Source of the DNA: Candidatus Krumholzibacteriota bacterium
Lineage (GTDB): Bacteria; Krumholzibacteriota; Krumholzibacteriia; JAJRXK01
DNA length: 64,000 nucleotides
Direction of reading: 5' to 3'
Assembly: GCA_029262065.1 (NCBI GenBank)
Contig: JAJDAC010000020.1
Location: 1 to 64,000, forward strand
Shown here piece after piece: positions 1-64,000 of this stretch. The notes beneath the pieces are model-generated. The model saw only the letters and a list, made by a program, of their open reading frames with translations, ran no database searches and was not told the DNA's origin. A program made the position numbers and the translations under genes. Within the stretch, counting starts at the first letter, position 1. Each line of letters starts with the position of its first letter.

Positions 1-79
1 CCTCCGGCCGCTTGCCCTTGAGAATCTCGTCCAGGAGCGCGTCGACTTCTCTATCTCGCTGACTTTTCTTCCGTGCCAT
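1..79 (-). CDS. IS256-like transposase, N-terminal fragment (runs off window)
   Basis: An ATG at 77-79 reads leftward for 26 codons to the window edge. The peptide begins MARKKSQRDRE and continues ALLDEILKGKRPE. This basic start followed by a DExLKG-like segment resembles the N-terminus of IS256-family (MULE-like DDE) transposases. A GGAG-like Shine-Dalgarno lies just upstream, and the plausible inverted-repeat end sits at 115-140. The DDE catalytic residues would be outside the window, so the assignment rests on the N-terminus and on the truncated gene to its right. Confidence 0.6.
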   Translation of the reverse strand, partial: MARKKSQRDREVDALLDEILKGKRPE

Positions 80-114
80 GGGTTCCCTCCGTGATGGGAG
101 TATAGTCCATGGCC

Positions 115-140
115 GTTTACACAGAAATCAGTACAGTCCC
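115..140. repeat. Probable terminal inverted repeat of the IS element
   Basis: Read on the minus strand this stretch contains CTGTGTAAAC, close to the TGTGTAAA core in the ends of IS256-type elements as I remember them. It lies 36-60 bp ahead of the transposase start, and right after it the reading frame of a truncated ASPIC domain begins, which is where an insertion boundary is expected. The opposite end and any target-site duplication are outside the window. Confidence 0.45.
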
Positions 141-623
141 GCGAGTTTCGGGCTTGGAAGCGACAATACGTCCACTTACACATTCCAAGTTACCTGGCCA
201 GAGGGTTTCCTGCAGACTACGGGACCCGTGTCGTTGAATCAGGTGACCACGATCCAAGACGGAACCGTTCCCAGTATTGCGCTCTCGTCTATGGCAGCCT
301 GATACGCGCCACAACCCGGGGGCACCGCTACGTGAACGTTCGACTGGGTCTGCGACTACGCGAGTGTTCCATCGCTCGACAAGGTAGTTGTCTCCAGCGG
401 ATGCCTGTCCGGCCCGCAGTCGTTCACCTCCCAGCAGGGCAACGTAACCGTTTCGTGTACGCAACAGGGCAACGGGAAGTGGGCGCACCAGTTGGTGGTT
501 ACAGGAATGACCTGCACTCCGAACTGTACCTATACTTGGTACTGCGAGAGTTCGACCCTGTACCAGACTTCTAGCACGAGCGCCAATCCCAAGACGTTCA
601 AGACCAAGATCTGTGTCCAATGA
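139..623 (+). pseudogene. C-terminal remnant of FG-GAP/ASPIC surface protein, IS-truncated and frameshifted
   Basis: The first part reads SFGLGSDNTSTYTFQVTWPE, the FGLG...WP signature of the UnbV/ASPIC domain that closes FG-GAP proteins. The frame stops at 300-302. Coding-quality sequence resumes by about 345 (WVCDYASVPSLDKVVVS) and ends in TGA at 621-623, so at least one indel lies between about 290 and 345. The last 60 residues share the Cys pattern and CTPNCTY / CTAPCNY motif with the end of the 1883-aa protein encoded at 3676-9327, so this is the tail of a paralogue. Its stop overlaps the ATG at 620, and the next gene follows as in the downstream cassette. Confidence 0.75.
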
Positions 624-634
624 GGGGACTAACG

Positions 635-1516
635 ATGAAATGGAAGAGTGCTGTTTCGGTTCTTGCTGTGTTGCTCCCGTTCGACGCGTTCGCAACGGAA
701 GTCGACGGAGTACTGAGCTTGGATCCCGTAGCGGTGCAATCGTGCCTGGTCGTCGAGATCGCATTGGGGCCGGGAGACGCCTTGGCTGGGCTCCGGTGGT
801 ACCACAATGACGCGACTGTTCCGTTCCCCGAACTGCTACTCATGGAGGGGATTGCTGGCATTCCGCCTGACCTCGACGATGTGTCTCTGATTCTGGAGCA
901 GATTACGGGTGCATCTCTCGCCTGGGGAGACGTCGGGATTTCGCCGCCGATCACTAGTACTACGGATGTAGTGCATGCTGTATTCATTTTTCCCGAGAAC
1001 GTTCCGATGAGTGCGGAGGGCACCGGCGGTGGCCCGGGTATTGGGTATCGGCTGGCAGGCGGTGGCCTTCCGACGTACGTCAGCGCTGAAGGTGAAGAGT
1101 GGGTATTGCTGGATGAAGCCATTTCGGTCGCAGTCGAGCCGGTCTTGGACACTTCGAAGGGACTGAGTTCCGTGGTCCTCTCATCGCTCAAAGCGGAACG
1201 AGGTGGTGGGCGCCGGTCGCTGCCAACAGTTTCCAGCGATGGCTCGTTAGAGCTGTCGGTGGTGCCCAATCCGTTCAATCCTAGGGCGGAGATTCGATTT
1301 CGGCTTGGCGAGCCCCAGGATGTGGCTGTGTCGGTGTACAATTTACGTGGAGCTCTAGTATCGACTCCACTCACCCAGGCACTCCCAGTGGGGCCGCATA
1401 CTGTCATGTGGCAGGGAACCGACGCCTTCGGCCATGCTGTGGCGAGTGGAGTCTATTTCGTGGTCGTGGACGCAGGTTCTCAGCAGGCACGAAAGCGGGT
1501 CACTCTAGTCCGATGA
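635..1516 (+). CDS. Exported FlgD-tailed protein, cassette I
   Basis: A 293-residue exported protein of unknown function. The ATG at 635 is preferred over the one at 620 because GAGGGG lies 8 nt before it and it opens a clean signal peptide (MKWKSAVSVLAVLLPFDAFA). An N-terminal beta-rich domain of about 150 residues carries the WYHND and GGGPGIG motifs. A linker leads to a C-terminal FlgD-type Ig-like domain (VPNPFNPRAEIRF, VYNLRGALV, VASGVYF) ending in TLVR. Such domains act in envelope sorting or anchoring in FCB bacteria. The gene at 9324-10214 is its paralogue. The stop overlaps the next start as ATGA, implying translational coupling to the beta-helix gene. Confidence 0.85.
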   Translation: MKWKSAVSVLAVLLPFDAFATEVDGVLSLDPVAVQSCLVVEIALGPGDALAGLRWYHNDATVPFPELLLMEGIAGIPPDLDDVSLILEQITGASLAWGDVGISPPITSTTDVVHAVFIFPENVPMSAEGTGGGPGIGYRLAGGGLPTYVSAEGEEWVLLDEAISVAVEPVLDTSKGLSSVVLSSLKAERGGGRRSLPTVSSDGSLELSVVPNPFNPRAEIRFRLGEPQDVAVSVYNLRGALVSTPLTQALPVGPHTVMWQGTDAFGHAVASGVYFVVVDAGSQQARKRVTLVR

Positions 1517-2661
1517 AACATTCACTGGCCAAAGCGCTCTTGGTAGGTGCCGTCGCTTGGCAGTGTGGTGCCGCGTCCGCCGCGACGATACGAGTTGAAA
1601 AAGACGGTACGGGCGACTTCACGATCATTCAGGATGCCGTCGACGCGGCCGAACCGGGAGATACAATTCTAGTCGGTCCGGGCAGATATGCCGCTAGAAG
1701 CCAATTCAGCCTTCCTGGTTGGACCGAATCCACTCACGTAGGGATCGAAACGAATGACCTAACGATACGCGGCGTTGACCGAGACGCTGTAATCATTGGG
1801 CCGGCAACCAGTCAGATCGATGGGCTTGGGCCAAAGGGTTTCGTTACTCAGGTCGGCATTCAGAAGCTCACTGTCGAGAACCTGACGGTTGAAAACGTTC
1901 GTGACGGTTTCTATGTCGTCGGTGAGGTGGGCATTACCAACGTTCGAGTGCGGGGAACGGTGCTAGGTGTCATTAGTTTCGCCGCTGGTGGGCTCACCAT
2001 AAGGTCGGCTTGGATGAGCGACAATGACACTGGGGTCATGGCGTTCGCGCCCACGAGTTCTGTGTTGGTTGAGGGTTGTCGATTTGACAGCGGGGCGATC
2101 GGTGTGAGTCTACAGGCTGCAGGCCTGGCAAACGTGTCACTGTCCAGGTTTAGCGGACTAACGGTAGGCGTGCAGTACGACAACACTAGTGGTGCGGTGT
2201 CCGGCTGTTCCTTCGAAGCGAGCGCGAACTTGGGTCTCACTGCGCTTGGCTCGTCGACTGCCGTAGACGTGATTGACAACGCGTTTTCGGGAGGCCAAGG
2301 TGCGATACATTCCAGGTCCGGGGCTTTCATTGTTGGGTCCGGGAATTCCATACTAGGCACGACTTATGCCAGCATTCTTGTCAGCACTGGCGGAAACGTA
2401 GTTTTGTCGGACAACGACATTGTTCCAGCAAGCGGTCATGGCGGGAAACTGAACATTCAGTTCGACCCGGTAACGCTCGACATCCGTCGCAATTACTGGG
2501 GTGTCGAGAGTTCCTCCGAGGTTGAAGCCCTGATATGGGACGCCAATGATGACCCTACTCTGGGGGCCGTTTTCGAGTTCGAGCCGTTCGAAGTTCGTTC
2601 GGTCTCCGTGACCTCGTCGAGTGTCGGAGAGTTGAAGGCACGGTTCGGCGGGAACAACTAG
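1513..2661 (+). CDS. Exported right-handed beta-helix protein, cassette I
   Basis: A 382-residue protein with signal peptide [20 protein letters not shown]. The mature part opens with [20 protein letters not shown] and then [11 protein letters not shown], the usual entry into a pectin-lyase-like parallel beta-helix. Roughly ten coils follow, ending near RRNYWG. No catalytic residues of a known lyase can be assigned, so binding or display on the cell surface is as likely as enzymatic activity. The start at 1513 overlaps the previous stop (ATGA). The C-terminus [13 protein letters not shown] matches a nine-residue tail shared by five other proteins in the window. Paralogues start at 10250, 11758 and 12961. 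Confidence 0.85.
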
Positions 2662-2662
2662 A

Positions 2663-3241
<579 letters not shown>

Positions 3242-3349
3242 CGCGCGGAATGGGGGAGGCGAGCGCTAGCATTGTTCGAGCGCGCGCTATCTTCTCTTCG
3301 CGCGTGTGTACCCGGGTGTACCGGGTGAGCATGCCCTGGATAGAGGAAC

Positions 3350-3380
3350 AGCCCGCGTCGGTTGAAGCGGGCTCTTTGTC
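3350..3380 (+). terminator. Rho-independent-type terminator after the groEL remnant
   Basis: AGCCCGC (3350-3356) pairs perfectly with GCGGGCT (3367-3373) across a 10-nt loop and is followed by CTTTGTCGTT. The T-run is short but the stem is strong. It may have arrived with the groEL fragment, or end cassette I transcription. Confidence 0.6.
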
Positions 3381-3444
3381 GTTGGGGCCGGTTGAAAAAA
3401 GGGGGGATCTGCACAGAACCTACGTCCTGAAACATAGGCAAGGC

Positions 3445-3489
3445 GGAGGGTCGGACTTCCAGTCTGACCCTCCCAGGTTGGAATCCTGG
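3445..3489 (+). other. tRNA-like double hairpin (anticodon-arm and T-arm mimic)
   Basis: An 11-bp stem with one G.T pair (GGAGGGTCGGA / TCTGACCCTCC) closes on a 7-nt loop CTTCCAG, which would place a Gly-type TCC anticodon. Directly after it CCAGG-TTGGAAT-CCTGG forms a 5-bp, 7-nt-loop arm one base away from a canonical T-loop. No matching D-arm or 5' acceptor strand is visible upstream; nothing pairs with the following CATCGCG. It is therefore at most a tRNA 3'-part remnant, or an unrelated structured element in the leader of the large gene at 3676. Confidence 0.4.
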
Positions 3490-3675
3490 CATCGCGTTTC
3501 GCAACCGACCCTATCCTCCGGTGTGTCTCGCGATCGCGGTTGTCGTGGTCCCAGCTCAGGAGCGCCCAAGTCAGAGTTAACGAGCGTTGACGATTGCCTT
3601 TCTTCAGGTCGGGCAAACGATCGATGGAATTGGATGTGTGCTCCATGGTTTCACCCCACCGGAGAGGTAGACATC

Positions 3676-6600
3676 GTGCGGTTCGTATCGACTTTGGTCC
3701 TATCGGTTGCGCTGACTCTAGTCCCGAAAGCAGCGGTTTCCCAGATCCCCGGCGCCAGCACGTTTAGCTTCGGTCGCTTCGCCGAGTGGCCAACAGCGGA
3801 AGATACCGGTGGCATGGGCCCCAATTACGAGGGTGACCTGGTCAAGCGTGTCTACCCTGACCGGATCGCGCGCACCCACAAGCTGCTGTCAGACGGTCAC
3901 TGGGTGGTTGAGTTTGGAGCCACGGGTCCGGGCACGTCTCCGAGCACGGTTAACCCCTTCACAGGCGATCCCGATCTCGCGGAGGACGTGAATTGGGTGC
4001 GAAAGACGTTCCCTGTGCTTCGGACCGAGGGCAATCCCGCGGTGCCGATCGACCTCGGTGACTCGAGTTGCGGGGTGACCGACAAAACATATTCCGTGAC
4101 CATCACGTCTGTAGCTCCAGGCACTTGGGTGGAGGCCGACGCATCGCGCTTCTACATCAAGAATGCTCCTAGCCAGGTCGCGCACTTCACTCACATGGCG
4201 TACTTCAACGCCGCTGGAACCCTCCAGACCGGACTGATTGGCTCGCTGAGTTCCAGTCAGTTGGCAGATCCCAGCGACCCCTCGTTCGAAGATCGAAACT
4301 GGATCGCTTTTTATGGCGGCCATACGACTGCCGACCCACAGATCCAGCTCATCTTGCCGTTGATGGTGAGCTACTCCGAAGTGCCATCGCTGGACGTTGT
4401 GGGAGACTTTCTGGAGTTCAACTACGCGGCCGGAAGCCCTCGTGTTCTTGCCCTCGCGCTTCCTTGGGGAATCAAAGGCTTCTCAGTACCGCCAGCGGGT
4501 GTCGCGACATGGTTCACAAGCACGCAAGAGACTCACTGTGTCACGGTGGCCAGTTTGGTAAATAATCAGCCCGTGAGTGTGGTCGAAGACTTCCTGCATC
4601 CGGAGGGAATCGCGCAGTGCACGATCGACAACACCTTTACCCATCGGAACATCTACGGTGGCGTGCCCAATTCCTTCGTCACTGTCCCGCCGATTCTCGC
4701 GCTTGCTTCCGACACAGGAATGGACGTGACCTTCACGGTCAATGTCCCGGGGCCGATCGGCGATGGCTTTCTCACGAAGAATGGTCCCTTGCTGTACGCT
4801 CCTGGAGTTTCGAACTCAGAATACACTATTCCGGGTATGGCTCCGCATGACTTGCACTACGTGCCGCGCAAGGGTTTCACGCAAGAGCGCATCGCGGTTG
4901 ATCGGCTGCTCCAAACGGCAATGTCGTCGGACGTAAAGCTCAACCTCTTGAACCAAGTGTGGGGAGCCATCGAAAACCGTGGAGAAACCTACATGTTGGC
5001 TCTGGCCTCCGCACCGACGCGCGATCGATACGTGCAACAAATGCGGAACACCATCACATCTGGGCTGTCCAACCAGAGTAGCGTACAGACTTTCCTGAAT
5101 GACCCGATCTACGCAGGAAAGTCGAATGCAGTACAAGCCAATCCATTCACCCAACTTCAACTCAAGTCAATCAATGTCGACTGCAACACGAGCGCTGAAT
5201 TCCCCACACTTCTATGGGAACGCCCGAGTGACCCATACGCCTTCGACATCGATGCCACCGCTGGTGGTGTCATGGAGTACTTGTACGAATACCTGTTGTG
5301 GTCGGGAGATGAAGGATTTATCGAGGGACGCTGGGATACTGGGGGTGACTTCGACATTGTCGACTATGTTCGCGGACTGACGCTTTTCCACGACTGGGCG
5401 TTCATGGCGTCGACGAGCCGAACCTGGGGCGATCGTGCCGCGATCGACATGCTGTCTGCTCAATATCAGGGGATGGCAAGTTACGCCAAAATGGCGGCTG
5501 CGAAAGCGACCCCGGACCTGGTGGCGGCGGAAACGGGTCGGTACTTGGCCGCCAAAACTCAGTTGGCGCTATGTCTGAGGTGGTTGCGAGCCGACTATGC
5601 AACAGACCACTACAAGATGGCAGACGCTGTGGACGAGGATCTTGGCCCAGGATTCACTCAGCTCATTGCCGGTTTCGGGGAATACGAACCGAGCGGGCCA
5701 CTTGCTAACCTGACGATCCGTTATATCAACTCCACTCAAGCGGGTGTGTCCTGGGCTGATTGGATGGTTTCTGGCGAGCGCCTTCACTCTTTGCCTCATG
5801 AGGTAGTTCGCGAGTTGCTCGACAGGGAAACTGGTGTCCCGGGGACGCCCTATTTTGACAAGTTGCAGCAAATGTTGGGCACAGCCGGCTCGCCGGAATT
5901 TGTTCCCGTCAACAGCGATCTGGCAGCGATCGCCACGTTCCCAGCGGCGAAAATCGCTGCGGGTTGGCGAGAGGGTATTATCAGCACCAAGAGCGAGTTG
6001 GATCTGTGGACGAACCTGCTTCATCTTGGGTCTACTGAGCATTCCGTCAAGCCAGGGAGGGTCTTTCCCTTCTGGCGGCCCGCCGACGGGGATTGGTACT
6101 CAAACGGTCAGGTGTCGTTCTCTGAGGACATCAGCAACGTTCGAGAAGAGGAAGCCCCGTTCCCCATCTACTGGGGCCTAGAGGAATCATTTGACGTGCC
6201 TGTATTGATCGGAGGATGGGCCCCTGCCAAACCGACGGACATCTACTTCGATACGCAGACTGAGATGCTTGTGGCCAGTTTCGATAGCCCCCCTAATGAC
6301 TATTGGGTTCTGGACCGAGGCAATGCGACGAGTGCATGGGGCATTCAACTCGCTAGCCAGGGGCTGGGTTTCACCTTCAGCGGCGATCCCGGTTCTCCGG
6401 GCACGGTACCGGAGAACCTGGTGGCGGCTGGCGACTTCGAGACCCTGGGTCCGGGTCGGGTCAACGTCGACGCCCCATGGGCAGGGGCAGATGCGGTCGT
6501 GGGAACGGAGGCGAACCCTCCTACTCCTGACAATCGCGCGATAGAGCTACGACCCGCACAGGCAACGATCTCTGCGAGCGTGACCGCGAATCAGTGGACT

Positions 6601-9327
6601 TACGTCGGCGCCAACACGCCGTATCACGTTCGGTTCCAGTACAAGACCAACCTTGAGCCGGGGGATCTCGCTAGGTTTGCGGTATCAGTTCGACAACTGG
6701 AAGACGAGCCCTGCGGGCCCCCCGATACTGATTGCAACGACATCGGAGGTGTTCGCAACCTTCAGGAGGTCTCTCATCCGGTAACCTTCGAAACGGACGA
6801 TTCTTCCCACATCGTCTACGCAACTCAATGGGAGTGGTTCGAGATTCGAGGAAAGACGGACTCTCAGGAGTTGGCGCGCATTCTGTTCGACGTCACGAGA
6901 GAATTGCCCGCGGCAGAGTACGGACCCGCAGATGCTGCTTTTATCGACAACGTGAGCATCGATCTTGAGGTACCGGAAACTGCGCCCGAGTTCCGTGAGC
7001 CCTTTGCGGGTTCGGTGTATGACATCGCCCTTCGTGAACGGAACGGAGAGCCGTACGTCAACATATCGTGGATGCCGGACTACCGTGTGACGAACATCTC
7101 GACTCCATCGATACTTGCGGGCGCAGCGATTCCGGTCGGGGAGTGGTGGGTAGGATATCAGTGGTCGGATGACTACGATGGTCCAAGCCCCACGTGGAAC
7201 GACATTCCGCAGAGCCAGATCCAGGACGTTGGCGGGGGTAGCACGAACTTTTCCCAGGCGCGGACTCGGTGGTTCTTCGCAGATACCTCCGGCGCTGTCC
7301 CCGTTGGGACGATCCAGCTGAAAGCGCTGTACTACGAGGAGTCCGGAGGGTCGGCGAGCCTTGTGGGCGAGGCCTTGTCCGAGGTCTTCGATGTCTTGCC
7401 GCAGCCGGCGGCACTGTTCGCGGAGGCGGTGGCGGAGTCGGGGGATCCGAACGGGGACGGGTTGGGGCTCGACATTAGTGGGGCGGACATATCTACGATG
7501 GTTGCGTTCAACTATGAAACCTCGGGGGGCGACTACTACGAAAACGACGACTTGTTCGTCGGGCGAAGTGGGCAGGGTGTCGAGATGCAGGTCTATCAAA
7601 ATGAGGGAGGAGAGAGCAACTGGGTCACCTGGCAGACAGTGGCGGATGCGGTGTTCGGTTTCTTGTCTGTGCCGGAGAATGTACGTGGACTCTCATCCGC
7701 GAATTTCAACGGAGGAGCTACCGATTTGTTCGTTGCCGTGGGGCCTGCGTCTGATGTACCTCAGAATGCGTTGATTTTCGACAACCAGTCTGGAAGCATG
7801 GTCCAGCTGACCGTACCTGCAGTTGATGACGCCTGGAGCGGTTCGTGGGCGGAGCTTGGGGGCGCCATGCATCTCTTTGTTGCCCGCGCATCCGCGACCG
7901 GAGCGACGCCCACCGAGTTCGATAGTGGAACGGGACTGACGGATGTCCTGCTTCGTTACGATTCTTCCTCGTCATCGTTCCAGGATGTCACCGCTAGCGC
8001 GGGCGCCATTGGGACCGACACGTTCACGTCCTTCGGTGCGACGTGGGCAGATGTGGACGGCGATGACCTTCCAGATCTCTATGTCGCGAACCTCGCGTCC
8101 TATTCGACCGAGCAGTGGTCACCGCTGTACATCGCCCAGGATCCCGATGTAAACGGCAACTACAGTTTCGTTGACGTGTCAGGCCCGCCTGGCCAGCCGG
8201 CGCCGCAGTTCCTCAGATTCGGTTGGGTCAGCGGCTCGAAGTTCGAGGACCTCGATGGGGATGACGACATGGACATTGTCATCGCGAGGCGCAAGGACCT
8301 ACCCTCCAGCCAGAACCTTATCGTGTGTCTGAACGACGGAAGTGGCAATCTGAACGACGAGCCCGGTTGGGGCCTCTCTTCGCTCGACGAGATCCACGAC
8401 ATCGAGATCGTCGATTTAGACTGCAACGGCGTCTTAGACGTAGTAGCGGTTCCTCAGGCCAACCAGGACGTCAGTGTCTTCCTCGGTTACGAGACAGTAG
8501 GAAGCCGCCAATACGTCGACCGAAAGGGAGCGTCCGGCATAAGCTCCGGTCTGGCCCACTCTATCGTTGCCGCCGACTTCAACGAAGACGGGGACGACGA
8601 CGTCATGCTTGGGAGGGACCAATCCGTCAATAGTGAGGTGTATTTCACTAACGCGACCGCTGGCCAGCAGGGTGTGGAGTGCAAATCGGCAACGGTGATT
8701 CTCGACGCCTCCCAGTACTGGACCAACGGCTCTGCAGTAGGAGCCGTCGTAGAGTCGCATGCGACCATCGGGGGCGTTCCCAGCGTTCAATGCCGAGTGG
8801 TTGATGGGGGCAGTGGTCGGGGACGCCAATCCGCGCGTACGCTTACCTTCGGCATCGGAGACGCTACGACCACCGACATCGTGGTTCACTGGCCCCACGG
8901 CCACACCAGCACGGTGACCGTCGCGGCAGAATCGCAGACCACGATCTATGCAGTCGGTCCGATCGACCTTGGCACGGCCACCGCCACCTACACGCCCAGC
9001 ACCGGCAGCACCGTGTGGACCTTCGCCTGGGAAACCGTGGGCTATATGCCGGGAGTGTCCGACCATGTGCAGCTTGAGTACGTCTCCGGAAGAAACTGCT
9101 CCGGTTTACTCCCGGCCGACGGCTCGCTCGATCTCGGAGACCCAGGGGTAGGGATGAGCGTTCAAGACATCGGAGGTGGCCGTTATGTCCATACCGTCAC
9201 TTACACCGTCCTGTGCACGGCTCCGTGCAACTACAACTACCGGGTCCAGACTGTGTTTCCCGACTACACCCAGACGGGGCCCTCGACACTATTCAACGTC
9301 GGAATTTGTGGAGGTTTCCAGGGATGA
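3676..9327 (+). CDS. Giant exported FG-GAP/ASPIC protein, cassette II
   Basis: An 1883-residue exported protein. The GTG at 3676 is chosen because GGAGAGG lies 8 nt upstream and it opens a signal peptide (MRFVSTLVLSVALTLV). Roughly 40-450 is beta-rich; 450-750 is mostly helical and looks like an (alpha/alpha) barrel of glycosidase type, without assignable catalytic residues. About 912-1095 resembles a CBM4/9-type module (NLVAAGDFE ... FIDNVSI). FG-GAP calcium loops occur near 1455, 1521, 1576 and 1631 (DVDGDDLPD, DLDGDDDMD, DLDCNGVLD, DFNEDGDDD), then an ASPIC domain (FGIGDATTTDIVVHWP) and a Cys-containing tail. A carbohydrate-related surface role is inferred. ATGA overlap with the next gene. 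Confidence 0.8.
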   Translation: MRFVSTLVLSVALTLVPKAAVSQIPGASTFSFGRFAEWPTAEDTGGMGPNYEGDLVKRVYPDRIARTHKLLSDGHWVVEFGATGPGTSPSTVNPFTGDPDLAEDVNWVRKTFPVLRTEGNPAVPIDLGDSSCGVTDKTYSVTITSVAPGTWVEADASRFYIKNAPSQVAHFTHMAYFNAAGTLQTGLIGSLSSSQLADPSDPSFEDRNWIAFYGGHTTADPQIQLILPLMVSYSEVPSLDVVGDFLEFNYAAGSPRVLALALPWGIKGFSVPPAGVATWFTSTQETHCVTVASLVNNQPVSVVEDFLHPEGIAQCTIDNTFTHRNIYGGVPNSFVTVPPILALASDTGMDVTFTVNVPGPIGDGFLTKNGPLLYAPGVSNSEYTIPGMAPHDLHYVPRKGFTQERIAVDRLLQTAMSSDVKLNLLNQVWGAIENRGETYMLALASAPTRDRYVQQMRNTITSGLSNQSSVQTFLNDPIYAGKSNAVQANPFTQLQLKSINVDCNTSAEFPTLLWERPSDPYAFDIDATAGGVMEYLYEYLLWSGDEGFIEGRWDTGGDFDIVDYVRGLTLFHDWAFMASTSRTWGDRAAIDMLSAQYQGMASYAKMAAAKATPDLVAAETGRYLAAKTQLALCLRWLRADYATDHYKMADAVDEDLGPGFTQLIAGFGEYEPSGPLANLTIRYINSTQAGVSWADWMVSGERLHSLPHEVVRELLDRETGVPGTPYFDKLQQMLGTAGSPEFVPVNSDLAAIATFPAAKIAAGWREGIISTKSELDLWTNLLHLGSTEHSVKPGRVFPFWRPADGDWYSNGQVSFSEDISNVREEEAPFPIYWGLEESFDVPVLIGGWAPAKPTDIYFDTQTEMLVASFDSPPNDYWVLDRGNATSAWGIQLASQGLGFTFSGDPGSPGTVPENLVAAGDFETLGPGRVNVDAPWAGADAVVGTEANPPTPDNRAIELRPAQATISASVTANQWTYVGANTPYHVRFQYKTNLEPGDLARFAVSVRQLEDEPCGPPDTDCNDIGGVRNLQEVSHPVTFETDDSSHIVYATQWEWFEIRGKTDSQELARILFDVTRELPAAEYGPADAAFIDNVSIDLEVPETAPEFREPFAGSVYDIALRERNGEPYVNISWMPDYRVTNISTPSILAGAAIPVGEWWVGYQWSDDYDGPSPTWNDIPQSQIQDVGGGSTNFSQARTRWFFADTSGAVPVGTIQLKALYYEESGGSASLVGEALSEVFDVLPQPAALFAEAVAESGDPNGDGLGLDISGADISTMVAFNYETSGGDYYENDDLFVGRSGQGVEMQVYQNEGGESNWVTWQTVADAVFGFLSVPENVRGLSSANFNGGATDLFVAVGPASDVPQNALIFDNQSGSMVQLTVPAVDDAWSGSWAELGGAMHLFVARASATGATPTEFDSGTGLTDVLLRYDSSSSSFQDVTASAGAIGTDTFTSFGATWADVDGDDLPDLYVANLASYSTEQWSPLYIAQDPDVNGNYSFVDVSGPPGQPAPQFLRFGWVSGSKFEDLDGDDDMDIVIARRKDLPSSQNLIVCLNDGSGNLNDEPGWGLSSLDEIHDIEIVDLDCNGVLDVVAVPQANQDVSVFLGYETVGSRQYVDRKGASGISSGLAHSIVAADFNEDGDDDVMLGRDQSVNSEVYFTNATAGQQGVECKSATVILDASQYWTNGSAVGAVVESHATIGGVPSVQCRVVDGGSGRGRQSARTLTFGIGDATTTDIVVHWPHGHTSTVTVAAESQTTIYAVGPIDLGTATATYTPSTGSTVWTFAWETVGYMPGVSDHVQLEYVSGRNCSGLLPADGSLDLGDPGVGMSVQDIGGGRYVHTVTYTVLCTAPCNYNYRVQTVFPDYTQTGPSTLFNVGICGGFQG

Positions 9328-10214
9328 GCAAGAAGCCTGTGATCGTGTTACTTGCCCTTCTGCTTCTCACGTCAACCGCCCGCGCTCAACCGGATGTTCC
9401 GGGGATGCTCAAGATATATCCCGTCGGGGAGCAAACCTGCGTGGCAGTCGGAATCGACCTCGTAGGTGGGCTCACGCTGACCGGGCTCTCGTGGTTTCAC
9501 AATGATGAGACGGTCTCGTTTCCCTCGTTGCTTATCGTGGAGGGAACGCATGGAGAGTCGCCGATCCTCGACCAACCTGGGCTGGTGCTCGCTGAGGTCA
9601 CGGGCGAGGCGCTCGCCTGGGGCGAGGTGACCTTGCTGGAAGCCGTGAGCAGTTCCACGGATTACGCCTACGCCGTATTCTTGTATCCGGCGAACCAGGA
9701 GATCTCCGACCTGGGCTCCGGGGGTGGCCCGGGGATCGGCCTTTTGGGAGAGGTGGGGGAGCCGATTTTTCTCAGCCACGAGGGAACCACGTGGATCCAG
9801 TTTGATTCGGCATACCGTTTGGCCGTGGAGCCCGAAACGTCGGCGGCAAAGTCGGGAGTTCGCGTGCTCAGTGAGATGCGGGGAAGCGTACTGGAAGCGG
9901 CAGCGAGCGTGGCCAACAACGAGCCTCCCGTCCCAAAGAGAACGAGGCTTCGCGCGCCGGCCCCCAATCCGTTCAACCCTCGCACAGTACTGCGGCTCGA
10001 ATTGAGTAAGGACATGCACGTTGAGATGAAGCTCTACAACCTGGCCGGTCGTTTGGTGAAGACGCTCGTGCACGAGCATCTTCCTGCTGGATTCCACGAG
10101 ATCGTATGGGAGGGGAGGGACAATCGGGGCAGGGCAGTATCTAGCGGGAAGTATTTTGTGCGAGCGGAGATCGGAAAGGAACGAGTCACGAAGGGGCTGA
10201 CGCTCGTGCGGTGA
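9324..10214 (+). CDS. Exported FlgD-tailed protein, cassette II
   Basis: A 296-residue paralogue of the product of 635-1516. The ATG at 9324 overlaps the upstream stop (ATGA) and starts a signal peptide (MSKKPVIVLLALLLLTSTARA). The N-terminal domain keeps SWFHNDETVSFPSLL and SGGGPGIG, matching the first copy. After a charged linker comes the FlgD-type domain: PAPNPFNPRTVLRLEL, LYNLAGRLVKTLV, GFHEIVWEGRDNRG, SSGKYFV, ending TLVR. Function is unknown. The strict order after an ASPIC protein and before a beta-helix protein suggests the three act together at the surface. Confidence 0.85.
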   Translation: MSKKPVIVLLALLLLTSTARAQPDVPGMLKIYPVGEQTCVAVGIDLVGGLTLTGLSWFHNDETVSFPSLLIVEGTHGESPILDQPGLVLAEVTGEALAWGEVTLLEAVSSSTDYAYAVFLYPANQEISDLGSGGGPGIGLLGEVGEPIFLSHEGTTWIQFDSAYRLAVEPETSAAKSGVRVLSEMRGSVLEAAASVANNEPPVPKRTRLRAPAPNPFNPRTVLRLELSKDMHVEMKLYNLAGRLVKTLVHEHLPAGFHEIVWEGRDNRGRAVSSGKYFVRAEIGKERVTKGLTLVR

Positions 10215-10234
10215 GTGACCAGCCCGTGCGCGTA

Positions 10235-10249
10235 TGGTAGAATTCAGTC
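10235..10249 (+). promoter_or_regulatory. Extended -10 promoter for a leaderless beta-helix mRNA
   Basis: TGGTAGAAT (10235-10243) fits TG-n-TAnnnT. Only 6 nt separate it from the ATG at 10250, so transcription should begin at or next to the start codon. No Shine-Dalgarno is present. No clear -35 is seen. Confidence 0.5.
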
Positions 10250-11410
10250 ATGCGAATGATCATTTTTCTTTTCTGCAGCGGCCTACTCGTCCCATGGGCA
10301 GCGTCGAGCTACGGGGCCACCATCCGAGTAGCCAAGACGCCGCCTCTTGACTACTCCGTCTTGCAGGACGCCCTCGACGCCGCTGCGCCCGGGGACACGA
10401 TTGCCGTTGGACCCGGACGATACGATCAGTTTCAGCTTCACGACGTAATCGATGGCACATTTGTTCAGTCAATTGGCTGGGTTCAGACCGAGGGCATCAC
10501 GTTGATCGGAGACGACCGTGAAACCGTCTTCGTGGGGCCAGAAACGCAGGTTGGCAATGTAGCCGGGGTCTCAACCGTCGCATTCGGTGTTGATCGAGGA
10601 ATCGGGGGACTGTATGTCCGAGGGATTACGTTTCAGAATACGAATTTCGCTTTCTCCGCTCGCAATGAATGTGTCATTGAGACGTGCTCGTTTGAGTTCG
10701 CCCTCTCGATAGCGCTGCTTGCGACTGTTACAAACGGTCTCTTGGTAAGGGAGAGTTCGTTCTTTTCCTGCGAAGATGGTGTTGTCTCTCCAGTTGGAAG
10801 CGGCAACTCGAATCTACAGGTGGTTGGATGCCAATTCCTGCAGATGTCAACGTTCGGCGTAGATTTTTCAAGCGTCGACTCGGGGCTCATTTCCGGTTGC
10901 TATTTCTCGGCCAATCGAATTCCGATCCAGATTTGGAACTCCGAGGGAGTCGTAGTCGACTCAAATGAGACGTCCGGTGTGACTCTCGGTGCTTGCGGGG
11001 TCACAGGCGGGAACGCGACTCTAATCGGGAATCGATTCGGAGCCACGACCGACGCCACATTCGCCGTCAAGGGTGGGGCGGTCGTGTTCGCGTCGGGCAA
11101 CCATATCGGTGCCGGCCAAGGCGCAACTATGTTCATACAGGGTTCGTCCCGTCTGACGTTCAACCACGGATTGATCGAGCCCGGAAACGGTCCGTCTGTA
11201 TTGGTTACAACCGCGGTGTCTGAGGTTCCAGCTCATGATCTTCGAAACAACTACTGGGGCACGACGGACCTGGCCGTGATTGAAAAGTGGATCTCCGACG
11301 GGGACGACAATCCGTTTCACAGCATCGTCGAATTCGAGCCAATCGCGACCTCTCCGATTCCAACTAGGAAAGAATCCATGAGTACGTTTCGTTCCAAGTT
11401 TGGCCCATAG
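10250..11410 (+). CDS. Exported right-handed beta-helix protein, copy A
   Basis: A 386-residue protein with signal peptide ending near SSYGA, then TIRVAKTPPLDYSVLQDALD and GDTIAVGPGRY, the beta-helix entry sequence. Coils run through NTNFAFSARNE and the SPVGSGNSNLQV turn to LRNNYWG near residue 335. It is clearly related to copies B and C (LHDVI-GTFVQ-GWVQT is shared) but more diverged from them than they are from each other. The C-terminus SMSTFRSKFGP carries the nine-residue tail. Unlike cassette I, the gene is not ATGA-coupled; 35 nt with its own extended -10 separate it from the FlgD-tailed gene. ATG at 10256 is an alternative start. Confidence 0.85.
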   Translation: MRMIIFLFCSGLLVPWAASSYGATIRVAKTPPLDYSVLQDALDAAAPGDTIAVGPGRYDQFQLHDVIDGTFVQSIGWVQTEGITLIGDDRETVFVGPETQVGNVAGVSTVAFGVDRGIGGLYVRGITFQNTNFAFSARNECVIETCSFEFALSIALLATVTNGLLVRESSFFSCEDGVVSPVGSGNSNLQVVGCQFLQMSTFGVDFSSVDSGLISGCYFSANRIPIQIWNSEGVVVDSNETSGVTLGACGVTGGNATLIGNRFGATTDATFAVKGGAVVFASGNHIGAGQGATMFIQGSSRLTFNHGLIEPGNGPSVLVTTAVSEVPAHDLRNNYWGTTDLAVIEKWISDGDDNPFHSIVEFEPIATSPIPTRKESMSTFRSKFGP

Positions 11411-11609
11411 AGGAAAGAAGACTAGAGGAACGCTCCGTCCGCGGGATTCGACGAACACATAGCCATAAATGGGCCGAGTTACCTTGGCCGATGACGGGTC
11501 CAAGCAGTCGAATTCCCCTGAGGGAGACCGCAGGTCCTGCTCAGACCTGGTCGCGCGATTTCTCGGAACCCCCTGCCCGCCGTCACGACAGATACAATAG
11601 AAGCCCCCC

Positions 11610-11722
11610 GACATCGTCTGGGAGGGCCGGGACCAACGCGGATCGCCGGTTGCGAGTGGGAAGTACCCTTGCCCCCCGCAACGTGATTCGATGATCTGTT
11701 CCGGCCCCGATTCGGCCAATAG
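11610..11722 (+). pseudogene. Collapsed cassette relic: FlgD-domain fragment plus beta-helix tail
   Basis: The 347-bp gap between copies A and B holds no intact gene. At 11610-11666 the frame reads DIVWEGRDQRGSPVASGKY, nearly the end of the FlgD-type domain in the 9324 gene. About 30 bp later 11696-11722 reads LFRPRFGQ and a stop, matching the final residues of the beta-helix copies. The order (FlgD-tailed gene, then beta-helix) is that of the full cassette, so this looks like a third cassette deleted down to two 3' ends. I see nothing recognisable in 11411-11609. Confidence 0.7.
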
Positions 11723-11742
11723 GCACCCTCGCGCCGCCGCTG

Positions 11743-11757
11743 TGATAGGCTCCGGAC
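11743..11757 (+). promoter_or_regulatory. Extended -10 promoter ahead of beta-helix copy B
   Basis: TGATAGGCT at 11743-11751 lies exactly 6 nt before the ATG at 11758, the same geometry as in copies A and C; no Shine-Dalgarno. The surrounding spacer is nearly the same as at 12926-12960. Confidence 0.5.
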
Positions 11758-12925
11758 ATGCGTAGCCACCTTGCCCAGCTGATGGTCTCCGCGGGTCTTC
11801 TCGTACTCGCCTACGTCCCGGCACGGGCCGATACGATCCGAGTCGCCCAGATCCCGCCTTTCAACTACTCCGTGCTCCAAGATGCCATTGACGCAGCGGC
11901 GCCTGGGGACACCATCGCCGTCGGTCCTGGCCGGTACGATGAATTCAAGCTCCATGATGTGATCGAGGGAACCTTTGTTCAGGCAGTCGGGTGGGTTCAA
12001 ACCGAGAACCTTACGATTATTTGGTGATAGCCGAGAAACGGTATTCGTCGGCCCAGAAAGTCCAGTGCTCAGCATAGATGGAACCTCGACAGTTGCTTTC
12101 GGGATAGATCTAGGCATGGAAGGTTCGCACGTTCAGGGCATTACGTTCCAGAATACCAATTTCGCCTTCTCAGCACGCGCCGGAGCGATGATTGAGATGT
12201 GCGGATTCGAAGGCGCTCCTGCGATTGGGATGATTGTCTCTACCTCGGACGGACTCAAGGTCACGCAGTGTATGTTTCGAGCTTGCGGCAATGGGCTCGC
12301 GTCTCCCACAGGGAGTGGGAACTCGAATCTGGAGGTCGTCGACTCTCAGTTCATTGATATTTCTGCGCTTGGTATTGACTTTGAGGGTGTCAGTTCAGGA
12401 GTCATTTCAGGTTGTTTGTTCTCGGGCAACCGTGTTCCCATTCAGGTCGCAGAGTCGGACGACATAGTGATCGAATCGTGCGAGACCGTTGGCGCTACTT
12501 TAAATGCTTGTGTTGTTGCTAGCGGCACCGCTGCCCTCGCTCACAATCAGTTTGGACCTGCGGGCGATGCGACACTTGCCCTAATTAGAGGGGCTGTTGT
12601 GCAGGCGTGGGACAATCACGTGAGTGCGGGCGGGGTGGCTACGATATTCATTGGAAGTAGATCTCAACTGACCTTCAGTAATGGATTCATACAGCATGGC
12701 GATGCTCCGTCGGTACTGGTGGACACGGCCACGCCAGTTCCACCTACCCATGATCTCCGCAACAACTACTGGGGAACAGTCGACCTGGCTCAGATCGAGG
12801 AATGGATCACCGACGGCAACGACAATCCCTTCCTCAGCATTGTCGAGTTCGAACCGATCCTGACCTCGTCCGTGCCAACACAACGTGAGTCGATGAGTGT
12901 GTTTCGGGCCCGATTCGGGCAGTAG
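11758..12925 (+). pseudogene. Beta-helix protein copy B, frameshifted
   Basis: The gene starts like copy C: signal peptide, TIRVAQIPPFNYSVLQDAID, LHDVIEGTFVQAVGWVQT. After ENLTII the frame hits TGA because of one extra T in ATTATTTGG near 12020-12022. Copy C reads acgataatcggtgat at the same place. The rest (GDSRETVFVGPES onward) is open in the other frame to 12925 and ends SMSVFRARFGQ, with an intact coil pattern and LRNNYWG. A single-base slip in an otherwise clean gene means a recent mutation, a phase-variation-like slip, or a sequencing error. Confidence 0.8.
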
Positions 12926-12945
12926 GAAACCTCGCGCCACCGGTG

Positions 12946-12960
12946 TGATAGACTCGGGGC
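12946..12960 (+). promoter_or_regulatory. Extended -10 promoter ahead of beta-helix copy C
   Basis: TGATAGACT at 12946-12954 sits 6 nt before the ATG at 12961 with no Shine-Dalgarno, as for copies A and B. A leaderless transcript is the simplest reading. Confidence 0.5.
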
Positions 12961-14124
12961 ATGCGCATCTACATCGCCCAGCTGACGATCTCTGCCGGTC
13001 TTCTCGTACTCGCCTGCGCCCCAGTAGGGGCCGATACCATTCGAGTCGCCCGGACGCCGCCGTTCGACCACTCCGTGCTGCAAGATGCCATCGATGCAGC
13101 GGCGCCCGGCGACACCGTAACCGTCGGTCCCGGTCGGTACGATGAGTTTCGGCTCCACGATGTGATCGAGGGAACCTTTGTTCAGGCAGTCGGGTGGGTT
13201 CAAACCCCGGAGCTAACGATAATCGGTGATGGCCGAGATATGGTTTTCGTTGGACCTGCGAATCTGGTGCTCAACGTAGGCGGCACATCAACGGTCGCGT
13301 TCGGGATCGACCGAGGGATGGAAGGTTCGTTTGTGCGGGGCATTACTTTTCAGAATACGAATTTCGCTTTCTCAGCACGTGTTGGAGCAGTAGTCGAGAT
13401 GTGCAGTTTCGAAGGCGCTCCTGGAATCGGATTTGTGATCTCTACGTCCAATGGCCTCCGAGTGCAGGATTGTGAGTTCCGATCTGGCGATGTTGGACTT
13501 GCGTCTCCAACTGGGAGCGGGAACTCCAACCTGGAGGTAAGTGACTGCCAGTTCGTTGATATGGCACTTGGGGTTGACTTCGAGAGCGTGAATTCGGGGG
13601 TCATTTCAGACTGTTTTTTCTCCGACAACCAGATTCCCATTCAAGTCGTTGGATCGAACGGCGTTTTGGTCGAGTCGTGCGAAACCGTGGGCACAACACT
13701 TAGCGCATGTGTGGTCTCGCGCGGAGACGCAACCCTGCTCAGAAACCGGTTCGGTCCAGCCACCGATGCAACGCTTGCTTTGCTGGGCGGAGCGATTGTC
13801 TCTGGCCTAAACAACCATGTCGGTGCGGGATCAGGCGCGACCATCTTCATTCAGGGTACATCTCAGCTCACATTCAATCACGGGTTCATAGAACCGGGCC
13901 CTGACCCGTCGGTGATCGTTCGCACGGCCGTGACTGCAGTGCCGACCCACGATCTCCGCAACAATTACTGGGGAACAGTCGATCCGACTCAGATCGAGGA
14001 ATGGATCACCGATGGCAACGACAATCCCTTCCACAGCGTTGTGGAGTTCGAGCCGATCCTTACCTCGCCCGTGCCGACGCAGCGTGAGTCGATGAGTGCG
14101 CTCCGGGCCCGATTCGGGCAGTAG
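12961..14124 (+). CDS. Exported right-handed beta-helix protein, copy C
   Basis: A 387-residue intact member of the tandem array. The signal peptide (MRIYIAQLTISAGLLVLACA) is followed by DTIRVARTPPFDHSVLQDAI and GDTVTVGPGRY. Coils include FVRGITFQNTNFAFSAR, SPTGSGNSNLEVSDC and finally LRNNYWGTVD. It ends SMSALRARFGQ, the shared nine-residue tail. Copies B and C are close at the DNA level, consistent with recent tandem duplication. No catalytic residues of pectate lyase or polygalacturonase families are evident; surface recognition or adhesion is a reasonable guess only. Confidence 0.85.
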   Translation: MRIYIAQLTISAGLLVLACAPVGADTIRVARTPPFDHSVLQDAIDAAAPGDTVTVGPGRYDEFRLHDVIEGTFVQAVGWVQTPELTIIGDGRDMVFVGPANLVLNVGGTSTVAFGIDRGMEGSFVRGITFQNTNFAFSARVGAVVEMCSFEGAPGIGFVISTSNGLRVQDCEFRSGDVGLASPTGSGNSNLEVSDCQFVDMALGVDFESVNSGVISDCFFSDNQIPIQVVGSNGVLVESCETVGTTLSACVVSRGDATLLRNRFGPATDATLALLGGAIVSGLNNHVGAGSGATIFIQGTSQLTFNHGFIEPGPDPSVIVRTAVTAVPTHDLRNNYWGTVDPTQIEEWITDGNDNPFHSVVEFEPILTSPVPTQRESMSALRARFGQ

Positions 14125-14163
14125 GAACCCTTCGCGCCACCGCTGTGATGTCGTCGGAGATTC
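14125..14163 (+). repeat. Orphan copy of the inter-beta-helix spacer
   Basis: The 30 bp after the stop of copy C (gaacccttcgcgccaccgct, then gtgatg) repeat the spacers at 11723-11757 and 12926-12960, including a decayed form of the TG-n-TAnnnT box. No beta-helix gene follows; a convergent gene ends at 14170. The array probably once extended further right. Confidence 0.6.
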
Positions 14164-14169
14164 CCAAAC

Positions 14170-16419
14170 TCAACGAACCACCGTAACGGCCTGCGAATCC
14201 ACGGTTCCAGACGCCCGAAGCACGGCCCGATACACGCCACTGGCAACCGGACGCCCCTGTATGTCTACACCGGTCCAATCCAGCGCGTGTTCGCCAGGAT
14301 CCAGATGTGTCCATTCGTGTTTCCATACCGATCGACCTCGGGCATCCACGATCGTAAGTTCCGCCGGCCCGCTGACGGTGGTGCTCAAGAGAAACCGCGT
14401 GTGGGGATTGAATGGATTCGGGGAGGTTCGCACGATTCGCGCGCCAGGGACTCGTTGGTTCATTGTCCCCGTCGTCGTGCTATCCAGGAAGGTCCACCGA
14501 GCGATGCCAACGGAAGACGTTCCTCCCATGCGGGCAAAGTCACCAACCAGAATCAGATCGCCGTTCCACTCCGTGGCGTCCGTAACCTTGCCACTGTGGG
14601 GAATCGGCAACCAACGCCCGTTCTGAAACGTGAACACTCCGTCGCGGTACGCCGAGGCAACCAAGCGATTCCCCGAGCGTACCAGGTCAGTGCTGTCGTG
14701 GAATCGATCGCCCACTGATCGCCACTGACGGTCTTGCCAGACCACTACAGAAGCTGGCTTCCCCGTAACGCTGTCGTTCACAAGTCCACTGACATACAGG
14801 CTACCGTTGATGCCCAGGAAACTTCTGGCGCTCTGAATGCCGTTCGCGTGCGCGAAGGGTTCCCAATTGGTTCCCGTCCAGCGAACCACTTCGAGTGGGG
14901 CCTGCGAACTGTGCCTTCCCAGCACCACAAATTGACCATCGAGCGTTGTAAACCTCGTTCGGCCTCCTGGCATCCCGTCGCTAATTGGAATCCATTGGGT
15001 CCCGTCGAGGAAAGAAGCGCCTCGATAAACGACCCCTGGTCCCTCCCAAACAAAGCCTGAAGCAATCAGACCTTGGTCAGTGACATGGAGTTGACTAGCG
15101 GACCCAACCTGCGAATCGAGAGTCATGGATGGCTGCCACGCAGTGCCGTTCCAGGCCAGGACGGGCGCGGCGCGCCCTGAGACCGTGTCGTCGAAATCAC
15201 CTGCGGCGTACAGAACGCCGTCATGTTCTTGTAGCGCTTGGACTCGCCCCTCAATGTGTCCCATCGCACTCCACCGAGCGCCGTCCCAGCGGGCAACGTT
15301 GTCTACGATTGTGGATCCCGCCGATCCGAATTCTCCTGCGACCACCAGGTCGCCTTCAAACGTGGTCACCGCACTCGCGTAACCTGCAAGACCGGCTCCC
15401 CCGGGAGCCACCAATACCGACGCTTCACCGTTGTTCCACAAGCCAACGGAGCGCCGACCGAGGTACCGAATTGGTAGAGAGGAGTGGTATTGGCCCATTC
15501 CGTCCAGCAAGACCGGCCAATGGGGTCGCGATGGTTGCAGTGCGACCCAAGTTCCATCCCAGGCCGCAAGACCCAGATGCTCGACGCCGTTTATGCGCCA
15601 CGAGTAGTCGATTACGAGATGTTGTCTGTGAATGGTTGCGCGGTACACGTTCCGCGATGGGTCCGAATCCCAGGGCGAGGACCAGCTGGCTCCATCGAAC
15701 ATAGCCAGACCTGAATCGAAGCTCAACACGCTGCCTACGGCAAAGATCGCAGCGTCGTTGGCAACCACGTCGAATACCTGGCCCCGAAGGTCACCCAATG
15801 CGAGCCAATCATTCCCCACGAGTCGAAACACGGAGTTCCAACCTGTAGATGCTCGTTTGTCGGTGCGGAGGTACCCGCCAACGTACAGAGTGTCGTCGTG
15901 AACCAGTAGCGACGACGCGTCACCATGGAAACCATCTTGTCCAACCGGAGCCCATGACAAACCATCCCAACGCAGGACGGGATAGGTCGATTGCCGTGTC
16001 GCGACGTAGAGGTAGGAACCATGCGATGCGACATCGTTGACGTGGGGGTCGAGCGCTTCGCCTAGGCGCTCCCAGTATTCGCCGTTCCATGTTTGGACAG
16101 ATTCAGTCAGCGCGGCGGCTACCTGTCCGTTGTGCAGCGTCAATGCCTGCACCGGCCCCGGCGCTCCCAAACCAACGGGATGCCATTTGGATCCGTCCCA
16201 GCGGGCGATATGGTTGACGCGCAGGTTGCCAACCCACTCGAAGTTGCCACCCACGTAGAGGTCATCGCCATCGACGACGTAGGCCTTGGCGCCGTCTGCG
16301 ATGGTTTTGAGCTCGAATTCAGTGCCCCAGAACCCGCTCGCGTATTCGTTGCTCGCGAGCGATGGAGTTGCTCCCAAGATCAGAATCAGAAGGGTTGCGA
16401 CAGCGCGTGTGTGGACCAT
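14170..16419 (-). CDS. Exported beta-propeller protein with FlgD-type tail
   Basis: A 749-residue exported protein with signal peptide MVHTRAVATLLILILGATPS. It is built from about a dozen repeats of the form LYVGG-F ... I/VARWDG--W--LG (for example DDLYVGGNFEWVGN, HIARWDGSKWHPVG, VARWDGARWSAMG), the pattern of delta-60-type or Kelch-like propellers common in this group. The C-terminus is a FlgD-type domain (TSPNPFNPHTRFLLS, IVDARGRSVW, DPGEHALDWTG, VASGVYRAVL) ending VTVVR. Function is unknown; such propellers are usually surface or extracellular scaffolds. It is convergent with the beta-helix array. AGGA lies about 10 nt before the start. Confidence 0.8.
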   Translation of the reverse strand: MVHTRAVATLLILILGATPSLASNEYASGFWGTEFELKTIADGAKAYVVDGDDLYVGGNFEWVGNLRVNHIARWDGSKWHPVGLGAPGPVQALTLHNGQVAAALTESVQTWNGEYWERLGEALDPHVNDVASHGSYLYVATRQSTYPVLRWDGLSWAPVGQDGFHGDASSLLVHDDTLYVGGYLRTDKRASTGWNSVFRLVGNDWLALGDLRGQVFDVVANDAAIFAVGSVLSFDSGLAMFDGASWSSPWDSDPSRNVYRATIHRQHLVIDYSWRINGVEHLGLAAWDGTWVALQPSRPHWPVLLDGMGQYHSSLPIRYLGRRSVGLWNNGEASVLVAPGGAGLAGYASAVTTFEGDLVVAGEFGSAGSTIVDNVARWDGARWSAMGHIEGRVQALQEHDGVLYAAGDFDDTVSGRAAPVLAWNGTAWQPSMTLDSQVGSASQLHVTDQGLIASGFVWEGPGVVYRGASFLDGTQWIPISDGMPGGRTRFTTLDGQFVVLGRHSSQAPLEVVRWTGTNWEPFAHANGIQSARSFLGINGSLYVSGLVNDSVTGKPASVVVWQDRQWRSVGDRFHDSTDLVRSGNRLVASAYRDGVFTFQNGRWLPIPHSGKVTDATEWNGDLILVGDFARMGGTSSVGIARWTFLDSTTTGTMNQRVPGARIVRTSPNPFNPHTRFLLSTTVSGPAELTIVDARGRSVWKHEWTHLDPGEHALDWTGVDIQGRPVASGVYRAVLRASGTVDSQAVTVVR

Positions 16420-16486
16420 TTGTTTCGCATCCTAGATTGGGGGCGCACTGGGACGAAGCGCACTCGAGATCAGAAGCCGGGAGTCC

Positions 16487-17620
16487 CTACCCTGGTTGGG
16501 ATAGGGTCTGCCAGATCGCATCTACACAGGCCGCTCCCAGACGCTGGCTGCGCCCAGGAGACCAGCCGATCTCCGGCATGGGATGGTTGGCGGCGTCCTT
16601 GAAGGGCATCTCGAGCGTCATGGCCAGGCAGCCGAAAGTCTCAGCGATGTAGTTGGTCGCTTTGCGCAGGTCGGCAGTACCCGCCGCCGTCGACTCGTAG
16701 CCATAGCCGTGCTCGGTCTGAAAGTCTGGGCTGATGGTTGCGAGACGCTGCTTGAAAGCCTGTAGTTCCCGGTCCCTGTGTTCTGTCCAGGAAGGCACGC
16801 CATTGGCGCCGGCGATGAAGTTGTACGGCAGCGCTTCGTCACCGTGGACATCCATGAAGAAGTCCACTCCGGTCTCGTGCATGCGTCGCCGCGTGAAGTA
16901 CACCTCCGGCGATTCCGTTTCGTCCGGATCTTTCCAGGCGCGGTTGAGATTCACACCGTTGGCGTTGCAGCGCAGGTGTCCGCGCACCCCGCCGTCCGGG
17001 TTCATGCTGGGTACCACGTGCACCACCGCGCGCTCCAGCAGGGCGCGCGCCACCGGGTCCTCGGGATCGCACAAGCGTTTGAGGAAACCCTCTATCCACC
17101 ACTCGGCCATGGTTTCACCGGGATGTTGACGGGCGATGATCCAGCACGACTTCTTGTCGGCGGCCGATTCTCCAAGGGTCAGTAGGCTGAGGGCGTGGCC
17201 GTCGGGCGTGGAACAAAGCACCTTCGCGTTGACGCCCGGCGAGGCCAGGGCCCGGCCAATCAGGCGCTGGTGACGATCAAAGGGGTAAGGTGCGAAGTAG
17301 GCGAAGTAGATGGAATCCGATTCCGGCGTGCAGCGCCAGCTGAGGGCCTGGCCGTCGAACGCCGTTTCGATGCGAAACCAATGCTCCAGGTCGGTCGATG
17401 CCGCGACGCGGTAATTCTCGAATCCTTCTGGGTAGGACACCTCCCCGGCGTTCTCGAGGGTGATCGTGCAAGCCTCGCCTCCAACATCGCAAAGCTGGAA
17501 GAAGAACCACTGGCCGTGGCGCCCGCCCTCGTCGAAACGGATCTTGAGTCGAATGTCCGAGGGCGAATCGCCTGATTGGACAACGATGTTTCCGCCGTCG
17601 AAGTGGTCATTGATATGCAT
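16487..17620 (-). CDS. M14 zinc carboxypeptidase, cytosolic (CCP) type
   Basis: A 377-residue protein with no signal peptide. Residues 1-120 form the beta-sandwich N-domain typical of cytosolic carboxypeptidases. The peptidase domain has zinc ligands in HPGE (H166, E169) and H259 in DVHGDE, the substrate-binding NPDG at 207-210, NLNRAW at 224-229, and the catalytic Glu in TLEMPF near 345. All key M14 residues are present. The family removes C-terminal residues, often acidic ones; the bacterial substrate is unknown. GGGAGA lies 5 nt before the ATG. It is transcribed toward the propeller gene but separated by 67 bp, so a shared transcript is possible. Confidence 0.9.
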   Translation of the reverse strand: MHINDHFDGGNIVVQSGDSPSDIRLKIRFDEGGRHGQWFFFQLCDVGGEACTITLENAGEVSYPEGFENYRVAASTDLEHWFRIETAFDGQALSWRCTPESDSIYFAYFAPYPFDRHQRLIGRALASPGVNAKVLCSTPDGHALSLLTLGESAADKKSCWIIARQHPGETMAEWWIEGFLKRLCDPEDPVARALLERAVVHVVPSMNPDGGVRGHLRCNANGVNLNRAWKDPDETESPEVYFTRRRMHETGVDFFMDVHGDEALPYNFIAGANGVPSWTEHRDRELQAFKQRLATISPDFQTEHGYGYESTAAGTADLRKATNYIAETFGCLAMTLEMPFKDAANHPMPEIGWSPGRSQRLGAACVDAIWQTLSQPG

Positions 17621-17853
17621 GGCGTCTCCCTGTCAGGTTTCGACAGACAGGTTAGGGTCAGGTGGGCAGGATGTCATTCTGCATCTGCGGCGGTGTCCCT
17701 TTTGGCGCGGCTGAAGCTCCACTCCCGCGTGGTGTCACCGAGGACCGTGTTGGCAAGACTCTCCGATTCGCGAGTTTGTTGTTGCCGGGCACACAAATGT
17801 ACTGTATTGTCTCAGCACATCGACGACCTCAGCCTCCCAACTGTGATCGCACG

Positions 17854-19728
17854 ATGACCGCCATTGCATCACCGCTTGTCAGGAGCATCGCGTCGCACAC
17901 CGCGATGACGCCCGACCAGCGCGCGCGAAATTTCAGGGACAAACCAAGGAAGCTCGTCCACGAACTCTCGCTGGCGGCGTTCGCGTTTCGCAACGCGCGC
18001 GCTCACCGCGACCTGGGCTTCTCTTCATTGCGCGACTACATTCGCGCCCGGCCTGGCCTCACCTGGAACACATGGTCGGGGCTGGTGCGAGTCGGTACTG
18101 TCCTTTCCGCGTCGGCGCAAACGTCCATCCAGTTCATGCGGGGCAACCTGCAGGCTTCCGTCATCGAACGCATGGCCAGCCAGTCTGATCCCACGCGTTG
18201 GGATGAGCTTTCCCATGAACTGGCCGGCCTGACCACTCGCGAAGCCTTCGATCGCCTGAAGCGCGAGCGCCGCCCAAAGGACCGGCCATCCGACCACATC
18301 TGTGAAGAAACAGTGCGCGTCTCCATCTCGATGCCGCCCGCCGTGGCCAACTATATAGAAGACACCCTGGATCTCGCCCGATCGCTCCTGGGCGAGGATT
18401 CCACCGAAGAACAATGCATAGAAGCCATCTGCGCCGAGGTTGCAAGCGACGCGTTCACCGGTGGCGCAAGCGTCCATCCACTGACCGCACGCGATCGCTA
18501 CGCGGCCAATCTGAGCGCCGTGCGAAAACGACCGCAACAGAGTCCAGCCGAGCCATCCCGCACAGAGCCCGATGAGTCCCCTTCACGTCCCGCCCCTCGC
18601 GAGCTCGATGCCCAACTCATCCAACTCGTTCGACAGCGCGAAGCGCTCGAAATCGAACGCGAAGACGAGCTTCTCACCATGTTCCACCAAGACGTGCATG
18701 GCCAGCACGGTTATCCGCGCTTCAAGACCTTCGCCGAAGAGTGTCTCGAACTTCCAGAGCGCACAGCTGACCTCATGCTCCAACGCGCCCGTTCCCGCGT
18801 AACCCGGCATCCGCTGGCCCTCGCACGTGCGCAAGGTCGACTCACCGCCGTCCAATGCGACCAGTTGCGCCGCCTCGAGCGCCATGCCGGTGTACCCCGC
18901 GTTGCCATGGATGCTTGGATCGAAGAAGCACGCTTGGTCACTACCCGCTTCCTGGCCACCAAGGTCGACTGGGCCATCCGCGTTTGTCGCACCGACCTGG
19001 CCAAGTTCGCCCGCACCGGCTACGCGCCCCCAACCGACGCGGCGGCGCAAACATCCATCCAATCACCCACATCGCTCGCGGCCAATCCCGAATTGCCCGA
19101 CCTTGAACTCCAACCCGAAGACTTCGATCCAGCCGCATCGACCGCACCCAGCCACACCGTCAGCCTTCGTTGGACCCTCAGCCTCGACCTGGCCGACACC
19201 CTGCTCGAACTCATGGCCTCGATCACTGACCGCGCCCGGTTCATCAGTAGCCGTCGCTCCGGCGTGTCCATCGAGGAGATACCCGAGCCGCCGCCCTGGT
19301 GGTCCCTTCTCAAACTCTGCAAGATGGCCCGCACTACCTGGGCCCAACACCTGGACCTCTCGTTCGATCGCCGCTGGCATCGCGACACGCTCGAACGTGA
19401 CCGTTACCGCTGTCGCGCACCCGAATGCACCAAACGCAGCATGCTGGAGGTTCATCACATCATCTTCGCCAGCCACGGTGGCCCCGACGAACTGCCGAAC
19501 TTGGTCACGTTGTGTCACTACCACCATCACCGCGGTGTGCACGAGCACCGCATGGCGGTCTCCGGTCGCGCCCTACGCGGCGCCATGGACCTGCGCTGGC
19601 GCATGGGTGTCATGGGGGAGTGGATCGGCGATCGCCGCAAGCCGTTGCCACCATCTGCAAGCGCCCCTTCGACGAGTCTGGTAGAGTGTGCCGACCCAAG
19701 TTCGCTAGCCGCTGGAGAGCCATCGTGA
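17854..19728 (+). CDS. HNH endonuclease-domain protein
   Basis: A 624-residue cytoplasmic protein. The start at 17854 gives MTAIASPLVRS; an upstream open extension to 17662 has no family-like sequence. Two helical segments (about 20-110 and 250-390) resemble the repeated N-terminal helices of DUF222/13E12-like HNH proteins (LGFSSLRDYI, YPRFKTFAEECLEL). The HNH nuclease lies near 515-570: RYRCRAPECTKR with zinc-binding Cys, EVHHI (His near 534), LPNLVTLCHYHHHRGVHE. These genes are often multicopy and self-contained; a role in DNA cleavage is inferred from the domain. Its stop overlaps the next gene as GTGA, indicating coupling. Confidence 0.8.
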   Translation: MTAIASPLVRSIASHTAMTPDQRARNFRDKPRKLVHELSLAAFAFRNARAHRDLGFSSLRDYIRARPGLTWNTWSGLVRVGTVLSASAQTSIQFMRGNLQASVIERMASQSDPTRWDELSHELAGLTTREAFDRLKRERRPKDRPSDHICEETVRVSISMPPAVANYIEDTLDLARSLLGEDSTEEQCIEAICAEVASDAFTGGASVHPLTARDRYAANLSAVRKRPQQSPAEPSRTEPDESPSRPAPRELDAQLIQLVRQREALEIEREDELLTMFHQDVHGQHGYPRFKTFAEECLELPERTADLMLQRARSRVTRHPLALARAQGRLTAVQCDQLRRLERHAGVPRVAMDAWIEEARLVTTRFLATKVDWAIRVCRTDLAKFARTGYAPPTDAAAQTSIQSPTSLAANPELPDLELQPEDFDPAASTAPSHTVSLRWTLSLDLADTLLELMASITDRARFISSRRSGVSIEEIPEPPPWWSLLKLCKMARTTWAQHLDLSFDRRWHRDTLERDRYRCRAPECTKRSMLEVHHIIFASHGGPDELPNLVTLCHYHHHRGVHEHRMAVSGRALRGAMDLRWRMGVMGEWIGDRRKPLPPSASAPSTSLVECADPSSLAAGEPS

Positions 19729-20609
19729 TTCAACGCCGAGTCCTTTTGTTGCTGTTTCTCTACCTGACCCTCTCGGCATGTGCGTCGAGCGCTCCGCGCA
19801 TCATTGCGTTCGGTGACGTACACGGCGATCTCGATGCAACCAGGCGGGCGTTGATGCTTGGTGGGGCGATTGACGACGAAGACCAGTGGATCGGAGGGGA
19901 CCTTATCGTCGTCCAGACGGGTGATCAGCTCGATCGCGGCGACGACGAGCAGGAGATCCTGGATCTTTTCGATCGCCTCAGGTTGGAGTCGGCCCGCGCC
20001 GGCGGTGCCTTCTACGCGCTACTGGGCAATCATGAGATCATGAACGTGAAGGGCGACCTTCGTTACGTGACCGAGGGTGGCTTCGCAGACTTCGAGGGTG
20101 TCGTAGGTATCGATCCCGCGGACTCCGTCCTTGCGAGCTTCCCCCCGTCGCAGCGTGCTCGCATAGCGGCCTTTCTTCCGGGACGTCCCTACGCGCGGAA
20201 GCTCGCGGAGCATTTCTTGATTCTCCAGCTCGGCGATAACGTCTTCGTCCACGGGGGCGTTCTGCCCCATCACGTCGACTATGGGATCGACAAGATCAAT
20301 GCCGAGACCCAGGCGTGGCTAAGGGGCGAGGTCGAGCGCCCCGGGATCATCAAAGATGGCGAGACTCCGCAGTGGACTCGACTCTACTCCGATGAGCCGG
20401 ACGCGAGCGCCTGCCAGACTCTGAGTGCTGTATTGGCTGGGATGGGAGCAAAGCGAATCTTCGTGGGCCACACCGTCCAGGAACTCGGCATCACCTCGTT
20501 CTGCGACTCGTCGGTCTGGTGCCTCGATGTGGGCCTTGCCGCTCACTACGGTGGGGAGATGCAGGTACTTGAGATAGTGGGCGATGAGATGCGGGTCCTG
20601 AAGGAGTGA
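19725..20609 (+). CDS. Lipoprotein PPP-family phosphatase (SLP-like metallophosphoesterase)
   Basis: A 294-residue protein from a GTG that overlaps the previous stop, with GGAGAG upstream. The N-terminus LLLLFLYLTLSAC is a lipoprotein signal with Cys at the lipobox. The calcineurin-like core is complete: FGDVHGD, GDQLDRGDD, GNHEIMN, FVHGGVLPHH and GHTVQ, the metal and phosphate ligands of PPP phosphatases. The layout matches Shewanella-like protein phosphatases. Substrate is unknown; location is presumably periplasmic, anchored to a membrane. Coupling to an HNH gene is unexpected. Confidence 0.85.
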   Translation: MIQRRVLLLLFLYLTLSACASSAPRIIAFGDVHGDLDATRRALMLGGAIDDEDQWIGGDLIVVQTGDQLDRGDDEQEILDLFDRLRLESARAGGAFYALLGNHEIMNVKGDLRYVTEGGFADFEGVVGIDPADSVLASFPPSQRARIAAFLPGRPYARKLAEHFLILQLGDNVFVHGGVLPHHVDYGIDKINAETQAWLRGEVERPGIIKDGETPQWTRLYSDEPDASACQTLSAVLAGMGAKRIFVGHTVQELGITSFCDSSVWCLDVGLAAHYGGEMQVLEIVGDEMRVLKE

Positions 20610-20687
20610 CTTCGCAATATCCTTGTAAGTGCCCGCATGTTCCACCTCCCGTGCTTGAAGTCACTTGAATCCTGAACTGGTATGGTC

Positions 20688-20725
20688 GATCACGGCGACG
20701 GGACAGGCGCACCGTCGCCGCGATC
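20688..20725. terminator. Large hairpin between convergent genes
   Basis: CGGCGACGG (20693-20701) pairs with CCGTCGCCG (20712-20720), extended by GATC on both sides across single mismatched bases. It lies between the phosphatase stop (20609) and the stop of the minus-strand propeller gene (20735), where a bidirectional terminator is expected. There is no T-run, so rho-dependent or structural function is possible. Confidence 0.5.
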
Positions 20726-20734
20726 TTGGTCCTA

Positions 20735-22102
20735 TCAGATGTCGAAGCCGGCCAGTCCCAGGAAGTTGTAGGCTCCAGGACCGCTCTTCGTCGCCGCGCG
20801 AACTTTGTATTCGCCGCCGAACGAGAGGGTCCCATCGGATCTGACGTCAAACTTCGCAACGCCGAAGGTCTGGTAAGCTCCGAGGTTGTAGAGATAACGC
20901 GAGTCAGTGGTGATATACATGTCCTTGGTATCACCTGGGGGTGTTCCCGCGGCGCGGCCTTCGTATACCGTCTCGGGCATCGACCCGATCGTGCTGACCG
21001 AGCCGTCTTGATTCACGGCGAAGGTGCTGATGAAGTTGCCACCGAAGCTGGAGACATAGAGGCGGCCCCGACTCGGATCCACGAGCGTCCAGCAAGCCTC
21101 ATCTATATCCGCGCCGGCGCCCGTTCCGAAGTTGCCGACCTTGCGAACACTAGATCCGTCATCGCGTAGAACAGTCAGGCTGTGATCGCGCTTCTTGGGT
21201 GTCAGATTGAAGTTCGACACGAAGAGCGTCGAGGTGTTCTGGTCCCAGCTGAAACCAATGCTTCCGGCGACGCCTTCCTCTTCGAAGTAGCGAGTATTGC
21301 TGGCCGCGCCGGTGCGTCGATCGAAATCGTACACATAGACACGGCTCGGCTTCTGATGGGTCGGAGTTTCGGTACCGAAGTGGGCGATTCCCCAGGTCGA
21401 CACGCCGAGCTTGGTGCCGTCGGCATTGAAGGCCACGGTTGCCGGACCGCCATTCGTCCCAACGTAGGAGTCGAGAGATCTTTCGGCCCGGAGCTTTCCT
21501 GATTTGGCGTTGAAAGAGAACAGGTGGATGTTGCGCTCGTCGAGTTTCTTCTCATGTCCGCCGCCGCGAGCATGGAACGCCGCGGTCGGGTACATTTCGA
21601 TCGGTCCCTCTCCCGATCCACCCTTCTGCACGTTCGGATTGTTCCACTGGTTCCCGACCACGACCCAGTATTCATCGGTTGATTCGGCCTTCTTTACGTA
21701 TGCAATGCTGACGGGACGAGTCCCTCCGGAGCCTACGTTCTCTTTCCGGGTGAGTTGCCCAGTGTCCCGGTCGAGATCAAAGACGGACACCGTGTTGCCG
21801 CCGGCGTTCACGACCAGGAGGTAGTCTCCAATGATCTGAATAGCGCCCTGTGAATCGAAATCACCGGCTGCGTCACCACCGGCTGCCTGGTTTGCTCCAC
21901 CGAGTGAGTTTGTGGAGTAGGAGCGCTGTTCTCCGAGAGTTCCGTCTTCATGACGTTCGAAGCACACCACTTGATTGGTGTCTTCGCCGTTCAGACTCGT
22001 ATACAGGTAGCCGACGGTTTCGGCGTGAGCGCTCATGGCAAAGGTCAGTGCGATGCAACTGGCGGCTACCGTCAGGATCGAGTGAAATGAGAAGCGTTTC
22101 AA
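20735..22102 (-). CDS. Exported lactonase-like beta-propeller protein 1
   Basis: A 455-residue protein. The start is TTG at 22102, preceded by AAGGAG 7 nt upstream, giving signal peptide MKRFSFHSILTVAASCIALT ending at SAHA. The body is a seven-bladed lactonase/YVTN-type propeller: NQVVCFERHEDGTLGEQ, LLVVNAGGNTVSVFDLD, GGPATVAFNADGTKLGV, LFVSNFNL, LYVSSFGGNFISTFAV. The 6-phosphogluconolactonase-like family includes many proteins without proven catalysis. It is last in a sigma-54-type operon with the STAS gene and propeller 2. It may sense, bind or hydrolyse a ligand in the periplasm. Confidence 0.8.
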   Translation of the reverse strand: MKRFSFHSILTVAASCIALTFAMSAHAETVGYLYTSLNGEDTNQVVCFERHEDGTLGEQRSYSTNSLGGANQAAGGDAAGDFDSQGAIQIIGDYLLVVNAGGNTVSVFDLDRDTGQLTRKENVGSGGTRPVSIAYVKKAESTDEYWVVVGNQWNNPNVQKGGSGEGPIEMYPTAAFHARGGGHEKKLDERNIHLFSFNAKSGKLRAERSLDSYVGTNGGPATVAFNADGTKLGVSTWGIAHFGTETPTHQKPSRVYVYDFDRRTGAASNTRYFEEEGVAGSIGFSWDQNTSTLFVSNFNLTPKKRDHSLTVLRDDGSSVRKVGNFGTGAGADIDEACWTLVDPSRGRLYVSSFGGNFISTFAVNQDGSVSTIGSMPETVYEGRAAGTPPGDTKDMYITTDSRYLYNLGAYQTFGVAKFDVRSDGTLSFGGEYKVRAATKSGPGAYNFLGLAGFDI

Positions 22103-22156
22103 GACTATCTCCTTCTGAAAGCTGGTTCTGCTTCGACATCAAGGGGTGATTGGGCA

Positions 22157-23554
22157 CTACGGATTGAGAGTCACGATACCCTGGGGACGAGCGGTCGGAT
22201 GAACACCGTCCTGCCCCAGGTGCCGCGACGTCATAACTGACAACTTGCCTCCCCGATCAATTTTCAGGACATGCAGAATGTTGCCTTCGTCGCTGTTGTT
22301 CTGGCCGGATTGATCGATCCGTTGCGCGAGCACGCAGAGGTATTTGCCGCTCGGGTCGATGTCCAGCTGGAAGGCGGTGCTGTTCGGCTGTAGTGCATTG
22401 CGGTTGTTGACGAATGTTCCAAGCGGCATCGGCAGAGCAACCCGATCGATCTCGACAGGGCGGTCCGCCTTCTTTCCGCTGATGTCGAAAACAGTGATCG
22501 TGCTGGCCTCGTCCATTCGATCTTCCCGCGGGAGGTTGTTTACGGCGTAGAGGCGCGTTCCGTTGCGATTGACCCTAAGCCAGCAGATGTCCTGCCCACT
22601 GTTCGGGACTGCGGTTACAAAGGTGAGCCGGCCATCGCTGCTGTAGCGGTAGACACCCAGCTCGTTGCGGGTCACGAAGCCGACGTAGAGAAGGTTCTCT
22701 TCGGGATGGTCCCAGATACCCAGAGGAATCGAGGGAACTTCCGGCGCAGGGCTCGCCGTTTCGGGTAGCATCGCCGTGTCTGTTGTCGTCAGGCGTCCGT
22801 TTGCATCCAAGACCATCGTGCGAAGTTGACCGCGCACGGCGGGCTCTTCCCCGAACTGCTTCGAAATGTTGCCGGCACCATCGAAATCGACGTCAACCAG
22901 AAACTCATTGCCGAAGATGATCCGGTCGTCCTTCTGAGCAACGAGAATCTGAGTCGGCTTGTGACCATCGGTCAGTTCGAGGCTCGAGACGTATACGAGG
23001 CCACCGTTTTCTTCAACTCGGAAGGATGCGTAGTTTGCCGTTGCTCCGCCTCGAAGTGCGGCGGGCTGATGCGGATCTTCATTGCGGTTGGCGACGAGCA
23101 AGATGTCGCCCGTAACGGCGAGACTGACTGGCGCCACTCCCATCGAAGGGAAAGGCGAACCTGGAACCGCCCGCAATGAGCCGTCTTTCAGGATGTCGAG
23201 GACGGCGATCGTGTTGCTGTGACCGTTCACCGCGAATAGGCGCTTCCCATCCCGGCTCAGCACGATTGGACTGTCGTTGTCGTTCGGTCCAAGTTTTCCG
23301 TTCGTACTGTTATCGATGCCGGTCCCGTTCGTGAGAAAGGGACTCCCGGCCAGCGGCTTGAGACCTCCACTCGAAGTACGCTCGTAGGCAACGATCGAGT
23401 TTTGACCCTCGGCCGTGTTTCCGCTTTGGAGGTAGAGGTACTTCCCCTTGGCCTCGGCCGAACCGGCGGCGGCCGAGAGGAGCGCCACTCCTATCAACGT
23501 CACTACGAGTGCGCGAACAGAACTTTTGGCGTTTGTGCCTGTTTGGCTCTTCAT
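22157..23554 (-). CDS. Exported lactonase-like beta-propeller protein 2
   Basis: A 465-residue exported propeller related to its neighbour. The signal peptide ends around GSAEA, then GKYLYLQSGN. Blades include NSIVAYERTSSGGLKPLAGS, SRDGKRLFAVNGHSNTIAV, LAVTGDILLVANRN, LLYVGFVTRNELGVYRY, TRLYAVNN and GKYLCVLAQR. AGGAGA lies 9 nt ahead of the ATG. It sits 59 bp after the STAS gene and 54 bp before propeller 1, all on one strand. As with propeller 1, lactonase-fold membership is clear but enzymatic activity is not established. Confidence 0.8.
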   Translation of the reverse strand: MKSQTGTNAKSSVRALVVTLIGVALLSAAAGSAEAKGKYLYLQSGNTAEGQNSIVAYERTSSGGLKPLAGSPFLTNGTGIDNSTNGKLGPNDNDSPIVLSRDGKRLFAVNGHSNTIAVLDILKDGSLRAVPGSPFPSMGVAPVSLAVTGDILLVANRNEDPHQPAALRGGATANYASFRVEENGGLVYVSSLELTDGHKPTQILVAQKDDRIIFGNEFLVDVDFDGAGNISKQFGEEPAVRGQLRTMVLDANGRLTTTDTAMLPETASPAPEVPSIPLGIWDHPEENLLYVGFVTRNELGVYRYSSDGRLTFVTAVPNSGQDICWLRVNRNGTRLYAVNNLPREDRMDEASTITVFDISGKKADRPVEIDRVALPMPLGTFVNNRNALQPNSTAFQLDIDPSGKYLCVLAQRIDQSGQNNSDEGNILHVLKIDRGGKLSVMTSRHLGQDGVHPTARPQGIVTLNP

Positions 23555-23613
23555 CTGGATTCTCCTGCTGTGTTTGGGCTTCTACTGCGCGATTCCGTGA
23601 GCACTGTCTCGAC

Positions 23614-23880
23614 CTACTCGCGACATTCGCCGCCGATGAAATCGAGAATGAAGGGCGGGCTCTCTACGATCGTTGCGCCGCGACGACAGAGAAGGCGGAG
23701 CATCGCAGCCCCGATCGCGTCTACGAACTTCACTGCCGAGAGATCGAGCTCCACTGTCTTGCCGTCGTCGAGCAATGCATCGCATTCGGCTTTCAGCTGG
23801 TCCACGTTCTCCTGAACGATCCAGCCGCAGATCTCTACGGTGGCACTGCGTTCTTCTCTTTCCTTCGTGGTGAGCCGCAT
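23614..23880 (-). CDS. STAS-domain protein (anti-anti-sigma type)
   Basis: An 88-residue single STAS domain: ATVEICGWIVQENVDQLKAE, then VELDLSAVKFVDAIGAAMLR, the strand-turn-helix where SpoIIAA-like proteins carry a phosphorylatable Ser; here the equivalent position in DAIGAAML has Ala or Gly, so classical phospho-switching is doubtful. GGAAAG is 8 nt upstream of the ATG. It is first in the operon behind a -24/-12 promoter. A regulatory partner-binding role is inferred. Confidence 0.8.
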   Translation of the reverse strand: MRLTTKEREERSATVEICGWIVQENVDQLKAECDALLDDGKTVELDLSAVKFVDAIGAAMLRLLCRRGATIVESPPFILDFIGGECRE

Positions 23881-23927
23881 CGTGTGAGTCTTTCCTTGAT
23901 TGGTTATCGCGCCTGCAGTGTTGGTAA

Positions 23928-23944
23928 TTGCAACTTGTGTACCC
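23928..23944 (-). promoter_or_regulatory. Sigma-54 (-24/-12) promoter of the STAS-propeller operon
   Basis: On the minus strand the sequence is GGGTAC-ACAAG-TTGCAA, matching the TGGCAC-N5-TTGCA consensus with GG and GC at the correct 10-bp separation. The predicted start is about 12 bp downstream, leaving a leader of about 40 nt before the STAS ATG. The adjacent gene is a sigma-54 activator. Confidence 0.75.
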
Positions 23945-24053
23945 TGCGTTCGACCGAAGGCCGACTACCTCATAACTGTGCATGTTCCAATGACTTGAAA
24001 TTGTCGATTCGCGAATGACTGATGTCAGAGGGAGGTGGGCGGGAACAAGACCG

Positions 24054-24088
24054 TCCCAAGATAGTGGGACGTTCCCAAGATACTGGGA
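24054..24088. promoter_or_regulatory. Paired palindromic operators (activator sites)
   Basis: TCCCAAGATAGTGGGA (24054-24069) and TCCCAAGATACTGGGA (24073-24088) differ at one base and are centred 19 bp apart. Each is a TCCCA/TGGGA inverted repeat. They lie 110-160 bp upstream of the -24/-12 promoter, the usual place for enhancer-binding proteins, and 80 bp before the activator gene, so they could serve both. Confidence 0.75.
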
Positions 24089-24167
24089 GTCAGGGAAAGA
24101 TCTCGTGGCTCAGAGCGGTGGGTGCTATTCTTGACAGGAGTAGGTTTCTGGCCTTTCGGGAGGGAAG

Positions 24168-26039
24168 ATGGCAGCACGCCGTGAGTTTTCTGAAGCTACT
24201 GCGCTCAGGGCGATTGTCGAAGGCGTCGAGGCAGAGATCGGCGAACGGTTCTTTCCGTTGCTGGTGCAACACCTGGCGACGGCCCTCGGCGCGCAGTACG
24301 CTTTCATAACCAGATTCCTCAACGGCAGCCCGACCTTTCGATCGCGCGCGGTTTGGGCAAGAGATCGAATTTCTCCCAATTTCGAGAGTCCCTTGGCCGG
24401 GACACCCTGTGAAGCGGTACTCAATGGAGAATTGGTCCATCATTCGGAGGGCCTTCGCGCACAATTCCCCGAAGACGCCCTGCTCGTCGACTGGGGTGCG
24501 GAGAGCTACTGCGGCCTACCCCTTCTCGACGCTTCCGGCGAAGTAACCGGTCATCTGGCGATCGTGGATGACCGACCCATGTTCGACGGGCCCGACCGGT
24601 TCTCGATCTTGCGGATCTTTGCGGCGCGTGCCGTCGCCGAGATCGATCGATTGAGTTCGGAGAAGGCGCTGGCCGAGAGCGAGGAGCGCCTTCGCGACTT
24701 GTTCGAAGAGGCACCGATTGCGTACGTGCACGAAGGGTTGGATACGAAGTTCATTCGTGCGAATCGGTCGGCTATGCGAACGCTGGGCATCACACCCGAT
24801 CAAGTCACCGATATGTATGGCAAGTCGTTCATCCCGGACACGCCCGAGGCCCAACGACGTGTGAAGGAAGCATTCGAATCCGTGGGTCGTGGCACTGACA
24901 CCAGTGGAGTCGTCCTGGAGTTACGTCGCAAGGACAACGGCAAGCCGCTTTGGATTCAATGGTGGTCCAATCCCGATAGGAGCGGTACCTACACCCGGAC
25001 AATGTTCGTGGATATCACCGAGCGCGTGCTGGTGGAACAGGAGAAGGCACGCCTCGCGGCGCACAATGTCTACCTGCAGGAAGAAATCAAAACCGAACAC
25101 AACTTCGAAGAAATCGTTGGCAACTCTCCCGCCATCAAGAAGGTATTCAAGGCGATCGCGCAAGTCGCACCCACCGACGCCACCGCAATGATCTCCGGCG
25201 AGACGGGCACCGGTAAGGAGCTGATCGCGCGCGCGATTCATAGCTTGAGCAAGCGTCGAGAACGCGTACTGGTCAAGGTCAACTGCGCCGCCATTCCCGC
25301 CGGGCTGATCGAGAGCGAGATGTTCGGTCACGAGAAGGGCGCCTTTACAGGAGCCCTTTCGCGCAAGATCGGCCGGTTCGAACTTGCCGATGGGGGCTCG
25401 ATCTTCTTGGACGAGGTTGGTGAAATCCCGCTGGAACTGCAGTCGAAGCTGCTGAGAATCATCCAGGAAGGTGAGTTCGAGCGTTTGGGAAGTACCAAGA
25501 CCCATACCGTGGACGTGCGAATCATCGCGGCGACGAATCGCGACCTGGCCGCGGCGGTCGAAGACCGGGAGTTTCGAGCTGACCTTTTCTATCGTCTCAA
25601 TGTTTTTCCGATCCCCATTCCATCCTTACGTGATCGCAAGGACGACATCCCACTGCTCGTCCGACACTTCGTCTCGAAGTACGGGGCCAAGATGGGAAAG
25701 CGCATCGAGTCTGTCTCGCAGACAGCGATCGAAAGCTTCAAATCCTATCCTTGGCCTGGGAACATTCGGGAACTGCAGAACGTCATCGAGCGCGCGATGA
25801 TACTGAGCCAGTCGACCGAACTCGAATTGGGTGACTGGTTGCCGAGGAAGAGTCCATCTCCCGCTGGTTCCGAGACCCTCACACTGCAGGAGATAGAACG
25901 AGCCCATGTTCTTTCGGTTCTCGATCTGACGAACTGGCGCGTGAGTGGAGAACGCGGTGCCGCGGAATTGCTCGGCCTCAAGCCGACTACATTGGAAGCG
26001 CGGATGAAGAAGCTCGGCATCAGGCGCGAGTACCCCTGA
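24168..26039 (+). CDS. Sigma-54-dependent activator (GAF-PAS-AAA+-Fis)
   Basis: A 623-residue cytoplasmic activator. Residues 1-165 resemble a GAF domain and 170-290 a PAS domain ([29 protein letters not shown]). The AAA+ domain has Walker A GETGTGKE starting at 344, the sigma-54-contacting GAFTGA at 391-396, and [12 protein letters not shown] as Walker B. The Fis-type HTH is at the end ([20 protein letters not shown]). GGGAGGG precedes the ATG. No receiver domain is present, so a small ligand is the likely signal. It most likely binds the paired palindromes and drives the divergent STAS-propeller operon. Confidence 0.9.
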
Positions 26040-26078
26040 TTCAAAGTCTCTGGGTGGGAACGAAAGCGCCCGGATCCG

Positions 26079-26207
26079 ATGGATCCCCGCGTTGTGGAAC
26101 GCGTCGAAGCGCTCAAGGCGTCGATCCCCAAGAGCACGCTGCATAGTCTTGAGAAAAAGGCGAGCGTGTTGACGCCGGCGGCGGTGCTGGCGATGGTCGC
26201 GAAATAG
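26079..26207 (+). pseudogene. Short 3'-end gene remnant, family unknown
   Basis: A 42-codon frame (MDPRVVERVEALKA ... LTPAAVLAMVAK) lies between two convergent genes. The amphipathic helices and Ala-rich end look like real coding sequence, but no ribosome binding site is visible, and the size suggests the tail of a lost gene. I do not recognise the family. Confidence 0.4.
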
Positions 26208-26231
26208 CGCGCGAGGGAAGATGGGCCCGGC

Positions 26232-28913
26232 TCAGCGGTCCGCTTTCTCCAGCAACCGCGTCCAGTTCAGAACGACCGTCAAGGTGTTGTCCTGCGGCGG
26301 CGCCACCGCACGCAACGCGAGGATGCGGTTGTCGTAGGCGGACCGCGTGTCTCCCCGGGTATTTTCCGGAAACTCGAAGATCATCTCCGGGATCCCCGTT
26401 CGAAGCGGCTCCGCCTGGAACGGTGCCCGCATCAGCATCCCACGGCCCTCGTCGAACGCCGTGAAGTAGATCGCCTTCCCGTTCGCTTGCCAGCGCGGCT
26501 CGAATCCGTTGGCGAGGGAAACCCGGTGCGGCTGGGAAGGAACCGGGAACGAGTTGACGAGCACGTGGAATCCGGAATCCTGGATCATGTAGGCTACCCA
26601 GCGGCCGTCCGGCGAGAAGCGCGCCTGGCGCTCCTGGTGAACTTCGGTGACATAGGCACGCGGCTCTCCTGAGCCGTCGGTCGGCGCGATCCACAGATCC
26701 ATGTTCGTGCCCTCGCCAAGTTGCTCGTAGAGCAGGTATTTCCCATCCGGCGACCAGTCGAACGGATTCTTGAACGGAGCCGGGCTGACCACCAGCGGCT
26801 CCGGCGGGCCGCCGGACGTGAACGGCTTCTTATACAGATTCCAGGGCCCGTCCGCGTTCGCTTTGTACGCGAGGTACGCACCGTCGGGCGACCAGATGGG
26901 ATCCGCGTTGTTACCGGGTCCCTGGGTGAACCGGGTCATCACCAGTCGCTCCAGTTCCAGGATCCAGATATCGGACTCCTCCGGCGACGCGTTGCGGACG
27001 ATCGCGACGTGGCGGCCGTCCGGGGAGATCCTCGGAGGGTCGTAGTCGTCGGCCTGCACGTCCAGGGTTTCCAGTTCCTCCCCCGTGGCGCTGTCCAGCC
27101 ACACGAGCTGCGTGCGCAGATCTTCCGGAGTGCGAAACGCCAGGTGTCCCGCGACGGAGGCGGAAAGGGCGGGGGTCCCCACGCCTTCCGAGAGTGCCGG
27201 CGCGTCGTCCACCGCGATCGGCTCGCCGGACGTCGTCAGTGTCTTGGCGTCGAAGGCCTGCGCCACGATCTTGCGTCCGCGCTGGAACAGCAGGTAGCCA
27301 GGCTCTGTGTAGACCGGCGACGTCAACGCGGTCGTAATGGCCGTGGGTGCACGGCCATCCACATGACCTGCGTAGACCGTCAGCAGACGGCCCTTTCCAG
27401 GCAGTGCCACGTACAGGAAGGTCTCGCCGTCCGGAAGGAAATAGGGACATCGGTGCGCGGTCTCTCCCCGGCTCTCATCCAGTGTGGTCACGGGTTCCGG
27501 CGTTCCTCCACCGGTGGACACCTTATATAGTGGTCCCTGCGCGCCGGCAAAGACGATGAACTCCGCACCCCAGGAGCCTCCGCGGTTCGAAGGCGCGTCG
27601 CAGACGGTTCTCGACTCGCGGCTCGCCAAGGAAACGACCTGTAGCTTCTTCTGGCCAAAGAGCCCGATGGACTTGCCATCGGGAGACCAGAAGAGATCGC
27701 CGCCTTGCGCGGGGATGTGACGGAATTCCAGCGTGTCCAGGTCCCGCAGCAGGATGCCCCAGGCTCCGTCGGCGCCGCGGCCGGAGCAAGCCAGGGTGGT
27801 GCCGTCCGGCGAGAGAAAGCCTCGGCCGAAAAATCTTCCTTCCGGCGGCTCGCCCAGCGTGAACCGGACGAGATCGCCGGGCGCCGGTGTGCTGCGCAAC
27901 GCGGGAAGCAGGAATGCGCCTACCGCGGCGAGCAGGGCGATGACCGCCACGGTCCAGGGCACGGCGGAGGAGCGCGGTCGGGACGTAGCCGCGGTTGCGG
28001 TTGCGGCCGCGGCGCTGAGATCACCGCTGGCACGGGCCGCGCGCATGGAGGACACGCGCGTCTCCTCGATCTCTTCCAACGCCAGCCGAACATCCCCGAT
28101 GTCGCGTTGGCGCTTGCGGGAGTCCTTCTCCAGGCACCGCTGGATGATCCGTCGCACGCGATCGGGGATGTCACCGGGCAGCGTCCCCCAGTCCGGCTCC
28201 CGCTCCAGGATTCGCGCGATCGTGTCCGAAGCGGTTTCGCCGCCAAAGAGGGCCCGCCCGGTCAGCGCCTCATAGAAGACGCAGCCGAACGAGAAGATGT
28301 CCGTGCGCCGGTCCAGCGGCTTGCCGCGCGCCTGCTCCGGACTCATGTAGGCGGCGGTGCCGAGTATCATACCCGCCATCGTATGCGCGGCGACGGTCGG
28401 AGAGTTCGTGATGTCCAGCTGCGGATCGCCTGCGGCGACCGTATCCTTGGCCAGCCCGAAGTCCAGCACCTTCACGACGCCATCGGTGGTGAGCTTGATG
28501 TTGGCCGGCTTCAGGTCCCGGTCGATGACACCGCTCTCGTTCGCGGTCTCGAGCGCGGCTGCGAACTGCCGGAAGGTGTCCACCGCTTCGTCGACGCCCA
28601 TCGGACCGCGGGTCAGCCGGTCCTGCAGGGTGGGTCCGTCCAGGAACTCCAGCACGAGAAAGTGTGTGCCGTCCTCGGCCTGCTCCAGACCGAAGATGCC
28701 GCCGATGTTCGGCTGATTGAGGGAGGCCAGGAGCCGGGCTTCCCGCTCGAAGCGTGCCAGCCGCTCTGGATCTCGCGCCAGTTCCGCCGGCAGCACCTTG
28801 ATGGCCACCACGCGGTCCAGGCGCGGGTCCCGGGCCTGGTACACCACGCCCATGCCGCCGCGGCCGATTTCGCGCTCGACTGTGTAGGGTCCGAACTTCT
28901 TGGGAGTACTCAT
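26232..28913 (-). CDS. Ser/Thr protein kinase with C-terminal PD40/TolB-type propeller
   Basis: An 893-residue membrane kinase. The kinase domain (10-275) has GRGGMGVV, Lys39 in VAIKVL and DFG at 151-153. The catalytic HRD is DRD (131-133; VIDRDLKPANIK): the usual His is Asp, while the catalytic Asp and the Lys and Asn that follow are kept. A transmembrane helix (WTVAVIALLAAVGAFLL) lies near 330. The C-terminal 550 residues are WD40-like PD40 repeats (FLSPDGTTLACSG, FWSPDGKSIGLFG, RISPDGRHVAIV, DPIWSPDGAYLAYK), presumably extracytoplasmic. The gene starts without a Shine-Dalgarno, 7 nt after an extended -10. Ligand and targets are unknown. Confidence 0.9.
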   Translation of the reverse strand: MSTPKKFGPYTVEREIGRGGMGVVYQARDPRLDRVVAIKVLPAELARDPERLARFEREARLLASLNQPNIGGIFGLEQAEDGTHFLVLEFLDGPTLQDRLTRGPMGVDEAVDTFRQFAAALETANESGVIDRDLKPANIKLTTDGVVKVLDFGLAKDTVAAGDPQLDITNSPTVAAHTMAGMILGTAAYMSPEQARGKPLDRRTDIFSFGCVFYEALTGRALFGGETASDTIARILEREPDWGTLPGDIPDRVRRIIQRCLEKDSRKRQRDIGDVRLALEEIEETRVSSMRAARASGDLSAAAATATAATSRPRSSAVPWTVAVIALLAAVGAFLLPALRSTPAPGDLVRFTLGEPPEGRFFGRGFLSPDGTTLACSGRGADGAWGILLRDLDTLEFRHIPAQGGDLFWSPDGKSIGLFGQKKLQVVSLASRESRTVCDAPSNRGGSWGAEFIVFAGAQGPLYKVSTGGGTPEPVTTLDESRGETAHRCPYFLPDGETFLYVALPGKGRLLTVYAGHVDGRAPTAITTALTSPVYTEPGYLLFQRGRKIVAQAFDAKTLTTSGEPIAVDDAPALSEGVGTPALSASVAGHLAFRTPEDLRTQLVWLDSATGEELETLDVQADDYDPPRISPDGRHVAIVRNASPEESDIWILELERLVMTRFTQGPGNNADPIWSPDGAYLAYKANADGPWNLYKKPFTSGGPPEPLVVSPAPFKNPFDWSPDGKYLLYEQLGEGTNMDLWIAPTDGSGEPRAYVTEVHQERQARFSPDGRWVAYMIQDSGFHVLVNSFPVPSQPHRVSLANGFEPRWQANGKAIYFTAFDEGRGMLMRAPFQAEPLRTGIPEMIFEFPENTRGDTRSAYDNRILALRAVAPPQDNTLTVVLNWTRLLEKADR

Positions 28914-28920
28914 GGCGCGG

Positions 28921-28929
28921 ACGTTAGCA
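28921..28929 (-). promoter_or_regulatory. Extended -10 box ahead of the PD40 kinase
   Basis: Minus-strand TGCTAACGT fits TG-n-TAnnnT and ends 7 nt before the kinase ATG; the gap (CCGCGCC) has no ribosome-binding sequence. The geometry resembles the boxes ahead of the beta-helix genes. Confidence 0.4.
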
Positions 28930-28984
28930 TGGACAGTTGTGGGACGTTACTGCGATCTCCGCCCGCGCCGCCGCCGACCGGGTG

Positions 28985-29155
28985 CAGATGCCGCCGCAGG
29001 TCACGGTCGACCCGCGCGCGGGCTACGACAGACTGACCACGAAGGGCGTACGCTTTCTACAACCCCCTGTCGACCACGGCCCTGTAGTCACGGCCGTGCT
29101 CGACGACACCTGCGGGAACCTGATTCAGATTGCACAGGAGAAGAGCCAGTCATGA
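28985..29155 (+). pseudogene. 3' remnant of a VOC (glyoxalase-fold) protein
   Basis: The frame reads YDRLTTKGVRFLQPPVDHGP, VVTAVLDDTCGNLIQIAQ and then a stop, the final beta-alpha-beta module of VOC proteins with the DTCGNLIQ metal-ligand strand. The N-terminal half is missing; sequence upstream of about 28985 does not resemble the family. Its TGA overlaps an ATG at 29152, as in an operon. Confidence 0.7.
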
Positions 29156-29375
29156 CCACCCTGACGCCTCGTTCCGTTCTCCGGTTTCTTGCACTGGCAT
29201 TCGCCGTCTGCGGCTGTACCCGTTGTGGGCTTGGGCAACGCGCGAAGCGGCTGAGGCAGTGGGCGCCGAAATCGCCATCCCGCGCATGGAGCTCCCTGGC
29301 CAGGGCGACATCATCGCCATCTACATCAAGGGCGGCATCCAACACGGCCTCTGGTCTACGTCGTCAACTGAATGA
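29152..29375 (+). pseudogene. Decayed ORF: signal-like start joined to a second VOC tail
   Basis: An ATG overlapping the previous stop begins MTTLTPRSVLRFLALAFAVC, a signal or lipoprotein leader. Family-like sequence then continues in another frame from about 29214: ATREAAEAVGAEIAIPRMEL, PGQGDIIAIYIKGGIQHGLW, the end of a VOC/glyoxalase domain. At least one frameshift or fusion separates the two parts, so no functional product is expected. Confidence 0.55.
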
Positions 29376-29482
29376 GATCTGATTTAGTTGCAATGAGATA
29401 CCCGGGTATTCGGCAGCATCCGCCCCCTGGATAGGCTCAATCGAGCCCTGAAATAGGGGCGACGTTCGTCATTCCGGTCATC

Positions 29483-29561
29483 ATGTCGATAAAACCAAAA
29501 AATATCGACATATCCTCTGGACATGTCGACGCCATCGACCTATCGTGTCAACGTGTCGATA
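29483..29561. promoter_or_regulatory. Cluster of TGTCGATA sites upstream of fic
   Basis: ATGTCGATA (29483-29491) and TATCGACAT (29503-29511) form a perfect 9-bp inverted repeat with an 11-bp spacer. Further copies follow: TGTCGAC at 29524, ATCGAC at 29534 and TGTCGATA at 29554-29561, the last two bases before the ribosome binding site. Both full forward sites continue AAAA. This looks like a multi-site operator, most simply for autoregulation by the winged-helix end of the Fic protein. Confidence 0.65.
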
Positions 29562-29579
29562 AAAAGAGGTTTTTTAGAC

Positions 29580-30704
29580 ATGACTGTCCGACCGTGGAAT
29601 CCCCAGAGGCCCTACAACGGGCTGCCCCTGCTGCCTCCAAACCAGGATCTGGAGACGAAATCCGTTCTCCGGCAATGCATTAACTCCCGGGCTGCGCTGG
29701 CCGAGCTGAAGCGGGCGGCCGAACTCATCCCGAACCAGGCCATGCTCATCAATACTCTGCCGGTCCTGGAGGCGCGCAGCAGCTCAGAAATAGAGAACAT
29801 CGTCACTACGGCCGACCGCCTCTTCGCTCACCTCGATCGAGATTCGGCTGCGGATCCCGCGACCAAAGAGGCGCTTCGCTACCGAGAGGCCCTGATGGAG
29901 GGGTTCCGTCAGATCGACAAGCTCCCGGTCTCCACGCGACTCGCCGACCGCGTTTGTTCCCGCATCAAAGGCGTCGAGATGGGGGTCCGCAAAGTGCCGG
30001 GCATCGCGCTTGGCAACCCGTCCACCGGCCAGGTGATTTACACGCCCCCCGAAGGTGAGTCGCTCCTTAGAGATCTGCTGGGCAACTGGGAGGGCTTCCT
30101 CAACGAGCCCTCCGAAGTCGATCCGCTGGTTCGCTTGGCGGTGGGGCACTACCAGTTCGAAGCCATCCATCCCTTCACCGATGGCAACGGACGCACGGGC
30201 CGGGTGTTGAACAGCCTTTACCTGGTTCAAGAAGGGCTGCTGACGCTGCCCATCCTCTATCTCAGCCGCGCGATCATCGAAGACAAGGCCGACTACTACC
30301 GTCTGTTGCTGGGGGTAACGAAACACGGGAACTGGGAGGGTTGGACGCTCTTCATGCTCGAGGCCGTCGAGGCCACGGCTCGTTGGACCCTGGCAAAGAT
30401 CGAGGCGATCCGAGCTCTGTCCGATCACACCGCGCACTACGTGCGCGCCCAGCGACCCAAGGTCTATTCGCGCGAGCTGGTCGACGTGATGTTCAGCCAG
30501 CCCTACTGCCGCATTGGCGATGTGGTGCGCGAGGAAATCGCCAAGCGCCAGACTGCGTCCGTCTACCTGAAGGAAATGTCGGCCATTGGTGTGCTCGAGC
30601 AGCGGGAAGTCGGACGCGAAAAGGTCTTCGTGCACACCAAGCTGATCGATCTGCTCACCTCCGACGGGAATTCGTTCGAACCCTACCAAGGATCGGCGGT
30701 GTGA
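29580..30704 (+). CDS. Fic-domain protein with inhibitory helix and C-terminal winged helix
   Basis: A 374-residue protein. The ATG at 29580 is chosen because AGAGG lies 10 nt upstream; an in-frame ATG at 29523 falls inside the operator cluster. The Fic motif HPFTDGNGRTGR (197-208) is complete, predicting AMP transfer from ATP to a hydroxyl. The inhibitory motif SSEIEN (S68, E72, N73) makes it a class II, self-inhibited Fic. The C-terminal 80 residues (RIGDVVREEIAKRQTASVYL, LEQREVGREKVFVH) form a winged helix, so DNA binding is likely. No separate antitoxin gene is adjacent. Such solitary Fic proteins are often mobile accessory genes. Confidence 0.9.
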   Translation: MTVRPWNPQRPYNGLPLLPPNQDLETKSVLRQCINSRAALAELKRAAELIPNQAMLINTLPVLEARSSSEIENIVTTADRLFAHLDRDSAADPATKEALRYREALMEGFRQIDKLPVSTRLADRVCSRIKGVEMGVRKVPGIALGNPSTGQVIYTPPEGESLLRDLLGNWEGFLNEPSEVDPLVRLAVGHYQFEAIHPFTDGNGRTGRVLNSLYLVQEGLLTLPILYLSRAIIEDKADYYRLLLGVTKHGNWEGWTLFMLEAVEATARWTLAKIEAIRALSDHTAHYVRAQRPKVYSRELVDVMFSQPYCRIGDVVREEIAKRQTASVYLKEMSAIGVLEQREVGREKVFVHTKLIDLLTSDGNSFEPYQGSAV

Positions 30705-30747
30705 TCGCCGACTACGGCCGTGCGAGAGTCGGGCTGTTGTGATTCTA

Positions 30748-30756
30748 TGATAGTCT
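30748..30756 (+). promoter_or_regulatory. Extended -10 box upstream of the PhoX-like gene
   Basis: TGATAGTCT fits TG-n-TAnnnT. It lies about 74 bp before the ATG at 30830, which has its own AAGGAG, so this transcript would carry a normal leader. Confidence 0.35.
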
Positions 30757-30829
30757 CGAGCGTGGACATCTTTCCTGCTGTGCTATTCCTTCAACCAGCA
30801 TGCTTGCCCACCTCCAAGGAGCTTCAACC

Positions 30830-32719
30830 ATGAGAGCATTGCGCGCGATCTGCGTGACGGTGGCTTTGGCCACTCTTAGCCTAGCCGGTGCATCCCAGGC
30901 TCAGTTCACGACGACGGAACAGTCACTACTGAGTGGTATTGGAGACTGGGACACCACGCCGGCCTTCACAGTGGGCGAAACCATCGACGGCTACATTGCC
31001 CCGGGTATTCTCGATGGAATGGGCGCCATGGCCCTGGACGTCAACACCGTTCGTGTCTTCGTGAACCACGAAATGCGGGACGAGCAGGGTTACAGCTACG
31101 CCCTCGCCAATGGTACCGCGATTACCGGAGCTCGCGTCTCGTACTTCGACTTCGATCGAGCCACACGCGATCTGGTGGGTAGTGGGCTGGCCTATGATGA
31201 AGTGATCGATCGCTATGGCAACGTAGTGACCGCCGCGAACCAGATAAACGAAGGCTTCGGCAACGCGACCACCGACGGCTTCGATCGTTTCTGTTCGGCA
31301 TGGTTGGGAAACGCGGGGCAGTACGGCCTGGTCGACGACATCTTCTTTGCCGGCGAAGAGACGGGGGGCGGCCAGGAGTTTGCCCTCGACGTGCAAACGG
31401 GCAAGGTCTACTGCGTCCCCGCCCTCGGTCGCGCCGCGTTCGAAGCGGTGACTATGATCGATCATCCCGATCCCACCAAGGTGGCCGCCGTGATCGGTGA
31501 CGATCGCGCGCCCGCGCCGCTGCTTCTGTACGTGGGAGAGAAGGGCGCCATCGGCGACGACAGCTTCCTCGATCGCAACGGGCTGGCCCAAGGTCAACTC
31601 TACGCGTGGGTGTCTGACGCTGGCTTCGCCAACCCCTCGACCTTCAACGGTACGGGCACCACGGCGTCCGGCACGTTCGAACCGATCGCGTACTTCGATG
31701 CGGACCAGGCGGGGATGGCTGGCTATGACCTGCAGGGCTACGCCGACCAGGGGACTCAGGATGCGGCCATGGCCGCCGTGGGTGCTTTCCTGTTCTCGCG
31801 CCCCGAGGACGTTTCAACCAACCCGGCCGATGGTTCGCAGGCCGTACTGGCTTCGACTGGTCGCAGCAATCTCTTCGGTGGAGTCGACAGCTGGGGCATG
31901 ACCTACATCATCGATTTCGATCTCGATGGCGTGCTACCTACCGCCGACCTGACCATTGCCTACGACGGTGACGATTCGGGCGACGGGCAGTTCGTGGGGC
32001 CTGACTACGGTCTGCGTTCGCCGGACAACCTGGTATGGTCTGAGAACGGCCGAATCTACGTCCAGGAGGATCGAGGTTTCAGTTCCTTTGGCACCGTCAG
32101 CGCCGAAGAAGCCTCGATCTGGGAACTCGATCCCGACACCGGCGTGTTGACCCGCGTTGCCCAGGTCGATCGTTCGGTCTTGCCCACCGGCCAAACCGAT
32201 GGAGATCCGAACGATATTGGTGACTGGGAAACATCGGGCATCATCGACGTAACCAGCCTTTTCGACACCACGTCGACCGAGCGGTTGCTATTCGCCACCG
32301 TTCAGGCTCACAGCGTTACCGACGGTATCATTTCCACGGCCAACCTGGTTCAGGGTGGACAGTTGGTGTTCATGTCGAACCTCGAGCAGATGGTATCGAT
32401 AGAGGATCCCGATGACGTGACTCCCATGCCCGACGGCGTGTATCAGTTGTCATTGGCTCGCAACCGTCCCAATCCCTTCAATCCTTCCACCAAGATCGCC
32501 TTCAGCCTGGCGCAAGAAGAGTCCGTCCGGCTCTCGATCCATGATCTGGCTGGACGCCGCGTAACCACGCTCGTTGATGAGGTGCGTGGTAGTGGTGAGT
32601 ACGAGATAATCTGGAATGGCGTGGACCATCGCGGCCGGTCGGTACCCTCGGGCGTGTACATCTATCGTTTGGACACCGGCGCGCGTAGGCTCACCCGAAG
32701 CATGACGCTGGTCAAGTAG
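30830..32719 (+). CDS. Exported PhoX-like (DUF839) protein with FlgD-type tail
   Basis: A 629-residue exported protein; the ATG at 30830 has AAGGAG 10 nt upstream and a signal peptide ending at ASQA. The body matches the PhoX/DUF839 propeller: VRVFVNHEMRDEQGYS, a Cys in DRFCSAWLGN near where PhoX uses Cys as an iron ligand, FSRPEDVSTNPAD, and SPDNLVWSENGRIYVQED. PhoX enzymes are Ca/Fe phosphatases of phosphate scavenging; activity here is plausible but not certain. The C-terminus is a FlgD-type domain (RPNPFNPSTKIAFSL, IHDLAGRRVTTLV, PSGVYIYRL) ending MTLVK, implying surface delivery. Confidence 0.8.
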   Translation: MRALRAICVTVALATLSLAGASQAQFTTTEQSLLSGIGDWDTTPAFTVGETIDGYIAPGILDGMGAMALDVNTVRVFVNHEMRDEQGYSYALANGTAITGARVSYFDFDRATRDLVGSGLAYDEVIDRYGNVVTAANQINEGFGNATTDGFDRFCSAWLGNAGQYGLVDDIFFAGEETGGGQEFALDVQTGKVYCVPALGRAAFEAVTMIDHPDPTKVAAVIGDDRAPAPLLLYVGEKGAIGDDSFLDRNGLAQGQLYAWVSDAGFANPSTFNGTGTTASGTFEPIAYFDADQAGMAGYDLQGYADQGTQDAAMAAVGAFLFSRPEDVSTNPADGSQAVLASTGRSNLFGGVDSWGMTYIIDFDLDGVLPTADLTIAYDGDDSGDGQFVGPDYGLRSPDNLVWSENGRIYVQEDRGFSSFGTVSAEEASIWELDPDTGVLTRVAQVDRSVLPTGQTDGDPNDIGDWETSGIIDVTSLFDTTSTERLLFATVQAHSVTDGIISTANLVQGGQLVFMSNLEQMVSIEDPDDVTPMPDGVYQLSLARNRPNPFNPSTKIAFSLAQEESVRLSIHDLAGRRVTTLVDEVRGSGEYEIIWNGVDHRGRSVPSGVYIYRLDTGARRLTRSMTLVK

Positions 32720-32785
32720 CTCGTTCCTAGCGTGGTGCAACCTGCCACCGGAGTCCTTCGTAGTGGAAAAACAAGGAGGCCCCCG

Positions 32786-33052
32786 ATGCTGGAAACCCTA
32801 CGAGCCATCAAGTTCCTGTTCCTGGCTCCGCTGATTCTACTTTTCCTGTTGATCGTGAATTGGATGACGTCCCCCGGGGATTGGTGGGTCCAATGGGCCG
32901 CCCTCGGCCTTGGGATCGCCTGGGTGATGAGCCTGTTCCGCGTCCTCAGTGCGCTGGTCGTGGCCGGTGGCCTGGCCGCGTTGTTCGTGGCCCTGAGGCG
33001 GCAACAGGAAGGCACGTCGAGCACCGACGCCCCGGCGGGTCGGCCGGGCTAG
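32786..33052 (+). CDS. Small two-helix membrane protein
   Basis: An 88-residue protein starting at 32786, where AAGGAGG lies 6 nt upstream. Two hydrophobic helices (FLFLAPLILLFLLIVNWM and about 40-70: AALGLGIAWVMSLFRVLSAL) are followed by a short polar tail. No family is recognised. It follows the PhoX-like gene by 66 bp on the same strand and may be co-transcribed. Confidence 0.65.
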   Translation: MLETLRAIKFLFLAPLILLFLLIVNWMTSPGDWWVQWAALGLGIAWVMSLFRVLSALVVAGGLAALFVALRRQQEGTSSTDAPAGRPG

Positions 33053-33097
33053 GTCTTCGCGTGGGAAAGCACGACTTGAGCCACTGGCCCAACAACG

Positions 33098-34141
33098 TCA
33101 ATTCCCGTGCGGTTCCAAACTCGGCCACGTCTTGCCGTCGCGGACGTAGTGGTCGAGCCAGTCGTCGATGACGCGACTCACTTCTTCGCGGTGCTCGGAA
33201 AGTCCATGGTCGCCGCCCTCGAACATGATGAGGCGGTACGGGTGGCGTGCCGCCTGAAGCGTCTGGGCCATGGCGAGTGCCTGCTTGGGGCTCACGCGCC
33301 AGTCGGCAGTACCGTGCAGAATCAGGATGGGTGTCGTGGCGGATAGCTCGTCGACCCAGCGAACGGCGGACCGCGCTTCGATGGCCGTCGCCTGCGTCGC
33401 GGGGTCGCTCCAGCCGGGGATCAGCTCGGAGTACACGTGCTCTTCCATCCCCGGGCGCTCCGCAATGCTCTGCGCCAGGTCGGCGAGCCCGGCCCCGACG
33501 ATAGCGGCCTTGAAACGGTTCGTCGACTTGAGTGCGAGGTAGGTCATCATGCCGCCGCGGCTCCACCCGAACAGGCCAATGCGCGACGTGTCAGCATGAT
33601 CGACGTGGGAGAGCATGGGGATGAGTGCGAGGACGTCATGTACATCGGCACCGCCGAACTCTTCGCGTCCCACGCCGCCGATGCGGTCGCCTTCGGAACA
33701 CTCATGCTCCCCAGGATACTTGGCGGCACCGAACACGCCGTTGCCGCGGTAGTTGCTCGCCACGACCACGTAGCCGCGCTTGGCGATGCGTGCAAGCAAG
33801 TATGCGGCGCGCACCGGGGTGATGGCGCCGAAGTCTCGGTTACCGCCCCGGTTGAAGATTACGCAGGGTAGGTTTTCACTTTCCCCGTCAGAGGGCCGGG
33901 CCAGGAACGCCTCGACCTCCAGTCCGTCGCTTGAATAGACCACCCGCTCGAGGATGACGCCGTCGAGAGCCGAGCGCGCCGCATCGGGCGCGTCGTCGGC
34001 AAGTAGTACGGGATCACGTGAGAGGATGGTGCCGTCCTCGGGCTGGGCGATGACCCCCTGCGGAACGAGGATGCAGACCAACGCGAGCAGAAATGCGAGA
34101 ATAGGCGTCATGAAGTTCTTTCGGGCCAAGTTGTTTCCCAT
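33098..34141 (-). CDS. Exported alpha/beta hydrolase (prolyl oligopeptidase-like)
   Basis: A 347-residue exported serine hydrolase. The triad is visible: nucleophile in GWSRGGM, Asp in HGTADWRV, His in GGDHGLSEH. The fold matches the S9/acyl-aminoacyl peptidase type (VIFNRGGNRDFG, VVVASNYRGNG). Starting at 34141 gives a signal peptide with a basic n-region (MGNNLARKNFMTPILAFLLA); ATG at 34111 is the alternative. Both candidate starts share a CATG with a candidate start of the divergent gene, so promoters must overlap coding sequence. Substrate is unknown: peptide or ester. Confidence 0.8.
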   Translation of the reverse strand: MGNNLARKNFMTPILAFLLALVCILVPQGVIAQPEDGTILSRDPVLLADDAPDAARSALDGVILERVVYSSDGLEVEAFLARPSDGESENLPCVIFNRGGNRDFGAITPVRAAYLLARIAKRGYVVVASNYRGNGVFGAAKYPGEHECSEGDRIGGVGREEFGGADVHDVLALIPMLSHVDHADTSRIGLFGWSRGGMMTYLALKSTNRFKAAIVGAGLADLAQSIAERPGMEEHVYSELIPGWSDPATQATAIEARSAVRWVDELSATTPILILHGTADWRVSPKQALAMAQTLQAARHPYRLIMFEGGDHGLSEHREEVSRVIDDWLDHYVRDGKTWPSLEPHGN

Positions 34142-35192
34142 GCTCTATCGATCACTGATGTTGGCGGTTATCGGCGGCTTGCACGTCGTTTCTGCGTCGG
34201 CGCAGTCCTTCGTGGAGTACCCAGGGCACCCCGCGACCTACGGGGACCATTTCGTCACCGCGACCTGGGTGGGTGGACCCACCACGGTAACCGTGGAATT
34301 GCAGACCGACGAGTCCGTTCTGCATGGCGATGGCATTGGACAGAGTCAGCGTACGGCCCGCAACACCTTGAACTACGTGGCGCCGTCGGATCCTGGAAAC
34401 CCCCAGAACTATGACGATCTCGACCTGGTCGCCGTGTACGGTTCGCGGCTGCCCTTGCTTCAGCATATTGCGGCCGACGGTGTATCTACGCTGTCGTACA
34501 CGTTCTCGGATGCGGTGATCGACGGCGTCGACCTGCTCGTGGCCGACCTGGATACCAGTGACGACGTGACCGTACGAGCCTTCGGGGTCAACGGCCTGCC
34601 CTTGGACATGACGACCTGGAACCTCACCGCCGAAGGTGACCTGTCTCTATATAAGGATACGGGCACGGTGTTCAGCCCGATCATTGCCCCGACTCCCACG
34701 ACCACCTTTGCTACCAATGGGATTCAGTTGATTGCCGTCGACGGCACCAACTACAACCGCTCGTACTCGGTGCTCAGGGCGCCGCCGGGCACGGGGCTGG
34801 AACGTATCGAGATTGAGTTCACGGGCATCCAGAATAGCCAGAGTCGGGCCCAAGGGGGAACCGGTTCGCACGTGTACGTGGCGCTCGCGACGCCGGCTCA
34901 GGTTACGGCTGCGCCACCGGGCGATCCTCACGTTTCCAACGTTCGCCTTCGCGCGCAGTCCCCGGCTCGCGGCGTGGTGCCCATCTGGTTTTCCACGGCC
35001 CGGTCGCGCCAGGTAAAGCTGGAGGTGTTCGATGTGGCCGGTCGTCGCGTCGCCGCCGTATGGCGAGGTCGCCCGAACTCGGGCGAGCACCGGATCCAGT
35101 GGAATGCCACGCAGGTTCCGGCCGGCGTCTACTACCTGGCTCTGGAAGGGGCGGGGGTTCGGACCGTTCGAACGCTCGTGCTCTTGCGCTGA
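34140..35192 (+). CDS. Exported FlgD-tailed protein, divergent from hydrolase
   Basis: A 350-residue protein if started at 34140 (MLYRSLMLAVIGGLHVVSAS, a good signal peptide); the in-frame ATG at 34110 adds 10 basic residues. The central 240 residues are beta-rich (DGVDLLVADLDTSDD, QLIAVDGTNYNRSYSVLR) with no recognised family. The C-terminal domain is a divergent FlgD type: it lacks PNPFNP but keeps LEVFDVAGRRVAAVW, SGEHRIQWNA and PAGVYYLAL and ends LVLLR. An esterase gene follows after 20 bp, probably in one operon. Confidence 0.75.
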   Translation: MLYRSLMLAVIGGLHVVSASAQSFVEYPGHPATYGDHFVTATWVGGPTTVTVELQTDESVLHGDGIGQSQRTARNTLNYVAPSDPGNPQNYDDLDLVAVYGSRLPLLQHIAADGVSTLSYTFSDAVIDGVDLLVADLDTSDDVTVRAFGVNGLPLDMTTWNLTAEGDLSLYKDTGTVFSPIIAPTPTTTFATNGIQLIAVDGTNYNRSYSVLRAPPGTGLERIEIEFTGIQNSQSRAQGGTGSHVYVALATPAQVTAAPPGDPHVSNVRLRAQSPARGVVPIWFSTARSRQVKLEVFDVAGRRVAAVWRGRPNSGEHRIQWNATQVPAGVYYLALEGAGVRTVRTLVLLR

Positions 35193-35212
35193 ACTTTTCG
35201 AGAAGGCACCAC

Positions 35213-36085
35213 ATGAAACAGGCATGCAGTCTGACGCTGGCCATGATATCCGCGACTCTGGTCTCAGTGGCGCCCGCGCAGAACAGTACCGATGCGCGCC
35301 AACGTACGTTCGAACTGGCCAGCGACACGTTCAACAACACGCGTACCATCCGTGTGTTGCTACCGCCGGGCTACTTCGAACCGAACCACGCCGAACGCCG
35401 CTACCCCGTGTTCTATTTCACCGACGGTTGGGACGCATGGCACGGTTGGGGCCTCCCCGAAGTGGCCGAGCAGCTCTGGGCTGACGGCGCCATTCCCCCA
35501 GTCATTTTCATCGGAGTTACCAGTGGCGGCCGAACCCACGAGGCCAAGGACCCCGCTGTCGAGCGCGCGCATGAATACCTTCCGTATCGCGATCCATTCT
35601 GGCCCGACACACGACCCGATCCCAACGGCGAGCTCTTTCCCGCTTTTCTGTTCGACGAAGTGATCCCCGCCGTGAACGAACGTTTCCGCACAAAGACCGG
35701 CGCGGCCAATACCGGTCTTGCTGGCTCGTCATACGGGGGCATCGCCGCGCTCCACACGGCCCTCGTTCGGCCCGATCGCATTGGCTACCTGCTCGCCGAG
35801 AGCCCGTCGCTTCATGTGGGACGCACGGAAATTCTCGAGCTGGCCGCACATCAGGACCGACTACCACTACGGGTCTACCTGGGGGTCGGCACCGCAGAAG
35901 GCGAAACTCCAGAAGACCGAGCGGATACCGTAGCCAGCGTCGAGAATCTGCACGCCACGCTCACGCCTCGTCTGACCGAGGACCGGCTGCGCCTGGTCGT
36001 CACCGAAGGGGGCACCCACTGGTATGACGCTTGGAAAGAGCGGCTGCCCGTGGCCCTCGAGTTTCTATTGGCCCGTACGGAGTAG
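35213..36085 (+). CDS. Exported esterase (PF00756 / enterochelin-esterase fold)
   Basis: A 290-residue exported protein; ATG at 35213 with GAGAAGG upstream and signal peptide MKQACSLTLAMISATLVSVA. It shows the esterase-D fold: VLLPPGY, YPVFYFTDGWDAWHGWG, nucleophile GSSYGG, and a terminal His in GGTHWYDAWKERL. The family includes feruloyl and acetyl-xylan esterases and siderophore esterases; nothing here decides the substrate. It lies 20 bp after the FlgD-tailed gene. Confidence 0.8.
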   Translation: MKQACSLTLAMISATLVSVAPAQNSTDARQRTFELASDTFNNTRTIRVLLPPGYFEPNHAERRYPVFYFTDGWDAWHGWGLPEVAEQLWADGAIPPVIFIGVTSGGRTHEAKDPAVERAHEYLPYRDPFWPDTRPDPNGELFPAFLFDEVIPAVNERFRTKTGAANTGLAGSSYGGIAALHTALVRPDRIGYLLAESPSLHVGRTEILELAAHQDRLPLRVYLGVGTAEGETPEDRADTVASVENLHATLTPRLTEDRLRLVVTEGGTHWYDAWKERLPVALEFLLARTE

Positions 36086-36443
36086 CGGCCCGGCGCGTGT
36101 CCCTCGACAGTTGATGGTGATTGAGCCTACGCTGGAGAACCCGACCAACGACGCGAAGAATCCCGGAGGAACAACGTGTTCCTACGAGGGAGCTGGAGTC
36201 AATTCTCCAGAGCGTCATCAACTAGATTCGTGACGTTCGCCGGCCCCTCGTTCGCCACCCAAGCAGGTAGCCGGACAAGCTTGGATGGAAGCTGCATCGG
36301 GCAATATTAGTGGCGGCTTCGGCCAATCGAGCAACATGTGTTGGCTGTCCCGCGGGACTCGTGTGGCGTCGACGTGCCGACGGCCCAGATCACAGAATCG
36401 AAACACTGTCTGTCGCTTTCGTGTATCACCAATGGCGTGCCTG
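36086..36443. other. Intergenic region without recognisable gene
   Basis: About 360 bp between the esterase and the next propeller gene. Short open frames exist on both strands, but none has a ribosome binding site or family-like sequence. I see no RNA gene or repeat here. Confidence 0.5.
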
Positions 36444-36464
36444 CGTACCTTGGTACGATAGTTT
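36444..36464 (+). promoter_or_regulatory. Palindrome overlapping a -10-like box
   Basis: CGTACC-TT-GGTACG (36444-36457) is a perfect inverted repeat overlapping CGATAGTTT (36456-36464), which resembles the TG-n-TAnnnT boxes elsewhere. It lies 28 bp before the ATG at 36492 and may be an operator over a promoter. Confidence 0.4.
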
Positions 36465-36491
36465 GCGCTCGTTCCCCAAGGAGGCACGGTC

Positions 36492-37865
36492 ATGACTCGG
36501 CGCTATCGCGTTGGCCTACGAACACTTCTGATCCTGGGCCTGCTATTGGCATCCTACGGCGCGGCCCAGCCGGCTGGCGTCCTGCAGCAGATTCCCACTC
36601 CGAATCCCGGCACCAGTTCGAACGCTCTCGTCGACATCGCAGCCGCTGCCGACGGGACAGCCTGGGCCGTCGGGTCACGTTCGGGTCCTACGACCGAGCC
36701 TCTCATCTTGCGTTTCGATGGCACCAACTGGGCTGAATTCACGGTGCCACCGGAAGTCGCTGGAATCGCCTTTGGCGCCGCCGGAAGCACTCCCGAGGGT
36801 GACGTCTGGCTGTCGGGAACGCGCGCATTCTCGGTGTACGAGCGCGAGGTGTTCTTCCTGCGCGCGCGCGGCGGCGTCATCGATCGGGTCGACATGATCT
36901 TGAGCGCCGGAGCCCCCGTCGCCTTGACCGCGAACTCGGCGAATGACGTCTGGGCTCTCACGGGAGCCGGCGACGTCGTTCACTTCGATGGTTCGGAGTG
37001 GACCGAATCGCCGGTGCCGCAGGTGTTCGATACGTTGAACTATCCAGAATCGATTCACGCGGCCGGGATTGACGATGTCTGGATCGTGGGGTATGGCGGT
37101 GACCAACGCGGAGACTACGAAGGATATGTCCAGCACTGGAACGGTTCGGCGTGGTCGGTGGTGCCGACGCCCTTCACTGGTCAGATGCAGACCTACTTCC
37201 GTGACATCGATGGCAGCGCTCCCACCGAAGTCTGGATCGTGGGGGACAGCGCTGCGCAGCATCTGTCTCTGCAGTGGAACGGCAGCGCGTGGATACAACG
37301 AACCGGGCCTCCCTCGAGCACACCCCTTTGTGACGTCGTAGTACTGGGTCCCAACGAGGTTTGGGCCGCACCGTACTCGTTGGCCCCGGGAAGCAAGTTC
37401 GCCCGTTGGGATGGGGTGGAGTGGGGAGATGGTCCTACGATCGACATTCCCAACGCGTCGACGGTCGCTTGGCGCGGCCTCACACGGGCCGACGCCGGAA
37501 ACCTCTGGGCCGCAGGCTCGTTCTATTCTTCGAGCCATTTCACTCTGGCCGCAAAGCTCTCGACCGGTCTCACTACCGCGGCCCCGGAAGATCACCCCGA
37601 ACGCCCGGCCGTCACGTTGCAGGCGTATCCGAATCCGTTCAACCCTGCGACGACCATCCGGTATCAGCTCGACCGACCGGGCTCGGTGTCCCTGCGCATC
37701 TATGACGCGCTTGGTCGGCTGCACGACACGTTGTTCGTCGACCGATGGCACCCTACGGGAATCTACGCAGAACCCTACTCGCCGCCCGGTGCGTCGGGAG
37801 CGTACTTCGCCACCGTGACGTTTGAAGACCAAAGAACCACGACCAAGCTGATGCTCGTGAAATGA
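36492..37865 (+). CDS. Exported beta-propeller protein with FlgD-type tail
   Basis: A 457-residue exported protein with a strong AAGGAGG before the ATG and a signal peptide (LRTLLILGLLLASYGAA). Repeats of DGTAWAVGSRS, GDVWLSGTR, NDVWALTGAGDVVHFDGSEW, DDVWIVGYGG, TEVWIVGDSA and NEVWAAPYS follow the VWAVG..-RWDG-W propeller pattern. The FlgD-type domain (AYPNPFNPATTIRYQL, IYDALGRLHDTLF, GASGAYFATV) ends LMLVK. It resembles the minus-strand propeller protein at 14170-16419 in build, but the repeats differ. Function is unknown. Confidence 0.85.
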   Translation: MTRRYRVGLRTLLILGLLLASYGAAQPAGVLQQIPTPNPGTSSNALVDIAAAADGTAWAVGSRSGPTTEPLILRFDGTNWAEFTVPPEVAGIAFGAAGSTPEGDVWLSGTRAFSVYEREVFFLRARGGVIDRVDMILSAGAPVALTANSANDVWALTGAGDVVHFDGSEWTESPVPQVFDTLNYPESIHAAGIDDVWIVGYGGDQRGDYEGYVQHWNGSAWSVVPTPFTGQMQTYFRDIDGSAPTEVWIVGDSAAQHLSLQWNGSAWIQRTGPPSSTPLCDVVVLGPNEVWAAPYSLAPGSKFARWDGVEWGDGPTIDIPNASTVAWRGLTRADAGNLWAAGSFYSSSHFTLAAKLSTGLTTAAPEDHPERPAVTLQAYPNPFNPATTIRYQLDRPGSVSLRIYDALGRLHDTLFVDRWHPTGIYAEPYSPPGASGAYFATVTFEDQRTTTKLMLVK

Positions 37866-37942
37866 GCGACTACAAGATCCGTGTTTGATGGACCTGGGTT
37901 CGCAGCCGCGTACCCGGGTTCCGACATCAAGGGAGACTATTC

Positions 37943-38134
37943 ATGAAGTCGAATATGGGAACCACAGATCGCATTGTTCGCGCCATTCTTGGCCTCGCGG
38001 TAGTCGCCTGGGGGTTCATCGCCGGCAGTTGGTGGGGCGCTTTGGGATTGATCCTATTGGGTACGGCCCTGGTGTCGTGGTGTCCGGCCTATCTGCCCTT
38101 CGGAATCAGCACGTGTAAGGGTCCCCGCACCTGA
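37943..38134 (+). CDS. DUF2892 (YgaP-like) inner-membrane protein
   Basis: A 63-residue protein matching the DUF2892 pattern closely: MKSNMGTTDRIVRAILGLAV at the start and SWCPAYLPFGISTCK at the end, with two short membrane helices between. AAGGGAGA precedes the ATG. The family often accompanies rhodanese-type or stress genes; here it stands alone. Confidence 0.9.
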   Translation: MKSNMGTTDRIVRAILGLAVVAWGFIAGSWWGALGLILLGTALVSWCPAYLPFGISTCKGPRT

Positions 38135-38254
38135 CCGGTCAGTGTCATCGAGTTGAACTACTCAGAATGCTGATGCGCCTCAGGTCAGCGTTTCAACGTA
38201 CCGCGTAGGAGGTTTCCCTTGTGCGGATTCGAACGCGTGTTCTACTGACAGTCT

Positions 38255-38273
38255 ACCGCAGTCATGCTGCGGT
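38255..38273 (-). terminator. Hairpin downstream of the GH17 gene
   Basis: ACCGCAG and CTGCGGT pair perfectly over 7 bp with loop TCATG, about 16 bp past the GH17 stop and between convergent genes. No T-run follows on either strand, so its role as terminator is tentative. Confidence 0.35.
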
Positions 38274-38288
38274 GCCCACTGGCCGTCG

Positions 38289-39581
38289 TCAGGGCTGGAA
38301 CTTGTGGTGCACCGGCGGAGTGAGTCGTTCCAACAACACCGCCTCCACACCGTCGTGTGTCTTTCGTATCGCACGACCGCCCCGGCTCAGTCCCGAAAAC
38401 ATTCCCGCATCTACCAGGTCCCAGAGCGCGTACTTGGCCTGGCCGTCCACGGTGATCAGGCCGAAGTGGCCTTCCGATCCGGCGGTGCCGTCGCTCTTCC
38501 AGGGCTCATCGAACGCCTCGAAGTAGAAGCAGGTCAGGTTGCTCTCGCTCGTCCACTCGCGGATGGCGGCGTGGAACAGCCCGGCGATGTACTCGTTGGC
38601 CGCGTGCGTGCCGCCTTTTCCGTAGAAGGAATTGTCCAGGCTGGCCCAGCCCGTTTCGCCCATGTGGATTTCCTTCTCCACCCCGATCGAGGCCAGGTAG
38701 TCCTGTGTGGCCTGGTACTGATCCTTCTGCAGGGCGACGGCGCGCGCAATGGCTCGGTCGATCTGCTCGACCAACGGCAGTTCGGTCTCTTCGGGAAGAG
38801 GCGCCCACTGTAAGGCCGGGTTGTAGTAGGTGTCGTGGAACGCGTAGGTATGGAGTGACAGGAAATCCATGCGCGCGACGAGCTCGGCCAGGTTCTCGTT
38901 GCGGTAGCTCTCCTCGCCACCGAGCGCGGCCCAGTTTTCCGACGTCGTGATCATGGTGCCGGCGGGAATGTCGCCACGACCGCGCGCTGCTTGCAGATGC
39001 TTGACCCACCTGAGAATGGTGCCGGCGGGGACGAAATGGGCCTGCCATGTGACCATGGCCTCGTTCCCCACGGCGATGATCTTGACCACGTCGGAGTACT
39101 CACTTGCGAGCCTCATGGCACCCTCGATTTCCCGTAGGTTGAACTCGGCATCCTCGAGCGTGTGATCGACGCCTTCCTGAAAGGCATTCTTGCACTGGAT
39201 CCAGGCTCCGAGCATGACGTTCATCTCGAAGTTCGGATCTTCATTTTTCAGTTCTCTGATGGCCTGCAGGGTGCGCGCGCTGTGCGGGTAGATCGTCGTG
39301 TTGTAGGTACGGAGCAGCTTGATGCCCATGGCCGCGAGGATCCGCAGGTCTTCCTTGGTTTCTTCTAGGGTGGGTGTGTTCTCGACGCTTCGGGGCACCT
39401 TGCGGTGACCGGAGTAGGCGACCGCCCGAATGTCGCTGTTGCCAAGTAGGCTTGGGCCTTCTGTCAAGAGAGAGGCACCCTCGTCGAGCGCGGGCGAGGG
39501 AGTTGACGAACAACCCGAGTACGCCAACCCGTGCGCCAGGAAGGCGAGCAACAGGACGCATCGTTTCACGTGGCGAGGCAT
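38289..39581 (-). CDS. GH17-like lipoprotein glycosidase (beta-1,3-glucanase family)
   Basis: A 430-residue lipoprotein: the signal ends in the lipobox YSGC (Cys24). The TIM-barrel shows GH17 hallmarks: GIKLLRTYNTT near the first strands, acid/base Glu in AVGNEAM, SLHTYAF, nucleophile Glu in HMGETGWAS, and EAFDEPWK close to the end. GH17 enzymes act on beta-1,3-glucans by retention or transglycosylation. AAGGAGCT precedes the ATG. Together with the upstream GH2 and esterase it forms a glycan-degradation set, with laminarin-like glucan a plausible but unproven substrate. Confidence 0.85.
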   Translation of the reverse strand: MPRHVKRCVLLLAFLAHGLAYSGCSSTPSPALDEGASLLTEGPSLLGNSDIRAVAYSGHRKVPRSVENTPTLEETKEDLRILAAMGIKLLRTYNTTIYPHSARTLQAIRELKNEDPNFEMNVMLGAWIQCKNAFQEGVDHTLEDAEFNLREIEGAMRLASEYSDVVKIIAVGNEAMVTWQAHFVPAGTILRWVKHLQAARGRGDIPAGTMITTSENWAALGGEESYRNENLAELVARMDFLSLHTYAFHDTYYNPALQWAPLPEETELPLVEQIDRAIARAVALQKDQYQATQDYLASIGVEKEIHMGETGWASLDNSFYGKGGTHAANEYIAGLFHAAIREWTSESNLTCFYFEAFDEPWKSDGTAGSEGHFGLITVDGQAKYALWDLVDAGMFSGLSRGGRAIRKTHDGVEAVLLERLTPPVHHKFQP

Positions 39582-39750
39582 GGTGAGCTCCTTGGCGGGC
39601 CTTCTCGGTCAGATCCGGGAACTCTATGGGGCAGTGGGATATCGGTCAACCGCTTCACCCTGGCTCACTGGCAAGCAGATCTTCAAGACTCAACGACGCG
39701 CGTTGGAGAAGATGGGGCTCCGGCGGAGATAACTAACTTGCGACCTGCCA

Positions 39751-39768
39751 ATGGGACCCCGGTCCCAT
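39751..39768. promoter_or_regulatory. Perfect palindrome between GH2 and GH17 genes
   Basis: ATGGGACC-CC-GGTCCCAT is an 8-bp perfect inverted repeat with a 2-bp centre, located 170 bp before the GH17 start in a 269-bp gap. It could be a regulator site for separate control of GH17, or a weak terminator hairpin for the GH2 transcript; there is no T-run. Nothing else is recognised in the gap. Confidence 0.45.
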
Positions 39769-39850
39769 GTCTACAGTGTGGACACATCCATCACGGTCGG
39801 CCTCATTCGAGCTCGAACAAAGAAAGGGCAACTGCGGGCGCCCAGAAGGG

Positions 39851-41683
39851 CTACTCGCGAACCGACCATTCCTCGGCCAGCCCACGATAGTGCTCCTGGA
39901 GAAGTCCGAAGACCTCTTTGCGTTCGCCCCGATGATCAACCAAGCCCTTCAGGTTGTACCAGTCCTGCACTCCGGTGAGCTGCCGTCGCGGCGAGCGGAA
40001 GTCCTTGAGGATCCACGGGCTGATCCCGGCGAGCCCCTCGATGCGGCTTGCCCACGCGAGTGTTTCACGGTAGATCCGCAGGCCGAAGTCTTCCGTCCAG
40101 CGGTCCTTACTGGCGCCGCGAAACCCACGCTTCATCCCGGCGCCGAACTCGGAGAGAATCAGCGGCTTGTCCCAAGCCCGCGTCACTGGGCACGTGCGCA
40201 GGTCCTCGACGTCGGCCCAGTACCAGCCGATGTAGCTGTTGATCGCGAGAACGTCGGCCACCTCGCCGAAGGGATCTTCGACCACGAATCCGACGGGTCG
40301 GTCGTCTTCCATCTCCGCCCGAGCCCACATCGCGGCGGAGAGTAGCCGGGTCGAATCCAGGGCCTTGACGTGTTCTCCCAGGGCCACTCGAAACGAAGTT
40401 CGCACCGGGTCGTCGCCGGTCTCGTTGCCGATCGACCAGATGATGACGGATGCACGGTTGCGATCGCGTTCGATCATCTCGGTGAGATGCGTTTTCGCTT
40501 CCGCCAAAGTGCTCGGGTTGTCGTACTCGAGCGTCCAGTAGACGGGAACCTCGGCCCAGACGAGCAGCCCCAGCTCGTCGGCCATGCGGAGCATGGACTC
40601 GTCGTGCGGGTAGTGGGCGAGCCTTACGTAGTTGCAGCCCAGCTCCTTGGCCAATGCCAGCAGCTCTCGCGCGTCCGACTCGCCGTGCGCCCGACCCTCG
40701 CGAGACAGCGCCTCTTCGTGGATGCAGATGCCACGCAGGAACAGAGGCGATCCGTTCAGGAGGATCTCGGACCCGCGAGTCGCAACCGTGCGAAAACCCA
40801 CGCGGTCGGCCAGCGTGTCCTCCCGGGTCTTCACGCGCACGTCGTAGAGTCGAGGGTTTTCGGGGGACCACCGCTCGATGCGATCGCCAGCGTCGAGCAC
40901 GAAGGTCGACTGGCCCTGCTCGTTCGTTCGCGCTTCTTGCGAGAGGGCGAGTTCCTCGATCGAGATCGCAACACTCGCGTCGGCGGCCTCCGGTCCGTCG
41001 AGGCGGACTCGAGCCATGACCTGCGTGCCGTCGAACGACACCTCGAGGTCGCGCACGAAGGTGGCCGGGGTCTCGACCAGTCGGACTTCTCTCGTCAGGC
41101 CTCCGTAGTTCCACCAGTCGGTGTTCAGTGCGGGAACGCCGTCGCTTCGACGCTCGTTGTTCACGCGCACCGTCACGTCGTTGTCCCCCGAGCGAAGCAG
41201 TGCGGTAACCTCGAAGTGGAACGGCGTGTAGCCGACTTCGTGTTCACCGACCTCCGAGCCGTTCACCCAGACCTTTGCTCGCTTGTTCGCACCTCCGAAG
41301 CAAAGGAAATAGCGGCGCCCGGGCTGGGGCGCGGCTTCGAACGCTCGTCGATACCAAAGTGTCCCTTCGTAGAAGAACAGGTCGTCACGCTGTGAATTCC
41401 AGTCGCCTGGGACGCGCAGGACCTCGGCATCCGTGAAATTCCACTCTTCCGGATCGGTGGACGTGACCGGCCCAGCAGAACTCCAGAATCCGTTGTCGCG
41501 AGGGCGCGACAGGTAGTCGATCGATCCCGTATCGTAGGGGTCGACAACGATCTGCCACTCGCCATCGAGCACGACGCCATCCCGCGCGGTGACATTTGTA
41601 AGCTGGTCGGTAAGCTGGCCCAAGGATGCCGCCCGGGCCGGAAGGCATGTACAGAGGACCAAGAGGGCAATAACGAGTTTCAC
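39851..41683 (-). CDS. Exported glycoside hydrolase family 2 enzyme
   Basis: A 610-residue exported enzyme. The GTG at 41683 is chosen: it overlaps the upstream stop (GTGA), has AAGGTGG 8 nt before it and opens signal peptide MKLVIALLVLCTCLPARA. A jelly-roll sugar-binding domain (about 20-190, LWYRRAFEA, FGGANKRAKVWVNGSEVGEH), an Ig-like domain (190-300) and a TIM barrel follow. Acid/base Glu421 is in WSIGNE and nucleophile Glu512 in SEFGA. NTDWWNYGGL and CNYVRLAHYPHDE suggest the beta-glucuronidase-like branch. Located with an esterase and GH17. Confidence 0.9.
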   Translation of the reverse strand: MKLVIALLVLCTCLPARAASLGQLTDQLTNVTARDGVVLDGEWQIVVDPYDTGSIDYLSRPRDNGFWSSAGPVTSTDPEEWNFTDAEVLRVPGDWNSQRDDLFFYEGTLWYRRAFEAAPQPGRRYFLCFGGANKRAKVWVNGSEVGEHEVGYTPFHFEVTALLRSGDNDVTVRVNNERRSDGVPALNTDWWNYGGLTREVRLVETPATFVRDLEVSFDGTQVMARVRLDGPEAADASVAISIEELALSQEARTNEQGQSTFVLDAGDRIERWSPENPRLYDVRVKTREDTLADRVGFRTVATRGSEILLNGSPLFLRGICIHEEALSREGRAHGESDARELLALAKELGCNYVRLAHYPHDESMLRMADELGLLVWAEVPVYWTLEYDNPSTLAEAKTHLTEMIERDRNRASVIIWSIGNETGDDPVRTSFRVALGEHVKALDSTRLLSAAMWARAEMEDDRPVGFVVEDPFGEVADVLAINSYIGWYWADVEDLRTCPVTRAWDKPLILSEFGAGMKRGFRGASKDRWTEDFGLRIYRETLAWASRIEGLAGISPWILKDFRSPRRQLTGVQDWYNLKGLVDHRGERKEVFGLLQEHYRGLAEEWSVRE

Positions 41684-42843
41684 GGTGCATCCACCTTGGG
41701 TGCCAGCGATTGCTCGAGAGCTCGCATGGCCGGAACCAGGGCGACAAGTTCTGGTGACGGCGCCGCCTCGTAGAGGGCGATGGCGATTTCGACGGCACGC
41801 TTCGCACCAGCGATATCCGATGCTCCTGAAAGCGCCGACGCTCGAAGAAAATGGGCGAGAGGCGATTGCGGGTACAGTTCTACGTACAGGTCGCTCGCAC
41901 CCGCGGCCGAGTTCCAATCTTGCAGAGCCATGAAAATCTGCGTCGCCTGCTGTAGTCCATTTTCTCCGTAGAGAACTTCGTAGCCGTACTCGTTCGATAG
42001 GCGAGCGATGTGGTCGGTCAGTGCTTCGAGTCGACCCTGAACGAGCACCGCCTGGGTGAGTTTCCAGTCATTGGCGAACATTCGCTCGAGACCGTCGTAG
42101 TGACCCACCAGGCGGGTGGTCATGTGCGTCTGCCCAGCGAACTGGTGTGAGGCGACCTGGAACGAGTCAGATGCCTGCGCGGCGAGCGCCTGCTTCGCCT
42201 GGTCGAACCCGGCTTGTAGCTGCGGCTCGTCGCCGAGGCTCAGGTAGTAGAAGCCCACCTGCTGATTCTCGAGCTCGGGGATTCGGGACAAGAGCGGAGC
42301 CGCGAAGGCTTCGTCGAGGTAGGGGCTCTGCGTCAGGTAGCCGTGGAACAGGTCCGGCGCCTCCAGCATTGCGTACGTCACGAATATTCCGCCGTAGGAG
42401 TGTCCAGAGATCACGCGTAGTGGCGCTGCACGGTAGTTCTCTTCGACAAAAGCAACAATGTCGTCCTTCAGGTAGCGGAGGAATTCATGCGCGCGGCCCG
42501 ACGAGGTGTTTGCGTCGTTCCCCGCAGGCAAATAGTCCAAAGCGCGCGTCGTACCCGCGTGTAGACCCACGACCAGGAATTCGGGCGTCGCACCGGTTTC
42601 GGCCAGGAACGTGGCGACTGAGGCGGCGTAGTCGAGGTTGTTCTCGCCGTCGAGCACGTAGAGAACGGGGTAGGAGTTCTGAGTCTGCGCGTAGGATTCT
42701 GGTAGCTGAACGGTCAGGCTGCGCTTCTGATCCTCGTCTCCCACGCTGATCTCATGATCGAAGCGGTCGGCCTGAGCCAGAGCAGACGCGGCCAACAGAA
42801 GCACTAGTGGAACAACGACGGAAAATCGTGCGATGCGGAACAT
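41680..42843 (-). CDS. Exported PF00756 esterase with TPR-like C-terminus
   Basis: A 387-residue exported hydrolase with signal peptide MFRIARFSVVVPLVLLLAAS. Residues 25-270 are an esterase-D fold: YPVLYVLDGENNLDYAAS, nucleophile GHSYGGIFVTYA, His in FAGQTHMTT. The last 100 residues are helical repeats resembling TPR (DWNSAAGASDLYVELYPQS). Its ribosome-binding GGGGAG lies inside the last codons of the XRE gene (stop 42848), and its stop overlaps the GH2 start (GTGA), so the three genes form one operon. It probably removes ester decorations from the glycan attacked by GH2 and GH17. Confidence 0.85.
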   Translation of the reverse strand: MFRIARFSVVVPLVLLLAASALAQADRFDHEISVGDEDQKRSLTVQLPESYAQTQNSYPVLYVLDGENNLDYAASVATFLAETGATPEFLVVGLHAGTTRALDYLPAGNDANTSSGRAHEFLRYLKDDIVAFVEENYRAAPLRVISGHSYGGIFVTYAMLEAPDLFHGYLTQSPYLDEAFAAPLLSRIPELENQQVGFYYLSLGDEPQLQAGFDQAKQALAAQASDSFQVASHQFAGQTHMTTRLVGHYDGLERMFANDWKLTQAVLVQGRLEALTDHIARLSNEYGYEVLYGENGLQQATQIFMALQDWNSAAGASDLYVELYPQSPLAHFLRASALSGASDIAGAKRAVEIAIALYEAAPSPELVALVPAMRALEQSLAPKVDAP

Positions 42844-42847
42844 GAGG

Positions 42848-43078
42848 CTACTCCCCTGTGGGTTTCGTCAGTGAAAAAATGTCTTCGACCGGAACGCCGA
42901 AGTGACGCGCTATCTTGAGCGCGATGGTGGTAGAGGGGGTGAAGCGCCCGACCTCGATCGTGCTTATGGTCTTGCGGGACACGCCGATCGCTTGCGCCAG
43001 GTCGCTTTGCGAAAGGCGATGCTCGGCGCGGAACACACGAATGCGGTTGTGCAGGACTTCATCAGGCATCGCCACCAT
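42848..43078 (-). CDS. XRE-family transcriptional regulator
   Basis: A 76-residue HTH protein: RIRVFRAEHRLSQSDLAQAI, then GVSRKTISTIEVGRFTPSTT, the complete HTH_3 motif, and ALKIARHFGVPVEDIFSLT. It is the SinR/YozG-like small type usually paired with a membrane protein. The start is 43078, or 43069 three codons in; both overlap the end of the membrane-protein gene. It probably represses its own operon through the palindromes at 43548-43585, which would place the esterase and GH2 under the same control. Confidence 0.9.
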   Translation of the reverse strand: MVAMPDEVLHNRIRVFRAEHRLSQSDLAQAIGVSRKTISTIEVGRFTPSTTIALKIARHFGVPVEDIFSLTKPTGE

Positions 43079-43523
43079 CGCCCCGCATCAAATACAGAAA
43101 CGAAACGGAGAACGACGCGAAGATGATGGCGATGGCAATCTGGATGAAGAACTCACCTGGGAGCTGGCTCTGGGTGGCACTGAGGAACTCGAGCACGAAC
43201 AGGCTGATCATGGTGATGGCCCACGATGCCTTGCGTGCGCTGCGCATGGACTCCACCACGAAGCTGTCCGGGCCGAAATAGAGGCCCCGCTCGTGCCGAG
43301 GTAGCTTTGCGATCTTCCAATATATGAACGGCGCAACCACCAGAATCGCGATGGCCATGATCCCGATCTCGGCTGCATCCAGCACCCGCAACAGCGTCCC
43401 GTCGGCGAAGTGCATGGAAGCCGAAACTACGTACTTGGTCGCAACCAGCAGCCCCGCAATGCCAGCGAATCGCGCGTGGCGGTCGGCGGCGTCAGGGGTG
43501 CTCATTTGGGCTGTGGAGCTCAC
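43062..43523 (-). CDS. Four-helix membrane protein partnered with XRE regulator
   Basis: A 153-residue protein from a GTG preceded by GGAGG at 6 nt. Hydrophobic helices lie at about 20-40, 50-72, 95-113 and 125-147, with a basic cytoplasmic loop (KIAKLPRHERG). The size and its coupling to a small XRE gene match DUF2178-like membrane proteins of the common membrane protein-XRE pairs; I do not assign a family firmly. It may sense an envelope signal and modulate the repressor. Confidence 0.75.
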   Translation of the reverse strand: MSSTAQMSTPDAADRHARFAGIAGLLVATKYVVSASMHFADGTLLRVLDAAEIGIMAIAILVVAPFIYWKIAKLPRHERGLYFGPDSFVVESMRSARKASWAITMISLFVLEFLSATQSQLPGEFFIQIAIAIIFASFSVSFLYLMRGDGGDA

Positions 43524-43526
43524 TAT

Positions 43527-43787
43527 CTACCTCCATGGGTCTATTAGGGTATCAGAATGATACCTTAAGGTGTCAATATAGTACCCGTGGTTGTCGGTGT
43601 CAAGGGGGGCCTGAGTTCCATGGATCCGGTAGGGCGCCCGGCCGGTGTTGTAGTGACCAGACGGGCCCAAGCTTGCCGAAGCAAGCGCAGGTTTGGCTTG
43701 TTCGCGCTCCCCGCGAGGTTGGGATCCGGGCAACCCGGCGTTGCGAAAGGCGTCATCGGCGACTCTTTCCCTCAGCATGTCCTTCAT
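43527..43787 (-). CDS. Small hypothetical ORF after the exporter genes
   Basis: An 86-codon frame begins MKDMLRERVADDAFRNAGLP with CAGGAG 9 nt upstream, 47 bp after the permease stop on the same strand. The first 40 residues look coding; the rest (GHYNTGRAPYRIHG) is less convincing and runs into the promoter of the XRE operon. No family is recognised. Confidence 0.35.
   Translation of the reverse strand: MKDMLRERVADDAFRNAGLPGSQPRGEREQAKPALASASLGPSGHYNTGRAPYRIHGTQAPLDTDNHGYYIDTLRYHSDTLIDPWR
43548..43585 (-). promoter_or_regulatory. Tandem operators over the XRE-glycosidase operon promoter
   Basis: GGTATCA-GAA-TGATACC (43548-43564) is a perfect 7-bp dyad. A second 17-bp site GGTGTCAATATAGTACC (43569-43585) shares its outer bases, centred 21 bp away. 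On the minus strand a consensus -35 TTGACA (43571-43576) lies in the second site and a -10-like GATACC, 17 bp downstream, lies in the first, so bound repressor would block polymerase. Confidence 0.7.
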
Positions 43788-43834
43788 GACAAGACTCCTG
43801 AATGGGGATGGGATAGAGGGTGTCCGTTCGTGGC

Positions 43835-45052
43835 CTACTCGTATCGCAAGGCCGCGATAGGGTCGAGGCCAGCCGCCTTGCGCGCCGGCCAGAATCCGAA
43901 AAAGATGCCTACTGTCGCCGAGAAACCCAGTGCAACTCCCACCGCGACGGTGTCTATGGCCGTGGGCCATCCCGTGAGATAGGCAACCAGCCAGGAGCCG
44001 CCGTAGCCCAGTGCGACGCCGACAACACCGCCGAGAATTGACAGCACGACACTCTCCACCAGGAACTGTCGGAGGATATCGCCCGGCCGTGCTCCGACGG
44101 CCATGCGGACGCCGATCTCTCGCGTACGCTCGGTCACTGAAACAAGCATGATGTTCATGATTCCGATGCCGCCAACCAACAGTGAAATGCCCGCAATGGC
44201 GGCGAGCAGCAATGTCATCACTTCAGTGGTGCCCGTCGCAGCGTCGGCGAGATCGGACTGGTTGCGCACGGTGAAATCGTCGTCTTCCCAATCGGCGAGG
44301 CTGTGGCTTTCGCGCATGATGGTGGTGGCCTCTTCCATCGCCGCTGGTACATCTTCGGGGCTCCACGCCGAACCCAGAATCTGCGCGATGAACTGCCGGC
44401 CCGCGAGTCGCTTCTGAACGGTGGTGTATGGCGCGATTACGCAGTCGTCCTGGTTGTCGCCGCTTGCGGTCTGTCCCTTGCTCTCGAGAACGCCAATGAT
44501 GTCGAATGGAACGTCGCGCACGATGATTTGCTGACCCACGGGGTCCTGGTCGGGGAACAGCTCGCTTGCGACGGTACTCCCCAACAAGCAAACCTTGCGC
44601 GCAGAGCGGATGTCGGACTGGTCGAACCACTGGCCGGTTGCCACCGGCCAGTCACGGATGTTCTCGTAGGTGACATCGACCCCGTACAGCGGTGCGTGCC
44701 AGTTGCCGCCGCCGCCGCGGATGCGACCACCGGTCATGGTCACCGGTGAGACCGCACTGAGCAACATACCCTCTTCCGCGAGTTTCTCGGCATCGGCAAC
44801 TTGCAGTCGATTGAGACTGCCGGCGCCTCGGCTGACACCCCCCGAGCTGCTGGTGCCCGGCGTGATCACAACCATGTTCACACCCAGGTTGAGGATACTT
44901 TGCTCGATGCGTGACTGCGCGCCCTGACCGATGGCGACCATACAGATCACTGCACCCACACCAATGATGATGCCGAGCATGGTCAGTATGCTGCGCATCT
45001 TCGTGCGGATGATACTGCGTATGGCGATACGAATGAGTTTGTCGGATTTCAT
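43835..45052 (-). CDS. MacB-type ABC exporter permease
   Basis: A 405-residue permease of the MacB/FtsX fold: one N-terminal membrane helix (ILTMLGIIIGVGAVICMVAI), a periplasmic domain of about 230 residues, then three helices, the first LLLAAIAGISLLVGGIGIMN. The signature NIMLVSVTERTREIGVRMAV and the ending GLDPIAALRYE are family-typical. GGGAG precedes the ATG. Unlike E. coli MacB it is separate from its ATPase, encoded 9 bp upstream. With the adaptor it should export a peptide, lipid or drug through a TolC-type channel, which is not in the window. Confidence 0.9.
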   Translation of the reverse strand: MKSDKLIRIAIRSIIRTKMRSILTMLGIIIGVGAVICMVAIGQGAQSRIEQSILNLGVNMVVITPGTSSSGGVSRGAGSLNRLQVADAEKLAEEGMLLSAVSPVTMTGGRIRGGGGNWHAPLYGVDVTYENIRDWPVATGQWFDQSDIRSARKVCLLGSTVASELFPDQDPVGQQIIVRDVPFDIIGVLESKGQTASGDNQDDCVIAPYTTVQKRLAGRQFIAQILGSAWSPEDVPAAMEEATTIMRESHSLADWEDDDFTVRNQSDLADAATGTTEVMTLLLAAIAGISLLVGGIGIMNIMLVSVTERTREIGVRMAVGARPGDILRQFLVESVVLSILGGVVGVALGYGGSWLVAYLTGWPTAIDTVAVGVALGFSATVGIFFGFWPARKAAGLDPIAALRYE

Positions 45053-45061
45053 GGTGACTCC

Positions 45062-45805
45062 CTACACCGCGACGCTCGAGGAGAGGCCGCGTTTCGCGGT
45101 GCGCCGATCAGCGACGGGCTCGTCACGAATGATCAACCCGTCGCGTAGTTCAACGATCCGGCGGGCGTAGGCGGCGATATCGTTCTCGTGTGTAACCATC
45201 GCGATCGTCAAGCCGCGGTCGTTGAGTTCCTGGAACAACGCGAGGACTTCCATGCTGGTCTGTGTGTCCAGATTGCCCGTGGGTTCGTCCGCGAGTAGCA
45301 GGGACGGGGCGGTGACAAGCGCGCGCGCAATGGCAACCCGCTGTTGCTGTCCGCCCGAGAGTTCATTGGTCTGATGGTCCCGGCGATCGCCCAGTCCCAC
45401 GCGCTCGAGGGCCTCGCGCGCGGCAGCCACGGGATCGATCTTACGGTCCGAACGGTCGTAGAGCAGCGGGAGCTCGACGTTCTCCTGCGCGGTGGTACGC
45501 GCAAGCAGGTTGAAACTCTGGAACACGAAACCGATATGGTTGTTGCGGATATCGGCCAGCTGCTTGCGGGAAAGACCGTCCACCCGCTCGCCGTCCAATT
45601 CGTAGGTTCCCGAGGTCGGCCGATCGAGACAACCCACGATGTTCATGAGCGTCGACTTTCCCGAACCCGACGCACCCATGATGGCGACCATCTCGCCGGC
45701 GGTGATCGTCAAGTCGATACCTCGCAACGCATGAACCTGGTTGCGCCCCATCGCGTACGTCTTGTTCAGATCGCGCAGCGTGATGACCGCGTTGGCCTTG
45801 GACAT
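45062..45805 (-). CDS. MacB/LolD-type ABC transporter ATPase
   Basis: A 247-residue ATPase with all motifs: Walker [11 protein letters not shown]-loop FVFQSFNL, signature LSGGQQQR, Walker [10 protein letters not shown] and the switch His in [11 protein letters not shown]. Its size and the start [20 protein letters not shown] are typical of the MacB/LolD group. It is placed between adaptor and permease with 2- and 9-bp spacers, so the three are one operon. Confidence 0.95.
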
Positions 45806-45807
45806 GA

Positions 45808-47067
45808 CTAGAATCCCCCGGCGGCTGGTGGACCGGGTGGACGCTGGCCGGTTTGTTGCTGTTGCTGAAATGGTGAGCTCTGGCTGCTTGTGGTGGCGCT
45901 GCGCGACACCCCGGCAATCACCAGCTGGCCCGCTTCGAGTTCGCGCCCCAGAACGACCGTGTTCGATCCGTCGCTGATGCCGGTACGGACGGGGATTGGC
46001 ACTAGCTGGCCGCCGCTATCGGCCGTCCAGAGCATGCCTCGGGAACCGGCGCCCCGGGCGGCGCCGGGACCGGCGCCCGGCCGCGGCGCAGACGAGGTGC
46101 TGTCCGAACGTGCTTCACGCTGGGATCGCATCCGCTCCATTGCGGCGGTCATCGCTTCGGTATCCGGCGTGTAGCGGAGGGCAGCGTTCGACACGTAGAG
46201 CGCGTCTGCCGCCGTGTCGACAATGAAGTCCACTGTTGCGGTCATACCGGGCAGTAGACGGCCGTCCGCGTTGACGACGTTGACGACTGCCGTGTAGTTG
46301 ACCACGTTGTCCTCGGTCGCGGACTGCAGCCGCACTTGTCGAACGGTTCCCTCGAAAACGTCATCGGGGTACGCCTGCACGGTGAAGCGAGCGGTCTGTC
46401 CTTCGACGATCTGACCGATGTCGCTTTCATCAACCGCTGCAAGGATCTGCATGCGGGTCAGGTCGCCGGCAATGAGGAACAACTCGGGAGCCGAGAAGCT
46501 GGCCTGGACGGTCTGGCCAACCTCCATGGACCGGGAGACGACCGTGCCGTCGATGGGAGAGGTAATGGTGGCGTACTTGAGGGTCTGACGTGCTCGGGTC
46601 AGGTCGACGTCGGCCGACTGCACCGATGCGCGTGCAACATCGAGGTTGTACTGAATGGTACTGTACTCACTGTCGGAAACCACGTGCTCTGTATGTAGTG
46701 AGTCAAAGCGTTCGTACTCGCGTAACGCTTGGCGAAGCTCTGCGTGGCTACGCGCGAGCTGAGCATCCGCCGCGGCCACTGCGTTGGCCAGAAGGGTCGT
46801 GTCGATGCGGGCGATGACCTGTCCAGCCTTCACCGTATCGTTGTAGTCGGCATAGACCTCATCGATGATGCCGGAGACCTGCGTTCCTACCTGCACCGTG
46901 GTAACGGCGTCGAGCGTGCCTGTGGCGGAGACAACGGCAGCCAGGTCACCTTGCTCGACAGCCACCAGACGGTAGTTGACCGTATCCTCGCTCCGACCGT
47001 TCCGGATGACTCCGAAAACGGTGGCTCCGACGATCCCGATAGAGACCATGATGAGTAACTTCTTCAT
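45808..47067 (-). CDS. MacA-type periplasmic adaptor
   Basis: A 419-residue membrane-fusion protein. It has an N-terminal membrane anchor (LLIMVSIGIVGATVFGVI), a barrel-sandwich half (TGTLDAVTTVQVGTQVSGII), an alpha-hairpin (about 95-165), the second half (ATITSPIDGTVVSRSMEVGQ) and a beta-barrel with LPGMTATVDFIVDTA. The C-terminal 70 residues are Gly/Pro/Gln-rich and low in complexity, unusual for MacA. First gene of the exporter operon; AAAGG lies before the ATG. It bridges the permease and an outer-membrane channel. Confidence 0.9.
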   Translation of the reverse strand: MKKLLIMVSIGIVGATVFGVIRNGRSEDTVNYRLVAVEQGDLAAVVSATGTLDAVTTVQVGTQVSGIIDEVYADYNDTVKAGQVIARIDTTLLANAVAAADAQLARSHAELRQALREYERFDSLHTEHVVSDSEYSTIQYNLDVARASVQSADVDLTRARQTLKYATITSPIDGTVVSRSMEVGQTVQASFSAPELFLIAGDLTRMQILAAVDESDIGQIVEGQTARFTVQAYPDDVFEGTVRQVRLQSATEDNVVNYTAVVNVVNADGRLLPGMTATVDFIVDTAADALYVSNAALRYTPDTEAMTAAMERMRSQREARSDSTSSAPRPGAGPGAARGAGSRGMLWTADSGGQLVPIPVRTGISDGSNTVVLGRELEAGQLVIAGVSRSATTSSQSSPFQQQQQTGQRPPGPPAAGGF

Positions 47068-47314
47068 GTCGCAACCTTTGCGGAAATGACTACCGGCGCC
47101 CTACGATGGCTGTCACGGTCCCCTGGGGGGGCTCGATCAGGGTGATGGCCCTTGCTATCCAACCAAACGAACGAAGAGCTGGGTTCCTGCGATGGAAAAT
47201 GATCGAGGCACGGGTCATTGGGGATGGGTCCGGAGCCTGGTGCGAGAGCTTCGGAGAAACGAGGGCGCGGGCGTCAACAATAGGAGGATGTCGTCTCAGC
47301 CAACAGGACGGGCT

Positions 47315-47812
47315 CTATTCCGTCAGCGATAGGTGGAATTGGAAGTTGTTCTCCTTGTTGAGAATGAATGAATCTCTATCCAATCCATCTTTGAAGATGC
47401 TGAAGACGCTCCGGCTATCTCGAATATTCGTGAAGCCATGGTTCTTGATCCATACCTCTTCCACGACCTCCGGAAAATCGGCTAGTTCGAACACCACCGT
47501 CGTTGCATGTCCGAGCTTCACGAAGCCATTGCCGAGCGTCACGTCGTTGTTATTGATTCGGAGCGCAATCTGCGCTCGCAGGTACTCCAGAAGTAGCTGA
47601 TTGAACTCCTCGGCGGAGGCGTAGGAATCGGCACCGTAAGTGATCCTCACTTCATGTTGGAATGCCGTCATGGGGGCGTTCAACTGCAGCATCCAACGCC
47701 CGAGCGGTTGCTCAACCAGCGTCAAGGAGGAAACGTCGGGTTGATGCGCGCTCGCTGAGGCGGCCGCTAGCCATAGGACAGCTGCAAGGAGTGACGTTGA
47801 TGTCTTTGGCAT
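47315..47812 (-). CDS. Exported DUF6702-like protein
   Basis: A 165-residue protein with signal peptide MPKTSTSLLAAVLWLAAASA and a mature start HQPDVSSLTLVEQPLGRW. The all-beta body (ALRINNNDVTLGNGFVKLGH, VEEVWIKNHGFT) resembles DUF6702 proteins, whose function is unknown. It follows the YHYH gene by 8 bp with AGGGGAT as ribosome binding site, so the two are co-expressed. The 247 bp beyond its end, up to macA, shows nothing recognisable. Confidence 0.6.
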   Translation of the reverse strand: MPKTSTSLLAAVLWLAAASASAHQPDVSSLTLVEQPLGRWMLQLNAPMTAFQHEVRITYGADSYASAEEFNQLLLEYLRAQIALRINNNDVTLGNGFVKLGHATTVVFELADFPEVVEEVWIKNHGFTNIRDSRSVFSIFKDGLDRDSFILNKENNFQFHLSLTE

Positions 47813-47820
47813 GAGATCCC

Positions 47821-48789
47821 CTAGTTGGCGTATGCGCCGTAGAGGCAGTTGATGAAATTGTTCGAACCCGGTGCATCTACGTGATAGTGATAGCCTCTTG
47901 TGTCATCGTAGTGTCCACGGCAGGCATCCAGATCATCCGGTTCACTGCCGTCTTCGTTGAGTTGTTCGTAGATGCCGTGTCCATCAGTGGCGTAGCCGAT
48001 CATCGCCGCATGCCCATCATCCTGCGTCACCTTGGTCGACATTCCCGTAGCCGCATGGTAGTGATAACCCTGATGGACATTGATGTGACCGCCGGCGTCA
48101 TCGAACGGCGCCAGGGTGTAGGCACCCAGGATGTTGTCGACCGGTGCAGACGCCGAGAATTCCACGCCGTTCAGGGCGATTCCCCGGATGGTGGGACCAA
48201 AGCTTCCCGGTCCCATGCCTGCGAAGTTGGCCGCGGTCGTTAGTTTTATCGGCGTGGTGGGGATCAACCATGTTCGCTCAAGATCAGAAATGTAGTCTGG
48301 AATGCATTCCACGCAGAAGTTCTTGTAGGCTTCACCAACATTGGGGTTGGCTGCGTTGATGCAGTCTTCCTCCGTGGCCGTAACGTAGATGTCCCCATTG
48401 GTGTCATACATCAGCCAGGTGTTGTCGTTGTAGAAGGTGGCCATATTGGCGACAAAAGCACCGTCTACATCGTATACCTCGCCGTTCTCCAGCCATATTC
48501 CGCCGGCTTCTTCCCCGTCAGAAATGTTCTCGGGGCACCACGGCCCCATCTCGTGGTCTGTGGGTGTGCTTGCAACAATGTTGTAGCAAGTGGTCACGGT
48601 GCCATCGGACAGCGTGCAGGGCACGGTGGTCACTGTTGTACCAGCCAGAAAATGAGATGGATCAACACCTACAACAACGCCGACAACATCGGAGGTTCCC
48701 GTTTCGGTTACGCCGGTGCTATCGCTGCTGCACGCGGTGATGGTTACGGCCAGCGCGATGGCGGCGGTGAATGGTGTTCTGATGTTCAT
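47821..48789 (-). CDS. YHYH-domain lipoprotein
   Basis: A 322-residue lipoprotein, started at the ATG at 48789; the lipobox is TITAC followed by SSDSTGV. It contains the paired GYHYHAATG and GYHYHVD motifs of YHYH proteins, with HINVHQ and GIYEQLNEDG between, plus several Cys (FCVECI, DACRGHY) that may form disulfides. YHYH proteins are periplasmic or surface proteins of poorly known, possibly metal-related function. Paired with the DUF6702-like gene downstream. Confidence 0.8.
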   Translation of the reverse strand: MNIRTPFTAAIALAVTITACSSDSTGVTETGTSDVVGVVVGVDPSHFLAGTTVTTVPCTLSDGTVTTCYNIVASTPTDHEMGPWCPENISDGEEAGGIWLENGEVYDVDGAFVANMATFYNDNTWLMYDTNGDIYVTATEEDCINAANPNVGEAYKNFCVECIPDYISDLERTWLIPTTPIKLTTAANFAGMGPGSFGPTIRGIALNGVEFSASAPVDNILGAYTLAPFDDAGGHINVHQGYHYHAATGMSTKVTQDDGHAAMIGYATDGHGIYEQLNEDGSEPDDLDACRGHYDDTRGYHYHVDAPGSNNFINCLYGAYAN

Positions 48790-48981
48790 GTGTTCACTCT
48801 TCTTGAAGGCTCTGCGCACTCCGCCGAGGAGCGCTGGTCTTGCTGGGTCATGGTTCCAAACGCACGTTGGCGGCAGACCCTGCTAAAAAAGATGAAATGA
48901 CAGGACGGGGGAGGTGGTCGTTCAGGGTGTCTGGGGGCAGAAGCGGTCATCTGGCGTTCTACGAGCCCGAGTGGTGGGAGA

Positions 48982-49476
48982 TCAACGCCGTCGTGAGTCG
49001 TCGGTCGAGCGTGGGCCCCCAAGCCGTCGACTCCAGGGACTGGCCTTGACGTACTCCTCGCGTTGATCGGCATTGAGCACGGACATCTCAGCAAGCAGGA
49101 CCTCGGTCAGGAGGGAGTCGACGTGGGCGCGAGCCTGCTGGATTTCATGAACGCTTGCCCGAAACACGTCGGGCGCGTCTACGGCGCCACGAAATGTGTT
49201 GCCTGCGGCATCGCGAGACGCCTCAACGCGCATGCGGGCCTCTCGGACCGACGGGAGCAGCGTTTCGTGAACTTCACGGATGGCCGTCTGTTGCTGGGCA
49301 CTGAGCTCCAGGTTGTTGGTCATCCTCTCGAAGTGTCGCTCCAGGACTTCGTCGAGCGTCGGTCGCTGACCTGACGCGCGTCTTTCCAGCGGAGACGGCG
49401 CCCGGCACGCGCGTACAACAAGTCCCGCGTTGAGGCCGAGCGATAGCGCGAGGAGTATGGCCACAGTTCGCCTCAT
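48982..49476 (-). CDS. Spy/CpxP-like periplasmic protein (heavy-metal sensor type)
   Basis: A 164-residue protein with an N-terminal membrane anchor or signal (VAILLALSLGLNAGLVV) and a helical periplasmic part: LDEVLERHFERMTNNLELSA, QQQTAIREVHETLLPSVRE, FRASVHEIQQARAHVDSLLT, LNADQREEYVKA. This four-helix pattern is that of Spy/CpxP/CnrX-like proteins that sense metal or envelope stress. Its ATG overlaps the anti-sigma stop (ATGA), so it is the third gene of a sigma/anti-sigma operon and probably modulates the switch. Confidence 0.75.
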   Translation of the reverse strand: MRRTVAILLALSLGLNAGLVVRACRAPSPLERRASGQRPTLDEVLERHFERMTNNLELSAQQQTAIREVHETLLPSVREARMRVEASRDAAGNTFRGAVDAPDVFRASVHEIQQARAHVDSLLTEVLLAEMSVLNADQREEYVKASPWSRRLGGPRSTDDSRRR

Positions 49477-49889
49477 TCGGTGCTCCCCGCATCAAAAGCG
49501 CTCAGTGCCACGGGGGCACCGTCAACGAGACCGTAGTCGAGTGTAGACCAGAGATCTCCACCTCCTGCATCGGTAGGCGTGGTTGTCGGTATTGCTAGCG
49601 AAACGACAATGCCTATTGCTGCTGCAAATGCCATTCCTCCGGCGAGGCGGAATGTGAAATGGAATGCCGCTGGCGCCTGCAAGCGCGCGGCCACTTTGGG
49701 CCACAAGGATTCCGTCGGCGCCAGCGAGAGCGTGGCCTCTTGCAGGAGGGTCTCGAATCGTGCGTGCTCTTCATAGGCCGAGCGGCATTCGGCGCACGAT
49801 TCCAGGTGGACGCGTATGCGCTCGGAATCACCTGGGTCGAGCTCTCCGCTCGCGTAGGCGGTCAGCCTGACTTTCACATGTTCGGCCAT
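49473..49889 (-). CDS. Zinc-finger anti-sigma factor
   Basis: A 138-residue membrane protein. The N-terminal ZAS domain has HLESCAEC (H-x3-C-x2-C), which in this family binds the cognate ECF sigma factor. One membrane helix (GGMAFAAAIGIVVSLAI) leads to a short periplasmic tail. The start lies inside the sigma gene (AGGAGA upstream), giving a 16-bp overlap. It should hold the upstream-encoded sigma factor inactive until an envelope signal arrives. Confidence 0.85.
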   Translation of the reverse strand: MAEHVKVRLTAYASGELDPGDSERIRVHLESCAECRSAYEEHARFETLLQEATLSLAPTESLWPKVAARLQAPAAFHFTFRLAGGMAFAAAIGIVVSLAIPTTTPTDAGGGDLWSTLDYGLVDGAPVALSAFDAGSTE

Positions 49890-50422
49890 AGCCGGTCTCC
49901 TAACAATGCACGGAGCGTCAGTTTTGCGCGGTGAAGCAATGTCTCCACCGCCGAAACGGTCGTGTCGAGTTCGCGGGCGATGTCGGCATGGCTCATTTCG
50001 GCGTCATAGCGGAGGACAAACGCTTCTCGTTGCCTTTTAGGCAGCTTGTTGAGTGCTTGCTGCAGCGCCTCCCGAAGTTCCCGGCGTTGGACTTCTTCCT
50101 CCACCTGGGGAGCCACTGGAACGTCGTGCTTCGACGGATCGAACGAGATGAACTGGACGATCTTTCGGCGACGAGCTCGACTTCTGGCCAGGTTCCCGGC
50201 GATCCGGAACAACCAACTTGCGAATCGACCCTCGGCCCGATAAGAACCCGCAGATCGACACATCCTGACAAACGTATCCTGTGCCACGTCTTCTGCTTCT
50301 GCCTCGGACCCTAGCGTTCGGGTAAGAAACCCAAGTACCTTGCCTTGCCAGCGCTCGACCAGGACCCTGAAGGCATCTTGGTCTCCGGCGGCGCCGCGAA
50401 CCATGAGCTCATCGTCGGTCAC
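49874..50422 (-). CDS. ECF sigma factor (RpoE-like)
   Basis: A 182-residue sigma-70 family protein. The GTG at 50422 (VTDDELMVRGAAGDQDAF) is preferred over a TTG at 50443, with GGGAG upstream. Region 2 includes EAEDVAQDTFVRMCRSAGSY and FASWLFRIAGNLARSRARRR; region 4 includes LPKRQREAFVLRYDAEMSHA and VSAVETLLHRAKLTLR. It is followed by its membrane anti-sigma factor and the Spy-like protein, an envelope-stress arrangement. Autoregulation is likely, but I could not identify its promoter. Confidence 0.9.
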   Translation of the reverse strand: MTDDELMVRGAAGDQDAFRVLVERWQGKVLGFLTRTLGSEAEAEDVAQDTFVRMCRSAGSYRAEGRFASWLFRIAGNLARSRARRRKIVQFISFDPSKHDVPVAPQVEEEVQRRELREALQQALNKLPKRQREAFVLRYDAEMSHADIARELDTTVSAVETLLHRAKLTLRALLGDRLWPNM

Positions 50423-50617
50423 GCCTTGGCTCTCCCTTCTCAACGCTCGGCGGTCCCCATTCCTGCGCCGAAACTGGCCGGCGCGGGGTCTCTCAGCCGC
50501 ACTGCCCCAGAGGAGGGTGGCTACGCACTGCTATCTGTGGCACTGGCAACGCTCTGGAGACCGTTTGCGCCAATAGCCGAACGCAAGAGTTGAACGATTT
50601 TGAGGGTAGGTGAAAGT

Positions 50618-50631
50618 CGCCAGATCTGGCG
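50618..50631. repeat. Palindrome between kinase and sigma genes
   Basis: CGCCAGATCTGGCG is a perfect 14-bp palindrome flanked by AAGT and ACTT. It lies in the 271-bp gap upstream of the sigma gene and downstream of a kinase gene. It could be an operator; nothing else stands out in the gap. Confidence 0.4.
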
Positions 50632-50693
50632 AGGACTTCTTCTGACGTGAACTCTCGCAGCGGTGGTTAGGGGTTTCTTCTTGGATTGTTGAG

Positions 50694-53003
50694 CTACCGG
50701 TCCGAAACCCCAAGTCGATCCAACAATGCACTCCAACGTGAATCGGCGTGCAATTCGCGCAACCAGGGGTCTACTTTCGCCATCGTCAGCCCAGGGTCTC
50801 GAACCTCGTAGCTTCGGTCCAGCCACTCGAAAGCGAGGTCTGCGTTGCCCCGGGCCGCGTATGCTTGCGCTTTTTGGTATGTGTAGTCGCCGGTAAACGA
50901 GTCTAGAGCTGCCAGGGCCAAGTCGGACGCCTTGGGGTCACGAAGTGCTTGTTCGGCCGCTGCCAGTCCCACGTACTTGGCGGGTTCCTTGCCCATCTTT
51001 GCGAACGCGTCGCGTGCATCTCGCGGCTGTCCTTCCAGCCACAAGATCAAGCCATCGATGAATGGCGTTGGACGCTGCGTCAGTTCGTAGTACTGCGCGA
51101 TATTTTCTCGTGCTTTGCTGAAGTGTCCCGCGAGCGCGTGAAGGTTTGCGCTCATCCAATGCAGAAGGGAATTCAAAGGGTCCAGGTCGATCGCCCGCCG
51201 CAACAGCCGCCCGGCCTCGTCCAGGCGTCCGGCATACATGGCTTGAATCCCAGCATTTCCTACGACGACGCTGCTGCCTGGCGCCAGTGCCAACGCCCGA
51301 CGGGCGGACTCGTCGGCCGCAGCAAAATTCCAGTTCTCGCGCAAGAGTACCGTCATGCGCGAATGCGCGGTGGCCAGGTCTGGATCGAGTTCCAAAGCCC
51401 GTTCCAGAGCTTCTTTCATCTGGCTTCGGGCTGCCTGGGCTTGGTTGGCGTCCGTGGACAGCTGCAGCTTCACAGCGTATGCCATGCCGATCTCAGACCA
51501 GACCGCGGCCGAGGATGGATCATGCAACTGCGCGGTCTCCAATGCTCGCATGGCTTCTTCAACATTCTCCGGCGATCGAAGACGCAGCGCATGCCGAGCG
51601 CGCAAGATGGCGTCGTAGACCGCGGTTGATGGTGCGGCGGGAAACTCCCCGGACAGAGTCAGTTCGAGCACGTTGGTCATCATGGTGGCGATGTCGTGCT
51701 GGACCGCAAACACGTCATCGAGCTCTCGCTCGTAGGTCTTGGACCATTCTACGAATCCGCTGTTGGCGTCGATCAATTGGGCTGTAACTCGCAAAGATAA
51801 TCCGTGTTTGCGAACGCTTCCTTGAACCAGGTGGGTCACGTTCATTCGGTGGCCGATCGTGGGCAGGTCCTCGTCCCCGTGATACCTCGCTTGTTGTCCT
51901 GCAACGCGAAGGCGCGGCACCTTTACCAGTAGGTCGATGAGTTCGGTAACGAGCCCTTCGGTGAAGTAACCTTGATCGCGATCGGGGCTCAGGTCATCGA
52001 AGGGGAGGAAAGCCACGGAGGCGAGATCAGAAGACTGCTCCCAGGGGAAGGGTAGTGGCTCGACTACGTTGTCGGCTCGGTCTGGCCTTAGCACCATGAC
52101 CATTAGCAGGGCAATTGCTAGAATCGTCGCCAACCACTTCCATGGAAAAGCCGTGCTTGCTTCCATCTGCGCCCGCGCTGCGGTCAGGTCGTTTCGCAGC
52201 TCGATCGCCGACTGGTACCGATCCGCGGTTTTCTTGGCTAGACACCTCCCGACGGTGCCTTCCAGGAGTGGCGACACCTCGGGCCTCAGGGACGAAAGGG
52301 GCGCGGGATCATCGCGGAGGATTGAGGTGAGGATATCGGTGCGGCTGGCTCCGGTGAATGGAAGCTGGGCCCCAATTGCCTGGTAGAGGAGCACACCGAA
52401 CGAAAAGAGGTCAGAGGTCGCAGCGACCTTCTCTCCTCGGGCTTGCTCTGGTGACATATACGGCACGCTTCCGATCACTGCGTGCTTCTGGGTCAAGGGT
52501 CGTGTGGAGGCGTCGTGGGCTACTTCGTGCGACACGCTGGAGAACGCAAGGCCAAAGTCCAGCAGTTTCGGGGTCCCTTGTTTTGTCACGACCACGTTCT
52601 GCGGTTTGATGTCCCGATGGATAATGTTTCCTCTGTGTGCCGTGGCGATGGCGTCGGCGAGGGCGATGGCGATATCAAGCGTGTCTCGCAACGATAGCTC
52701 GCCTGATGCCATCACGCGGTCCAACGACCGTCCTTCGACCAACTCCATATCCAGGTAGCGGCGTCCGTCAAATTTCGGAGCCGAATGCAGGGCAACGATG
52801 TTGGGGTGATCGAGGGAAGCAATGGCCGTTACTTCGCGGTCGATTCGTTTGGCGAGGTTGCGATCCTGTGCAAGTTCGGGGCGAAGTGCCTTGAGAGCTA
52901 TCTCGCGTTTCAGATTGTGGTCGTAGGCTCGATAGACTACTCCCATTCCGCCTTCGCCGAGCTTTTCCCGAATCTCGTAGTGGCCGACGTAAGTGCCAAT
53001 CAT
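50694..53003 (-). CDS. Ser/Thr kinase with TolB-N-like and TPR domains
   Basis: A 769-residue membrane kinase from the ATG at 53003 (MIGTYVGHYEIREKLGEGGM). Kinase motifs are intact: GEGGMGVV, Lys in IALKAL, IHRDIKPQN, DFG, and YMSPEQARGE in the activation segment. A membrane helix (WLATILAIALLMVMVL) lies near 300. After it comes a TolB-N/adenylate-cyclase-associated type domain (VAFLPFDDLSPDRDQGYFTE, VTHLVQGSVRKHGLSLRVTA) and about six TPR units. Targets are unknown. The upstream open frame extends to 53099, but its sequence is not kinase-like. Confidence 0.9.
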   Translation of the reverse strand: MIGTYVGHYEIREKLGEGGMGVVYRAYDHNLKREIALKALRPELAQDRNLAKRIDREVTAIASLDHPNIVALHSAPKFDGRRYLDMELVEGRSLDRVMASGELSLRDTLDIAIALADAIATAHRGNIIHRDIKPQNVVVTKQGTPKLLDFGLAFSSVSHEVAHDASTRPLTQKHAVIGSVPYMSPEQARGEKVAATSDLFSFGVLLYQAIGAQLPFTGASRTDILTSILRDDPAPLSSLRPEVSPLLEGTVGRCLAKKTADRYQSAIELRNDLTAARAQMEASTAFPWKWLATILAIALLMVMVLRPDRADNVVEPLPFPWEQSSDLASVAFLPFDDLSPDRDQGYFTEGLVTELIDLLVKVPRLRVAGQQARYHGDEDLPTIGHRMNVTHLVQGSVRKHGLSLRVTAQLIDANSGFVEWSKTYERELDDVFAVQHDIATMMTNVLELTLSGEFPAAPSTAVYDAILRARHALRLRSPENVEEAMRALETAQLHDPSSAAVWSEIGMAYAVKLQLSTDANQAQAARSQMKEALERALELDPDLATAHSRMTVLLRENWNFAAADESARRALALAPGSSVVVGNAGIQAMYAGRLDEAGRLLRRAIDLDPLNSLLHWMSANLHALAGHFSKARENIAQYYELTQRPTPFIDGLILWLEGQPRDARDAFAKMGKEPAKYVGLAAAEQALRDPKASDLALAALDSFTGDYTYQKAQAYAARGNADLAFEWLDRSYEVRDPGLTMAKVDPWLRELHADSRWSALLDRLGVSDR

Positions 53004-53144
53004 CGCGGACCTACCAGGGTAATGTTGATTGTCTGCTATGTGATCAGCGGCGACTGCCTCGAGATAGGCCTTCTGGTGAGATTGTTGATTGTAGAACACT
53101 CTCAGTACGTCGCAAGAATGATCTGAAGGATACCCTTCACTTCC

Positions 53145-53533
53145 ACTTCACGAGCAGCCGCTACCCGAATTGACCATCGGTTCAGCCCGGGGTTCGAGGT
53201 CGCGGGCACCGTGGCACGAGTTGGCGCCGACGTGCGTACCGTTCGTGAGGGCGATCGGGTGCAGTTGGGTGCGACCGCGTGCTTCGACTCACGCGGGAAC
53301 TGGGAAGGTCCATTGCTGGAAGCCGTTGGTGAGCGGGGACTGGACATCGCCCTGGGTCCCGTGGGGGGAGCTGCGACAGCGGCGTGTCGCCGACAACTCG
53401 GTCCGATGGGGCGACTTGTGGTCTACGGTATGAGCCAAGCGGTCCCCGGCCGCCGCCGCAATTGGTTTGCCGCCGCTCTCGCCGTCGACCCGCTCGCCCA
53501 CCGCGAACAAGCGCTCCACCTGCGCTTTGCACA
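53145..53533 (+). pseudogene. Remnant of an MDR quinone oxidoreductase
   Basis: The frame reads FSPGFEVAGTVARVGADVRT, VREGDRVQLG, the GFEVAGTV...GDRV motif of medium-chain dehydrogenases. It then jumps to LEAVGERGLDIALGPVGGAA and RQLGPMGRLVVYGMSQ, normally about 100 residues later. The Rossmann-fold centre (AAAGGVG) is deleted and the N-terminus is missing. A convergent amidotransferase gene cuts off the end. Confidence 0.75.
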
Positions 53534-53536
53534 GTC

Positions 53537-54400
53537 TCAAAGAAGATCGGTCAAGTCGTCCATGGTTACGCTGGGGCCACCATCTACTACCGCGACCTTT
53601 CCATTGTCGACGGTTGCCCAATGAGGGTCTTCGGAGAGTCTTTCCGAGGACACGATCGCACTTGCCCGGTGGCCGGGCCGGCCCGTCATACGGGAGACCC
53701 CGTTCTCGCAGGAGTAGCGCGATCCCACGCAGTAGTGCAGCGATGGGACGTCGGTCTCGCCAAGCGCAAAGCGGGAAGCCACGATCGACGTGCCGTTGGA
53801 GACACAGAAATTCAGGACGATCGGCGCGGGTTCTTTGTCCGACCGCCACCACTCTAGTAGTTTCTCGATCGTGCGCCGGAGAGCGCGCCGGAGTTCGTCG
53901 GTTTCGAACTGGCGAACCAGGGGGCCTTCGAGAAGAGAGAGGAAGAGCACGAAAGCCAGCTCGGAGTCTGTGTTACCGGCGATCCTGGCGACGAGCGAGT
54001 CCGCCGCCTGATGGCAGACGCGCTTATGAAGCCTGCCGCGTCCCGGGATGTCTCCATTGTGCATCCAAAGCAAGTTCCCGCTCTGGAAGGGGTGACAGTT
54101 CGCCCGGTTCACCGGATCGAAGCGTCGCGCCGCGCGGATGTGCGCGAGAACGCATGAAGGGGCGATCTTGGATGCCATGGATCGTAGGTTCGCGTTGTTC
54201 CAGACTGGACTCAGATCCTTGAAGACCGCCGGTTCCGGGTGAGTCGCGAGGTTGTACCAGCCGATTCCGAATCCGTCCGCGTTGATCCGGGTCCGGCTCT
54301 CCATGGCTTCGGCCGCCTGGTGGACGAGGCTGTTCTTTGGCTTGTACACGAGGTCGGCAAGGGGGAGGGGAGCGCCGAGGTAGGAGAGGTAGCGACACAC
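53537..54400 (-). CDS. Class II glutamine amidotransferase (EgtC/YafJ-like)
   Basis: A 287-residue enzyme from a GTG with AAGGAG 7 nt upstream. After Met removal Cys2 (CRYLSYLG) would be the N-terminal nucleophile. NADGFGIGWYN, VLAHIRAARR, NCHPFQSGNLLWMHNG and NTDSELAF are the signatures of the GATase_4 family, which includes EgtC of ergothioneine biosynthesis and YafJ. No synthase partner is adjacent, so the substrate (a gamma-glutamyl compound or glutamine) is unknown. Confidence 0.9.
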   Translation of the reverse strand: MCRYLSYLGAPLPLADLVYKPKNSLVHQAAEAMESRTRINADGFGIGWYNLATHPEPAVFKDLSPVWNNANLRSMASKIAPSCVLAHIRAARRFDPVNRANCHPFQSGNLLWMHNGDIPGRGRLHKRVCHQAADSLVARIAGNTDSELAFVLFLSLLEGPLVRQFETDELRRALRRTIEKLLEWWRSDKEPAPIVLNFCVSNGTSIVASRFALGETDVPSLHYCVGSRYSCENGVSRMTGRPGHRASAIVSSERLSEDPHWATVDNGKVAVVDGGPSVTMDDLTDLL

Positions 54401-54626
54401 GAGCGGGCTCCTTTCGGTGTCTTGAAGATAGAGCCAATCGTCACTCGCTTCGTAGCGAACGTGTGACCTCGTCTCTACCCGTCGATCCGAACCGGCGAAC
54501 GGGCTACCAGGTCAAGATGGCCACGTCGGCGCGAAAGATGCACAGGTAGTCCCACGTGGAGTGCCCGCTTTCCCGTCGAATCCCCGATGGCCAACCATGG
54601 GCAACTCCAGGAAACGAGAGGCAACA

Positions 54627-55283
54627 ATGAGAGCTCCCATTCTCGCCCTGACCCTCGTCTTTATGGTCTCCATTATGCCCGCCTCGGCCCGCGCGCAGAG
54701 CTGCGCCGACGAGCCGTTGCACAAGAATTACAACGGAGCCGGTCAGGTCACCTGTCCCTGTTTCGCTACTGGCGAGCAGGCCGGCGCGATCTTCAACGTT
54801 CCCGCCGATCACTATCCCATCGAGATTCTCAGAGTGGGTGTGGGTTGGGGCTCGCAAGGTGGGGCCACTCCGCCGGCATTTGAGGCCGCCGTACACATCT
54901 ACGCCGGTGGCCTTCCCAATCCCGGCGCGCCCATCTACACGCTGGTGGGGCCTCAGCTGACCGACGGCGTCATCAACGAATACAACCTGGAACCGGCGCC
55001 GGGAGAAATCACCGTTGATTCGGGTCCCTTTCTCGTTGCATTGGAGTTCGCCACTTCCAACTCTGGAAACTTCAGCGCGGCCAGCGTCGTGCACGACGGC
55101 GATGGCTGCCAGCCCGGGATGAACGCGATCTTCGCCGTTCCCGGAGGCTGGATGGACGCGTGCGTGGCCGGCGTAACCGGCGATTGGGTTTTCACGCTGG
55201 TCTACCGTCAGACGGGGTGCGAGGTACCGATCGAGCTGCACTCTTTCGGCGACGTGAAGTCGCTGTTCGGTACGGACGAGTAA
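54627..55283 (+). CDS. Exported protein with SFGDVKSLF C-terminal tail
   Basis: A 218-residue exported protein; the ATG at 54627 has GAGAGG upstream and a signal peptide ending at ARA. The mature part starts QSCADEPLHKNYNGAGQVTC, with a CPC motif, followed by a beta-sandwich (AGAIFNVPADHYPIEILRVG, AAVHIYAGGLPNPGAPIYTL). Cys residues at several points suggest disulfides. The end SFGDVKSLFGTDE fits the nine-residue tail of the beta-helix proteins. No enzymatic motif is seen. Confidence 0.75.
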   Translation: MRAPILALTLVFMVSIMPASARAQSCADEPLHKNYNGAGQVTCPCFATGEQAGAIFNVPADHYPIEILRVGVGWGSQGGATPPAFEAAVHIYAGGLPNPGAPIYTLVGPQLTDGVINEYNLEPAPGEITVDSGPFLVALEFATSNSGNFSAASVVHDGDGCQPGMNAIFAVPGGWMDACVAGVTGDWVFTLVYRQTGCEVPIELHSFGDVKSLFGTDE

Positions 55284-55309
55284 CCCGGGCCTCGCCTGGT
55301 GAACTCAAG

Positions 55310-55822
55310 TCAGTATCTACTCAGACCAGCCTGACGGATGATCTGATCACGATCGACCGAGACCTCGTAGGGAAAGACATCCACACCGTAGGTCTCTCGA
55401 AACGTGAACTCCACGTCTCGCAGGATGGCGAAGCTCAGTCCTTTCTCTTCCCGGTACTGCGCAATCTCCGCGCTCGATTGTTCCGCGATTCCCACCACTT
55501 CCTCGGTGCGGATCTGTCCGGCGTCGATTCGACTCTGCCAGCGCTCGACGGCATCGCCACACGGCGAGCATTGGGGATCGAGGAACAGCACGGTGACGTC
55601 ATGCCCGCTGGCCCATGCCGCGAGAGTTGCCTCTTCGCCCGAAGCGGCCGCAAGGCGAACGTCAGGGAACCGGGTTCCCTCCAGGAGCCCGGTGCGTACC
55701 ATGGGAATTGCAGCGGTCGGCTGGTTCGACGAGGGTCCGAGCCACCGACCGCCCAAGTAGCCGAGCCCACCAACGGCCATCACGGTGGCGGCCAGGGCAA
55801 CGGTTCGCATCAGATTATTCAC
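55310..55822 (-). CDS. Membrane-anchored redoxin with CSPC active site
   Basis: A 170-residue thioredoxin-fold protein. The start is GTG at 55822 (ATG at 55810 is possible), followed by a membrane anchor (TVALAATVMAVGGLGYLGG). The fold shows VTVLFLDPQCSPCGDAVERW with CSPC as redox motif, and the later FPYEVSVD cis-Pro region. Similar proteins (TlpA or MauD-like) reduce or isomerise periplasmic disulfides. It begins 8 bp after a gene for a small Cys-rich exported peptide, a likely substrate. Confidence 0.8.
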   Translation of the reverse strand: MNNLMRTVALAATVMAVGGLGYLGGRWLGPSSNQPTAAIPMVRTGLLEGTRFPDVRLAAASGEEATLAAWASGHDVTVLFLDPQCSPCGDAVERWQSRIDAGQIRTEEVVGIAEQSSAEIAQYREEKGLSFAILRDVEFTFRETYGVDVFPYEVSVDRDQIIRQAGLSRY

Positions 55823-55830
55823 GGTTCAGC

Positions 55831-56055
55831 CTACACTCCGCCCGGGTCGCCCTCACAGTAGATGCGACTCGACTCGCAGAAGTAGAAGCCGGCCCCCATG
55901 CAGCATTCGTACAGGATATGATTCCGGCACTCGGTCCAGCAGTAGAGCCACGCCACGGGGACCTGCGGCACGGCCTCTGCTTCGGAAACGCGGGTGCCCA
56001 GACCGATTCCGAGTCCGAGCGCGGCGATGAGAACCAACAGAACGACTTTGTGCAT
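55831..56055 (-). CDS. Small exported Cys-rich peptide
   Basis: A 74-residue peptide from the ATG at 56055 (AAAGG upstream). The signal sequence (VVLLVLIAALGLGIGLG) is followed by a mature part of about 45 residues: VAWLYCWTECRNHILYECCM and then FYFCESSRIYCEGDPGGV. Its six Cys in C-x3-C-x7-CC-x6-C-x6-C spacing could form three disulfides. No family is recognised; toxin-, bacteriocin- or redox-carrier-like roles are all open. It is co-transcribed with the redoxin. Confidence 0.65.
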   Translation of the reverse strand: MHKVVLLVLIAALGLGIGLGTRVSEAEAVPQVPVAWLYCWTECRNHILYECCMGAGFYFCESSRIYCEGDPGGV

Positions 56056-56225
56056 ATTGTCTGCCTTTCGCGGTGTTTGAGAGAAGCTCGCGGGCACACT
56101 TCGGATCATGCGACAGAAATCGATTCTGTCGTCGTCGCGCCATCCCGCGTCACCTGGTCATGCGTCATCCGTTGTCAGTTCTTGCAAAACTGTTTTCGGA
56201 TGGGTTGAATCGGTCCCACCAGCTA

Positions 56226-56234
56226 TGACAGAAT
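56226..56234 (+). promoter_or_regulatory. Extended -10-like box ahead of ECF sigma gene
   Basis: TGACAGAAT resembles the TG-n-TAnnnT boxes with one mismatch and lies exactly 6 nt before the ATG at 56241, which has no Shine-Dalgarno. TTGCAAAAC about 50 bp upstream is too far to be its -35. Confidence 0.35.
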
Positions 56235-56240
56235 TGGTGT

Positions 56241-56804
56241 ATGTCCAGGTCTGCCACCCAACGTACCGAGGCCCCGGAGAGCGATCCCAGAGCGCTGCTC
56301 GAGCTCGTCTATCCATCGCTTCGTCGACTCGCAAACTCCCGAATGCGCCACGAAGCCCCTGGGCAGACAATCCAGGCCACCGCTCTGGTCCACGAAGTCT
56401 ATCTGCGGCTCGTGTCATCCGGTCCGCACGTGTGGGATGGACCGGGCCACTTCTACGGCGCCGCGGCCGAAGCCATGCGGCGGATCCTGATCGAGCGCGC
56501 AAGGCACAAGTCCCGGCGGCGGCGTGGTGGGGACTGGGCGCGGGTGAAGATGGCCGCGATCGATCGCGAGGCGGCATTCGACCCGGCCAGACTACTTGTC
56601 CTGGACACGGCGCTTAGCCAGCTCGAGGCGCACAACCCAAGACAGGCTTCCATCGTGAAGCTTCGTTTCTTCGTTGGTCTCACCGCCGACGAGATTGCCA
56701 CGCTCCTGAATGTTTCCACGTCGACGGTGAATCACGAGTGGGCCTTCGCTCGGGCCTGGCTACGTCAGCGCGTCAGTCGCTCGACGCAATGGCGCGACCT
56801 CTAG
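56241..56804 (+). CDS. ECF-type sigma factor (kinase-associated group)
   Basis: A 187-residue sigma factor of the group often found next to Ser/Thr kinases in Planctomycetes and Acidobacteria. Region 2 contains LVYPSLRRLANSRMRHEAPG, ATALVHEVYLRLV and HFYGAAAEAMRRILIERARH; region 4 contains RQASIVKLRFFVGLTADEIA and VSTSTVNHEWAFARAWLR. There is no anti-sigma gene; 15 bp later a kinase-like gene begins, as usual for this group, but it is truncated. Confidence 0.85.
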   Translation: MSRSATQRTEAPESDPRALLELVYPSLRRLANSRMRHEAPGQTIQATALVHEVYLRLVSSGPHVWDGPGHFYGAAAEAMRRILIERARHKSRRRRGGDWARVKMAAIDREAAFDPARLLVLDTALSQLEAHNPRQASIVKLRFFVGLTADEIATLLNVSTSTVNHEWAFARAWLRQRVSRSTQWRDL

Positions 56805-56819
56805 AACGGCAGAGGTATC

Positions 56820-57440
56820 ATGGCTCCTTTGTCCGAAAGCCGAGCTCGCCAACTTGCCGAGGCCGCCTTGCTTCGCAGCGAAACGGAACGCGACCGGTTC
56901 CTGTTCGAGTCGGCCGGTGAGGACTGGGCACTGTATGTGCGAGCGAGGGCATTGGCCGAGGTCCGTGATGCCACGCGGCCCTCGAACCAGCCCGAGCCCA
57001 GGAGTTCGCCCAAGTTGGCGCGCTTCGGCCATAGCAGTTTTCGACTTCAGGAACTGTGCGAACGGGTTTTCCATATCGCCGTGTATGACGCGATCCAGGT
57101 GGAACCCGTCCATCGACGCGTCACGCTGAAGATCCTGGAATCGGGCAGAGAAGACGAAGTTCAGCGTTTCCAGGTCGAACAGCAGGCCCTGGCGTCGGTC
57201 AATCATCGCAATATCGCGCGAGTGCTCGAGGTTGGCCATTGGCGAGACAAGCGGGCATTCCTTGCGCTGGAGTTCGTCGACGGCCCTTCGCTGGAAGAAT
57301 ATTGCGAGCGTGTCGCCCGGGGAAGTGACTTCCGTCACTCGGTGGAGTCTTCGCGGGTCTCCTGGCGAAGTCACCTGAGCCCGGTGAGTCGCACGCGCCT
57401 GGGACTACGACCTTCGCTTTCTCTTGCGCGAACGCTCTAG
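56820..57440 (+). pseudogene. Truncated Ser/Thr kinase: degenerate N-lobe only
   Basis: A 206-codon frame behind the ECF sigma gene. After a 70-residue lead, a kinase N-lobe is recognisable: HRRVTLKILESGREDEVQRF keeps the beta-3 Lys, then VNHRNIARVLEVG and FLALEFVDGPSLEEYC. The glycine loop is lost (LCERVFHIAVYDA in place of LGxGxFGxVYxA) and sequence after residue 165 is not kinase-like, so HRD, DFG and the whole C-lobe are missing. It could survive as a sigma-partner pseudokinase, but decay is more likely. Confidence 0.7.
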
Positions 57441-57457
57441 CTGACTGCGCCCGGAGC

Positions 57458-59413
57458 CTAGTTGTTCGGTTGGGGGTTCGTCCTCCTTACGAAGCGTCGA
57501 CGCACGTTTTCGCGCTCAACGCCGGTTGCGATGATTTCGCCATCCATCGTCTGGGTGGGGTCCCCGTCCGTGTCGGACGAGCCGAACCGCGCCCGTCGAT
57601 CCGCTTCGACCGCGCGATAGTGGGGTGTCAGTTCGCCATTGCTCTCGATCGTCTCGTTCAGCAACCGCAACGCGCGGGGAAAGCCTTGGCCGCCTACCTT
57701 CAGGAAAGCGCGAAACTGCGGTTCGCGCAGCAGGGCCTTTGACCGCCGTAGCGTTTCCTCGTTGGTGGGTTGTTTCACAATGACTACGTGGGTAGCGGCC
57801 AACGTAAAGACGGAGCCCGCCCGAACCTGCATGGCCAGGTCTACGATGTAGCGTCCCGCGACGGGGAACAGTACGCCGTCACGGCCATCGAAAAGCACCA
57901 CCGATCCCTTGCGTTGCTCGCCGTTGGGCAGCCGCTGGGTCGGCAGGCCTTCTCGGCAGCGATTCGCGGGACCAAAGCTACGGGCGATCCCGTCGGGTCC
58001 GATCACACGGCCTCTGATCGGCAACTCGTACTCGTCTTCGCCCGGCGGCGCCTCAATGTCTCGCCCGCTTTCGTTGTTGAGGGTCACCTCCAACCGTACC
58101 GGCGCTCCCAGCGGAAAGCCCGGCAGTTCCTGGACGTTTCGCACCGCTATGGTCAGGCCCTCCAGGCCTCCGCCGTCGGCCAGGTCGAAGAGCGACGCGC
58201 CACTCCACGGAATCCCGCCCGGACGAACCAGCGGGTCCGGCCAATGACGGAGCCGCCACGCGTCGTCCTCGTGAAAGCCCCAGCTCACGCCGTCCCAGCC
58301 GCCGTCGGCCAAGATGTCACCCGTGGTATTCATGAAGCCGTTGTCTTCGAAATTGTGGTCGAGGCCCATGGTGTGGCCCAGCTCGTGGATGGCCACGCGA
58401 AAGTAAGCTTCATCCCGCTTGGCCTGCGAGAGTTCACCGAGTTCGGTGTCCGCGGCGCCCGTGAAAGCGTTGCTCTCGAGCGCGGCTCCTTCGCGCGGTA
58501 CGGCGTTGGGGTCGCTGGCGTAGTCGAACATGATGCCGCGATCGACTCCGAATATCTCGGGGACGATCAGCAGGTTGTACGTCCAGGTGCGATCGACATC
58601 CCACTCCGACCGCCAGCCCATCATGGTTCGGTGGAGTTCATCCAGGTCCCAATCGCCGCTTTCGGGTGTGGCTACGGAAATCTCGTGGTCACTGGTTTCC
58701 ACTTGCCAATCCACCGACTCGAACACCTTGGTTATGTCCAGTGGTGCTTCGCCCACCGTCGGCGATGTCATCGCCGGCACTCCGGGCGCACGCTGAATAT
58801 CGATGTTAGCGCGGCGCAGGTAGGAACTGACCCAGTGGAGATGAATGTCGGCGAACGCGAGTCCCTTGCCGTCGTAGAGAACGCCCCCGTAGCTCACGGC
58901 TCCGTCGGGGGCGTCGCTGGGAACCGGGGCTGGCTCAAGGTCGGCCCAGTATGGACCAAGAGAGTCTTCATCGTACCACAGCGTCTGCTCGGTGATTCGC
59001 AACAGATCGAACCCCAGTCGCACGAAGTCCTCTTCCTTGAGGCGGTCGACCAGCTGCGTTACCGACACGTAGTACGCGTACTGCATGCGTGTACGGATGG
59101 GAATCTGAAGCATGGAGGGCCACTCCCCGTATTGCTCGGGAAGCAGGCCCAGTTCTTCGGTCTTGGCATCCAGGTGTAGGTACGTGTCGCCGCTGGCCAC
59201 GAAGCCATCGTCTGCGTGTTCGATCCGAAGCGATCCGCCCAGACTCCATTCGTAGGAATCGGGCGGATCGTACGGAACGATGGACAGTTCGTAACACCCC
59301 TTGGGCAGGACGACTGTTTCGTCCTGTGCGAAAGACTGGCGCGGCGGAATGTGCGCTGCTCCACCGTAGTTCGTACCAACCCGTGTCGGCGGAATCGGTA
59401 TGTCGGTCGCCAT
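57458..59413 (-). CDS. Metzincin-type zinc metalloprotease without signal peptide
   Basis: A 651-residue protein starting at an ATG that overlaps the previous stop (TGATG). HELGHTMGLDH at 343-353 gives the three zinc His and catalytic Glu of metzincins, followed by FMNTTGD where the Met-turn is expected. N-terminal residues (MATDIPIPPTRVGTNYGGAA) have no signal or membrane segment, unusual for this class. The C-terminal 250 residues hold Ig-like strands and a Lys/Arg-rich end. It is third in an operon with a kinase and a small helical protein, so export by another route or intracellular action must be considered. Confidence 0.8.
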   Translation of the reverse strand: MATDIPIPPTRVGTNYGGAAHIPPRQSFAQDETVVLPKGCYELSIVPYDPPDSYEWSLGGSLRIEHADDGFVASGDTYLHLDAKTEELGLLPEQYGEWPSMLQIPIRTRMQYAYYVSVTQLVDRLKEEDFVRLGFDLLRITEQTLWYDEDSLGPYWADLEPAPVPSDAPDGAVSYGGVLYDGKGLAFADIHLHWVSSYLRRANIDIQRAPGVPAMTSPTVGEAPLDITKVFESVDWQVETSDHEISVATPESGDWDLDELHRTMMGWRSEWDVDRTWTYNLLIVPEIFGVDRGIMFDYASDPNAVPREGAALESNAFTGAADTELGELSQAKRDEAYFRVAIHELGHTMGLDHNFEDNGFMNTTGDILADGGWDGVSWGFHEDDAWRLRHWPDPLVRPGGIPWSGASLFDLADGGGLEGLTIAVRNVQELPGFPLGAPVRLEVTLNNESGRDIEAPPGEDEYELPIRGRVIGPDGIARSFGPANRCREGLPTQRLPNGEQRKGSVVLFDGRDGVLFPVAGRYIVDLAMQVRAGSVFTLAATHVVIVKQPTNEETLRRSKALLREPQFRAFLKVGGQGFPRALRLLNETIESNGELTPHYRAVEADRRARFGSSDTDGDPTQTMDGEIIATGVERENVRRRFVRRTNPQPNN

Positions 59414-59835
59414 CAGTTGCCGCCCGCGCCGCCCGACGCCTGATCCGATTTCCATTCCAGCTTGCGCTGAGGGAAGATCTGGAAATCGAGGAAGTCGTTC
59501 TTGCCTTTCAGGTCTTCCAAGCTGGCGTTCAGCCTGACGATGACGTGCTCGCTCAGGAGCTTCAGGGCGCCCAGGTACGCTACCGTATTGCCCACGGGTG
59601 CATCGCAGGGTCCAGGTGGAAAACACGGTTTGCTGCCATCACCGGGGCCGTCCAGGTTGGTGGCCTGTTTTTCCATATCAGTATAGAACTGAGCGACGAC
59701 ATCGACATCGGCCAGCCGTTTCGCCGGGTCGTCCGGCAGTGCCTGGGCGAAGCCTTCGACCATGTCACGGGTGAACGCAACGGCGTCTTGCAGAAAGCGG
59801 AGATCGTTCAGTAGTTGCTCAACGTTCCTGGCCAT
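59413..59835 (-). CDS. Small helical protein between kinase and metalloprotease
   Basis: A 140-residue soluble protein with no signal peptide. Helices (VEQLLNDLRFLQDAVAFTRD, LADVDVVAQFYTDMEKQATN, LGALKLLSEHVIVRLNASLE) flank a loop with CFPPGPC. The tail is polar and Gly-rich (SDQASGGAGGN). No family is recognised. It is translationally coupled to the protease gene (TGATG) and 50 bp after the kinase, so it may be a chaperone, inhibitor or adaptor of the protease. Confidence 0.7.
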   Translation of the reverse strand: MARNVEQLLNDLRFLQDAVAFTRDMVEGFAQALPDDPAKRLADVDVVAQFYTDMEKQATNLDGPGDGSKPCFPPGPCDAPVGNTVAYLGALKLLSEHVIVRLNASLEDLKGKNDFLDFQIFPQRKLEWKSDQASGGAGGN

Positions 59836-59885
59836 GATTGCTCCTTGCAGTCGACGGGCGCCAATCAGCTACCATTTCAATCTTC

Positions 59886-62489
59886 CTACCGATCGAGTTG
59901 GGCTCTCAGCTCCGCCAGTTCTTGGTTTGGAATGAAATCGGCATCCGCCGCCGCCCAGACGGAAGCCAGTTGATCCAGGTGTGTACGAGCGGCCTGGATG
60001 TCTCCGCGGGCCAGGTCTATGCGACCCAGCTCGAGGAGGGGTTCGTAGTAGTTGTGGTTGAGGGATAGCGCCTGGTCGAACGCCTGCAGGGCCGAAGCCG
60101 TATCGGCCGCGGCCAGGTATGCCCGGCCCAGCGGCGTGCGCATGGCGGCCGCGTCCAACCGACCCGAGGCGCGCCGGGCCAGCTCGTGCAGTCGGACCGA
60201 CTCCTTGTTATCTCCGGCGGCCAGTGCGATCCGGCCCATCAGATCCAGATAGAAGCGGCGTTCGGTGTAAGCCTCGTTGGTCGTGGCGCCCTCGGGATCG
60301 TCGCCGATCGATGTGGCGATGGCTTGGGCGTGCGTTCGCGCATCGTCCAGGTTGCCAGTGGCCACGCTGATCTTGCCCGCGATCCAACGACTGTAGTAGT
60401 TGTCCTGGATGCTCAGCGCCTCCAGGATCCGCATCTGGCCGGTCTGCAGCCGTTGGCGTTCGAGGTCGAGATCGGCCAGCATCATCAAAGGTGCCGCGCG
60501 CATGTAGCGTCCCTCGCGAACGTCCATCCAGCTCAGCAAGGCCTGCTCGGCTTCGGTCGCGCGGCCCAACATGCGTAGCACGGTGGCCCGGTGTCCCAGG
60601 TCGGCACCCGGCCTCAATCCGGCCAGGGTGTCGCAATAGGCCAGGGCCCGACTGAATTCACCGGTCGTCCAGCTGAACTGGATCAGGGCCACGAGTGCGG
60701 ATACGTCGCCCGGCGCATCCTGCCGCCAGTCCAGCAGCAGGCGGTGGGCGTCGTTGGTGCGTCCGGCCTCTATGTGGGCCATGGACAAATGGCTCTGGAA
60801 CGAATAGTCGAATGGTGACTGACGCCGCGCCACCTCGAACTCGCCGATTGCATCGAGCCATTTGCGTTGTTGCAGGAGCAGGTTCCCAAGCCACTTGCGT
60901 ACCTGGGTCTGGTCGGTGTGGGTGTCCAGGATTTCGCTGTAGCGGGAAATTGCCTCGGCGTAGTCGTCTTTGTGATCGGCGTACGCCGCCTCGATGATCG
61001 CACCCAGGGGAGCCGGTTTTCCCCGTCGGAACTGCATGGCTTGCGTGATCGCCTCCTTGCGCTCGTCGCGGTCGGGCAACGTGCGCCATAGGTACAACCA
61101 GGCGCGGGCGTACTCCGGGTCAGCGTCCACGGCCGCGCGAAAGCTCGCGCTGGCTTTTGGTTCATCGGCCCGCTGCAGGTGTTGCATACCCTCTTCGAAG
61201 TGGGTCAAGGCCAGTACGTCCGACGTATGCCGCGACAGCTGCGGCGGTGGGTTCTGCTTCACGCCGAGCGCCGAGGCAATAGCGGTACCCAGGGTGTCGA
61301 TCGAGGCCAACAGGTCGCGCTCGATGTGGTCGACGTTGGTGGACCACGTTGCCAGTAGCTCTTGTTTGCGGAAGTCTTCCAGTTCGCAGTTGATCTTGAG
61401 GTTGTTGCCCGTTTGCAGATAGTTGCCCGACACCAGGAAGTCCACCTCGACCCTTTGCGCCAGCTGGAACAGTCGTTGATTGAGAACGCCGGCCTCGACC
61501 GGGGCGCGGTCGACCAGGGCCGAGCTGATTGCGTTGCGGCTGACCAGACGGAATCCCTCGATCTGACCCAACGCGAGCATGAGGTTGTCCATGATCGACG
61601 TCGAGAGCCACGAGATGTTCCCCTCGTCTCCGACGTTCTCGAACGGCGCGACCAGAATTCGATGCACGTCGTTAGTGGGGCGCGGATCTACCAGGTTCTT
61701 GATCTGGGGCCAAAGCGCCAGCCCCGCGACTACTACAACCAGGGCGAGCATTCGGGCCGGCAATAGGGGGCGGCGTTCGAGTTCCCGTTTGAATTCCGAG
61801 GCCGAGGGTCGGGTGTCGGGGGATGGATCGGTAGCTTTGGCAATGAGTTCGCGCATGCGCTTGGGCGTGGGTCCCGATTCGAGCAGCATTTGCTGCAAGA
61901 TGAGTCCCAGCGAGTAGACGTCGGTCTTGCCGTCCACCTCCTTGCCTTGTCGCTGTTCGGGCGACATATAGGCTGGCGTGCCCACGATGCCACCCTGGTT
62001 TCGCAGCGTGGTTTTCTCGGCCGTGTGCGCCAACCCGAAGTCCACGATCTTGCACTGACCAGATTCGTCGACCAGAACGTTCTCGGGTTTGAGATCGCGG
62101 TGCACCACGCCCACGCGGTGGGCTTCGGCCAGCCCGTCGGCGATCTCGCCGGCGATACGCGTCGCTTCGGAGCGGGAGATGCTGCCTTGCTTGATGCGAT
62201 GCTTCAGCGTGCTGCCATTGATCCATTGCATGACCAGGTGCGCATCGTCGCCCACCTGCACTACGTCGTAGAGCGTTACCACGTTGGCATGGTCGATCTT
62301 GGCGATGGCCTGGGCTTCGCGCAGAAACCGCACACGGGCGTCGCGCTCGGCACTGGCCACCGCGCGCAGTGACTTGATTGCGACTGTACGGTCAGCGAAG
62401 GAGTCGTAGGCCCGGTACACACGGCCAAACGAACCCGTGGCCACCAGCTCGAGTAGTTCGTAGTGGGATATTTTCCGCTTCAAACCCAT
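59886..62489 (-). CDS. Ser/Thr kinase with TolB-N-like and TPR domains
   Basis: An 867-residue membrane kinase with GGAGG 9 nt before the ATG. Kinase motifs: ATGSFGRVY (first Gly of the loop is Ala), Lys in VAIKSL, VHRDLKPEN, VDFGLAH and AYMSPEQRQG. The activation segment has several Thr. The C-lobe is short, followed by a membrane helix (MLALVVVVAGLALWP) near 250. Then come a TolB-N-like domain (ILVAPFENVGDEGNISWLST, FLVSGNYLQTGNNLKINCEL) and some ten TPR units. It leads the operon with the helical protein and the metalloprotease and may control their activity by phosphorylation. Confidence 0.9.
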   Translation of the reverse strand: MGLKRKISHYELLELVATGSFGRVYRAYDSFADRTVAIKSLRAVASAERDARVRFLREAQAIAKIDHANVVTLYDVVQVGDDAHLVMQWINGSTLKHRIKQGSISRSEATRIAGEIADGLAEAHRVGVVHRDLKPENVLVDESGQCKIVDFGLAHTAEKTTLRNQGGIVGTPAYMSPEQRQGKEVDGKTDVYSLGLILQQMLLESGPTPKRMRELIAKATDPSPDTRPSASEFKRELERRPLLPARMLALVVVVAGLALWPQIKNLVDPRPTNDVHRILVAPFENVGDEGNISWLSTSIMDNLMLALGQIEGFRLVSRNAISSALVDRAPVEAGVLNQRLFQLAQRVEVDFLVSGNYLQTGNNLKINCELEDFRKQELLATWSTNVDHIERDLLASIDTLGTAIASALGVKQNPPPQLSRHTSDVLALTHFEEGMQHLQRADEPKASASFRAAVDADPEYARAWLYLWRTLPDRDERKEAITQAMQFRRGKPAPLGAIIEAAYADHKDDYAEAISRYSEILDTHTDQTQVRKWLGNLLLQQRKWLDAIGEFEVARRQSPFDYSFQSHLSMAHIEAGRTNDAHRLLLDWRQDAPGDVSALVALIQFSWTTGEFSRALAYCDTLAGLRPGADLGHRATVLRMLGRATEAEQALLSWMDVREGRYMRAAPLMMLADLDLERQRLQTGQMRILEALSIQDNYYSRWIAGKISVATGNLDDARTHAQAIATSIGDDPEGATTNEAYTERRFYLDLMGRIALAAGDNKESVRLHELARRASGRLDAAAMRTPLGRAYLAAADTASALQAFDQALSLNHNYYEPLLELGRIDLARGDIQAARTHLDQLASVWAAADADFIPNQELAELRAQLDR

Positions 62490-62690
62490 GGCCAGCGACC
62501 TCCTCGGAGGAGTTCGGCCACCCGAAGGTGGCGCAGGCCCCGCGCGGGCGTGGTGGCTTCCAGCTTATGGTGAGGTGTCGAGGTGAGGGATGCTGGACCG
62601 GGAGCGTGACTCGCGGACGGGACAGCCTGAGTATGCGCCTAGGGGAACCCCCGTGCAAGGAGTTCGCGGGTTAGGCGACTCTCAAACGAG

Positions 62691-62721
62691 AAAAGCCCTC
62701 ACCGCAGAGCACGGCGAGGGC
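62691..62721 (-). terminator. Rho-independent terminator of the gene at 62747
   Basis: On the minus strand GCCCTC-G-CCG and CGG-T-GAGGGC pair around a 7-nt loop, and TTTTCTCG follows directly. It lies 26 bp past the stop of the exported-protein gene. Confidence 0.8.
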
Positions 62722-62746
62722 CATCATATTTAGCTACTGTCGAAGC

Positions 62747-63262
62747 CTACTGAAACAGACCCTTCACAGCGCTCCACGAACGCCGCGTCGTAGGCACCGC
62801 GCATTCGATGGGGTCGCCAAACTCGTCTACGAATCGAAGTCCCGCAGCGGCGATCCCGCTGCCGTTTACGATGCCGTCATCGGCGATGTCGTTGTTCGAG
62901 TTGAGGCCCGGCGATTGGTACGCGACGATCGTCGTGTTGCACGATCCCTCGGGAGCCGTGTACGCAAACTCATAGCAGTCCGTCAATCCGACGCGATTGG
63001 CCGTGAGCATCGTGTTGCCGTTCTCCGTGCTCTTGACCCACACCGTGATGGTGGCGGGAAGTGGATCGCCCACCTCGGCGGTCATTACGCCGCAGATGGT
63101 GGCCGTGATTTCAACTCCGATAGGGATGTCGAAATGCGTCGGCGTGGTGTTGGCACCGGCCACGTCGAGTGATCCCGCACCCTGGACCGCCAGTGCAGGC
63201 GAAGACGCAAAGGCTATGATCGCCAGCGCGATACCGCCTGATATCGATAGAATTTTTAGCAT
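62747..63262 (-). CDS. Exported protein with SWSAVKGLF C-terminal tail
   Basis: A 171-residue exported protein with TAGGAGAG before the ATG and a signal peptide ending at PALA. The mature part is a beta-sandwich (THFDIPIGVEITATICGVMT, LPATITVWVKSTENGN, CYEFAYTAPEGSC) with four or more Cys, followed by FVDEFGDPIECAVPTTRRSW and the end SAVKGLFQ. The final nine residues fit the tail of the beta-helix proteins and of the product of 54627-55283. No enzymatic motif is seen. A clear terminator follows, so it is monocistronic. Confidence 0.8.
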   Translation of the reverse strand: MLKILSISGGIALAIIAFASSPALAVQGAGSLDVAGANTTPTHFDIPIGVEITATICGVMTAEVGDPLPATITVWVKSTENGNTMLTANRVGLTDCYEFAYTAPEGSCNTTIVAYQSPGLNSNNDIADDGIVNGSGIAAAGLRFVDEFGDPIECAVPTTRRSWSAVKGLFQ

Positions 63263-63477
63263 GGGAACTCTCCTATGGGAATTGGAACCAAGACAATCTA
63301 TTCAGTGGGCAATACCACCGGACAGCATACCTCGTCGTGCCACGCGGTGTCAAAACAGCCACCGCCCGATGGCCATTGGGTTGCCGAACCGGGTGCGAGC
63401 AGCAGGGCCTCGCCTGCGGCGATACGTGCTGTCGGTCACTAGGTACATCTACGCAAACGCAACTCGGGCGCTTGTTT

Positions 63478-63686
63478 AACTCAGTCCCGGTTACCAGCTA
63501 TGACACGTTTCCCGGTGGGATCGGTACTCTGATGATATCGAGGGAGAGGATGGCAACTGGGGAGTCTATCCTTTTCTGGGGGACAATCGGATTCTGGCCA
63601 GCGACTTCGACGGAGGGCTGTTCGTGTTGAATCTCGCTCCCGGCGGGCAACTCGCGGCCGGCTCCGCGCAGATCATGAATCCGTAG
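63478..63686 (+). pseudogene. 3' remnant of a choice-of-anchor B / LVIVD-repeat protein
   Basis: One frame gives VTSYDTFPGGIGTL, then a shift leads to DIEGEDGNWGVYPFLGDNRI, LASDFDGGLFVLN and a stop at 63684-63686. The GxWGVYPFL...LxSDxxGGLFVL end is typical of choice-of-anchor B proteins. At least one frameshift is present near 63530 and no upstream part is recognisable in 63263-63477. Confidence 0.65.
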
Positions 63687-63708
63687 AGTCCAAGGCAAGT
63701 TCGATCGC

Positions 63709-64000
63709 CTATTTCATGAGCACGAGTTTCCGAGCACCAACCTCCCGACCATTGGCTCGAAACATCACGTAGTACACGCCGCTGGCGGCCGCGCGGCCAT
63801 GCTGGTCCAGTCCGTTCCAGGTCATTGCGTGTGTCCCCGCGGAGAAGCTCCCCCGCGCAAGCGTCGCCACGCGCCGACCCGACGCATCGTATACGCCCAA
63901 ATCGACCTGGGCCTCTTCGCCGACGGAGAACGCGACGTTGGTCGCGGGGTTGAACGGATTGGGCCACGGGCGATGGAGTGATATCGGAGGCCGGGCCAGC
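63709..64000 (-). CDS. FlgD-type C-terminal domain of an exported protein (runs off window)
   Basis: The last 96 codons of a minus-strand gene entering from the right edge. RPWPNPFNPATNVAFSVGEE, LGVYDASGRRVATLARGSF, SAGTHAMTWNGLDQHG and AASGVYYVMF end in KLVLMK, a complete FlgD-type sorting domain. The functional part lies outside the window. Confidence 0.85.
   Translation of the reverse strand, partial: LARPPISLHRPWPNPFNPATNVAFSVGEEAQVDLGVYDASGRRVATLARGSFSAGTHAMTWNGLDQHGRAAASGVYYVMFRANGREVGARKLVLMK

Follow-up and report, generated by a model that had tools for sequence, protein, structure and literature searches.

A Signal-less Metzincin and a Small Helical Protein Linked by Translational Coupling in a Three-Gene Operon of a Candidatus Krumholzibacteriota Bacterium

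A three-gene operon of a Candidatus Krumholzibacteriota bacterium encodes, head to tail on the minus strand, a membrane Ser/Thr protein kinase, a small helical protein, and a metzincin that lacks a secretion signal and belongs to a genuine, scattered, and apparently undescribed family of such proteins. Our preferred reading, held tentatively (probability about 0.4), is that the metzincin is a cytoplasmic, putatively active protease coupled to a lineage-specific small helical binding partner, and that the kinase is incidental. The trio is not to be called a system, because two of its three genes are lineage-specific. Most known metzincins are secreted proteins, and zymogen forms are frequent among them; with a signal-less family that reaches from haloarchaea to Pseudomonas, one must ask how the cytoplasm is protected from such an endopeptidase, or how the enzyme leaves it. 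Throughout, the window is the whole stretch of 64,000 nucleotides that was analyzed, which comes from a genome of 5.77 Mb (G000).

Operon Organization

The kinase gene (P0003, 59886–62489, minus strand; 867 amino acids) is followed by the gene for the helical protein (P0002, 59413–59835, minus strand; 140 amino acids) and that for the metzincin (P0001, 57458–59413, minus strand; 651 amino acids). Fifty base pairs separate the kinase stop from P0002, whose ATG is preceded by the Shine-Dalgarno sequence AAGGAG, and the stop of P0002 overlaps the start of P0001 in a TGATG (59411–59415, minus strand), the two genes sharing position 59413. Both the operon and this coupling had been proposed in a first-pass annotation of the window, and both are confirmed. 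Codon-position GC is coding-like in the metzincin (0.67/0.46/0.75), the helical protein (0.67/0.39/0.72), and the kinase (0.68/0.44/0.78). The in-frame stretch upstream of the metzincin ATG has values of 0.77/0.62/0.42, which are not coding-like, and the 651-residue start is therefore probably correct. A terminator-like hairpin of 13 pairs with a T tail (62694–62722, minus strand) ends the gene upstream of the kinase and so bounds the operon. The intergenic gaps within the operon showed no minus-strand terminator, a single weak hairpin lying within the kinase coding sequence; the three genes thus very probably form one transcription unit. Border repeats of at least 10 bp were not found around it.

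Beyond the 3' end of the metzincin gene, on the plus strand (56241–57440), an ECF sigma factor gene (PF07638, 7.9e-52) precedes a kinase fragment that covers Pkinase positions 23–91 only; its end coincides with that of the metzincin gene. The fragment is a remnant of the sigma–kinase pairs seen elsewhere in the genome, and the rearrangement that introduced the operon may have truncated it.

The Metzincin and Its Family

P0001 carries the zinc motif HELGHTMGLDH at residues 343–353, with M361 as the Met-turn. Across all six reading frames the window contains a single instance of the pattern HExxHxx[GN]xxH, where dinucleotide shuffles predict 0.017, so the extended motif is not a chance one. The three zinc-binding histidines and the catalytic glutamate are invariant in 13 aligned homologues, and M361 is invariant both there and in a 7-member distant alignment; judged by its sequence, P0001 is probably an active zinc endopeptidase. 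Its N-terminus has a hydrophobicity of 0.66, compared with 2.4–3.2 in secreted controls from the same window. The AlphaFold model, of moderate quality (pLDDT 64, with parts of the catalytic domain at low confidence), divides the protein into a beta domain (39–208), a catalytic domain (approximately 210–410), an Ig-like domain (418–547), and a helical tail (552–645). No MMP-type structure stood among the top Foldseek ranks for this model, in which parts of the catalytic domain are poorly resolved. For the Ig-like domain the nearest structure is that of BsuPI, the intracellular proteinase inhibitor of Bacillus subtilis (3isy; TM score 0.71 on the target).

Scanning genome contigs and viral contigs with the single metzincin sequence returned nothing; a single sequence is insufficient, and the family was recovered with a profile from an alignment that included plasmid relatives. 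By tblastn, a Caballeronia insecticola plasmid gave 29% identity across 91% of the length, and plasmid matches in Methylobacterium, Embleya, Halocatena, and Nonomuraea were weaker. The profile-guided scan yielded 12 loci, in a cyanobacterium, Nitrospira, Pseudomonas, Hymenobacter, a deltaproteobacterium, a verrucomicrobium, Caballeronia, and a calditrichian, and one further member lies on a prophage-bearing Pseudomonas contig. The members collected number 20 (the window protein and 19 relatives) and come from about ten phyla, with haloarchaea and actinobacteria among them. Every one of them keeps the zinc motif and the Met-turn. The absence of a secretion signal, which the first-pass annotation had remarked on in P0001, was borne out there and extends to 20 of 20 members by hydrophobicity and inspection, the signals of secreted controls from the window being clear.

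The family tree has two groups, and the window protein forms a long, isolated branch in the one that holds the Pseudomonas-type members. A distant homologue exists within the window's own phylum (L048, 5859–10769, on contig C36 of genome G024), where one gene, for a 103-residue protein, separates it from a half-size ClpB-like AAA ATPase upstream. That homologue aside, the metzincin was found in 1 of 80 genomes of the phylum, which points to horizontal gain of the P0001 gene. No relatives were found in phage records, no curated Pfam or NCBIfam model properly describing the family was found, and the open-access literature yielded nothing on the family or on a kinase–metzincin operon.

Neighbors of the Family

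In 12 of 14 close relatives the metzincin gene is immediately followed by a gene for a protein of 99–146 residues that has GxW at its start and a conserved Cys (loci include L021:12020–12319, L010:9971–10369, L015:5921–6355, L016:11943–12383, L020:6909–7307, L025:12096–12470, and L047:4047–4346). A small partner is, on this evidence, a habit of the family. Nothing convincing was returned for the GxW proteins by Pfam or NCBIfam or for their profile by the PDB, and the profile has no match in the window. Sec- or lipoprotein-like N-termini occur among them at five loci representing four lineages (Caballeronia, Elainella, Nitrospira, and the deltaproteobacterium); the Pseudomonas proteins are without signals. 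The GxW protein is a candidate inhibitor or immunity protein, a role that could be tested in the culturable Pseudomonas and Caballeronia.

Other peptidases recur beside the metzincin. In six loci the next gene encodes a signal-less M1-like gluzincin (among them L018:12587–14875, L021:12353–15121, and L020:7328–8059, the last copy cut or shortened), which in Pseudomonas carries a fused HAD domain, a type of domain that is typically cytosolic. Its identity was read from the sequence (GGMEYDGG ... HEAFHSWW ... DEAWT), Pfam and NCBIfam not calling it as a peptidase, and no such neighbor was found in the window's genome. Both Caballeronia loci have, in divergent orientation to the metzincin, a signal-less M14 carboxypeptidase with a VWA domain (L010:4077–6968 and L025:6183–9086; 80% identical).

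The Helical Protein

P0002 has no signal peptide. Its single-sequence AlphaFold2 model, of low confidence (mean pLDDT 50), predicts helices at residues 5–32, 37–59, and 82–111, and its C-terminal tail is Gly-rich. It has no match in Pfam, NCBIfam, PADLOC, or PHROGs, and searches for homologues in 58 related genomes, plasmids, viral contigs, and 10 metzincin-carrier genomes gave only noise. An apparent likeness to designed "Bagel" proteins was dismissed as an artefact, the match being short and repeated with no single stretch passing. A helical gene like P0002 stands in an operon with the metzincin in 0 of 19 relatives. The earlier idea of a helical partner is therefore upheld as to its translational coupling to the protease and not as to an association in relatives, and P0002 could be functionally unrelated to the metzincin. 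For the trio as a whole the outcome is likewise divided: the homologues resemble P0001 in having no signal peptides, and none is associated with a helical gene of this kind.

The Kinase

The first-pass description of P0003 as a TPR-type membrane kinase agrees with the Pfam scan, which finds an N-terminal protein kinase domain (Pkinase, 1.8e-48), TPRs, and, at the Pfam cut-off, a FlgO-like region (272–387). The HRDLKPEN and DFG motifs are intact, and one transmembrane stretch lies at residues ~242–260. Given a cytoplasmic kinase domain, the TPR part would face outwards. A PADLOC assignment to the defence system PD-T4-6 was rejected, since the match spans the generic kinase domain only.

At a threshold of E ≤ 1e-60, P0003 has no match in seven related genomes. 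Its own genome holds 76 Ser/Thr kinase domains, many in proteins of 750–1,100 residues, and with so many, a kinase near the metzincin is weak evidence of a link. Among 20 kinase regions that we read, many have a close co-directional downstream gene, and these neighbors are diverse. At C15:34800–43800 (L035) of the same genome, a TPR kinase is followed by genes for an HlyD-type protein, a C39-peptidase ABC exporter, and a lantibiotic dehydratase, that is, a RiPP cluster behind a kinase. No Ser/Thr kinase stands in an operon with the metzincin in any of the 19 relatives, and the co-occurrence of all three genes, which the first-pass annotation had suggested looking for, was accordingly seen in none of them. 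The verrucomicrobial locus does have a kinase gene two genes downstream of the metzincin, and a hybrid histidine kinase follows at the calditrichian locus; both may be there by chance. We regard the P0003 kinase as co-transcribed, yet probably an incidental or only transcriptionally linked neighbor.

Contractile Injection Genes in Metzincin Carriers

The window's genome carries a T6SS(iii)-type cluster on a contig other than the window's (C45:46000–64736, L052), with ClpV, TssB, TssC (PF17541), TssD (PF17642), VgrG, a gp25-like protein, TssG, and a probable TssF. No PAAR, VgrG, Hcp, or other T6SS genes were recognized near the 20 loci or the window operon in a read-through of the ORF lists, with part of the ORFs scanned against families. 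The gp25 marker, which also marks phages, is present in 10 of 12 metzincin carriers against 20 of 80 genomes of the phylum, a comparison across phyla that is confounded by taxonomy; within the phylum, with only two carriers there, the association has p = 0.06. The two carriers without gp25 are both metagenome-assembled genomes (MAGs), and of the relatives in the same family as the window's genome, 0 of 3 have the marker.

A Proposed Cytoplasmic Protease with a Coupled Partner

We propose that the metzincin folds in the cytoplasm, where it is made, and would never enter Sec. P0002 would bind it 1:1, keeping it inactive or soluble until needed, a step that we infer from coupling and size only; where translation of a small protein is coupled to that of an endopeptidase, they often come into contact during synthesis. 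P0002 would then substitute here for the unrelated GxW protein that accompanies the family elsewhere, and the metzincin would act, as we favor, in the cytoplasm. Action in this compartment is supported by the 20 signal-less members in about ten phyla, as we know of no single non-Sec route common to all these phyla, and by the equally signal-less M1-like and M14 peptidases beside them (six and two loci). The ClpB-like AAA ATPase near the distant homologue and the likeness of the Ig-like domain to an intracellular inhibitor speak for it as well. Counting against it, the Sec- or lipoprotein-like GxW N-termini suggest that the family's protease meets the GxW protein outside the cytoplasm. The cytoplasmic reading is weakened further in that homologues of BsuPI are often exported (PMC3901451) and that the models are moderate for the protease and poor for the helical protein.

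Its main rival, unlikely in our estimate and nevertheless a live one, is export by a contractile system: the metzincin would be loaded into a T6SS(iii) apparatus and act in the envelope of another bacterium, P0002 being a loading chaperone or immunity protein and the GxW protein the immunity protein in relatives. Such an injected effector would fit the T6SS(iii) cluster of the genome and the missing gp25 of its family relatives, the excess of gp25 among carriers, a scattered distribution that includes plasmids and one copy beside a prophage, and the targeting of the GxW proteins, which resembles that of the VgrG2b/Tpe immunity genes (PMC6899460). It fits less well with a cluster on a different contig and no recognized T6SS genes at any of the loci, with the unsignalled GxW proteins of Pseudomonas, or with the accompanying exopeptidases, which would be unusual for toxins; the gp25 excess itself is open to phages, taxonomy, the marginal p value, and the two MAG carriers that lack the marker. 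A broader version, in which contractile injection systems deliver phylum-crossing, Sec-independent metzincins into other cells and the small partner of each is exchangeable (in most lineages the exported GxW protein, here a cytosolic helical one), seems to us distinctly improbable. If true, it would define a new class of protease effector–immunity modules in which partner identity, gene side, and compartment have switched.

Control by the kinase, one of the two functions that the first-pass annotation had put forward, is improbable and unsupported beyond the adjacency of the genes. P0003 would sense an envelope signal, and phosphorylation of P0002 or P0001 would free the activity of an intracellular protease. 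The co-directional genes, the 50-bp gap, the terminator-free gaps, and the intact kinase motifs would suit it; an arrangement kept in none of the relatives, a kinase with no close match in related genomes, and a genome rich in kinases with diverse downstream neighbors argue against it. We think it equally improbable that the genes have no functional link, a horizontally gained protease having landed behind two unrelated genes and working alone. The protease (the distant G024 homologue excepted) and P0002 are without relatives in 58–80 genomes of the class or phylum, the kinase is without a close match in seven, and a rearrangement is suggested by the truncated kinase gene at the 3' border; the TGATG overlap, the Shine-Dalgarno sequence of P0002, the codon-position GC matched in all three genes, and the lack of border repeats tell the other way. 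Least probable by far is that P0002 is a substrate, a fast-evolving precursor that the protease cleaves to a peptide. Pairs of a zincin and a small, fast-diverging precursor have been described (PMC7159879), and the Gly-rich tail of P0002 would suit the role, but P0002 has no FxSxx-type C-terminus, an export gene is absent nearby, and the prior is low.

Comparison with Known Systems

P0001 shares HExxHxxGxxH and the Met-turn with the matrixins (M10A, PF00413), which it matches at 24.5 bits against a cut-off of 24 over ~33 profile positions (the zinc motif) only. The same profile matches 11 of 13 family members at E ≤ 0.01, the best E-value being that of the window protein. Unlike matrixins, P0001 has neither a signal nor a visible Cys-switch propeptide, and its beta, Ig-like, and helical domains are not matrixin-type. 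Archaemetzincins (M54) normally lack a signal peptide too, but the match of P0001 to their model (NF033823) covers the zinc motif only, at 16.8 bits against a cut-off of 145. The fold of the Ig-like domain resembles BsuPI/IPI (3isy), a lead only; P0001 has no sequence match to PF12690 (BsuPI) in the Pfam scan, and Ig folds are common.

Serralysins (M10B) with their AprI/Inh inhibitors are alike in being metzincins without a Sec signal and, as in the relatives studied here, in having a small exported protein adjacent. They differ in that P0001 matches no RTX repeats in Pfam or NCBIfam and no T1SS genes were recognized nearby, and the GxW protein matches nothing in Pfam, including PF02974. The Listeria pair Mtz–Tim likewise combines a metzincin with a small neighbor gene and a mobile distribution, but the metzincin Mtz and the TIMP-like Tim both have signal peptides (PMC8235301), unlike the window pair.

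The metallopeptidase toxins VgrG2b (C-terminal domain) and Tpe differ from the family in that the metzincins have no VgrG fusion and no T6SS genes recognized beside them, and the VgrG2b toxin is absent from the best 60 PDB matches of the metzincin profile. The toxin genes are followed by a small immunity gene, and its product is exported through Sec, lipidated, or membrane-bound according to lineage (PMC6899460); the relatives of P0001 share with VgrG2b and Tpe–Tpi a metallopeptidase followed by a small gene with lineage-variable envelope targeting.
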